Below, one piece after another: positions 1 to 36,387 of a stretch of 36,387 bases of DNA. The translations under genes were made by a program, and so were the position numbers. The notes below the pieces were generated by a model, which did no database searches, was not told the DNA's origin, and saw only the letters and a program-made list of their open reading frames with translations. Each line of letters opens with the position of its first letter. Position 1 is the stretch's first letter. This DNA is from Candidatus Methanovirga aequatorialis (GTDB lineage Archaea > Methanobacteriota > Methanobacteria > Methanobacteriales > Methanobacteriaceae): the NCBI GenBank assembly GCA_031282205.1, contig JAITEE010000039.1:1-36387 (forward strand), given 5' to 3'.

Positions 1-519
1 AATGTTCAAGGAACACATTTCGACAATAATAAAGCCACTGGTGGTGGTGGAGGCATATGGAACTATGAACATTCCATCACAGTATCAGACTCCACCTTCA
101 ATAACGGAGAAGGTTTTAACGGTGCTGGTATAGGTAATTATTTAGGTGATGCTAAGTTATCCAATTGTAATTTCACCAATAATAAAATTGCAACTAATGG
201 TGGAGCAATAGAAAATTGGGGAAGTACATTGAGAATAGAAAACTGTAAATTCAACAACAACGAAGCAAAACAATCTGGAGGAGCTATTGACTCATACTCA
301 AGCACATTAACCATCACAGGTTCCAGTTTCACGTATTGTAAAGCTGGTAATTTGGGTGGAGCTATAAACAACATTGACTCATGGAGTAATAGTATTGGAT
401 CAAGTGGTTTCACTAGTAACACTGCAAATAATGGTGGTGCAATAGCCACGAATAAAGCAATAGATACAGGTGCTTGCACATTCAGTAACAACAAACCTAA
501 CAACATATACAAGCATTAA
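1..519 (+). CDS. Adhesin-like beta-helix surface protein, C-terminal part (5' end outside window)
   Basis: The frame is open from base 1 to the TAA at 517-519, so this is the last 172 residues of a longer protein. It consists of degenerate coils carrying GGAI/GGGI turns and N-x-F/S-x-N-N motifs (for example FDNNKATGGGGGIWN, FTNNKIATNGGAIEN, FNNNEAKQSGGAIDS). This pattern is typical of right-handed parallel beta-helices of the polymorphic outer membrane protein/adhesin type. It ends in SNNKPNNIYKH with no membrane anchor, much like the end of the surface protein at 8367-9938 (RNNRPTDIFNVN), so both are probably released or held non-covalently. The role is probably cell-surface contact, but the ligand is unknown. 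The next gene starts 15 bases downstream. Confidence 0.85.
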   Translation, partial: NVQGTHFDNNKATGGGGGIWNYEHSITVSDSTFNNGEGFNGAGIGNYLGDAKLSNCNFTNNKIATNGGAIENWGSTLRIENCKFNNNEAKQSGGAIDSYSSTLTITGSSFTYCKAGNLGGAINNIDSWSNSIGSSGFTSNTANNGGAIATNKAIDTGACTFSNNKPNNIYKH

Positions 520-534
520 AAGAAGTGAGTTCCT

Positions 535-1104
535 TTGAAAATAAACATATCAGTAGAAACCGTAGTGCTTATCGCAATTCTCACAGCCATTGCTTCTGTG
601 GGAAGAATAGCATTTGCGTCTATACCATCAGTACAACTTGCTTCATTTATCATCATAATATCAGGCATATTTTTTGGTGAAAAAGTAGGTTTAATCACAG
701 GTCTGCTGGTTCCTATCGTTACAGATATGTTAGGAATGGGAATAGGTTCATGGACAATATTCCAGATGATCGGATGGGGATTAATGGGCTTAAGTGCAGG
801 AACCCTATCACAACTACTAAATAAAAATGACCTCTATGGATACTTATCCAGAGGAATTTTCGGTTTCCTGTGGGGATTTCTCTTCGGTTGGATAAACGAC
901 ATCTCAATGATATTTTTCATGAGCGTTCCTAATTTGAATACTTTCATGGGTCTGTTTGCTGCAAGTTTCACCTTTGATTTGATTCATGGCTTGGTGAATT
1001 TATTGGCTTTGACTCTGTTATTTGAAAGATTTAAGAGAATATTCATAAGAATAAAAAAAAGATACTTACATGAAAAATCCCTTGGCACTGAAATAGACAC
1101 TTAA
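535..1104 (+). CDS. ECF transporter S component, CbrT/QueT-like integral membrane protein
   Basis: This 189-residue protein has about five or six hydrophobic segments. The central region carries the small-residue and Pro pattern of energy-coupling-factor substrate-binding (S) subunits: an AxVGR..FASIPSVQ segment near residues 20-33, a long hydrophobic ISGIFFG stretch, and GIGSWTIFQMIGWGLMG near residues 76-92. The G-x-WT-x-x-Q motif is shared with CbrT-type S components, some of which bind cobalamin. The substrate here is therefore inferred and not shown. No EcfA ATPase or EcfT gene is in the window, so it would depend on a shared ECF module elsewhere. The start is TTG at 535 with a weak GTGAG ribosome binding site at 525-529. 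It lies only 15 bases after the surface-protein gene and may be co-transcribed with it. The last codons include the decamer AATAGACACT, which recurs inverted at 1462-1471. Confidence 0.75.
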   Translation: MKINISVETVVLIAILTAIASVGRIAFASIPSVQLASFIIIISGIFFGEKVGLITGLLVPIVTDMLGMGIGSWTIFQMIGWGLMGLSAGTLSQLLNKNDLYGYLSRGIFGFLWGFLFGWINDISMIFFMSVPNLNTFMGLFAASFTFDLIHGLVNLLALTLLFERFKRIFIRIKKRYLHEKSLGTEIDT

Positions 1105-1131
1105 TATTTTTTTATTTTTTTTTTTATTATT
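1105..1131 (+). terminator. T-rich archaeal-type terminator after the ECF S gene
   Basis: Immediately after the stop codon the non-template strand is almost pure T, in runs of 7 and 11. Runs like this act as intrinsic terminators in archaea without needing a hairpin. No stem is seen here. Confidence 0.5.
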
Positions 1132-1135
1132 AGAG

Positions 1136-1460
1136 TGAGAGGTGGACAAAAGTCTAAATTTTAAAATTAAAAAGCTCTAAAAATGCTTTAATTTAGAAAA
1201 TAAGAAAATTTTTTCTTAAAAAAAATTAGTTTTGACCACATCTCAGAGTGTTAGATTTATGAACAAAAAATCAAAAACATAATCGGAACCTTTTTTGCCA
1301 TGTTTTAAGACTATAAATATTTCACTTTTCCAAAATAGTACATTTTTTTTATATCGGAGTTTAATCATAGTACGCATTTTTTTTTATATATTGAGAGGTA
1401 GTCAAAACTAATTTTTTTTTTAAGAATCTAAAAAAAATTTAGACTTTTGTCCACCTCTCA
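1136..1460. repeat. 325-bp composite palindromic element with nested inverted repeats (MITE-like)
   Basis: The ends are a perfect 27-bp inverted repeat beginning TGAGAGGTGGACAAAAGTCT (1136-1162 and 1434-1460). Inside lie a second pair of related ends: TTTTGACCACATCTCA, finishing near 1246, and TGAGAGGTAGTCAAAA, starting at 1391. The element therefore reads as two small elements of 111 and 70 bp placed back to back around a central segment of about 145 bp. There is no reading frame of note, and the composition is strongly A/T. Elements with the same ends occur at 11158 and 12206. It occupies nearly all of the 397-base gap between the ECF S gene and the large surface protein. No target-site duplication is obvious. 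Confidence 0.75.
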
Positions 1461-1501
1461 GTGTCTATTTTATTAAAAAGACAGGTTGAGGAAGTTATTA
1501 T

Positions 1502-4093
1502 ATGAAAATACTAAATAAATTTATGAAATTTAAGAGTAGTAAATATTTTTTAGGTAAGAGAAACCCACCCATATTATTATATCTCTATCCCATTATTCTT
1601 TTAAGTGTATTATTATTGGTTGCTGCACCTAACACGCTTGTTAACGACACAGGTGATAGTCAAATATACACTGATAATAGTAGTAGTGTGGTGTTTAATT
1701 GCACTGCCACACCAATTAGACAAGATTTTAATAATAATGGTCTGGTTCAAATGAATATAACCTCATCAGAGACAGTAAATAAAACATTCAAAATTATCAT
1801 GGACGATAAACAATACACAACCATGTTAAATGGTAACAATAGCAATAATATAACTTCTGATGTATTCACAACGGAGAATAGTATTAATAAAACCATAACT
1901 GTACTGGATCCAACCAACAATAATACTATTAACTTGAATGTGAATTTTGAAAATATTAAACTCATAAACTACGATATAACACCAAACACTAAAACCATTA
2001 CTATAACTCAAGATACTCCTAATGGAATCCAAGAAGCTATTAACAACTCTAATGATGGAGATACAATAATATTAAAAAATGGAATCTACAAACAATGTAA
2101 TATTACTGTTAATAAGGGCGTGACTATAAAAGCAGAAACAAAAAGCGGAGCAATAATAGACGCAGAAGGACAAGGACGAATATTCAATGTAACAAACACC
2201 AATGCAGTCTTAGATGGGTTAAACATAACAAACGGAGAAGCACCTAATATTAGTGTTGGTGGTGGTGATGGTGGTGGTGTATACCTTAATGGTGGTAGTG
2301 TGACAAATTCTACTATCACCAACTGCAATAGTACTCATGGTGGTGGTATATACATTAATAATGGTAATGTGACAAATTCTACTATCACCAACTGCACTAA
2401 TCGTGGTGGTGATGGTGGTGGTGTATACCTTAATGGTGGTAGTGTGACAAATTCTACTATCACCAACTGCACTGGTGGTGGTATAAACCTTAATAATGGT
2501 AATGTGACGAATTCTACTATCACCAACTGCACTAGTGATCGTTATGGTGGTGGTATAAACCTTAATAATGGTGGTGTGACGAATTCTACTATCACCAACT
2601 GCCATAATGGTGGTGTATACATTAATAATGATGGTAGTGTGACGAATTCTACTATCACCAACTGCACTGGTTATGGTTGTGGTGGTGTATACATTAATAA
2701 TGATGGTAGTGTGACGAATTCTACTATCACCAACTGCAATGCTTATTATGGTTGGAGTGGTGCGAGTGGTGGTATACACCTTAATAATGATGGTAATGTG
2801 ACGAATTCTACTATCACCAACTGCACTAGTGATCGTTATGGTGGTGGTATACACCTTAATAATGATGGTAATGTGACGAATTCTACTATCACCAACTGCG
2901 CTAGTTATAATCGTGGTGGTGGTGTATATCTTAATGGTGGTGGTAGTTTGATGAATTCTACTATCACTAACTGCACTAGTAGTAATGAGGGTGATGATGA
3001 TGCATGGGGTGGTGGTGTATGCCTTGATGGGAGTGGTAATGTGACGGGTTGTACTATCACCAACTGCACTAGTGATCATTGTGGTGGTATATTCCTTAAT
3101 GGTAGTGGTAGTGTGAGTTATTGTCGTATTGTTGATAATAATGCACTTGATGGAAAAGAAGCTTATATTAATAATAGTGGCAGTGCTGACTTTAATTGGT
3201 GGGGTGCTAATAATATCACTCAGCTCATAAATGGTAGTGTTGTGCCTAGTAGTTATTATCAACTCCTATTAACAGCTGGAAATGTTTCAACGGTTGATGA
3301 GGTTAAAGATTATTTTGGAATGGTACCAATATCTTTGGGTTGTGGTTTGGTTCTTAATGGGACCGATGATTCTACTGGTAGTAATAATTTGCCTGATTTC
3401 ACTGGTAACACTACATTAAGTAATGTTTCGAGTCATGATCTACTATTATTTAGAGATGTTGTGAGGAGTTTTACTCCAGGTAAATCCAATAGTTTTAATG
3501 TTCCTAATGGATGGAATGACACTCTAAACAGTCAGGGTAGGTATAATTATACTGGTGTTGTTGACAATCAAATTTTAGATATTAACATTATTGATAAAGA
3601 TCTTAAGAGTGTGAATCTTGTTATTTCTAAGACTTGTAATGTTACTAATGTTGTTGTTGGTGATGTTATTGGTTACACAATCAAGGTAGTGAATAATGGT
3701 ATGGTGTCAGTTGCTAATGTTACTGTGAACGATACAATGAGTAATGATCTTAAATATATTAATAGTAATAGTAACAATGGAGATTATAATAGTAATTCTG
3801 GTTTATGGAGTATTCCTATTTTGGGTGTTGGTGAAATTGCTAATTTAAATATGACTTGTAGAGTTGTGGGTGTTGGTGATGTGATTAATAGTGCTCATCT
3901 GTTTTTAGGTGATAATAATTATATTAATGTTGGGGTTAATGATTCGAGTGTTATGATTAATAGTAAATCAGTTCTACATCCTGGTGATGATTCTAATTTG
4001 TTTTGGAGTGGTTTGCCTTTGACTGGTTTGCCTTTAGTTGTTTTGATTCTTTTTGTTTGTGCTTTGTTCGGTTATTTCCTTAGGAGAAGATAG
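1502..4093 (+). CDS. Large membrane-anchored adhesin-like protein with tandem beta-helix coils and a DUF11-like domain
   Basis: This 863-residue surface protein has a signal/anchor helix at about residues 24-42 and an Asn/Thr-rich region to about 160. An NGIQEAINNSNDGDTIIL segment near 170 opens the beta-helix, a typical pectate-lyase-like entry. Some 11 coils of 20-31 residues follow, each centred on (V)TNSTITNC and a GG(G)-V/I-Y/N/H-L/I-N turn. Ten coils have NSTITNC and one has CTITNC. A C-terminal DUF11/CARDB-like domain lies at about 715-810 (NLVISKTCNVTNVVVGDVIG), then a hydrophobic helix ending in RRR that anchors the protein. A Cys in every coil and many N-x-S/T sequons suggest a Cys ladder and heavy N-glycosylation. 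The ribosome binding site GAGG is at 1489-1492. The antisense frame is open because of GGT/ACC repetition and is not a gene. Confidence 0.88.
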   Translation: MKILNKFMKFKSSKYFLGKRNPPILLYLYPIILLSVLLLVAAPNTLVNDTGDSQIYTDNSSSVVFNCTATPIRQDFNNNGLVQMNITSSETVNKTFKIIMDDKQYTTMLNGNNSNNITSDVFTTENSINKTITVLDPTNNNTINLNVNFENIKLINYDITPNTKTITITQDTPNGIQEAINNSNDGDTIILKNGIYKQCNITVNKGVTIKAETKSGAIIDAEGQGRIFNVTNTNAVLDGLNITNGEAPNISVGGGDGGGVYLNGGSVTNSTITNCNSTHGGGIYINNGNVTNSTITNCTNRGGDGGGVYLNGGSVTNSTITNCTGGGINLNNGNVTNSTITNCTSDRYGGGINLNNGGVTNSTITNCHNGGVYINNDGSVTNSTITNCTGYGCGGVYINNDGSVTNSTITNCNAYYGWSGASGGIHLNNDGNVTNSTITNCTSDRYGGGIHLNNDGNVTNSTITNCASYNRGGGVYLNGGGSLMNSTITNCTSSNEGDDDAWGGGVCLDGSGNVTGCTITNCTSDHCGGIFLNGSGSVSYCRIVDNNALDGKEAYINNSGSADFNWWGANNITQLINGSVVPSSYYQLLLTAGNVSTVDEVKDYFGMVPISLGCGLVLNGTDDSTGSNNLPDFTGNTTLSNVSSHDLLLFRDVVRSFTPGKSNSFNVPNGWNDTLNSQGRYNYTGVVDNQILDINIIDKDLKSVNLVISKTCNVTNVVVGDVIGYTIKVVNNGMVSVANVTVNDTMSNDLKYINSNSNNGDYNSNSGLWSIPILGVGEIANLNMTCRVVGVGDVINSAHLFLGDNNYINVGVNDSSVMINSKSVLHPGDDSNLFWSGLPLTGLPLVVLILFVCALFGYFLRRR
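2287..3085 (+). repeat. In-frame imperfect DNA repeats encoding the beta-helix coils
   Basis: A core unit, AATTCTACTATCACCAACTGC, or one-base variants of it, recurs about ten times at spacings that are multiples of three (about 60-93 bp), separated by GGT-rich linkers. Several copies differ from each other only in the linker length. Near-identity at DNA level in a protein of this type points to recent duplication and suggests that coil number can change by slippage or recombination. Confidence 0.85.
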
Positions 4094-4095
4094 AT

Positions 4096-4560
4096 TTATG
4101 GAGTGGGTAGGATTTTCTTTATGAAATCTTGTACTTTCTTTCTTAAAATTTTCCTTTTTTTAAGATCAAATAAGATTTCATTGAATATTCTACTGTCATG
4201 CGGTGAACCTTCATGGATTAATATGGTTAATGGTTTACAGGGTCTTTTGATCCATTGTAATTGTCATTTTAAAACCTGAATAAAGCCCAATACTTGCAAT
4301 AAGCTCTTTTATAGTCTTTAGTAGGCAACATTTGCTTTACTATAAAAACTTCCCACTAAACTTCAAATTCAATGCGATTGAATTTGAATCAATTATTATG
4401 GCCTTAATATTCCTTATTTTTTTAAATTGAAGCTATATTTAATGTTTTTAAAGCTAATTCCAAGTATTTTGTACCTTACTACGTTGAATAAATCTCTCTT
4501 ATTTGTTCTATACTTTGGTAAGTCTTTAATACCAAGAAATTTCACGAAGCCTAAACCCTC
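4096..4560 (-). pseudogene. Broken IS4/IS5-superfamily DDE transposase, copy 1 (central part)
   Basis: Read on the minus strand, three frames give consecutive pieces of one transposase: [26 protein letters not shown], then [19 protein letters not shown] (first catalytic Asp region), then KPLTILIHEGSPHDSRIFNEI. These are separated by frameshifts and stops, so the gene is dead. The upstream end stops abruptly at about 4557, where homology to the second copy (32225-32844) ends. The segment 4264-4557 is a close direct repeat of 32343-32635. The GSPHD motif around the second Asp is present only in this copy. Confidence 0.75.
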
Positions 4561-4795
4561 CAGTTGTGGCAGATTTCATCAGACGATTGGGTAAAAATTT
4601 AGATAGAGGGATTAATCACATGAAATATAAGTTTTACCTCACACTAATAATAAGATTGAATGTTACAATTGTGTTTCTTTGACTAATGAGCAGAAAAAGA
4701 TTTATAGGACCTTTGAAGGACTTGATAGAGCAATTAAATTGGGTAGAATTAGATGGCATTTAAGAAATAGAAAAGAAATTTCTTTTTGTGAATAA
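4557..4795 (+). pseudogene. Unrecognised gene fragment with a CxxC motif, frameshifted
   Basis: Two adjacent plus-strand frames read as one protein with a frameshift near 4636: PPVVADFIRRLGKNLDRGIN... then ...NNKIECYNCVSLTNEQKK and a basic tail ending in RNRKEISFCE before TAA at 4793-4795. There is a CYNC pair that could be half of a zinc site. No start codon or ribosome binding site is seen, and the left end abuts the truncated transposase. The family is not recognised. It is probably a leftover of a mobile or viral gene. Confidence 0.4.
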
Positions 4796-4807
4796 TTTTC
4801 CAACTTA

Positions 4808-4950
4808 TCACCATAATTTTTTCACAAAGCCACGTAACTCCATGAAGAATTTTATCATTTCTTTTTTCCTGGAATTAGGTGGAAAAGATATGTATAACTT
4901 CCCGTTTATTGATTGTACTCTATTCATGTTCTTGAAAACCCCATAGGATT
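4808..4950 (-). pseudogene. Short unrecognised C-terminal gene fragment
   Basis: On the minus strand a frame of about 47 codons reads ESYGVFKNMNRVQSINGKLY, then ISFPPNSRKKEMIKFFMELR, and ends GFVKKLW before a TGA at 4808-4810. A stop codon bounds it upstream near 4950 and no ribosome binding site precedes its internal ATG. The residue pattern looks protein-like, so it is probably the end of a deleted gene. The family is not recognised. Confidence 0.3.
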
Positions 4951-5001
4951 CTGTCTAAGAGTGTTTTTTCTTGATTTTTTAAACAAATGGTTTTAGGAGA
5001 A

Positions 5002-5205
5002 TTAGAAAGATTTTGACAAGCTACTTGATCTAAATACATATCCTCCTTCATTCCATTCATCCAACCATCTATGCCCAGTTGATAAACTAATCTCCATTAA
5101 TTCACAAGCTTCTTCAACAGTCTTTTTTCTATATAAAAAACGAATAAAGATTAATTTTTTTAAAACATCACCTTCTTGCTGATGCCTACTGATAATTTTA
5201 TTCAA
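5002..5205 (-). pseudogene. N-terminal fragment of an IS630-type transposase (helix-turn-helix domain)
   Basis: This 67-residue frame starts at TTG. Residues 16-55 (LKKLIFIRFLYRKKTVEEAC and the following ELMEISLSTGHRWLDEWNEGGY) match the helix-turn-helix that opens IS630-family transposases, in which GGY is normally followed by a glycine-rich linker and the DDE domain. Here the frame runs into an unrelated SSSLSKSF tail and stops, and no DDE part is found downstream. It is a truncated remnant. It could instead be a stand-alone small HTH protein, but the abrupt end after GGY argues against that. Confidence 0.55.
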
Positions 5206-5304
5206 CTGAGTTTTCTTAATACACTTTTTAACTTTTTTTAAACTTTATTTACCATATATAACAATTAACAAACATTACTCTTAAACTTTTCGATTTAAAC
5301 TATA

Positions 5305-5383
5305 TATTAACAAAGTTACTATAAACAACGTGTACAGTCATAGAGGCAACTCTATAATTAATTTTGTATTATGGTGATAATTT
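5305..5383. repeat. 79-bp direct repeat, copy A
   Basis: This stretch, from TATTAACAAAGTTACTATAA through CAACGTGTACAGTCATAGAG to the AATTTA end, recurs at 11495-11573 in the same orientation with only scattered changes. The two copies bracket the surface-protein/ExbB/DUF2149 block. Copy A lies just past the 3' end of the DUF2149 gene. Confidence 0.8.
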
Positions 5384-5404
5384 ATCAAATTATTAATTTA
5401 ACTT

Positions 5405-5728
5405 TTATTCTACCATGACTAACTTTCCTGTTTTTGGATCTTTATAAACCTTTCCTACTTCCACCATGCCTTGACCTGAACCGTTTGACGTGTCTGGCAT
5501 CTGATCTAATTCTTTTCCTTGATCAATTTGAGAAACTGATTTCATTTGATCTTTTTTTTGTTCTTGAGTCATATTCCCATTGAAAGCTATTGATTGCATA
5601 TTCCATGACATTACTAAAAAAATTAATAAACCTACCGAAATAACTAACATTACATCAACTAAGTTTGTTGTTCCTGCCATCGGATCTTCTTCTATTCTTT
5701 GAGAACGTTTTTTTCTACGTTTAACCAT
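5405..5728 (-). CDS. DUF2149 protein, ExbD-like single-pass membrane protein
   Basis: This 107-residue protein is predicted to be the partner of the ExbB-like protein encoded just upstream. A basic N-terminus (KRRKKRSQR) is followed by EEDPMAGTTNLVDVMLVISV and a hydrophobic stretch to about residue 40, then a polar region ending in VGKVYKDPKTGKLVMVE. The segment is characteristic of the archaeal DUF2149/COG4744 family. The LVDVMLV stretch has the same layout as the ExbD/TolR/MotB helix with its proton-carrying Asp, and Asp25 would be the candidate here. The ATG at 5728 is preferred over an upstream ATG that would add 13 residues (MYHHVNFLQCRDS) outside the family. The gene is 285 bases from exbB in the same direction. 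Regulation is unknown. The ExbD relation is inferred from the motif. Confidence 0.8.
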   Translation of the reverse strand: MVKRRKKRSQRIEEDPMAGTTNLVDVMLVISVGLLIFLVMSWNMQSIAFNGNMTQEQKKDQMKSVSQIDQGKELDQMPDTSNGSGQGMVEVGKVYKDPKTGKLVMVE

Positions 5729-6013
5729 ACTATCTCGACATTGTAAAAAATTCACATGATGGTACATAATTTTTTATGTGTATTTTTTGAGTGCTACTGA
5801 ATTAAAATCGTTAAATATATAATGTTGTAAAAGACAAATTATTTGTAGGTGTGGGTTTAATTTTGATCATATTAATATTCATTGACATACACCCATTTAA
5901 AGATTATTAACCAATTAAATTACTATTTAAACTAAAATAAAAACACAATGCAAAAATCCACAAACCCCTTTAGTCTATCATGGATCTTTTACAGTATCTT
6001 TTTTTTATTATTT

Positions 6014-6673
6014 TCATATTTTTTTATTGCTTTTTAGAAAATCTAATACTGCGTCAGATAAAACATCTAAATTAGATAAATACTCATCATACCATCTTTT
6101 TCTAATTTTAGAGACAAAGTAACCTACAGCTCCTGAAGCTACACCTACAACTGTTGTATCAAATGCAATAATAATTGATTGTGCGAGGGTATTAACATCC
6201 CCATTACCAAGTGCTGCTAATCCTGGACCCATTGGAATTAAGGTCCCCATTAATCCTAATGTAGGCCCAATACGAGTCATAATATCTGTTTTCTCAAGAA
6301 CTTTATCTATTGAATTTTCTTCATTTTCAATTAATTTACGAGCTAAAGCTTCACTAGATTCTTTCGATAAATCGTTTGCAGAAACTAACTGAGTTAAATC
6401 ATTTTTTTGCATATTAGAAATAAAAGAAGCAGATATGATATCCTTAACATACTTTTCATTATCTGCCAATGAAATATCATGAATTAATTTTTCTATATGA
6501 GAAACAGGTATTTTTTTTCTATTTATATATTCATATATCAACTCTCCAATAACCATAACCGCATAAAGTATAAAAATTAATAATAAAATTATTACAGGAA
6601 TTAATAAATTCTGAGAAATTAAATTTAAAGAACCATTTAAAAATTCACTGCCAGGAATAATACTTGAAACCAT
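6014..6673 (-). CDS. MotA/TolQ/ExbB-type proton channel protein
   Basis: This 219-residue membrane protein has one N-terminal helix (about residues 23-43), a cytoplasmic region of about 85 residues, and two C-terminal helices. The IGPTLGLMGTLIPMGPGLAAL segment (about 136-156) and IIIAFDTTVVGVASGAVGYF (about 168-187) match the two pore helices of ExbB/TolQ, including the conserved TT pair. In bacteria such proteins form a pentamer around ExbD and convert proton flow into mechanical work on the cell envelope. Here the likely partner is the DUF2149 protein downstream. The gene follows a beta-helix surface-protein gene by 33 bases with a GGAG ribosome binding site, so the three genes probably form one transcription unit. 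The load driven by this motor in a wall without an outer membrane is unknown. Confidence 0.87.
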   Translation of the reverse strand: MVSSIIPGSEFLNGSLNLISQNLLIPVIILLLIFILYAVMVIGELIYEYINRKKIPVSHIEKLIHDISLADNEKYVKDIISASFISNMQKNDLTQLVSANDLSKESSEALARKLIENEENSIDKVLEKTDIMTRIGPTLGLMGTLIPMGPGLAALGNGDVNTLAQSIIIAFDTTVVGVASGAVGYFVSKIRKRWYDEYLSNLDVLSDAVLDFLKSNKKI

Positions 6674-6706
6674 AAAAAAACTCCTATTTATTAAAATAAT
6701 AAAAAA

Positions 6707-8149
6707 TCATAATCTACTTTTATGCCCCATATATCCTAAAGCAAATAAACTCATTATTAAGAATATTAAAGTTAATACCATTGATAAAGGAGAATCGTTG
6801 CCAGAATTAGGAGAGTTAGTTATTTCATGAACTTTCCCTTGCTCCCCTGAATCTGCTTTTCCTTGCTCCCCTGAATCTGAAGCATCAGACGCCCCATCTA
6901 CATTGCTATGCGAACCTGACATTGATAATGATTCTGGTGATGATGGATCAGTTCCTGGCGTAGGATCAGTTCCTGGCGTAGGATCAGGATTAGGTGTAGG
7001 ACCAAATTCAGGACCACCCAATGTAAATCTTCCAATTAAATTATTATTATTTTGTAAATTAGTTAATGTTGTATTGTTAAATTTAGCACCTGTTGCATTA
7101 TCAACAATTGCTGCTCGATCACCTGAAGCCTTAAAAGTATTATTCATAAATCTATCAACAACCTTATCAAACCCAGAGCCTTTAACTGCATAATAGTAAA
7201 TCGGTTGACTAGGATCATCTAAAACTTTAGAACCTTTATCAGAAACTGAGATTACATTATTCTCCACTTTAAAAATATTCGTTAAAACATTATTAATACC
7301 AATAGCTTCATAAATATGACTTTCTGCAATTGCGAGATAATCATCAAGATCATGAATACGATTATTAGTAATAATAGCATTATCACATCTACCAACCATA
7401 TTAATACCTATTGAAGCACCACTAATATCATTACCATTGATAACTGAATTACGAGCATCTAATTTAACACCCCAGCAAGTATTAGAAGGTGAACCAACAA
7501 TGGTATTAGTGTTAATATTATAATTTGATCCTCGTGCATCCACTACATTTCCTCCTTGATGAGTTTTATTACCAGAAGAGATATAATTACTAATTACATC
7601 AATGTTTTTATTATCATCATGCATATAAAGACAAGTACTTGCTCCAGTTTTCTTAAAAGTATTAGATTCCATAGTTATAAAAGAAGAATCACTCACCTCT
7701 ACTGCATATCCAGTAAAAGCACCTTTAAAATCAGTGATACGAGAAACAATGTTGTTTTTTAATGAAATATGATCAGTGCCAGTTATATAAATGAGACCAT
7801 GTTCATTAATCCCTGTAGAAGTTAATCTTATCCCAGACAAACTTGATCCTTGACTTCCACCCACAAATTCAAATCTTCCTTCAATAATTTGATTATTTGG
7901 AGCGTTACTTGTGATTATCAATCGTTTATTGATTATAAACACTTTAGGATTATCAGGAGTTCCATGTATATCACCAATTTTAAGGGTGTCTCCATCATTA
8001 ATACCTGAAGTTGGTTTAATATTTCCATTATCATCAAAATAATTTGAATAATTTGAATCATCAATTACATGCACAGCTCCACTAACAGAACTCATACATA
8101 AAATCATACAAAAAATAGTTAATAACCCTATCGACTTTTTAAATCTCAT
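6707..8149 (-). CDS. Secreted beta-helix surface protein with Pro-rich stalk and C-terminal membrane anchor
   Basis: The protein has 480 residues. A signal peptide (residues 1-25, ending SVSGA) is followed by a conserved block VHVIDDSNYSNYFDDNGNIK and NDGDTLKIGDIHG. A right-handed beta-helix covers about 70-370 with a strong QGGNVVDARGSNYNINTNTI, GSPSNTCWGVKLD signature at about 197-232. Next come a PTPNPDPTPGTDPTPGTDP stalk, a tandem DSGEQGK repeat, and a C-terminal helix (LSMVLTLIFLIMSLFALGYM) with a short basic tail. It is a paralogue of the protein at 9986-11074, which lacks the stalk and anchor. The ribosome binding site GAGGTGA lies just before ATG 8149. It sits 33 bases upstream of the exbB-like gene, which suggests that it is the surface partner of that motor. 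Confidence 0.85.
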   Translation of the reverse strand: MRFKKSIGLLTIFCMILCMSSVSGAVHVIDDSNYSNYFDDNGNIKPTSGINDGDTLKIGDIHGTPDNPKVFIINKRLIITSNAPNNQIIEGRFEFVGGSQGSSLSGIRLTSTGINEHGLIYITGTDHISLKNNIVSRITDFKGAFTGYAVEVSDSSFITMESNTFKKTGASTCLYMHDDNKNIDVISNYISSGNKTHQGGNVVDARGSNYNINTNTIVGSPSNTCWGVKLDARNSVINGNDISGASIGINMVGRCDNAIITNNRIHDLDDYLAIAESHIYEAIGINNVLTNIFKVENNVISVSDKGSKVLDDPSQPIYYYAVKGSGFDKVVDRFMNNTFKASGDRAAIVDNATGAKFNNTTLTNLQNNNNLIGRFTLGGPEFGPTPNPDPTPGTDPTPGTDPSSPESLSMSGSHSNVDGASDASDSGEQGKADSGEQGKVHEITNSPNSGNDSPLSMVLTLIFLIMSLFALGYMGHKSRL

Positions 8150-8366
8150 CTTACTTCACCTCTTCATTATTTCGACTAAAAGCATTTAAATTTAATTATT
8201 TTTTATAAAAATTCTCTAAATTAAATTTAAATAGATTATATTGGATATTTTATAATTAACAAACTTTACCAAAATCATTATAATATAAAATAGAAAAAAT
8301 AAAAGAAATATAAATTTTTAAAACTTGTACCTCATTGGAAACGTCTGCTGGGCAACAATACACAAA

Positions 8367-9938
8367 CTAATTAACATTAAAAATATCTGTTGGTCTATTA
8401 TTCCTAAAATTTCCATTAGTAGCATTATCTATGTTTAGAATTCCATGATCATGATAAATTGCCCCACCTTTATCTGTTGCCGTATTAGAACTCAATATAG
8501 AATTAATTAATGTTAAATTTGCATAATAGCTATTAATCGCACCACCATTATGTGCTTGATTCATGCTCATATTACATTTATTAATAGAAATATTATTGGC
8601 ATTCATAATGTTGATTCCACCACCAACATTAGCTTTATTGTCTTCAAATTTACTATTGGTCACGTTCACATTCTTTGGATAAACACTTTGAGTATTGAAA
8701 GCAGGAGGTGCTATACAAATTGCTCCACCATAGTCCGTTGCAACGTTATTAATAAACTCAGAATCCATTATTTTTAATTCCTCATTATTTGATCTAAATG
8801 GTTGGGTTTTTATAGCTCCACCTTCACCAGCACAATTATTAATAAACGAACATTTAATAACCTCTAATTTACCATTATTACAAATTGCTCCAGAATTACT
8901 ACCAGAACTATATCCACTGGTAACCCTGTTATTAATAAACTTTGAATTTAAAACAACAGCACTACCATCAACATCAATAGCACCACCAGAGTGCGGTGCA
9001 TAATTTTCATTAAAGAGTGAATTATTGACTGTAAGTTTTGCATTTCCTCCTGCATTAGTTATTACACCACCACTGTAACCATCCTCAGATAATCCATTTC
9101 TTGTAAAATTAGAATTATCAATATTCAAATTACCCTCTTCATTAGTTATGGCTCCAGAATAACCAAATCCACTACCTCCTGCACTATTATTTATAAATGA
9201 AGATGATTTTATATTAACATTAGATGAACCACCCTGAAATATAGCTCCAGCCTGTGAATCAGCATGATTATTACTAAAATTAGAATATTCAACAAACAAA
9301 TTAGTTCGATCAGCCATATATACAGCACCACCAATTCTATAATTACCATTAACTTCACCATCATTTACATTATGATCAAAAGAACTACGAATTATAGTCA
9401 AATTAGATTTTCTTGCACTGTATATTGTTCCACCATAAACGTCTCCATCACATTCTGCATGATTATCAATGAATTCTGAATCATTAAGACTAAGATCACC
9501 ATAGTTAGAAATACATCCGCCACAAGCATAGTAACCATTAGGGTCTGTTACACTGCAATTATATAAGTGACATTTATTCAGTGACAGAACTCCTTTATTA
9601 AGTATTCCACCGCCTTCTTCTAAGTCTTTACCATTTTTTATTGTTAAACGACATATGGTAACTTTAACACCTTCACCTACATGGAATACTCGATTGTATC
9701 CTTCTGCATCAATGATCGCATCATTACCATTAATATTAATATTCTTGGTGATGCTAATATCACGACTTCCATCACCTTTATACAAATTTAAATTTTTTAA
9801 ATTGATTGTTGTCCCATTTGGTGCATCATCAATTAATTCTTGTATTGTTTTTACTTTTGACTCATTTTGTGGTAATGCACAAAGAGTAGAAGATAAAAAA
9901 ACAATCAATATTATTATTAAACTCATTTTTTTCTTCAT
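8367..9938 (-). CDS. Secreted adhesin-like beta-helix protein without membrane anchor
   Basis: This 523-residue protein has a signal peptide (1-20), then VKTIQELIDDAPNGTTINLK, the usual entry of pectate-lyase-like beta-helices. Some 15 irregular coils carry GGAI/GGGI turns and F-x-N-N motifs (for example FINNSAGGSGFGYSGAI, FTRNGLSEDGYSGGVI) to the end. No C-terminal hydrophobic segment is present, so it is probably secreted or held by other surface proteins. The ribosome binding site TGAGGT precedes ATG 9938. It lies between the two paralogous proteins at 6707 and 9986 with gaps of 217 and 47 bases. Its C-terminus resembles the partial protein at 1-519. The ligand is unknown. Confidence 0.85.
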   Translation of the reverse strand: MKKKMSLIIILIVFLSSTLCALPQNESKVKTIQELIDDAPNGTTINLKNLNLYKGDGSRDISITKNININGNDAIIDAEGYNRVFHVGEGVKVTICRLTIKNGKDLEEGGGILNKGVLSLNKCHLYNCSVTDPNGYYACGGCISNYGDLSLNDSEFIDNHAECDGDVYGGTIYSARKSNLTIIRSSFDHNVNDGEVNGNYRIGGAVYMADRTNLFVEYSNFSNNHADSQAGAIFQGGSSNVNIKSSSFINNSAGGSGFGYSGAITNEEGNLNIDNSNFTRNGLSEDGYSGGVITNAGGNAKLTVNNSLFNENYAPHSGGAIDVDGSAVVLNSKFINNRVTSGYSSGSNSGAICNNGKLEVIKCSFINNCAGEGGAIKTQPFRSNNEELKIMDSEFINNVATDYGGAICIAPPAFNTQSVYPKNVNVTNSKFEDNKANVGGGINIMNANNISINKCNMSMNQAHNGGAINSYYANLTLINSILSSNTATDKGGAIYHDHGILNIDNATNGNFRNNRPTDIFNVN

Positions 9939-9985
9939 ATTTAAACCTCACTTTTATTAATATCAATGAAATTTAATCATTAAAC

Positions 9986-11074
9986 CTACCTACAGAATAT
10001 AGGACCTTTAAGTTTACTATTTCCTATGGTGTTACATTTTTTAAACACATTTATATTTGTATTATTATATGTTTCCTCATCAAAAACCCAAGAATCAGTA
10101 CTTTCCATGAAGATATTATTCATTTCATATACTGTTTCAATATTTTGTATGTTTGGACCATAGGTTGATTTAAAAGCAAGATATTTGACTGGATGGCCAG
10201 AGAAAATATTTGTACTATTTTTATTGACGGTTATAGTATTGTTAAATATATATTTAAGATTACCAAAAATTCCTATAGCCCAAAAATTATCCGCACCATG
10301 ATCAACCGCTAAAGTAGCATCAAAATCATGAATATAATTGCTAAAAACCTTAGTATCATCACTTGCCATAATTCCAACTTGAGCGTTACTAATGTCATTA
10401 TTTTCAATGACTGAATGATATCCATCAAAATTAATTCCCCAACATATATTAGATGGAGAACCAACAACTTTATTACCACTAATATTAGCATTATAAGAAT
10501 GATAGACAGTTAATACGTTTCCTCCTTGATCCGTCATATTTCCAGAATAAAAAGTATTATTAATTATATTAACATTAGCAGTTCCAGAATAAAAACCTAT
10601 AAGACAACATGTGGTTGGTGCAGATCCTTTAAATGTATTATTTGTTAATCTTAAATTAGAACATCCATTTGCCTCAAATGGTCTAGCATCTGCAACAACA
10701 GTATTATTACTTAATGAAATATCATCACAGTCGTTGACACGAACAGCACCTGTTAAATTTAGTCCAGATAAAGTTGATCCTTTACTTTCTCCACTAAAAA
10801 AGAAATTACAGTTTGTAAATTTGCTACTTGCATTATAACTTGTGATAAATAGCGTGATATTATTATTATTAAAATTTTTATCATGCATATCCATAAGTTT
10901 TAATGTGTCTCCACTTTTAAAAGGTGAATTTGCTAAGAGATCTCCATTTGCATTAAAATATTGTGAATAATTATTATCACCAATTATGTAAACAGACCCT
11001 CCACTAACAGAACCTAAATACATCGTTGTCATTAAAGAGCTTAAAACTAACATTAATCCTAACTTTTTAATCAT
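9986..11074 (-). CDS. Secreted beta-helix surface protein, anchor-less paralogue of 6707-8149
   Basis: This 362-residue protein has a signal peptide (1-25, ending SVSGG), then VYIIGDNNYSQYFNANGDLL and KSGDTLKLMDMHD, a block shared with the protein at 6707-8149. The beta-helix carries the same QGGNVLTVYHSYNANISGNK and GSPSNICWGINFD signature. It stops at KLKGPIFCR with no Pro-rich stalk or membrane helix, whereas its paralogue has both. Many N-x-S/T sites suggest glycosylation. A ribosome binding site, GAGGGGAT, precedes ATG 11074. It is the first gene of the minus-strand surface/ExbB/DUF2149 set. It probably interacts with, or competes with, its anchored paralogue, but the function is unknown. 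Confidence 0.82.
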   Translation of the reverse strand: MIKKLGLMLVLSSLMTTMYLGSVSGGSVYIIGDNNYSQYFNANGDLLANSPFKSGDTLKLMDMHDKNFNNNNITLFITSYNASSKFTNCNFFFSGESKGSTLSGLNLTGAVRVNDCDDISLSNNTVVADARPFEANGCSNLRLTNNTFKGSAPTTCCLIGFYSGTANVNIINNTFYSGNMTDQGGNVLTVYHSYNANISGNKVVGSPSNICWGINFDGYHSVIENNDISNAQVGIMASDDTKVFSNYIHDFDATLAVDHGADNFWAIGIFGNLKYIFNNTITVNKNSTNIFSGHPVKYLAFKSTYGPNIQNIETVYEMNNIFMESTDSWVFDEETYNNTNINVFKKCNTIGNSKLKGPIFCR

Positions 11075-11157
11075 TTATCCCCTCTCCATTCAAATTACAA
11101 CAATTTTACCTTATTTATTTTATTGAACAAAAAATTTTTTAGTTCAAATCCCCCAGA

Positions 11158-11262
11158 TAGGTGGACAAAAATCTAAATTTTAAAATCAAAACAACCAGAA
11201 AATGCTTTGATTTATAAAAAAAAGATTTTTTTTCTTAAAAATAATTAATTTTTCATGACACT
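11158..11262. repeat. Decayed copy of the TGAG-GTGG-CAAAA element
   Basis: From AGGTGGACAAAAATCTAAAT onward this stretch follows the left half of the element at 1136-1246 (poly-A/T core with GAAAATGCTTTGATTTA against AAAAATGCTTTAATTTA). Its right end (TTTTTCATGACACTAT) is only a worn version of TTTTGACCACATCTCA. It therefore looks like an old insertion whose inverted repeat has decayed. It lies upstream of the first surface-protein gene. Confidence 0.6.
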
Positions 11263-11494
11263 ATGTTACATGTTTAATGGTTGTACTATATAAACTTTTC
11301 AATGAAATTGAATTTTTAACAAATAACCATTACCTCATCTTTTAAAGTGATGCAAAGAATTTTCATAATACCATTAAAAGTGAGTATTTCAGATATTAGG
11401 TATTTATATGGTTGATATAAAGTAATCAAAGTGTTAAACAGGACAAATCTAAAAAAAAGTTAAAGATCTTTTTGAATTGTACTTTTTACCAAAC

Positions 11495-11573
11495 TATTAA
11501 CAAGGTTACTATACACAACGTGTACAATCATAGAGCAACTCTATAATTAATTTTGTATTGTCATGACAATTTA
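11495..11573. repeat. 79-bp direct repeat, copy B
   Basis: This is a near-identical match to 5305-5383 in the same orientation, with the core CAACGTGTACAATCATAGAG followed by CAACTCTATAATTAATTTTG. It lies about 420 bases upstream of the surface protein at 9986-11074. Together with copy A it brackets a 6.1-kb block. Confidence 0.8.
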
Positions 11574-11671
11574 ATTTTAAATATTTATATGGTTGAAATT
11601 ACATGAATAATAAATAGTAAAATAAGCTGGAATTTCACAAAAAAACGCAGATGAAATATTATGTTTGAATT

Positions 11672-11785
11672 AAACAATAAGAATTAAGTTAAACAATAAG
11701 AATTAAGTTAAACAATAAGAATTAAGTTAAACAATAAGAATTAAGTTAAACAATAAGAATTAAGTTAAACAATAAGAATTAAGTT
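11672..11785. repeat. Six exact tandem copies of a 19-bp unit
   Basis: The unit AAACAATAAGAATTAAGTT is repeated six times with no change and no spacers (11672-11785). A 20-bp tandem duplication at 31931-31970 shares the 9-mer AACAATAAG. The array is intergenic. It could be a protein-binding array, or simply a slippage-prone minisatellite. Confidence 0.9.
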
Positions 11786-11798
11786 GTCTTAACAGTAT

Positions 11799-11910
11799 TA
11801 TAGTATCGGACACAACTTTTGAAAATACTATTTTATTTAATTAATGATTTAAAAGATTTTAAACAAGTTTAAAATTATCATCATTTTCAAATCAAATGTC
11901 GAATACTATA
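11799..11910. repeat. 112-bp imperfect inverted-repeat element
   Basis: The 28-bp arms at 11799-11826 and 11883-11910 match at 21 of 28 positions when one is reversed. The outer arm is TATAGTAT and the inner part is TTTGAAAAT. The 56 bases between are almost pure A/T. It is probably a small decayed insertion element. Confidence 0.5.
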
Positions 11911-12001
11911 GTATTTCTTATATTTTTTAGTTTTTATTTATATGTTTAATATAGCTAAAAATTGCGTTTAGAAGATATTATATAAATATTTTGCTATAAA
12001 A

Positions 12002-12101
12002 AGAGGGTGTAAATTTTTGTGGAGTTTTTTTAATTTTTCACATTTTCTTTATAAGTAAATGTTGATTTTTATGAAAAACTCCACACTTTTTTACACCCTC
12101 T
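12002..12101. repeat. 100-bp MITE-like element with 28-bp terminal inverted repeats
   Basis: The left end AGAGGGTGTAAATTTTTGTG continues GAGTTTTTT, and the right end is its inverse (AAAAACTCCACAC..TTTACACCCTCT), with about four differences. Ends of the form GGGTGTAAA are reminiscent of IS256-type elements, but no transposase is present and this assignment is a guess. The arms would fold into a long hairpin. Confidence 0.65.
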
Positions 12102-12205
12102 ATAAAAATAAAGAAAAAATAAAATTATAAAATATACAAATCGCTATATAATAAACAAACATTTTAAGATATACTTACCACAAAATCTATCTTTTTTTTA
12201 TAAAT

Positions 12206-12416
12206 TTGAGTCGTGGCCAAAAGTCGTTTCACTAAAATTTTGAATTTATTTATTTTAAATTCAATCGTTGAAATCATATTAATTCAATTTAAAGTTTTAT
12301 TATAACTATATTCTTATAATTATGGATAAATTCATGGATTAAATAAAATTTAAAGAGTAAATATTGGAATTAAATTTAGCAAATCTTTAAAAATTTGATT
12401 TTTGACCACGACTCAA
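12206..12416. repeat. 211-bp MITE-like element with TTGAGTCGTGG ends
   Basis: The left end TTGAGTCGTGGCCAAAAGTC (12206-12225) and the right end (12397-12416) are inverse at 18 of 20 positions. The end pattern TGAGnnGTGGnCAAAA is the one at 1136, 1246, 1391, 1460 and 11158, so it belongs to the same family although the core differs. There is no coding frame. Confidence 0.7.
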
Positions 12417-12554
12417 TTTAAGAAAACAAAAAATTCCATTTTCAAAAATCAAATCCTAAAATAGCTACTGGTTAGCTTAAAGAAAAAGATATAAACAAAA
12501 AATATTTTAATTGATATATTAATAATATTAAAAAATGAGATTTATAGGTGAAAC

Positions 12555-13691
12555 ATGCCGATTCTATCGTTTGGAAGTCAGAATATTGACCTTATAACAG
12601 GGGTAAAAACAAGCACAATACGGAAGTTATGGAAAATTCCTTTGAAAAAAGGGGACAGGTTACATTGCTATTGGAACTTGGTATCTAAAGAAAAGAAAAA
12701 GATATTTGAAGCCAAAGTTGTAGAAGTGGTTATCGTAGAATATAAAGATTTGAAAAGTAACAATGAAATAGCCATCAAAGAAGGATATAGTAGTGCCAAA
12801 GAAATGGTAAAAGAATTCAAGAAAATGTATGTTGATAAGTTGAAAAACGATGATAAATTCCAGATTATACACTTTAAAAAACTAAGTGTGGATGAGTGGG
12901 AAGGGGAAAAGATTGATGAGAAGGCAATGATAACACAAAGAGCGGATATTTTATTTGACAGTGGGAAATATGACAAATCTGAACTTTGTTATTCTGCCGC
13001 TTTAAAATTTGATCCCAATGATGTCTATCTCTTAAATAAAAAAGGAGATAATTTAAGTAGAATAGGTAAATTTCAAGAAGCTGTTGAATGTTATGATAAA
13101 GCATTGACCATTGAAAAAAACAATGAACATATATGGAATAACAAAGCCATTGTTCTTTTAAACCATGAAAAACCAAAGGAGGCATTGGAAAATAGTGACA
13201 AAGCAATGAGTTTAAATTCAAAAAATCCTTCTATATTGTATTGGAGAGGATTTATTCTCCAAGTTTTAGGAGAACTTGACGGTGCACTTGAAACCTATGA
13301 TGCCCTTATTAAAATCGATGAACGAAACCCAGAAGCATGGAATGCAAGAGGTAATCTTTTAGCAGAAATGGATAGACACGAAGAAGCATTGAAATCTTAC
13401 AATAGAGGATTAGAACATTGTTTTGATGTAAAAGATATCGATCCAATAGCTCAAAATAGGAAAGGAAATGCTCTTCTTGATCTTGGAAGATATGGGGAAG
13501 CGTTAGAAGCTTATGATGAAGCCATTAATCTCGATAAAAATAATGAATGGTTTTGGTTAAATAAAGGTGTTGTTCTTTTAGAATTGAGAAGATTTGAAGA
13601 AGCGAACACAACATTTATCAAGGTTCTTTCAATAAATCCCAACAACGATGATGCTCGGGTTTTAAGAGATGAATGTTTAGAAAATATGTGA
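12555..13691 (+). CDS. ASCH-domain/TPR fusion protein
   Basis: This is a soluble protein of 378 residues. The N-terminal 120 residues look like an ASCH/PUA-superfamily fold: ILSFGSQNIDLITGVKTSTI followed by RKLWKIPLKKGDRLHCYWN, where the GxKTSTIR stretch is the hallmark. The domain is usually thought to bind RNA or modified nucleotides. From about 125 to 378 there are about seven TPR units with the W/L-G-Y-A-F-A-P pattern (for example GKFQEAVECYDKALTIEKNN, GRYGEALEAYDEAINLDKNN). The start at 12555 has an AGGTGA ribosome binding site at 12548-12553 and no signal peptide. It may be a protein-binding adaptor that also recognises RNA; no specific function can be given. The convergent PRC-barrel gene ends 35 bases away. 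Confidence 0.8.
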   Translation: MPILSFGSQNIDLITGVKTSTIRKLWKIPLKKGDRLHCYWNLVSKEKKKIFEAKVVEVVIVEYKDLKSNNEIAIKEGYSSAKEMVKEFKKMYVDKLKNDDKFQIIHFKKLSVDEWEGEKIDEKAMITQRADILFDSGKYDKSELCYSAALKFDPNDVYLLNKKGDNLSRIGKFQEAVECYDKALTIEKNNEHIWNNKAIVLLNHEKPKEALENSDKAMSLNSKNPSILYWRGFILQVLGELDGALETYDALIKIDERNPEAWNARGNLLAEMDRHEEALKSYNRGLEHCFDVKDIDPIAQNRKGNALLDLGRYGEALEAYDEAINLDKNNEWFWLNKGVVLLELRRFEEANTTFIKVLSINPNNDDARVLRDECLENM

Positions 13692-13726
13692 GAACTGTTT
13701 AAATTAATGGAGATAAATACTAAAAT

Positions 13727-13993
13727 TCACTCTGTGACTATTATAAACTCCCCAACCTTTTCAACTCTTGAAAAGGGAATGAACACATAATCACCTTTTG
13801 TCTTAGATCCTTTAATATTAATATTTTTATCACTGTTTGCTCTAACAACGATATCGACAATTTTTCCAGTTTTTTCATTGACTATCAATTCTTCTAACTG
13901 ACCAAGAATACGTGCATTATTTGTAGCAACTCTATATCCTCTTACATCAGCCCACAGCTTTTCTTCTTTTTTGACGGTTATATTTTCTTCCAT
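13727..13993 (-). CDS. PRC-barrel domain protein
   Basis: This small soluble protein of 88 residues is essentially one PRC-barrel: RGYRVATNNARILGQLEELI, VNEKTGKIVDIVV, then DYVFIPFSRVEKVGEFIIV. In archaea, stand-alone PRC-barrel proteins of this size are common and have been linked to RNA processing and to cell division (the CdpB family), but this copy cannot be assigned to either. The ribosome binding site GGTGG precedes ATG 13993 (spacing 4). It is convergent with the TPR gene. Confidence 0.82.
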   Translation of the reverse strand: MEENITVKKEEKLWADVRGYRVATNNARILGQLEELIVNEKTGKIVDIVVRANSDKNINIKGSKTKGDYVFIPFSRVEKVGEFIIVTE

Positions 13994-14422
13994 TGTCCCA
14001 CCAACTTATTTACGTTATAAAAATGAAATATTCAAGTGTTACCAATATATCCTTTGTATAGTTATATATGATCTCGTTGGGTATATATAACTAACCATTG
14101 AAATTTTTTTTAATTATGGTGTATTAAATAATGTTTGTAAGTAATAAAAATGTTTAATAATTTATTATAAACATTAAATTTTTAATTAAAGAAATTATAA
14201 TTATATATTTTTAAAAATAAAAGTATTTTAATGGTTATTTTAATAATTAATAAGATTTAAATAAAAATTAATTAAAAATAATATTTTAAAATCAAGTGAA
14301 TAATTACAAATATTTTTTATTCCACTTTATGTTAAAAAACAAAAATTTTTAATATTTAAGAGATGTGAGAGTGGTGACCATCAAATTAAATATTAAAAAA
14401 AGAAAAGAAAGGGGGTTTATAA
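13994..14422. other. Gene-free AT-rich region between the PRC-barrel and a secreted protein gene
   Basis: The 429 bases are mostly A and T. No credible frame is seen. It must hold the PRC-barrel promoter (candidate TATA stretches near 14060-14090). A loose inverted repeat, TTTTTAATATTT at about 14346 against its complement near 14388-14400, could end the transcript of the gene at 14423. Confidence 0.5.
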
Positions 14423-14923
14423 CTAATCGGTTATGGTACCATCCTCAACTATGTATAGATAAAATGATCTGTTATTGTTGAAATTAAAAACAGGAACCCT
14501 AAACCCATATTCCCCATAATGAACATTGGACATGTATATTGGAGTTTGTGGAACAACACCATAGCCTTCCTTAGGGAAATGATCTTTAATGTAGTCATAT
14601 ATTTGTCTTCTTGCTTCATCTCTAGTTAAAAAGTCTGATGTGCAGTTACCATTCTCACCATCAACATAAACATTGCCAACGATCTTATGGACTCTCATAT
14701 CCACAACAGGAAAAACGTAATTCTTGGTATCATTACAGTAAGCCCCATCTTGAACAACGACTCCCTCAGATCCAATGAAAATGTCAACGTTATAAATCGC
14801 TATATCTCTTGCATCATTCATGTCTAATTCTGGATTGGATGCAGATATAGATCCTACTACGGCAACAAAGCAAAAAATAGCTATTGCCATTACGAAAAAT
14901 CTTTTTAAATTTTGTGATTTCAT
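14423..14923 (-). CDS. Hypothetical secreted protein
   Basis: This is a 166-residue protein with a signal peptide or N-terminal anchor (FFVMAIAIFCFVAVVGSISA, about residues 9-30) and a mixed alpha/beta mature part. DMNDARDIAIYNVDIFIG and FLTRDEARRQIYDYIKDHFP are amphipathic helices followed by short strands, a layout loosely like PepSY-type domains. I do not recognise the family. ATG 14923 is preferred to GTG 14932 because GGTG lies five bases before it, at the position expected of a ribosome binding site. No operon partner is close: the next gene upstream, at 15053, is 130 bases away and small. Confidence 0.65.
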   Translation of the reverse strand: MKSQNLKRFFVMAIAIFCFVAVVGSISASNPELDMNDARDIAIYNVDIFIGSEGVVVQDGAYCNDTKNYVFPVVDMRVHKIVGNVYVDGENGNCTSDFLTRDEARRQIYDYIKDHFPKEGYGVVPQTPIYMSNVHYGEYGFRVPVFNFNNNRSFYLYIVEDGTITD

Positions 14924-15052
14924 TTTAAACACCGATTCAAGATTTATTTAAAATATAGATCTTTATTTTCAATATTTTAAAATAGCTCCTATCCTCCAAA
15001 CATAATAAAACATTAAATCTAAAATCGGGTCAAAATAGATAATAAAATTATA

Positions 15053-15256
15053 TTATGATGAAAGATGGATTAATTCTTCTATCATTATGTCATTTTCACT
15101 TACAACTTCAACGCTATTAGTCAAGGAATTACTACAACCAAAACATGGACAGTTGATGATAAATAAGCTTATTAGACATAAAGTAACAATAAGACTTCTT
15201 ATGTTACTTTCTCCAAACAACATATAAACCCATTCAATTTTATTTTTCACTACCAA
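15053..15256 (-). CDS. Possible small membrane or exported protein
   Basis: A frame of 67 codons from TTG (or 56 from the ATG at 15223) has one hydrophobic helix (LIVTLCLISLFIINC) followed by CPCFGCSN and a polar tail, which could be a cleaved or anchored small exported protein. No ribosome binding site is convincing at either start, and no family is recognised. It may be spurious. Confidence 0.3.
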   Translation of the reverse strand: MVVKNKIEWVYMLFGESNIRSLIVTLCLISLFIINCPCFGCSNSLTNSVEVVSENDIMIEELIHLSS

Positions 15257-15647
15257 TGCATTTAAATAGACATTTCTACATTGTTATAAAATAATTCACC
15301 TTTTTTAAATGATTTAACAATTCATTAAAAGCTTTATACAAAATATCGAAGGTATAACTCTTCTTAATTTTTCTATACCTTCACTCAATAGCCATTTACA
15401 AATTGTCAAGTATACTATCTACCACATAATATATAAAGTTTTCTGTTTTAATAAGAATATAAGTTATAGAATTTAACAATGTAAATCATTGTATTAGCTA
15501 TTTAAAACCCTAAAAAACTCAATATAATAAAAATACGAAAAGTTTATATAAAATAAAGTGAAAATAACCCGTAAAAACTAAAAAAAAGTTTGGATGATTC
15601 TTAAAAATATTGTCAGTCATGATCAAAGAAATGAATTGTTCGTTATT
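15257..15647. other. Gene-free region downstream of cobY
   Basis: These 391 AT-rich bases have no supported reading frame, stable hairpin or RNA gene. They are the 3' flank of cobY and the 5' flank of the small frame at 15053. Confidence 0.5.
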
Positions 15648-16364
15648 TTATTGTTTAAAATATTTATTCAAAAGGTTCAAATCGTCAAGTGTGTTAATGT
15701 TGAAAGCCAGCTCCAATTTAGAGACAACCAATAACTCTTCATCTTGAACCGTATCTTTACTAACTAAAATGTTAAGTCCCGAAGGTACTAAATCATTAAT
15801 AACGATTGAATATTTGATATTATATCGTTTAAAGATATTAACTGGAACCATTAAAGATAATGCTTCTTTATCACTATTTAAATAATATTCAATAGTATTA
15901 TCAACAGTATTTGATGAAATTAAAGGCAAATCAGAATTTATAAATAATAACACATCTTTATTAGAATATTTTTCTAACGTTCTCAATATATAAGACAAGT
16001 CTTCAATGTATCCTAAACCAAAAGTGTTAAATATATGTAAAAAAGGTTTTTTAATCTCTTCATCATGTTCTCCAATTCCATGATCGGTTTCATCATATAT
16101 CTCTACTTCATCGAATCCATTAGCCTCGTCATGGCGATGAAAATTATAGTTGAAGTCGGTGTTATATCCATCCAATAGATATTTTTTTGTTTTAGAAGTG
16201 TTTGGACTAACTGCAACAAGTATTTCATCAATATATTTGGAGCTATAAAGAGTCTGAACAACGTGATCAATTAAAGCCATATTTTGAAATTTAAGAAGAG
16301 GTTTTTCAACCTTAGCCTTTAATCGTGTCCCCTTACCACCCGCCATTAAAATAGCTATTATCAT
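15648..16364 (-). CDS. cobY: Adenosylcobinamide-phosphate guanylyltransferase (archaeal CobY type)
   Basis: CobY transfers GMP from GTP to adenosylcobinamide phosphate, the step before the nucleotide loop of the corrinoid is attached; archaea use it in place of bacterial CobU. The protein has 238 residues. It opens with ILMAGGKGTRL (nucleotide-binding loop) and continues VEKPLLKF, AVSPNTSKTKKYL, GLGYIEDLSYIL, LFINSDLPLIS, GLNILV and FNINTLDDL, which are the landmarks of CobY in the expected order. Residues about 68-108 form an acidic, His-containing insertion (FHRHDEANGFDEVEIYDETD and HGIGEHDEEI) not expected in CobY. It follows the marker-14 gene with a 69-base gap. MobA-like guanylyltransferases share the first motif, but the rest fits CobY better. 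I recall a similar order near mtr in Methanothermobacter but cannot check it. Confidence 0.83.
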   Translation of the reverse strand: MIIAILMAGGKGTRLKAKVEKPLLKFQNMALIDHVVQTLYSSKYIDEILVAVSPNTSKTKKYLLDGYNTDFNYNFHRHDEANGFDEVEIYDETDHGIGEHDEEIKKPFLHIFNTFGLGYIEDLSYILRTLEKYSNKDVLLFINSDLPLISSNTVDNTIEYYLNSDKEALSLMVPVNIFKRYNIKYSIVINDLVPSGLNILVSKDTVQDEELLVVSKLELAFNINTLDDLNLLNKYFKQ

Positions 16365-16433
16365 GTTTAAACCTGTAATATATCGTTAGAAAAAGAGAGA
16401 ACAGTAACCATTAAATTTAATAGTCGTATTAAA

Positions 16434-17900
16434 CTATGAATCATTTTTCTGTAAATTAACTCTTTCAGTTAGTATGCAACGTTTTCCTTGATTACCTCCA
16501 ATTGGTACTTTAGGAGTCCCCATCGAATTCATACATCTTGCCATAATAGATGTTCCCAAGGCTAATCCATCAGATACGAATATTGTATCTTTAAATTTGT
16601 CTTTAACAAGATCAAGAATTAATTCTGGTTTTTTACCTGTGATTCCTGCTCTTCCTGTGATTCCAAGCACGGAGCCTTCAGATATAATATTCTCCTTAAA
16701 TGCAATATCGAGAACTCTTTTTACTATCAAAGCCGTCACATGATCCATTGTGGCAAATAGAGTAGGTAAACCTGATTCATTATAAAGCTCTCCACCTAAA
16801 TCTATGAGATCCTGAAGCTTATCACCATTGAAACCAACATCACATCCAATTAACGTTGTTCCTGCAGATTCAGCTGCAACAGGATCTAAAGGAACGGTTC
16901 CAAATCTATCAACATCCATCGGTACCCTCCTAATATCAATCAACTTATGAACTCTATCTGCATTTAACTTAGCTTTTTTCCAATTAGCTTTCTTTAGTAT
17001 ACTCTTTGAATATAAATCTATTGCCGCTCCTCCACTCTTATCAACTTGACCTGAGCCCTTAACAAGTGAATCAGCTATTACACCAGCCAAACCTAAAAAA
17101 TTCCCAACGGTATTGGCATATGGTTGAAAATCGTTCACTACCCTTCCAGCCAAAGTTGATCCAAAATCAATAGAAACACAGGGATTTCTATAATCTATAT
17201 CTGTCCATTTTGCACCCAATTTTATACCCGCAGTTATAAGTTCTCCTTCCATCTCATTAGCAACAACCTCTTTTCCTTTAGGTGGTAAAACACTGACAAC
17301 CGCACCATCAAACATCACCATATCCAATAAAGAATATTCTCTAATTCTCTCTGGTAATGAACTTGCAAACATTGCTGGAGCCATTTTACTTGGAGGAATA
17401 CCTGCATCCAAACATCCATTAGCCAAAGCAATGATTAATTTACCCCCTTCTTCTGCGGTTTTAAAACCAGCGGTTACACCTGTAGATCTAACAACAAAAT
17501 CCAAATTTTCATTTACATCAATATTTGCAGTTTTTAAACACTCATTAATTGTATTTTTAACCATTTCAGCTACCGATTCTTTTGTTAATTCAATACCCCA
17601 AACAGTCTTACCAAAAATCTCTTCTCCTTCTTTAGGAAGACGTATTTCTCTGGTCATTTTAACCGTTTTATTAATTATATAGCTATGACTGGTATTTAGG
17701 TTAGTCGCAGTAATGATACATTTTGTAGTCGTATTTCCAAGTTCAACTGATGCTGAAATATAATAAACATCAGGTTTCATTGCATATCCTGCACCTACAG
17801 TTTTAGAAGTGAATCCAGAAGCTAAAACATCAGAAATCTTCCTATATTTACTCTCTGCAATAACTGGCTTAGATCCAAAAAATTTTGTAATAAAAGACAT
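16434..17900 (-). CDS. Methanogenesis marker protein 14 (ASKHA-like)
   Basis: This 488-residue protein occurs almost only in methanogens and related archaea. A phosphate-binding ISASVELGNTTTKCIITATN near residue 45 and CVSIDFGSTLAGRVV near 240 resemble the two phosphate loops of actin/Hsp70-fold ATPases, including those that reactivate corrinoid proteins. Other landmarks are VRSTGVTAGFKTAEEGG, AMFASSLPERIREYSLLD and GITGRAGITGKKPELILDLV. Its role is unproven; placement between mtr and cobY hints at corrinoid or methyl-transfer chemistry. ATG 17900 is preferred to GTG 17909, because the GTGAT made by that GTG is itself a well-placed ribosome binding site. A broken coding frame overlaps that site upstream. 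Confidence 0.88.
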   Translation of the reverse strand: MSFITKFFGSKPVIAESKYRKISDVLASGFTSKTVGAGYAMKPDVYYISASVELGNTTTKCIITATNLNTSHSYIINKTVKMTREIRLPKEGEEIFGKTVWGIELTKESVAEMVKNTINECLKTANIDVNENLDFVVRSTGVTAGFKTAEEGGKLIIALANGCLDAGIPPSKMAPAMFASSLPERIREYSLLDMVMFDGAVVSVLPPKGKEVVANEMEGELITAGIKLGAKWTDIDYRNPCVSIDFGSTLAGRVVNDFQPYANTVGNFLGLAGVIADSLVKGSGQVDKSGGAAIDLYSKSILKKANWKKAKLNADRVHKLIDIRRVPMDVDRFGTVPLDPVAAESAGTTLIGCDVGFNGDKLQDLIDLGGELYNESGLPTLFATMDHVTALIVKRVLDIAFKENIISEGSVLGITGRAGITGKKPELILDLVKDKFKDTIFVSDGLALGTSIMARCMNSMGTPKVPIGGNQGKRCILTERVNLQKNDS

Positions 17901-17908
17901 TTTAATCA

Positions 17909-18120
17909 CTATTCATCAATTAAATTCAATTGTTTCATGAATTCAGGGTCTGTATTTTCTTTGAATTAGATTATTTTTTCTATATATTGGGGGCCTTCAT
18001 AGATTCTTTCTTCTTATCAACTTCGTCAAAAAGTGTTTTACTACATTTAAATGGGTGTCTGTAAAAATATACTGAGACTATTTCCACCTTCTTGTAAAAA
18101 TACTCGTTAAAATCACTTGT
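17909..18120 (-). pseudogene. Broken reading frame directly upstream of marker 14
   Basis: Minus-strand translation gives SDFNEYFYKKVEIVSVYFYR, then HPFKCSKTLFDEVDKKKESM and KAPNI. After a frameshift it continues FKENTDPEFMKQLNLIDE with a TAG at 17909-17911. There is an in-frame stop between the two parts and no start codon. The end sits in the ribosome binding site of the marker-14 gene, as in a coupled operon. It is probably the tail of a lost gene. The family is not recognised, and sequencing errors could also produce this. Confidence 0.4.
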
Positions 18121-18325
18121 TGTCTATGTTTTAAGGATTGAAAACTTAAATATATAATCGTAGTTATATAATAATAACCATATAAATCTATGTACCGTAT
18201 CCATGTCATGAACGTTAAATTTTAGATGTCGTCTTGTTTTACAAATAAATTTTTTTTTATTTGAATATTTTTTACGATTTTAAATAATAAGTAGTTCAAA
18301 AAAATAACAAATAAAGTCATATCAG
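18121..18325. promoter_or_regulatory. Candidate promoter region for the marker-14/cobY unit
   Basis: On the minus strand a TATA-like stretch (TTATATATTTAAG, near 18145-18157) precedes the broken frame, giving a leader of about 230 bases before marker 14. The remaining bases up to the antiporter stop hold no gene, and T-rich runs on the minus strand could end antiporter transcription. Confidence 0.35.
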
Positions 18326-19432
18326 TCAAAAATAAATTTCATGAAGTCCTAATGTTGGAATAAATGAAAGTCGTACAACAACATAAACAAAATAAATCAA
18401 TAAAAGAATCGTCCCATGGATCCTGGTCAATTTAAATTCATTAAGTTTCATTAAAAATAATATTAACATCATGACTCCTATCATCACTGGAAGGTCAAAT
18501 ATAATAGATTCAAGTTCAATTGGGATCTTAACAAATAATGTAGGTACACCTACACCTACAAGTATATTAAATATACAGCTACCAAATACGGTTCCTAACG
18601 ATATATCCTGAAGTCCTTTTATAGCAGACGTTAAGGTTACAAACAATTCAGGAAGCGTTGTAAATAGTGCCAATACAAATAATCCCATTGTGAGTTCAGG
18701 AACATGAAAATAACTTCCAAAATTCTCAATAGACCAAACTAAAGCTTCACATCCAATTGCTAAACCAACGATCCCCATTACAGATAATAAAATAGTTTTT
18801 AACAAAGAACTTTCTTTATCTTCATCAGAAGATAAAACTTCACAAACATCCGAAGTGGTTGACTTAGAATTGTTAGTCTTTAACTCGTCATCACATTCAA
18901 CAAGGATTTTATCTACAGTTTGACTGGAACCATCCTTTAATTTTAGAATTTGAAGTTTTTTCTCAGACTTGATTAAAACATTAAAATAACAAACGTAAGC
19001 TACGATCATGATAATGGACGCAACGAAAGAAATTGTTTTGTCTGAGAAGAAATATCCATAAGAGATGAAAGAAAAAAATATTAAACCAGTGATAACAGCC
19101 ATGACCCCATCTCTGTTTACAGACATTTCATCCGACTTAACAACACCAGCCACAATAGCTGTTATTCCAAGAATTCCAAGAGTATTCCATATATTTGCAC
19201 CAACAACAACACCAATACCTAACTCTCCTTCACCCTGTAAAGAAGCTATAAGGGCCGATCCAAATTCAGGTAGAGAAGTTCCAATAGCTGACGCTGTGAC
19301 CCCCAATATAATGTTTGATATGCCCAACGTCCTCCCAATAACCACAAGGTTATCTACAAACATACTCGCAGATTTTAAAATTAATAAAACAGATATTACA
19401 AATACAACACTCCACGCTAACAAATCCAGCAT
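18326..19432 (-). CDS. Sodium/calcium-type antiporter, CaCA family (YrbG-like), second copy
   Basis: This 368-residue membrane protein has about ten helices arranged as two inverted halves. The two alpha-repeats are visible: GVTASAIGTSLPEFGSALIA (about 43-62) and LALFTTLPELFVTLTSA (about 253-271), each with the acidic residue of the xxLPE motif that binds the cation. A hydrophilic central loop (about 165-208) contains acidic and Ser-rich sequence. Such transporters usually move Ca2+ or another cation out against Na+ or H+. A GGAGAT site precedes ATG 19432. The gene lies 36 bases after a universal stress gene and is paralogous to the antiporter at 20088-21164. The ion specificity is not shown. 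Confidence 0.87.
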   Translation of the reverse strand: MLDLLAWSVVFVISVLLILKSASMFVDNLVVIGRTLGISNIILGVTASAIGTSLPEFGSALIASLQGEGELGIGVVVGANIWNTLGILGITAIVAGVVKSDEMSVNRDGVMAVITGLIFFSFISYGYFFSDKTISFVASIIMIVAYVCYFNVLIKSEKKLQILKLKDGSSQTVDKILVECDDELKTNNSKSTTSDVCEVLSSDEDKESSLLKTILLSVMGIVGLAIGCEALVWSIENFGSYFHVPELTMGLFVLALFTTLPELFVTLTSAIKGLQDISLGTVFGSCIFNILVGVGVPTLFVKIPIELESIIFDLPVMIGVMMLILFLMKLNEFKLTRIHGTILLLIYFVYVVVRLSFIPTLGLHEIYF

Positions 19433-19468
19433 TTATACATATCTCCAAAAATCCATATTATCAATATT

Positions 19469-19918
19469 TTACCCAGTGAACTCATTATCAACAGTTCTTA
19501 CTAAAAATATATCACATGGAGCATGATGCACAACCTTCTCAGATACACTGCCTAAAATATGTTTATCAATAATATTTTTCCCAGTTCCCAATATTATAAT
19601 TTCAACGTTCTTTTCTTTTGCAAAGTCAACAATTATCTCATTGGGTTTTCCTTTTTTCAAAACCTTTTTAAGGGAGATGTTAGGCTTATCTTCCAAATCA
19701 ATTAACTCCTCAAATTTATCCAGAAAATATCCCCCTCTTAATTTAAGCTCTTCAATCATTTCGTCTTTCACAGTTTGAGGAGTTAAAAAAGGAACAGAAT
19801 CATCCACCACGTATAGTGCAATGATTTCAGCATCTCTACCATCAATAAAGTTTATAGCGTGGTCAATTAATTGCTCCATATATTTACCCATAGTAGGAAT
19901 TAAGATTTTATTGTACAT
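19469..19918 (-). CDS. Universal stress protein (UspA) family
   Basis: This 149-residue single-domain protein reads MYNKILIPTMGKYMEQLIDH (beta1 and first loop), AEIIALYVVDD (beta2), GKPNEIIVDFAKEKNVEIII (helix and beta4) and GTGKNIIDKHILGSVSEKVV (nucleotide-binding loop). The loop has the final G-x9-G-S spacing, but the first glycine pair is one residue short of the usual GxxG, so ATP binding is uncertain. The start at 19918 was chosen because GGTG lies before it and the length matches the family; an upstream frame to 19999 would add 27 unrelated residues. It lies between two antiporter genes (gaps of 36 and 169 bases) and may tune them or answer the same stress. No specific ligand is known. 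Confidence 0.82.
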   Translation of the reverse strand: MYNKILIPTMGKYMEQLIDHAINFIDGRDAEIIALYVVDDSVPFLTPQTVKDEMIEELKLRGGYFLDKFEELIDLEDKPNISLKKVLKKGKPNEIIVDFAKEKNVEIIILGTGKNIIDKHILGSVSEKVVHHAPCDIFLVRTVDNEFTG

Positions 19919-20087
19919 TAAAAAAACACCAACCAGTTGTTTTAATATAAAATTAACATTATTTTCATCTTTAAAAATATCCATGACAGTTAAATTCATT
20001 GTATTTGCAATATGAATAATAGTTTATTTCTTTTTCATGAAACAAACCATGTCTAATCTATGTAAAGCCGTTATACTCGCATAACAC

Positions 20088-21164
20088 CTACAAAAAGAAA
20101 ATTCTTACATAGGCGTATACAATATAGAAACCTATGAGAAGCAAACCTGAAATTCTATTAAGTTTCATATCATTAAATTTAAATAAAAGAATGGCTAATG
20201 CAATAACCAACAGCATTATGGGAGTATCAAAATATAGGGAAAGTGTTTCAACATGGATATTGTCAAAGAATGATAGAAGTCCAATTGGTATTAATATGTT
20301 AAAGGTAACGCTACCAAATATTGTTCCTAAAGATAAGTCATGAAGACCCTTCATAGCCGAAGATAAGGTTACAACCAATTCAGGAATACTGGTACCTATA
20401 GATAATGTGAACAATGCCATTATAGTCTCAGGAATACCTACAATACGGGACAGTTCAGTTGCACTATAAATTAAAAAATCACAAGCAACACCCAACGCTA
20501 CTATGGATACAGTCACTAAAATAACGTTCTTCAATTTGATTTTTTCCTTTTCTTCTACACCAACAGTACCATTTTCCATAAGTGATGAATCAACAATAAT
20601 CTCCTGTCTTTCATCTATAGCCCTTTCTTTTATATGACTAAGATCTTTCCTTTGATCTTTAATCAAAATCCTAAAATAATATAAATAAAGCAGTACCATG
20701 ATTAAAGATCCAACAACGATGGGGAAATTATGTGATATAATACCAACTTCCCCATCAGATAAAGTTGAAGGATTTGTAAACTCGGCAGCTAAAATCATGA
20801 CAAACAGCAACAGCACTCCTGTAACAACAGATACCAAACCATCACGATTTAAAGATTTCCTGTCCGCTTTAACAATACCTGTCACCGTAGCGGTTATACC
20901 AAATATTCCAGCTACATTCCATATATTAGATCCAATAACTATTCCAACACCAATATTAGAACTATGGTTTAGAGTTGCTAAAAGAGCCGAACCAAATTCG
21001 GGCAAGGAAGTTCCAATTGCTGAAGCAGTGACTCCCAATAATATTTGTGATACTCCAAGAGCAGCTCCAATTAAAGAAATATTTTCTATAAAAATATCTG
21101 CCGCTTTAATAACAACCATCAAAGACGCAATGAGAATTACTACATTAATGATAACATCTAACAA
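20088..21164 (-). CDS. Sodium/calcium-type antiporter, CaCA family, first copy
   Basis: Counted from TTG 21164 this protein has 358 residues and about ten helices in two inverted halves. The alpha-repeats are GVTASAIGTSLPEFGSALLA (about 42-61) and FTLSIGTSIPELVVTLSSA (about 242-260), both with the cation-binding Glu of GTS(L/I)PE. The central loop (about 165-205) is charged. I chose TTG because AAGGAGT stands five bases before it and the first residues then align with the other antiporter. The longer frame to 21296 adds 44 residues that look like non-coding sequence. It is the first gene of a set with the UspA-like protein and its paralogue, 414 bases after the end of mtrH. It may use the Na+ gradient that Mtr makes. 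Confidence 0.85.
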   Translation of the reverse strand: MLDVIINVVILIASLMVVIKAADIFIENISLIGAALGVSQILLGVTASAIGTSLPEFGSALLATLNHSSNIGVGIVIGSNIWNVAGIFGITATVTGIVKADRKSLNRDGLVSVVTGVLLLFVMILAAEFTNPSTLSDGEVGIISHNFPIVVGSLIMVLLYLYYFRILIKDQRKDLSHIKERAIDERQEIIVDSSLMENGTVGVEEKEKIKLKNVILVTVSIVALGVACDFLIYSATELSRIVGIPETIMALFTLSIGTSIPELVVTLSSAMKGLHDLSLGTIFGSVTFNILIPIGLLSFFDNIHVETLSLYFDTPIMLLVIALAILLFKFNDMKLNRISGLLLIGFYIVYAYVRIFFL

Positions 21165-21487
21165 AAAAGAACTCCTTAATGCAATGGGATTATATGGTAT
21201 ACAATTATAATGAACTATAACAAAATTAAAACATAGATAAATCAAGCTATAAGAAATAATCAAGATATTTAATAAGTTTATTAATATAATCAACAAAGAT
21301 ATTTAGATTTGAGCATCATATTCAAGCTTATTCTAAAATTTGAACTCATTTACAGTATTATAAAATATTCTAAAACTTTAAAATAAAAATCTATAAAAAA
21401 CTATTACATTAAAGCCTATAAGAGAATATTACATTAAAGTTTAACTTTTTAAATATTTAATTAATAAGTTTTTCTATTTAACAAATT

Positions 21488-21551
21488 TTGAAAAATAAAA
21501 ATAAAAAAATTGGTTGGATGAAAAAATATAATATCTTAACATCCGAACCAA
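21488..21551 (-). terminator. Hairpin terminator of the mtr operon
   Basis: On the minus strand TTGGTTCGGATG pairs with CATCCAACCAA across an 18-19-base loop (21510-21551). A stretch of T with few interruptions follows (21488-21509). This is 27 bases after the mtrH stop. Confidence 0.75.
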
Positions 21552-21578
21552 GATTTAAATTAACAGAGACATGGTTAT

Positions 21579-22520
21579 TTAAAGCATGACGTTTATTGGG
21601 TGGTCTTCTACAGTCTCAGTACCTATATCCTTAGCCGCTTCAGCTATAAATATATCTGCCATAGCACATGCAGGAAATGCAGTTTTAGCATTTTCAATAG
21701 GACCAAAAAGTACAAAATCACCGCCAGCCATTTGCTGAACAAGGTTTGAGCCAACATCACAAACAGGCCATGCTTTCATATTTTCCTCATTTTCCTTCTT
21801 GTACGTTCTTAACCAATCCCAAGCAGAAGGTACATTGTGAATACCAGAACCAACAGGTAATCCCCATTTACTTTTGACAGCGAAAGAAGTTCTTACAGCA
21901 ACTCCAGCACCTTGACCAAGAGGAGTTATAGCAACATCCATCAATGGTTTAGTAATACCACAGGATTCAGCCAATGGAAGTAAACCTTGATCGATTGTTC
22001 CAGCACCATCTTCCCATATTCCAATTTTACCCTCAACGGTAGGATTCATTGGGTTAAAACCTAAAACAATGGAAGCTGATAAGTCAGATTCTTTAACAGA
22101 TTCAATCTCATCTGCTTCTGCTGCCATGTTGATGGAGTTATAAATAGCTCTTTCTGAAATACCAGCTTCAGATGCATATTTAGCACCAGCAACTCTTGCA
22201 GCACCAGAAGTTGAATCTATAAGGAAAGGTGCATCTGTGAAATCACCTACAAATTCCAAGTACTTAACCAAAGCCTCTTCTGTTTGTCCAAAAACTTGAA
22301 CTAAACATGGATTTTTAGTCACGTCAGACATTTCCTCCATTGTTTTTATTCTTTCCTCTGCAGCATCTTTATCAAAAACACCTGCTTTTTCATCACTAAT
22401 AATATTATGACCACCATAAAAGATGGTTCCTGCTAAGACCGTTGGATATTCTCCTGGTTGACCTCCAATTTTCACACCAGCAATATCCAAAACTTCTTGT
22501 TCTTTATCAAATCTAAACAT
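21579..22520 (-). CDS. mtrH: Methyl-H4MPT:coenzyme M methyltransferase subunit H
   Basis: MtrH is the peripheral subunit that takes the methyl group from methyl-tetrahydromethanopterin and passes it to the cobalt of the MtrA corrinoid. The 313-residue protein has no membrane segment and looks like a TIM-barrel of the pterin-binding methyltransferase type. It begins MFRFDKEQEVLDIAGVKIGG and includes LAGTIFYGGHNIISDEKAGV, FLIDSTSGAARVAGAKYA and DVAITPLGQGAGVAVRTSFA. The length is close to the usual 310. It is the last gene of the operon, 24 bases after mtrG, and is followed by a hairpin terminator. Confidence 0.97.
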   Translation of the reverse strand: MFRFDKEQEVLDIAGVKIGGQPGEYPTVLAGTIFYGGHNIISDEKAGVFDKDAAEERIKTMEEMSDVTKNPCLVQVFGQTEEALVKYLEFVGDFTDAPFLIDSTSGAARVAGAKYASEAGISERAIYNSINMAAEADEIESVKESDLSASIVLGFNPMNPTVEGKIGIWEDGAGTIDQGLLPLAESCGITKPLMDVAITPLGQGAGVAVRTSFAVKSKWGLPVGSGIHNVPSAWDWLRTYKKENEENMKAWPVCDVGSNLVQQMAGGDFVLFGPIENAKTAFPACAMADIFIAEAAKDIGTETVEDHPINVML

Positions 22521-22544
22521 TTATAAAAACCTCCACCTTAGAAT

Positions 22545-22778
22545 TTAAAGCCCTTTAAAAAAGTACATAAAGAAGTAATTAAATACAACAATTATTATTA
22601 TGCCTATTAATATACCGTATACTATACCTATATCTCTACCAAGTTGGTGACCCAATCTTTGATAGTATTCACCAACGGCGAACTCAACGTTCTCTTCAAT
22701 TTCATCTAGTTTTTCATTAGCTTTATTGAAGTCATCAGCAGAAACAAGTACTCTTGGTATTGCGTTTTCATCAGACAT
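22545..22778 (-). CDS. mtrG: Methyltransferase subunit G
   Basis: This small subunit of the membrane-bound Na+-translocating Mtr complex has 77 residues: an acidic, helical cytoplasmic part ([20 protein letters not shown]) with [18 protein letters not shown], then one C-terminal membrane helix ([19 protein letters not shown]). The length and order match MtrG. Its exact part in the complex is structural or regulatory. It lies 17 bases after mtrF and 24 before mtrH. Confidence 0.95.
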
Positions 22779-22795
22779 TTAATAGCACCTCTTAA

Positions 22796-23002
22796 TTAAC
22801 CGCCACATAACTTGACCAACAATGGAATTACTAAAGCCAAAACAAAAGCAATTGTTACACCATACGTCATTCCAGTTACTCGTGTGCTGATTAAACCAGC
22901 GAATAATCTTCCATCTCTACCAATTAATTTGGATTTGTAATTAGCATCTTCAGCAACACTTCTAATGCCTTTTATATTAGGTTTATTTGAGAATTTAACC
23001 AT
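22796..23002 (-). CDS. mtrF: Methyltransferase subunit F
   Basis: This is a 68-residue Mtr subunit. The hydrophilic N-terminus (MVKFSNKPNIKGIRSVAEDA) contains the conserved stretch KLIGRDGRLFAGLISTRVTG, and one membrane helix ends in VIPLLVKLCGG. It resembles the C-terminal part of MtrA, which fits an origin by duplication. It lies 16 bases after mtrA. Confidence 0.95.
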   Translation of the reverse strand: MVKFSNKPNIKGIRSVAEDANYKSKLIGRDGRLFAGLISTRVTGMTYGVTIAFVLALVIPLLVKLCGG

Positions 23003-23018
23003 TAATAAAACCTCCTAT

Positions 23019-23741
23019 CTATATAAACATAGCTATGCATCCAAATATTATGGTCATAACAAGTCCAATCATTATGCCTTGAACTTTTCCTGCGTAGGTT
23101 CCAGCGAACGTTCTTTGAACAGCACCAACCAATTTGATTTGAGTTTGAATATTCCTCATACGTGCTTCAATTAACGCTGTTTCAGCAGATACAGGTCTGA
23201 CTTCTTCACCATCATCTTCATCTTCACCATCATCATCCACAGAAATGAGAAGAGCTTCTTCTTCAAAGGCACCTGGATCTTTTTCTATACATTCTTTTAC
23301 TTTAGCTTCGATTTGACCAGCGTCTTCTACATCAATTAAATTTACAATTTCAACCTGTTGTTGGAATCTTTCAACTCCTTCATCGGGTACATTTTCAACA
23401 TAAGGAATAGCACCAGTCGCACCAACAATACTTCTTTTTTCAGGATCTACACCGTTTTGATGTAGTGCTTCAATACTTTGACCTGTAATATGTCCTTGAA
23501 CTTCAGATCCACATAATATTAGAAATCTAATATTTGGGTTGGAAATAATGTTAGCAACAACCTTCTCAACACCAAGATTTTCTGTTTTACAAGGTCCTGC
23601 AATAGCAGCACCAGCTGCAGCAGGAACATCTTCATTGTGAGATGCGAGTGTTGCAACAGCAACAGGACTCTCAGGATTTCCTGCAATATAATCTCCATTT
23701 ACAGGAGGCCAAGTATCTATAGTATCTTTCTTATCTACCAT
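23019..23741 (-). CDS. mtrA: Methyltransferase subunit A, corrinoid carrier
   Basis: MtrA carries the corrinoid that relays the methyl group between MtrH and the subunit that methylates coenzyme M; movement of this domain is thought to drive Na+ export. The 240-residue protein has a corrinoid domain at about 1-170 with [20 protein letters not shown], where His84 is at the position of the known cobalt ligand. A strongly acidic linker ([15 protein letters not shown], about 176-190) follows, then a C-terminal region with one membrane helix ([18 protein letters not shown]). Its ATG directly follows the mtrB stop codon, so translation is probably coupled. Confidence 0.97.
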
Positions 23742-24074
23742 CTATAAAACCCCCAAATAAAAGTGTAATACTGGAATTACAGCAAACAATATCAAAAGAC
23801 CTAATAAAAACCCATAAACTATATTAGTTAAGATACCAGCAGTTAAAAATACACCTTCCCTTTTTGGAAAAGCATCAATAGGAACCGTATTAGGATCCAA
23901 AGAATTAACTAACTCATTTGCCGCTAATTCCAAAGTTCCGATTTCTTTATTTATATCATCCATCGATAAAATTAAAACTTCCCTTCCAAGAGCTGCACCA
24001 ATTGAACCAGTAGATGGATCAAGTGTTAAACTATATTCAGGAACAATTTTAATCAAAGGTAACATTTCAACCAT
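23742..24074 (-). CDS. mtrB: Methyltransferase subunit B
   Basis: This 110-residue Mtr subunit has a soluble N-terminal part ([53 protein letters not shown]) and one membrane helix at the end ([20 protein letters not shown]). The size and pattern match MtrB. The stop codon abuts the mtrA start, and it follows mtrC by 11 bases. Confidence 0.95.
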
Positions 24075-24085
24075 GATTTTACCCC

Positions 24086-24919
24086 CTATTCCTCAACTTT
24101 AGGCCATAACCCTGCCCATTTAACAGATGCGGCCTCTTTATAGGATGCTGAAACATAGACTTTAAAGAGCACTATCCAGCCAATCAAACCAACAACGGAT
24201 ATAACCAAAGATGTAGGAATTCCAGCCCAATGAAGATCTGGATTTCCAATAGAGATAATACCAGTAATAACCATTGATAAAAATCCAGTTGCACCTGCCA
24301 ATTTAAGAGTTCTCATTTGATTTTCATTTGGACCAAGACATGCATTGAACGGGTGTTGAATAGCCATTGTATTCATTATAAAGAATAATGCTATGTAACC
24401 AGGACCTACTACAAGAGATAATATTTTAACAAAGTCATAACTACCTGCAAAAGCTGCAGAAAAACCAAGAACAGATAACGCAGCAGCACCAGCAATTTCA
24501 GCAGTACATCTTTCCAAAACAGCGATTTTCATTTTAACAATCACTTTCGCAATAACGGCAACAATTAAACCCAAAAGCATAGATAAAACTAAGGCAAGAA
24601 CAGGACCAGCAATTGCAAATCCTTTTAATAAAGAACTTGATGCTATCGCAAGACCAGCCAAAGCCCCTATAATACCAATAGAAAGGGACATATAACCTAT
24701 AGAAGGTACACCAGTACCTAATCCATAACTTGCAACTCTTCTAATTGCATCAGCACCCCACACTATAGCACAAACTGCTCCAAGAGAAGCGAATGTTGGA
24801 CCAATAACAGGATTAATAGGAGCTAAGTATATACCAATCAATCCTCCAATTATACCTATGGCAATTAATAATTCACCAGAGATTGCAGAACCAGTAGAAC
24901 CTCCACCAGCAGCAGACAT
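24086..24919 (-). CDS. mtrC: Methyltransferase subunit C
   Basis: MtrC is one of three multi-pass subunits (C, D, E) that form the Na+-conducting membrane part of Mtr. With ATG 24919 it has 277 residues and about seven helices; [20 protein letters not shown] leads into IGLYLAP-type and [13 protein letters not shown] helices. I chose ATG 24919 over a frame to 24985 because GGAGGTG lies nine bases before it and the length fits the family. The A of its ATG is the last base of the mtrD stop (one-base overlap), which favours coupled translation. Confidence 0.95.
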
Positions 24920-25623
24920 TATACAACACCTCCAAGAGTTAAAGCATATACAAATACAGCCATAATAACAGAAGCTATACCACAAGCAACGATTCCACTA
25001 CCAACTCTCTTAAATTTAGGATCATGGAATCCTTCAATAGTACCTCCAATATTATAGGAAGCAATAACAGAATTTATGAAAAATATACTCACGGATACGA
25101 TGGCCGCTAACCCACCAGCAATTTCGGGGCTGATTCCTGATAATCCACCAAAAGTATTATTAAGTGAATAGTACAATAATCCTCCACCAGCACCACCAAG
25201 TAAACCACCGATGATACCACTGACAAAACAGACCGTAGGAATACCATGACCTTCAGTACCAGAAGTCACGTATTTTTCTTGATTTCTACCAGTGATTGGG
25301 TCAAATTCAACCTTAGCAGAAGAAGGCACAACACCAACACCAAAAATGTAGATTATGTTAGCAACCAACATTGTAATTCCCATCATCATCATCGCTCCAA
25401 CTGCACCACCCAAAGCAATCATCCAAGGTGGTTGGCCTGTCATAGATGCAGCAGTGATTAAACCAGTTAATCCAGCACCTGCTGCAAGCATTGCAGTACC
25501 AGTTCCAACACCAGTAGCTGTAGCCATAGCCGCAGGAGCACCTCCTACAGGTATGAAGTGTACACCTCCACCAATGAGAATTCCACCAACAGTAATGAAA
25601 ATAATTAAAGTTATAGGATCCAT
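24919..25623 (-). CDS. mtrD: Methyltransferase subunit D
   Basis: This multi-pass membrane subunit of Mtr has 234 residues from ATG 25623 and about six helices (MDPITLIIFITVGGILIGGG; AALGGAVGAMMMMGITML type; GIIGGLLGGAGGGLLYYSL). AGGAGG lies just before ATG 25623. A longer frame to 25701 adds 26 residues made of the ribosome binding region and the end of mtrE, so it is rejected. It lies 13 bases after mtrE and overlaps mtrC by one base. With MtrC and MtrE it forms the membrane module for Na+ export. Confidence 0.95.
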   Translation of the reverse strand: MDPITLIIFITVGGILIGGGVHFIPVGGAPAAMATATGVGTGTAMLAAGAGLTGLITAASMTGQPPWMIALGGAVGAMMMMGITMLVANIIYIFGVGVVPSSAKVEFDPITGRNQEKYVTSGTEGHGIPTVCFVSGIIGGLLGGAGGGLLYYSLNNTFGGLSGISPEIAGGLAAIVSVSIFFINSVIASYNIGGTIEGFHDPKFKRVGSGIVACGIASVIMAVFVYALTLGGVV

Positions 25624-25636
25624 AAATGAAAACCTC

Positions 25637-26515
25637 CTAATCCTCTTTATATGGTCCATATTTATTTCTTGCAAAATTCTCAAGCCTCTCATTGAGAACA
25701 AAAACTATAAGAACTATAATAAGACCAGCAATTAAACCACCGAACAATCCAAAAACAGCAGTTATCCAAAAACTTAAAAAGACAATAGCACCGAAACAAA
25801 AACCAGTTAAAGGTCCACCAAACTTAGCACAGAAATTACCAACATCAATAGAGTTTCTTGCACCTAATTCAGCTTTAGTGGTAATGTCTCCATGAACAGC
25901 TACTGGAATACCTCCACCAAACGGATATTGTTGAAATTCTCTTTCAGCACCATAATGTACATCTCCAGTTGAAGAACCAATTGCACCAAGAGTAATACCC
26001 CATAAAACAGCCAACAATGGAAGAGGGAATGGATTTAAAGGGTTACCATTAATTGGCATGATCATCAAAGAACTAATACCTACAATACAAAAGTAGGTTA
26101 TAAAACCATGTCCAGCAATAGGACCTAAGGATTGCATTAAAGCATCCATAAACAATGGTTGTCCAAATTGGGATTGACTTACAATCCTACCCATATGAGA
26201 AGTGACTGTATAAACTACATGAACTAAAGCACCAACTGCAGCACCAACAGCTACTGCAAGAATCGGTATTAAATGTAAATTCATTAAAACAAATGCAACA
26301 GTTCCTGCAATACCACAAAAAGCACCATAAGCAAGTGGTTCACCAGAAATAGCTTTATTTAAAAACCGGTGTAAATGTCCCATCTGAGGAGCAAGCTGAA
26401 CTTGTGAGTTAGGGTTACTCTGAGAACCAACATCAGATTCTAAATCTTCTGATGCTCCAGCAATAGTAGCAGCCGCACCCATTAATGCAACAACACCTAA
26501 TGTCAAAGGATCCAT
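25637..26515 (-). CDS. mtrE: Methyltransferase subunit E
   Basis: This first gene of the mtr operon encodes a 292-residue multi-pass membrane subunit. It begins MDPLTLGVVALMGAAATIAG, then a polar SEDLESDVGSQSNPNSQVQL loop, then helices such as AYGAFCGIAGTVAFVLMNLH and GPIAGHGFITYFCIVGIS. GAGG stands before ATG 26515. The frame to 26554 only adds a leader (MIKWKFCILEEKN) and is rejected. MtrE is thought to contact the MtrA corrinoid domain and contribute to the Na+ path. Confidence 0.95.
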   Translation of the reverse strand: MDPLTLGVVALMGAAATIAGASEDLESDVGSQSNPNSQVQLAPQMGHLHRFLNKAISGEPLAYGAFCGIAGTVAFVLMNLHLIPILAVAVGAAVGALVHVVYTVTSHMGRIVSQSQFGQPLFMDALMQSLGPIAGHGFITYFCIVGISSLMIMPINGNPLNPFPLPLLAVLWGITLGAIGSSTGDVHYGAEREFQQYPFGGGIPVAVHGDITTKAELGARNSIDVGNFCAKFGGPLTGFCFGAIVFLSFWITAVFGLFGGLIAGLIIVLIVFVLNERLENFARNKYGPYKED

Positions 26516-26631
26516 ATTTTTTTCCTCCAAAATACAAAATTTCCATTTAATCAAATATTTAACTAACCATATTTTATCTAAAAGAGAACATTAAGTTGCT
26601 TTTTGACAAGCTTAAATGTTTTCTAATTATT
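26516..26631 (-). promoter_or_regulatory. Candidate mtr promoter region
   Basis: Between the mcrA terminator and mtrE the minus strand has TATA-like sites (AAATATTT at 26553-26560 and ATAAAATATGG near 26569-26579). A transcript starting 25 bases further on would have a short leader with the GAGG site. The exact start cannot be set from sequence. Confidence 0.35.
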
Positions 26632-26677
26632 TCAAAAAAAAAGAAAAGAAAATAAATAGGTGTTCTAACACCTATTT
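26632..26677 (-). terminator. Hairpin terminator at the end of mcrA
   Basis: A perfect 11-bp inverted repeat, AAATAGGTGTT / AACACCTATTT, with a 2-base loop (26654-26677) is followed on the minus strand by a T-rich run with few interruptions (26632-26653). The mcrA stop codon (26672-26674) lies inside the stem. It separates mcr from mtr, although partial read-through is possible. Confidence 0.85.
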
Positions 26678-28327
26678 AGCAGGTATAATTAAAGATCTTT
26701 CACCATCAGGCATGAATTCTCTTAATGCTCCTTTTGCAATTTCAGCACGAGGTTGAGAGAAGTCGAAACTTAAGTTTTTATCTGCAAATGCGATTTTAAC
26801 CAATGGGTTAAATGTAAATGCATCTTTTCTTGCTGCATGAGGAGCTTGAGCAATACCTGCATATTCACCTTGGTGACCTACATTCATAGCATAGTTAGGA
26901 TAGTTTGGTCCTCTTAATTCAACAGGTAAACCTTCATCATTCCTTATAGAGAATACATTAGATGCACCACATTGATCTTGTAAATCGTAACCATAGAATC
27001 CTAATCTTGAATGTTGTTCTTTGTGTAGGTACATAGATAGGTACCATGCACTTAAACCAGTTTGGGAGTTTCCAGTTGCAAAGGCAGTTGAAATACCCGC
27101 AGCTGCTGAAACAATAGAAGCTCTTTGAGAACCACCGAATTGAGTTTCAAGTAAAGCAGGATATTCTTCATATTGTTCTAATCCGTAGAAGGTAACTTCA
27201 GAACCAACATCAAGGACTGTATCCATGTTGTTAGGAGCCTTGGTTAATCCACCATATTTATCTTCCACGTACTCTTTACCGTAGTAAGAAAAGTCATCAA
27301 GAACGTTGTCTGTGTATGCGGCAGATGCATATTGAGTAAATCCTACTCCACCAGACATGTATGAACCCAACCAAATTTGGTCGTAAAGTGCGGCTGACAT
27401 AGCAACAACATCCAATGATACTCTAACAGGATCATCAGAGTTAACTCTTGAGGATTGACAAATATCAGCCATGTATCCGAATGGAATTCCTCCAGGTTCA
27501 TTTTCAGCTCTTGCTCTTCTAACAGGTAAATATGTACCCATGTGAATGACTTCTGCATGTTTAGATGCGTAAGCAAAGTCACCAGTAGCTCCTTCACCAG
27601 CACATTGGTTGTAAGCCGAAATCATTGACATACCGATTTGCATTGCAGACCATCTGGAAGTTGTACCTCCATCACAGACTCTTCCTACGATAGAAGGAAT
27701 TCTTACTACCTGCCAAATTTTGTCTCCAACTTCTGCTTTTAAAGTTTCAGCTTGCTCAGATGGGAACTCCTTGTTAATATCCAAAACAAATGCAGAATCA
27801 ATTTCATCAGCTAACTCATCATCACCAGTGAATACTTTCACATAACTGTCTGCAACCAAAGAAGGGTTGGTTTCAACCATGTGCTCTTGTACAACAGCTG
27901 CACCTGGCATAGCGTGATTAACAGTTTCTAAGTAATTTGTAATAGTTTCTGGAGTAACTTCCATACCCAATCTTTTTTCAAGAACTGTGTGTGCTGTGTT
28001 TAAACCAACGACAACGGTTCTTCTAATATCATCCCACATCTGTTGGATAGCCGCATTGTTAACAAAATGGAAATCGTCACCTTCAACAAAGGTATCCGTG
28101 GTTGATACTTGGTAAGGCATTAATGCTCTCTGACCTAACGGAGAACCAACATCTGGGTTGTATTGAGGAATTCCTCTTTTTGCAGCTATTTCTTTACCTG
28201 CATTATAAAATTCAGTTTTCCTTTCAGACTGTTTCCATCCACCTAAGTTATAAAAGGTGGTGGTTTTATCTTCAGGATCTTCTTTAAATTTCTCTGTTAA
28301 TGCTTTTAAGAACTTTTTATCCGCCAT
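26672..28327 (-). CDS. mcrA: Methyl-coenzyme M reductase I subunit alpha
   Basis: This catalytic subunit of MCR uses the nickel cofactor F430 to make methane and the CoM-CoB heterodisulfide. The 551-residue protein is full length. Visible active-site residues are Gln147 (axial Ni ligand; AAVVQEHM), His257 in [12 protein letters not shown] and Arg271 in LPVRRAR (both modified in known MCRs), Tyr333 in [10 protein letters not shown], Gln401 in FGGSQRAS, and the thio-Gly in [11 protein letters not shown] (Gly446) with the nearby Cys453. The last three are shifted by one relative to the usual numbering. The presence of mcrC and the adjacency to mtr point to isoenzyme I rather than the mrt type. 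It lies 14 bases after mcrG and is followed by a hairpin terminator. Confidence 0.98.
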
Positions 28328-28341
28328 AATAATTACCTCCC

Positions 28342-29091
28342 TTATTCAGGGCAGAATCCTCCTTCGGATCTTGTAACATGGATTTTATGTAAAATTTCCA
28401 CGGCATCTTTATCGTCTTTGTAAGCTTCACCATCTACTCTGTAGATTGTAGTTTTACTCTTCAAAGTCTCTTCATCCAATGGTTCACCAAGAACAACAGG
28501 TTCGTCAAGTTCTTTACCTATTTGATCCTTTACCATTTCAACCTTGCCAGTTTGTTTGTTGAAAACTTGTCTTCTGAGCATGTCGAACATGACACCATTT
28601 TCATCAAGTCTTAAAGAGTGACCATGAACTGATTTTCCTCTGATACCTGTTCTTGCAGGGTCAAAATATTCAGTTTCTAATAATTCTTTAGAAATTCTTT
28701 CTAAATCTCTTTCCCTTGCTTCTATAATCTGTCTACCAGATAAAGTACCAGCATCTACACCCCTATATCTGTTTAAGTAAGATCTTGATCTTAAGTAAGG
28801 TTGAGCTGGAGCAAAATACATTGAATCTACAAACTGTATGTATCTTACCCTATCACCAGCTTTTGCACCGTCAATAGGTTCAACAATTTCTCTAATGTAA
28901 TCATCAGGCTCATCCATTTCATCTAATGGTGGGTGAACACTTTTATATTCTTCACCTGGAGCTCTGTGACCTAATATTTTTACTACACTCTCATCAGAAA
29001 TTTCTCTTAGTTTCTCTAATTTATAGTTAGGATCTGTGAAATTTCTTCTATTTTGAGCAACTTGTGTAGTTCCTGGATAATATTGCACCAT
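28342..29091 (-). CDS. mcrG: Methyl-coenzyme M reductase I subunit gamma
   Basis: The gamma subunit of the MCR heterohexamer contributes residues around F430. It has 249 residues: [60 protein letters not shown] and [20 protein letters not shown] match the family along the full length. It starts three bases after the mcrC stop and ends 14 bases before mcrA. Confidence 0.97.
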
Positions 29092-29094
29092 AAA

Positions 29095-29691
29095 TCATAC
29101 ACCTCCTAATGCTAACTTAATTTTTCTAATAATCTCATCTAACTTATCTTGAGGGCAAGTTTCTCCCCTAATAACCCCAGTAACAATATTCAAAATTTGA
29201 CCTTTAGTTTTGACCTCATCAGGCATTACCTTAGATGTCTTAACACCTATCTTAGCAAAGTCTTCAAAGTCAACAGGATACTCGCAAATGATTACACAAG
29301 GTCTATTCGTATTTCTTAAAATTAGTCTTGCCTTGTAAATAAGATGATTTCTAACTCCTCCTAAATGTATTGCAAGAAGTTTAAATCTATTCATTTGAAG
29401 AATTTCTTTTTCTGTTAACCCAAACAGACTTCCTCCACCTACATGAGGAACATCACCTGGAACACCAGCACCAGCATTTAATATCATTGTACTCGTTAAA
29501 ATGTTGGCTTCACGGAGGGCGAAAGTTATTTCACAAACTGGTTTTGTAATATGTCTTTTACCTGGAGACATCCCAATGGCCAGTAAATCCGATCCACATT
29601 CAGCAAATGTACCTCTTTGGGCAATTCCTCCACCTTCACCGAGACCCATTGTCTCTCTACAGTCAACAACGTGAGTAGATTTTCCAATCAT
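29095..29691 (-). CDS. mcrC: McrC, MCR assembly/activation-associated protein
   Basis: McrC is not part of the purified enzyme; related proteins belong to the ATP-dependent MCR activation complex. The protein has 198 residues with landmarks [60 protein letters not shown] and [20 protein letters not shown]. No strong ribosome binding site is seen before ATG 29691. It is followed after only three bases by mcrG, but is separated from mcrD by 170 bases, which is long for this operon (see 29692-29861). Confidence 0.93.
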
Positions 29692-29861
29692 GATATCTAT
29701 TATATATATGCAGTATGGTTTTTATAATGAATAACTTAAATTTTTAATATTAAAATTTCTTAAAACCTTATAAGAATATTTTTAAAATCTTTATAAGAAT
29801 ATTTTTGAAAGTTCATATCAAAATATTTAAAATTGTGTACCTTTGATAAAACCAAATATGA
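29692..29861 (-). promoter_or_regulatory. Intra-operon gap with a duplicated AT motif between mcrD and mcrC
   Basis: The 170-base gap carries two copies of TTATAAGAATATTTTT (29768-29783 and 29791-29806; 23-base period), plus an alternating TA run close to mcrC. On the minus strand the copies read AAAAATATTCTTATAA and could serve as TATA boxes. An internal promoter for mcrCGA is inferred. Confidence 0.45.
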
Positions 29862-30314
29862 CTAACCTCTTTTAAGAATCGTCACTCTGTCTTTAAGTTT
29901 TGCTGATTGATCAGTCATTCCAATTAATTCATCAGGAATATTCCCATTACCATACTTTATATTATCAGAAACGGTTTTTTGAGTACGAATAAATTTCCCA
30001 ATATCGATATCGAAGCCAAAAGGCAATAACTCTCTACATACTTCATCGATGTTATCCTTAACCTCAGAAACATCGAAGTCATCAGAAACATCAATAAAAA
30101 TACGACCCGTTTTTACCTTGAGATCAATTTCTTTACCATGAACATTGATGACGCGTCTTTCAGCATATTTTGGATTTTCATTAGGATCTTCAGGTGGAAG
30201 TCTTGGTCCTTGAATTATCGTTCTTTTAACACCATCAAGGGCTTCAATTTCATTTAACAACATTTCTGTTCTATCTGAACCTAAAATCCTATGTGGGAAC
30301 ACTTGTAAATCCAT
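29862..30314 (-). CDS. mcrD: McrD, MCR operon accessory protein
   Basis: This 150-residue soluble protein is encoded in mcr operons but absent from the mature enzyme; it is thought to act in assembly or cofactor handling. Landmarks are MDLQVFPHRILGSDRTEMLL, GVKRTIIQGPRLP, VNVHGKEIDLKVKTGRIFID and DEVCRELLPFGFDIDIGKFI. GAGG precedes ATG 30314. It lies 53 bases after mcrB. Confidence 0.94.
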   Translation of the reverse strand: MDLQVFPHRILGSDRTEMLLNEIEALDGVKRTIIQGPRLPPEDPNENPKYAERRVINVHGKEIDLKVKTGRIFIDVSDDFDVSEVKDNIDEVCRELLPFGFDIDIGKFIRTQKTVSDNIKYGNGNIPDELIGMTDQSAKLKDRVTILKRG

Positions 30315-30367
30315 GTTTTTTTCCTCTAAGATTCATTAGATTTTTTTTTATTTTATTTTGAGATTAC

Positions 30368-31702
30368 TTAGATTTGGCCTTTAATATCGGCAGCTGCCTC
30401 CACAACATATTTGAGTGGTTCTCTAAATTCATCTACACTACTAAATACTTCTTTAATTAATCCAGAAGTTGATTCTGGTGAGAAAAGTTGAGTACCTGCA
30501 TCTAAACACATTGCAGCCACAACACAAGGGATACAGAATCCTTTACTGTGTCTTGTAACAACATGGTTACCATTGAATAGACCAGGACCTCCTCCACCAT
30601 AGATAGAGTGGCTAAAGAACGAAAATCCTACAGCTACACCTTCAGCTCTACCGAAATCTACTCCTGGAAGACCAGTTGCAAACTCGATTGAATCATTGAA
30701 ATATAGAATACTGGAAGGTACACCTTGAGCAGCTCTTGCAGCTCCAACATTTACCATAACAGCAGCAGCTGAACCAGCAGCAGCATAAGCATTCCATTTC
30801 GCTAAATCATTAGCAGCATATTCAGTGAATCCATTAAGATCTTTTTCTGCTTTAATTACACCATCAGCTGAAGCTTTTTCAATGGTTCCATTAATCACGT
30901 TACCAATGGTTCCCTCTTTAGCAGAATCATTAACCAAATCTAAAACAAAGTTGTCTGCATTCATACCTTGATAAGCTAAACCTAATAAATGTAGTCTTTC
31001 AAAAGCACCAACAGCATCTCCCATTTCAAACATAGCAGTTTGTTCTAAAATAGAAGAAAGTGCAGTTCCTTGTAAAGTATTTTTTAAAGTAGCAGCAGCT
31101 ATATGGTTAGCCATAATATTTCTTAAAGCATATCCTCCACCTTCAAGCTTTTGTGGAATATCCAGCATAGTTGCAAGGTTAGAACCCATATAATCAACAG
31201 ATTGAGGATATCTACCTAAAATCGCTGCTTTTACCATGTTAGCATTGTACATATCCACTTCATCAAACTGGTTAATGATGGCTTGTACCAAAGCAGTAGA
31301 TGTAGCCAATGTAGATACAGAATATTCTGCTGCAACATTTAACCTAGCATTTGGAATTTGGACTAAAATTCTTTTTCCACCAGCTAAAAGTTCTACCTTT
31401 GTATCATCACCTTCAGTTACTTGAATCATTTCTTTGATTGACTCTGCAAGAGCACCAGCATTTCCTAAAAGATCAAGGTCAACTTCTCTTCCTAAAATCT
31501 TACAAGCTTTTCCACCGACACTAGCAGTCCTCAAAGCATTTTCTATACCTTCTAAGTTCACAGCTACAGTCCTTTTAATACCATTTACGATACTTTTAAT
31601 AGCAGGATTACGTAGTGGACTTAATGCTTCGATAGGTACTCCAGATTCAACTAAGTTACCTCTGTCGTCGTATAGATCGACTTTATCATCAAACTTCGCC
31701 AT
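30368..31702 (-). CDS. mcrB: Methyl-coenzyme M reductase I subunit beta
   Basis: The beta subunit of MCR is encoded by the first gene of the operon. It has 444 residues with [80 protein letters not shown] and [20 protein letters not shown], the latter lining the coenzyme B channel. The ribosome binding site AGGAGGGA lies before ATG 31702. The leader contains a palindrome. Confidence 0.97.
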
Positions 31703-31826
31703 TTTTTCCCTCCTAACTAAATATAGTTAACAAATATACCATACAAGCAAGACACTAAAATTTAAGTCAGAATTGCTAAATTTAGGCATCATTGAATCAG
31801 CTATAAAGCAAGCTTACAATATAACC

Positions 31827-31869
31827 TAACTTTTGGTATACAAAAGTTAATTTTATTCAACGTATATAA
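31827..31869 (-). promoter_or_regulatory. Candidate mcr promoter and palindromic operator
   Basis: A TATA-like box (TTATATAC on the minus strand, 31862-31869) would place transcription start near 31840. Exactly there lies a palindrome with perfect 9-bp arms, TAACTTTTG-GTATA-CAAAAGTTA (31827-31849). The layout is that of an operator overlapping a start site, giving a leader of about 138 bases to mcrB. This is inferred from sequence only. Confidence 0.5.
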
Positions 31870-31930
31870 TAAAGTTTATCTTTAAGATTAATTAGTAAAG
31901 TTTATAAAGGATAATGTATTTGAAATTTAC

Positions 31931-31970
31931 ATGAAACTAACAATAAGAAAATGAAACCAACAATAAGAAA
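31931..31970. repeat. 20-bp tandem duplication
   Basis: ATGAAACTAACAATAAGAAA is followed directly by the same unit with one change (T to C at the eighth base). It lies upstream of the mcr promoter and shares AACAATAAG with the array at 11672-11785. Confidence 0.7.
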
Positions 31971-32224
31971 AAGAATAAATGAAGTAATACTCTTTAATGT
32001 AGTGTGAAATTCTATTCACATTTTTATATATACAATAACGTAGTAATCCACGTTTAATGACCCAGGTGTCTGATTTATTGGTGATCAACGAGTCCTGTAA
32101 TTTCTTGAATTTCTTTGTAACCTTTGAAAATCAGTATCCCTATTAAAAATACATTCAAATACACATATTTATAAATATATCCCTTCGTATAGGCATGAAT
32201 ATCCTTATAAATCTATTTCATTTT

Positions 32225-32844
32225 TCAAAAATTTGAAAAATTGAAGATTTTCCATCTTGTTCGCCTGAAATCCTCCCATTTAAGATAAATCAAATAGTCT
32301 ACCTCTTAAAGATTTGTAAAATTGGATTTTTGGGATTATTATCATTTTAAAGCCTGAATAATACCTAATACTCGCAATAAGCTCTTTTATAGTCTTTAGT
32401 AAGCAACATTTGCTTTACTATAAAAACTTCCCACTGAACTTCAAATCCAATGCGATTGAAGTTGAATCAACTATTATGGCCTTAATATTTCTTATTTTTT
32501 GAAATTTTAGCTTATTTAATGTTTTTAAAGCTAATTCCAAGTATTTTATACCTCACTACGTTGAATAAATCTCTCTTATTTGTTCTATACTTTGGTAAGT
32601 CTTTAATACCAAGAAATTTACGAAGCTTAAACTTACTATTCACTTGATTGTAAACATTACTCAGCTTTAATTTAAAAAATATTGATAATAATACCAATTC
32701 TAACATTATTTGATAGCTTTCAATCTTTTTTAATCCATTTCAAGCTAATTCATCTTGAAAAGTTCTAGAATCGATAAGTTTAAGTACTTTGCCAAACAAT
32801 ATCCATACAGGGTCTTTTTTATCAGGATTTAATGGGATTTTCAT
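32225..32844 (-). pseudogene. Broken IS4/IS5-superfamily DDE transposase, copy 2
   Basis: It starts at ATG 32844 after a good GGTGAT site: [20 protein letters not shown] ... FQDELA, then a TGA stop, then NGLKKIESYQIMLELVLLSI and VNSKFKLRKFLGIKDLPKYR. A frameshift leads to [19 protein letters not shown], another to LLTKDYKRAY, and after a deletion the gene closes with KWEDFRRTRWKIFNFSNF and TGA 32225-32227. About 620 bases remain of what is probably about 0.9-1 kb. It keeps both ends of the gene, whereas copy 1 at 4096-4560 keeps the middle. Confidence 0.78.
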
Positions 32845-33077
32845 TTAAATCACCAATTAAATATATAATCCCGATAATATTTAAATCTCTCGATTTTAAA
32901 GACCCTAAACTTAAAATCATTCGTAAAAAATTTGTACTTTTAATGAAGTGTCATGATTGATTGTTCTTTATGAGGAAATACCTTTAAAGAAATCGTGAAA
33001 TTTTCATGAAAATCAGGCACCATGTTTAATAGCGTAGTGAGTTTATTAAATTTATTAAATAACAGTGGTTAAAATAT

Positions 33078-34574
33078 ATGTCAAACATATTAAAAAACGG
33101 TTTAAACATATTTAAAAATGATATAAAAACTATCGTTCACAGTCCATTTGTATTGCTTGTTTTAATAGTTATAATCTTAATTCCATCTCTCTATGCTTTA
33201 ATAAACATCGAAGCTAATTGGGATCCTTATAATAATTTGAATCAGCTGAAAATAGCTGTTGTAAATAATGATGTTGGTTATTTAACCAATGGCACAAACG
33301 TTAACCTTGGCGAAAACCTAGTGAAAGAATTAAAAGGAAATGAAGGATTTAAATGGGAATTTGTAAACTATACCACTGGTATGGAGGGATTAGAAAATGA
33401 AAAATATTATTCCATGATTGAAATTCCCAACAATTTTAGTGCAACTGTGTACTCCATCGAAGAGGGTAACAACGCTAAAAGGTCTCAAATTATTTTTTGG
33501 GATAATGAAAAAATAAATCCTGTCAGTCCAAGAATAATTAATTCTGGATTAGATCAAGTACAGACAGGAATCAACGGACAAATAAGTGAGACTATAGCTA
33601 GTATTGTCTCAACTAAATTACATGATGTTGGAGTGAAAGCTGAAGATAACGAAAATGATTTTATCAGGATAAAAACTCGTCTAAATCAATTAAATGATAT
33701 TTTTAATCTCTTAGAACCTATTTTAGAAGGTTCAAATATTACTCAAATTGTACCTGAAGAAGTTTTAGATAGGATCGAATATCTTGTTAGATTGGTAGAA
33801 ATAGACACCATGAAGGTTAACTCCATAGACTACAGTGAGTTGACTCAACTTGCAAATATAAACCCTGAAGACGTGGAGTACTATATCCAAAGTCCAGTCA
33901 CATTAGAAAAAAGAAGTCTACATCCGATCGATAATTATGGTGCAAGTGTTTCTCCATTTTATATATGTCTATCTTTATGGATTGGTTCTATTGTAAGCTT
34001 AGCCATGATTAGCAATAGAGTTCAAAGAAAGATTAAAAGAAAGAATGATCTCAAACAGGAGCATTATAATGAAGACGGTTCATTGAGTGTCTTTTTCGGA
34101 CGGATGGGACTGTTTATAACGATAAATATATTCCAATCATTGGTTATGACCGTTGGACTAATATCACTCCACCTACAAATTAGTTCAATCCCACTATTTT
34201 TGGTTACGATTGTCTACATCGGATTATGTATAATCACAATTATCTACTCATTAATCTCTACATTTGGAAACGTTGGCAAGGTCATGACCATCGTTCTCTT
34301 AGTTTTACAGATCCCTGGAAGTGGGGGAATTTATCCCATTGAACTTATGTCACAATTCTTCAGAATAATCACCTCCATTCTACCTATGACCTACGCTATA
34401 AAGGTATTTAGAGAAGTTATATATGGAATTTCATGGAACCACTATTTTTACAACCTTGAAATATTAAGTTTAATAACCATTTCAGTGTTCATTTTAGCAA
34501 TACTTTTTAAAGAAAAAGTAGATAAATACTCTAAAGGCTTTGAAAATAAATTAAAAGAAAGTGGATTGTTTTAA
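33078..34574 (+). CDS. YhgE/Pip-family membrane protein, short form
   Basis: This 498-residue protein has an N-terminal YhgE/Pip domain: NIFKNDIKTIVHSPFVLLVL (start of TM1), PSLYALINIEANWDPYNNLN and LKIAVVNNDVG, then an extracytoplasmic part to about 290. A C-terminal ABC-2-type permease part with about five or six helices follows (SPFYICLSLWIGSIVSLAMI; PGSGGIYPIELMSQFFRIIT; SILPMTYAIKVFREVIYGIS). Bacterial members usually carry a long coiled-coil between the two parts; here it is short. They are linked to export or to phage and secretion interactions, without a firm activity. No ATPase gene is adjacent. No strong ribosome binding site is seen. It lies 64 bases upstream of the nfeD-like gene in the same direction. 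Confidence 0.82.
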   Translation: MSNILKNGLNIFKNDIKTIVHSPFVLLVLIVIILIPSLYALINIEANWDPYNNLNQLKIAVVNNDVGYLTNGTNVNLGENLVKELKGNEGFKWEFVNYTTGMEGLENEKYYSMIEIPNNFSATVYSIEEGNNAKRSQIIFWDNEKINPVSPRIINSGLDQVQTGINGQISETIASIVSTKLHDVGVKAEDNENDFIRIKTRLNQLNDIFNLLEPILEGSNITQIVPEEVLDRIEYLVRLVEIDTMKVNSIDYSELTQLANINPEDVEYYIQSPVTLEKRSLHPIDNYGASVSPFYICLSLWIGSIVSLAMISNRVQRKIKRKNDLKQEHYNEDGSLSVFFGRMGLFITINIFQSLVMTVGLISLHLQISSIPLFLVTIVYIGLCIITIIYSLISTFGNVGKVMTIVLLVLQIPGSGGIYPIELMSQFFRIITSILPMTYAIKVFREVIYGISWNHYFYNLEILSLITISVFILAILFKEKVDKYSKGFENKLKESGLF

Positions 34575-34638
34575 ATCCAAGCCTTTAAAAACAGAGATTT
34601 AAAAAAGTTTGAATATAAGAAAAAGAGGTTTGAATAAC

Positions 34639-35061
34639 ATGCCCATTTTAGAATTCTGGATAATATTGGCTCTTGCCTGTGTTTTAGGAGAACTTTTAAG
34701 TGTAAATTTCTTTTTATTATCCGTAGGTGTGGGTGCTGGATTCGCAGCATTAACCAACCACTTAAACTATGATTTTACAACTCAATTAATTGTTTTTGTA
34801 GTCGTTACAACAATCTGTGTTTTACTTTCAAGACCCTTAGCAAAGAAGTTAACAAAAAAGTCTCCTTCAAAGAAATCCAACACAGATAGATTAATTGGAG
34901 AAGAGGCAATTGTAATCGGGAAGATAGTGCCTGATGAAATGGGAACGATTAAAATCTTAGGAGAAACCTGGAGGGCAATATCCAATGAGGAAATAGCTGT
35001 TGGAAAAAAAGTAATCGTTGAGAAGATTGATGGTGTGAAGTTAATTGTTAAAAAGGAGTAA
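34639..35061 (+). CDS. NfeD-like membrane protein (C-terminal OB-fold type)
   Basis: This short NfeD protein of 140 residues has two or three membrane helices (ILEFWIILALACVLGELLSV; FFLLSVGVGAGFAAL; QLIVFVVVTTICVLL) and a C-terminal OB-fold (LIGEEAIVIGKIVPDEMGTI then KILGETWRAIS). The short form lacks the protease domain of long NfeD proteins and works with SPFH/stomatin partners in membrane organisation. ATG 34639 is preferred to TTG 34609 because AGAGGTT lies eight bases before it. The stomatin-like gene follows, which is the classical pairing. Confidence 0.88.
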   Translation: MPILEFWIILALACVLGELLSVNFFLLSVGVGAGFAALTNHLNYDFTTQLIVFVVVTTICVLLSRPLAKKLTKKSPSKKSNTDRLIGEEAIVIGKIVPDEMGTIKILGETWRAISNEEIAVGKKVIVEKIDGVKLIVKKE

Positions 35062-35099
35062 TTATTTAATATTGAACAACCTACATGACGTTAATAATT

Positions 35100-35161
35100 A
35101 TAATATATATAAATAAAATCAAATATTAATAAATAAAAAAAAAGTAATACGAAAAGGTGAT
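35100..35161 (+). promoter_or_regulatory. Promoter and ribosome binding site of the SPFH gene
   Basis: A TATA stretch, TATATATAAA (about 35104-35113), lies about 25 bases before a likely start near 35138. GGTGAT (35156-35161) precedes ATG 35165 by three bases and decides against the in-frame TTG at 35162. Confidence 0.5.
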
Positions 35162-35164
35162 TTG

Positions 35165-36133
35165 ATGGATTTGATAATAGTCGTTATAATACTCGTAGTG
35201 GTGATCGTCATCGCTGCAAAGTCATTAAATATTTTAAGACCCTATGAAAAAGGTGTTGTCGAAAGATTAGGTAAATATCAGAGAACCGTTGAAAGTGGTT
35301 TGATATTCGTGATCCCCTTTATCGAAACCATTAGAACCGTTGACCTTCGTGAACAAGTAGTGGACGTTCCACCTCAAGAGGTTATTACAAAAGATAATAC
35401 TGTAGTCATCGTTGACTGTGTAATTTTTTATGAAGTTATAGATCCTTTCAACGCTGTTTATAACGTTGTTAACTTCTACCAAGCCATTACAAAATTAGCC
35501 CAGACAAACCTAAGAAATATTGTCGGGGATTTAGAGCTTGATCAAACCTTGACCTCAAGAGAAATGATCAACACACATCTCCGTGAAGTTCTCGATGAAG
35601 CCACTGACAAATGGGGAACTCGAGTTGTAAGAGTTGAAATTCAAAGAATTGAACCTCCAAAAGATATTGTTGATGCGATGAGTAAGCAGATGAAAGCCGA
35701 AAGAATGAAAAGAGCATCCATCCTAGAAGCAGAAGGATATAAACAGTCTGAAATTAAAAAAGCCGAAGGTGATAAACAGGCAGCTATCCTTGAAGCAGAA
35801 GGTAATGCCGAAGCCATCAAAAAAGTAGCAGAAGCTAATAAATACAAGGAAGTAGCTATTGCAGAAGGTGAAGCAAAAGCGAACATCTCCATCTATGAGT
35901 CCATCCATGAAGGTAATCCCACAAATGAGTTAATAGCTATTAAGTATTTAGAATCCCTTGAAAAAATAGCCAATGGTAATTCCACGAAGATATTCCTTCC
36001 AGCTGAACTCTCTGGAATCCTAGGTTCTGTTGGTGCAATAGCAGATCTATTTAACAAAGAAGACTTAAACAAAAAAATCGTGAAACTTGAAAATAAGGAA
36101 AAAAATAGTAATGAGTTAGATAACAAAAAATAA
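35165..36133 (+). CDS. SPFH/Band 7 (stomatin-like) membrane protein
   Basis: This 322-residue protein is a scaffold that forms large ring assemblies on the membrane. One N-terminal helix (about 1-19) is followed by ILRPYEKGVVERLGKYQRTV and the SPFH domain to about 180, with VDLREQVVDVPPQEVITKDN and RVVRVEIQRIEPPKDIVDAM. A long Ala/Glu/Lys coiled coil covers about 185-245, with repeated ILEAEG units, and a C-terminal region has AELSGILGSVGAIADLF. It resembles the QmcA/paraslipin group. It forms the usual pair with the NfeD-like protein 103 bases upstream and has its own promoter signal. A T-run (about 36148-36156) may terminate it. Confidence 0.92.
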   Translation: MDLIIVVIILVVVIVIAAKSLNILRPYEKGVVERLGKYQRTVESGLIFVIPFIETIRTVDLREQVVDVPPQEVITKDNTVVIVDCVIFYEVIDPFNAVYNVVNFYQAITKLAQTNLRNIVGDLELDQTLTSREMINTHLREVLDEATDKWGTRVVRVEIQRIEPPKDIVDAMSKQMKAERMKRASILEAEGYKQSEIKKAEGDKQAAILEAEGNAEAIKKVAEANKYKEVAIAEGEAKANISIYESIHEGNPTNELIAIKYLESLEKIANGNSTKIFLPAELSGILGSVGAIADLFNKEDLNKKIVKLENKEKNSNELDNKK

Positions 36134-36287
36134 TCTAACCTACCTCTTTTTTTTGAATCTATGATGTGTAAATCTTGTAATTTTTTAACAAAGTCTTAAA
36201 CAGTTTTAAAGATTATATTCTAATGATGATCATTATCCTCTTAATAATATTATATTTATAGTATAACACATTTATAGTGATAACTGA

Positions 36288-36322
36288 AAGGTTTATAAAT
36301 AACAATTTATATACTATATAAT
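36288..36322 (+). promoter_or_regulatory. TATA box for an apparently leaderless gene
   Basis: AAGGTTTATAAATAAC (36288-36303) fits an archaeal BRE plus TATA box. Its centre is about 27 bases before the ATG at 36323, so transcription would begin at or just before the start codon. No ribosome binding site is present. Confidence 0.5.
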
Positions 36323-36387
36323 ATGAATTTTAGAGATTTTAAATCATGGCATGCTCCAAGTATTATTAAAATACCATCTAGTCAAAA
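36323..36387 (+). CDS. Start of an unidentified gene, runs off the window
   Basis: From ATG 36323 the frame MNFRDFKSWHAPSIIKIPSS is open to the window end (21 codons). A well-placed TATA box and the lack of a ribosome binding site suggest a leaderless message. Too little is visible to name the protein, and a chance frame cannot be ruled out. Confidence 0.45.
   Translation, partial: MNFRDFKSWHAPSIIKIPSSQ

Follow-up and report, generated by a model that had tools for sequence, protein, structure and literature searches.

What purpose can an ExbB-type motor serve in an archaeon with a single membrane? Ton and Tol motors have so far been understood as devices that reach the outer membrane, and the archaeal order concerned here is characterized by a pseudomurein wall. 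The question is raised by the window analyzed in this study, one whole contig of 36387 bp from a Methanovirga genome of 1.98 Mb (215 contigs, 85.5% complete). On its minus strand, three genes for exported proteins of 362, 523 and 480 aa are followed by an ExbB-family gene and a DUF2149 gene, with 47, 217 and 33 bases between successive genes as far as ExbB. The following features are considered, with the term client denoting the protein that the motor is proposed to act on:

9986..11074, minus strand: secreted anchor-less paralogue of the client, 362 aa, 38% identical to the client
8367..9938, minus strand: secreted anchor-less protein and possible partner, 523 aa, with Chlamydia-PMP-type beta-helix repeats (PF02415, 47.4 bits), found at the same place in the sister species
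6707..8149, minus strand: proposed client, an exported beta-helix-like surface protein of 480 aa with signal sequence, Pro-rich stalk, tag and C-terminal TM helix
6014..6673, minus strand: ExbB/TolQ/MotA-family channel subunit, HmuU-like, 219 aa (PF01618, 42 bits against a cut-off of 22.9)
5729..6013, minus strand: spacer between the ExbB and DUF2149 genes, 285 nt, with a TATA-like TTATATATT inside
5405..5728, minus strand: DUF2149 gene, 107 aa, start MVKRRKKRSQ (PF09919, 78.8 bits against a cut-off of 27.1), proposed ExbD/TolR-like stator subunit of the HmuV family
5654..5656, minus strand: codon of Asp25, the proposed proton carrier, an Asp that is invariant in 39 aligned DUF2149 proteins

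Proposed motor genes and exported neighbors

All five open reading frames lie at the positions and on the strand given in the original prediction, which had also made conservation of the neighborhood in relatives a test of its case. In the contig of Candidatus Methanovirga australis, the nearest named relative (DUF2149 90% identical), the five genes are indeed kept in unchanged order. Together with the adjacency of ExbB and DUF2149 in nearly all of the ~80 loci examined, this makes the gene set more than a chance arrangement. The system is missing from 4/6 genomes of the genus and is thus dispensable. Methanovirga is reported to inhabit the interior of gut flagellates in lower termites and to possess few adhesin-like proteins (PMC13135261).

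The likeness of the pair to a proton-driven motor, which the original prediction had pointed out, is supported by the PF01618 match, conserved threonines and an invariant Asp in the membrane. Among solved structures, the best match of the ExbB protein is MotA, with the alignment spanning TM2-TM3. The conserved threonines with which these two helices line the proton path in this family are present, GLMGTLIP and AFDTTVVG of ExbB aligning with GIIGTVM and AFIATLYG of MotA, and GTLIP and AF.TT are highly conserved across 78 homologues. The sister DUF2149 protein begins at the same Met as that of the window (MVKRR, 5728), a longer reading from 5767 being less likely, and with this start the earlier numbering of Asp25 is correct. 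DUF2149 consists of a short cytoplasmic N-terminus, a single TM helix (LVDVMLVISVGLLIFLVMS, residues 23-41) and an extramembrane part of only ~65 residues. Asp25 is placed at the start of the helix, as in ExbD/TolR.

We do not claim homology between DUF2149 and ExbD, because a profile comparison with PF02472 by hhalign was not significant: the alignment placed the Asp in register, and an unrelated single-TM control scored higher. In Pfam, the window's DUF2149 protein matched PF09919 only and not PF02472, and searches of the PDB with DUF2149 retrieved no relatives. The motor genes of both Methanovirga species share 89.7-91.3% identity, with dN/dS values of 0.14 and 0.18. The tight spacing that had been assumed for DUF2149 is not borne out in the window, where the gene follows ExbB after 285 bases compared to 46 in Ca. 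Methanovirga australis (~240 nt longer). The TATA-like element in this spacer may act as a promoter; no second copy of the spacer was found among the loci examined.

Signal and TM features, along with the 38% identity listed above, confirm the predicted set of an anchored protein with a Pro-rich stalk, an anchor-less paralogue and a third secreted protein. The 362-aa and 523-aa proteins carry signal sequences and no membrane anchor, and the paralogue stops short of the stalk, the tag and the TM helix. The proposal that all three are beta-helix proteins is supported to differing degrees. It is solid for the 523-aa protein with its PMP repeats and weak for the 480-aa client, whose match to NosD (21.2 bits, E 2.2e-4) falls under the cut-off of 23.6, and it applies to the 362-aa protein by paralogy only. 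A PDB search with the client family returned no solved relative. Both the client, 59% identical between the two Methanovirga genomes (dN/dS 0.54) with its tag core retained, and the paralogue, 51% identical (dN/dS 0.61), diverge rapidly. Untagged secreted neighbors go with clients in several other loci as well.

The wider ExbB-DUF2149 module

The pair is the known module HmuU-HmuV, which occurs in most Methanobacteriota and had been overlooked in the original prediction. The haem operon hmuSTUV of Bacteroidota has the order CobN-DUF2162-ExbB-DUF2149 (PMC10434189). HmuS takes iron out of haem, and the use that archaea make of HmuS/CobN homologues was called unclear in the 2025 HmuS paper (PMC12583661), while HmuV is, according to its 2026 authors, without homology to any known family (PMC13227078).

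Across the loci, a large exported protein (CobN, FmdE or a beta-helix protein) is often encoded upstream of the pair, and DUF2162 precedes ExbB in 58/78 of them. DUF2162 is present in 22/24 loci with CobN or FmdE and absent from 16/24 loci with beta-helix or DUF11 proteins (p 6e-5, kinship ignored). A client of the latter type lacking DUF2162 is thus a recurrent arrangement, seen in three further client families from other genera. Bacterial loci of the module adjoin TonB-dependent receptors, NikR or hyp genes. The Trichlorobacter plasmid pGLOV01 carries the DUF2149 motor in addition to all of ExbB, ExbD and TonB, which shows that this motor cannot simply be equated with that of TonB.

None of the six Methanovirga genomes contains CobN or DUF2162, and the window's own genome has no match to ExbD; therefore, neither a Ton nor a Hmu system explains the pair. 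The window genes examined likewise include no TonB or outer-membrane receptor. A CobN-dependent Hmu function in Methanovirga was rejected, as there is no CobN. Since the genus lacks CobN and DUF2162, we posit that the client of the motor is a surface protein and that the permease-like subunit is gone.

The composition of these loci also bears on the purpose of the motor, for which hand-over of a metal or cofactor is the main rival to our reading. The pair would then power the uptake of a metal or tetrapyrrole in a Hmu-like manner, with the beta-helix protein acting as a NosD-like binding or hand-over protein instead of an adhesin. In relatives, the motor is coupled with CobN, FmdE and CbiM, and both the bacterial neighbors named above and the weak NosD match of the client point in the same direction. 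However, the client's NosD score is under the cut-off, the genus is without CobN and the DUF2162 permease, and DUF2162 is missing from two thirds of the surface-protein loci. The fast divergence of the client ectodomain is, moreover, more adhesin-like than metal-carrier-like. We regard an uptake role as rather unlikely here, though it would be compatible with a coupling of motor and client through the C-terminal tag.

The C-terminal tag of motor-adjacent proteins

The tag follows a common plan: a short motif, for instance KAYEVSK, is joined by a linker to a TM helix that closes with GY and basic residues. In the client, whose tail reads GKVHEIT...ALGYMGHK, the Pro-rich stretch begins at aa 383 and the TM helix spans aa 455-473:

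6935..7003, minus strand: Pro-rich stalk of the client, GPTPNPDPTPGTDPTPGTDPSSP, as read from the sequence
6710..6844, minus strand: C-terminal coupling tag, with juxtamembrane strand GKVHEIT, linker and TM helix ending in GY
6815..6838, minus strand: tag core GKVHEITN, the subject of the shuffling test
6731..6787, minus strand: C-terminal TM helix with the conserved GY

The tag is common to unrelated families that adjoin ExbB-DUF2149, namely CobN, FmdE, DUF11, the beta-helix families c28 and c43, and some members of c5 and c4 (the divergent tags of c5, ASEIEE, and c4, KIEIDDE, were assessed by eye). In a set of 1082 proteins, a profile built from CobN tags alone recovered the tags of FmdE (8/8), DUF11 (3/3) and, at E 2.8e-4, the window protein. 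In the same test, a profile from all tags except those of the window's family found the window tag at 3.6e-7. When a profile without this family was run against whole genomes, the client was the best match in its own genome (E 7.9e-6) and ranked first in the sister genome (E 5.2e-4). The two clients were the only matches covering the motif in these genomes, although further clients may go undetected in the window's genome because the assembly is 85.5% complete. Genomes of the same genus without the motor gave no tag matches with this profile. When the residues ahead of the TM helix were shuffled, the score fell from 27.9 bits to 13.4 bits on average (maximum 19.1, n=200), hence the TM helix alone does not make the tag match. 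The original prediction had tied the motor to the anchored surface protein; as the tag of the client is shared by unrelated motor-adjacent proteins, this tie is supported and is stronger than could be seen at that stage.

A tail with a motif, a TM helix and a basic end is tripartite like known sorting signals, and the tag could accordingly be a sorting or anchoring signal of the CTERM/LPXTG type, with the motor doing something else nearby. Some members of the tag set match NCBIfam sorting families weakly (LPXTG_anchor in 6/28, best 0.0023; PGF_CTERM in one, 0.02). None of these matches is convincing, however, and the window tag matches no Pfam or NCBIfam family, sorting signals included. No entry in either database describes the tag as a domain of its own, and one NCBIfam CobN model matches 12/28 of the tails scanned. 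The motif also stands some 10-20 residues ahead of the helix, and other C-anchored surface proteins in the same ExbB-DUF2149 loci do not have it. A sorting signal would further have to account for the tag on motor-adjacent CobN in both bacteria and archaea, and for its co-occurrence with DUF2149. We consider a pure sorting function improbable.

This co-occurrence is most evident within the Methanobacteriota, where DUF2149 is present in 135/151 genomes. At E<=1e-5, the tag was found in 113/135 genomes with DUF2149 and in 1/16 without, the latter being spread over seven genera (Fisher 7e-10, an optimistic value because the genomes are related and not independent). Among the 22/135 genomes with DUF2149 and no tag at this threshold, some are accounted for by the divergent c5 and c4 tags and some are unexplained. 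Outside the phylum, a tag match at 1e-4 was found in 1 of ~228 archaeal genomes without DUF2149; tag positives there are mostly profile seeds and were not counted as independent. Motor and tag are jointly absent from the four other Methanovirga genomes, which are incomplete assemblies, as is expected of one functional unit. In one family of Methanobacteriota, 7-13 tagged proteins occur per single DUF2149. The distances between tags are correlated with those between DUF2149 proteins (rho 0.57, and 0.48 when different client families are compared; Mantel 0 of 2000), which is mild support only, because shared ancestry explains part of it.

CobN beside the motor carries the tag both in bacteria (VEGFEMKE...GFGFRR in Trichlorobacter) and in archaeal phyla beyond the Methanobacteriota (VEGYEMTKEN...GFRRR), and weaker forms were recognized by eye in CobN of Runella, Azospirillum, Pseudoalteromonas and Bacteroides. 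A cobalamin-type CobN that was examined and has no motor beside it lacks the tag.

The window pair could also be what is left of a CobN/DUF2162 module in decay, with the beta-helix genes as chance neighbors. Such decay might be read from the enlarged spacer between ExbB and DUF2149 and from the loss of CobN, DUF2162, canonical ExbD and the copies of the four sister genomes. It is difficult to reconcile with the purifying selection on both motor genes, with the motor tag on the adjacent beta-helix-like protein, and with the recurrence of beta-helix or DUF11 clients lacking DUF2162 in three other client families of other genera. We therefore hold this to be the least probable of the alternatives, and a very improbable one.

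Proposed mechanism and comparison with known systems

The proposed coupling between tag and motor is well supported by comparative genomics. In TonB, the TM helix touches ExbB via its SHLS motif (PMC12215075), and the ExbD dimer captures the D-box, a membrane-proximal beta-strand (PMC10907165). As the tag of the client has a strand-like alternation of hydrophobic and polar residues and a motif-bearing helix like TonB, we posit that the client is probably its own TonB, which ExbB-DUF2149 would pull or turn through the tag.

According to this hypothesis, ExbB (6014-6673) and DUF2149 (5405-5728) would form a proton-driven motor of the ExbBD/TolQR/MotAB type in the cell membrane. Protons would pass at Asp25 and the ExbB threonines, and the DUF2149 subunits would move. 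With its extracellular part, DUF2149 may take hold of the GKVHEIT strand outside the membrane, and the TM helix ending in GY may dock on ExbB, so that the plan of TonB would be repeated with reversed topology and without TonB itself. The Pro-rich stalk would carry the motion outwards to the beta-helix, which would be located within the pseudomurein wall or outside it, with extension, retraction or release of an adhesin, or the hand-on of a bound ligand, as perhaps the outcome. Physical coupling, force and proton path are inferred. The purpose is speculative; most likely it lies in moving or releasing the adhesin-like beta-helix across the pseudomurein wall towards the host flagellate or a hydrogen-producing partner.

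On a more general level, ExbB-DUF2149 may be a TonB-free motor of methanogens to which any exported protein gaining the ~45-residue tag becomes a client, including CobN-type chelatases, metal-binding FmdE and adhesin-like beta-helix proteins, often with many clients per motor. Methanovirga would then have been reduced to one motor and one surface adhesin. We consider this generalization about evenly poised between right and wrong. The pair itself was already known, and our analysis suggests that the new element is the portable C-terminal tag linking diverse surface proteins to it. If true, a motor plugged by such a tag into surface proteins of single-membrane archaea revises the view of what this motor is for, and mechanically energized surface proteins exist in these archaea. 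It would also provide a function for two function-less families, DUF2149 and probably DUF2162, and explain why HmuS, the haem de-chelatase of Bacteroidota involved in gut iron harvesting, is encoded in an operon with ExbB and has a C-terminal helix.

The system closest to the window is Hmu of Bacteroidota (PMC12583661; PMC13227078; PMC10434189), which has the ExbB-DUF2149 pair in identical order and whose HmuS-type CobN possesses, like the client, a signal region and a C-terminal TM helix after a tag-like strand. In contrast to Hmu, the window has no CobN, DUF2162, HmuY, TonB-dependent receptor or outer membrane, and its client is a beta-helix-like surface protein.

With the Ton and Tol systems (TonB-ExbB-ExbD and TolA-TolQ-TolR) the window shares a subunit of the ExbB family, a small partner whose single TM helix begins with an Asp, and a client in which one TM helix is combined with a short strand next to the membrane, comparable to the D-box (PMC10907165) and the SHLS helix (PMC12215075). 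It differs from them in lacking TonB/TolA and an outer membrane, in a DUF2149 that is not a detectable ExbD homologue, in the C-terminal position of the client helix, which reverses the topology, and in a tag spread over many unrelated proteins.

The adhesin-like proteins of Methanobrevibacter and Methanosphaera resemble the client, a putative beta-helix protein, as exported right-handed beta-helix proteins of Methanobacteriales with a membrane anchor. In the accessible parts of the sources describing them, these anchors are mainly N-terminal, and neither a link to a motor nor a C-terminal tag is described (PMC11532034; PMC13135261).

The MotAB stator is similar in that ExbB is closest to MotA among solved structures and that both systems have an Asp-bearing partner, whereas the window system has neither the peptidoglycan-binding domain of MotB nor a flagellar rotor. 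Although the machine of NosDFY is an ABC transporter, unlike ExbB-DUF2149, and the NosD match in the window is below the cut-off, NosDFY shares with the system proposed here a beta-helix protein that is moved by an energized membrane machine.

Surface protein and spacer near the motor genes

The beta-helix/DUF11 surface protein ends in SGLPLTGLPLVVLILFVCALFGYFLRRR, an LPxTG-like signal, here in an archaeon, which is absent from its counterpart in the sister species Candidatus Methanovirga australis.

1502-4093, + strand: beta-helix/DUF11 surface protein, 863 aa
9565-12282 of locus L063, sister species: counterpart of the 863-aa protein

The ExbB-DUF2149 spacer (5729-6013) holds about 240 nt of AT-rich sequence that is extra relative to Ca. 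Methanovirga australis, and no further copy of it was found among the loci compared.

Distribution of motor genes

Methanobacteriota family f3, probably Methanothermobacter (genomes of 1.6-1.8 Mb), displayed 7-13 tagged CobN- and FmdE-like proteins versus a single DUF2149 (loci L256, L257, L260, L261; genomes G143-G150). Judging from the tag, many putative clients may be served by one motor. Most Methanobacteriota (contigs G107:C4, G047:C1 and others; L275-L304) contain a second, canonical ExbB-ExbD pair, separate from ExbB-DUF2149 and with an ExbB of about 282 aa; an ExbD search of the window's genome gave no match. Methanogen-type DUF2149 also occurs on contigs assigned to Bacillales and Clostridia assemblies (L183, L224), which are probably misbinned archaeal contigs.

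Metal-related loci

At three loci (L048, L049, L101) an exported, tagged FmdE-like protein, CbiM and the motor share a single gene run, ordered FmdE-CbiM-DUF2162-ExbB-DUF2149, which suggests motor-assisted uptake of cobalt or nickel. Bacterial CobN-ExbB-DUF2149 modules (L270, Runella pRUNSL01; L268, Azospirillum) lie within hydrogenase-maturation genes or adjoin NikR, a setting pointing to nickel rather than haem.
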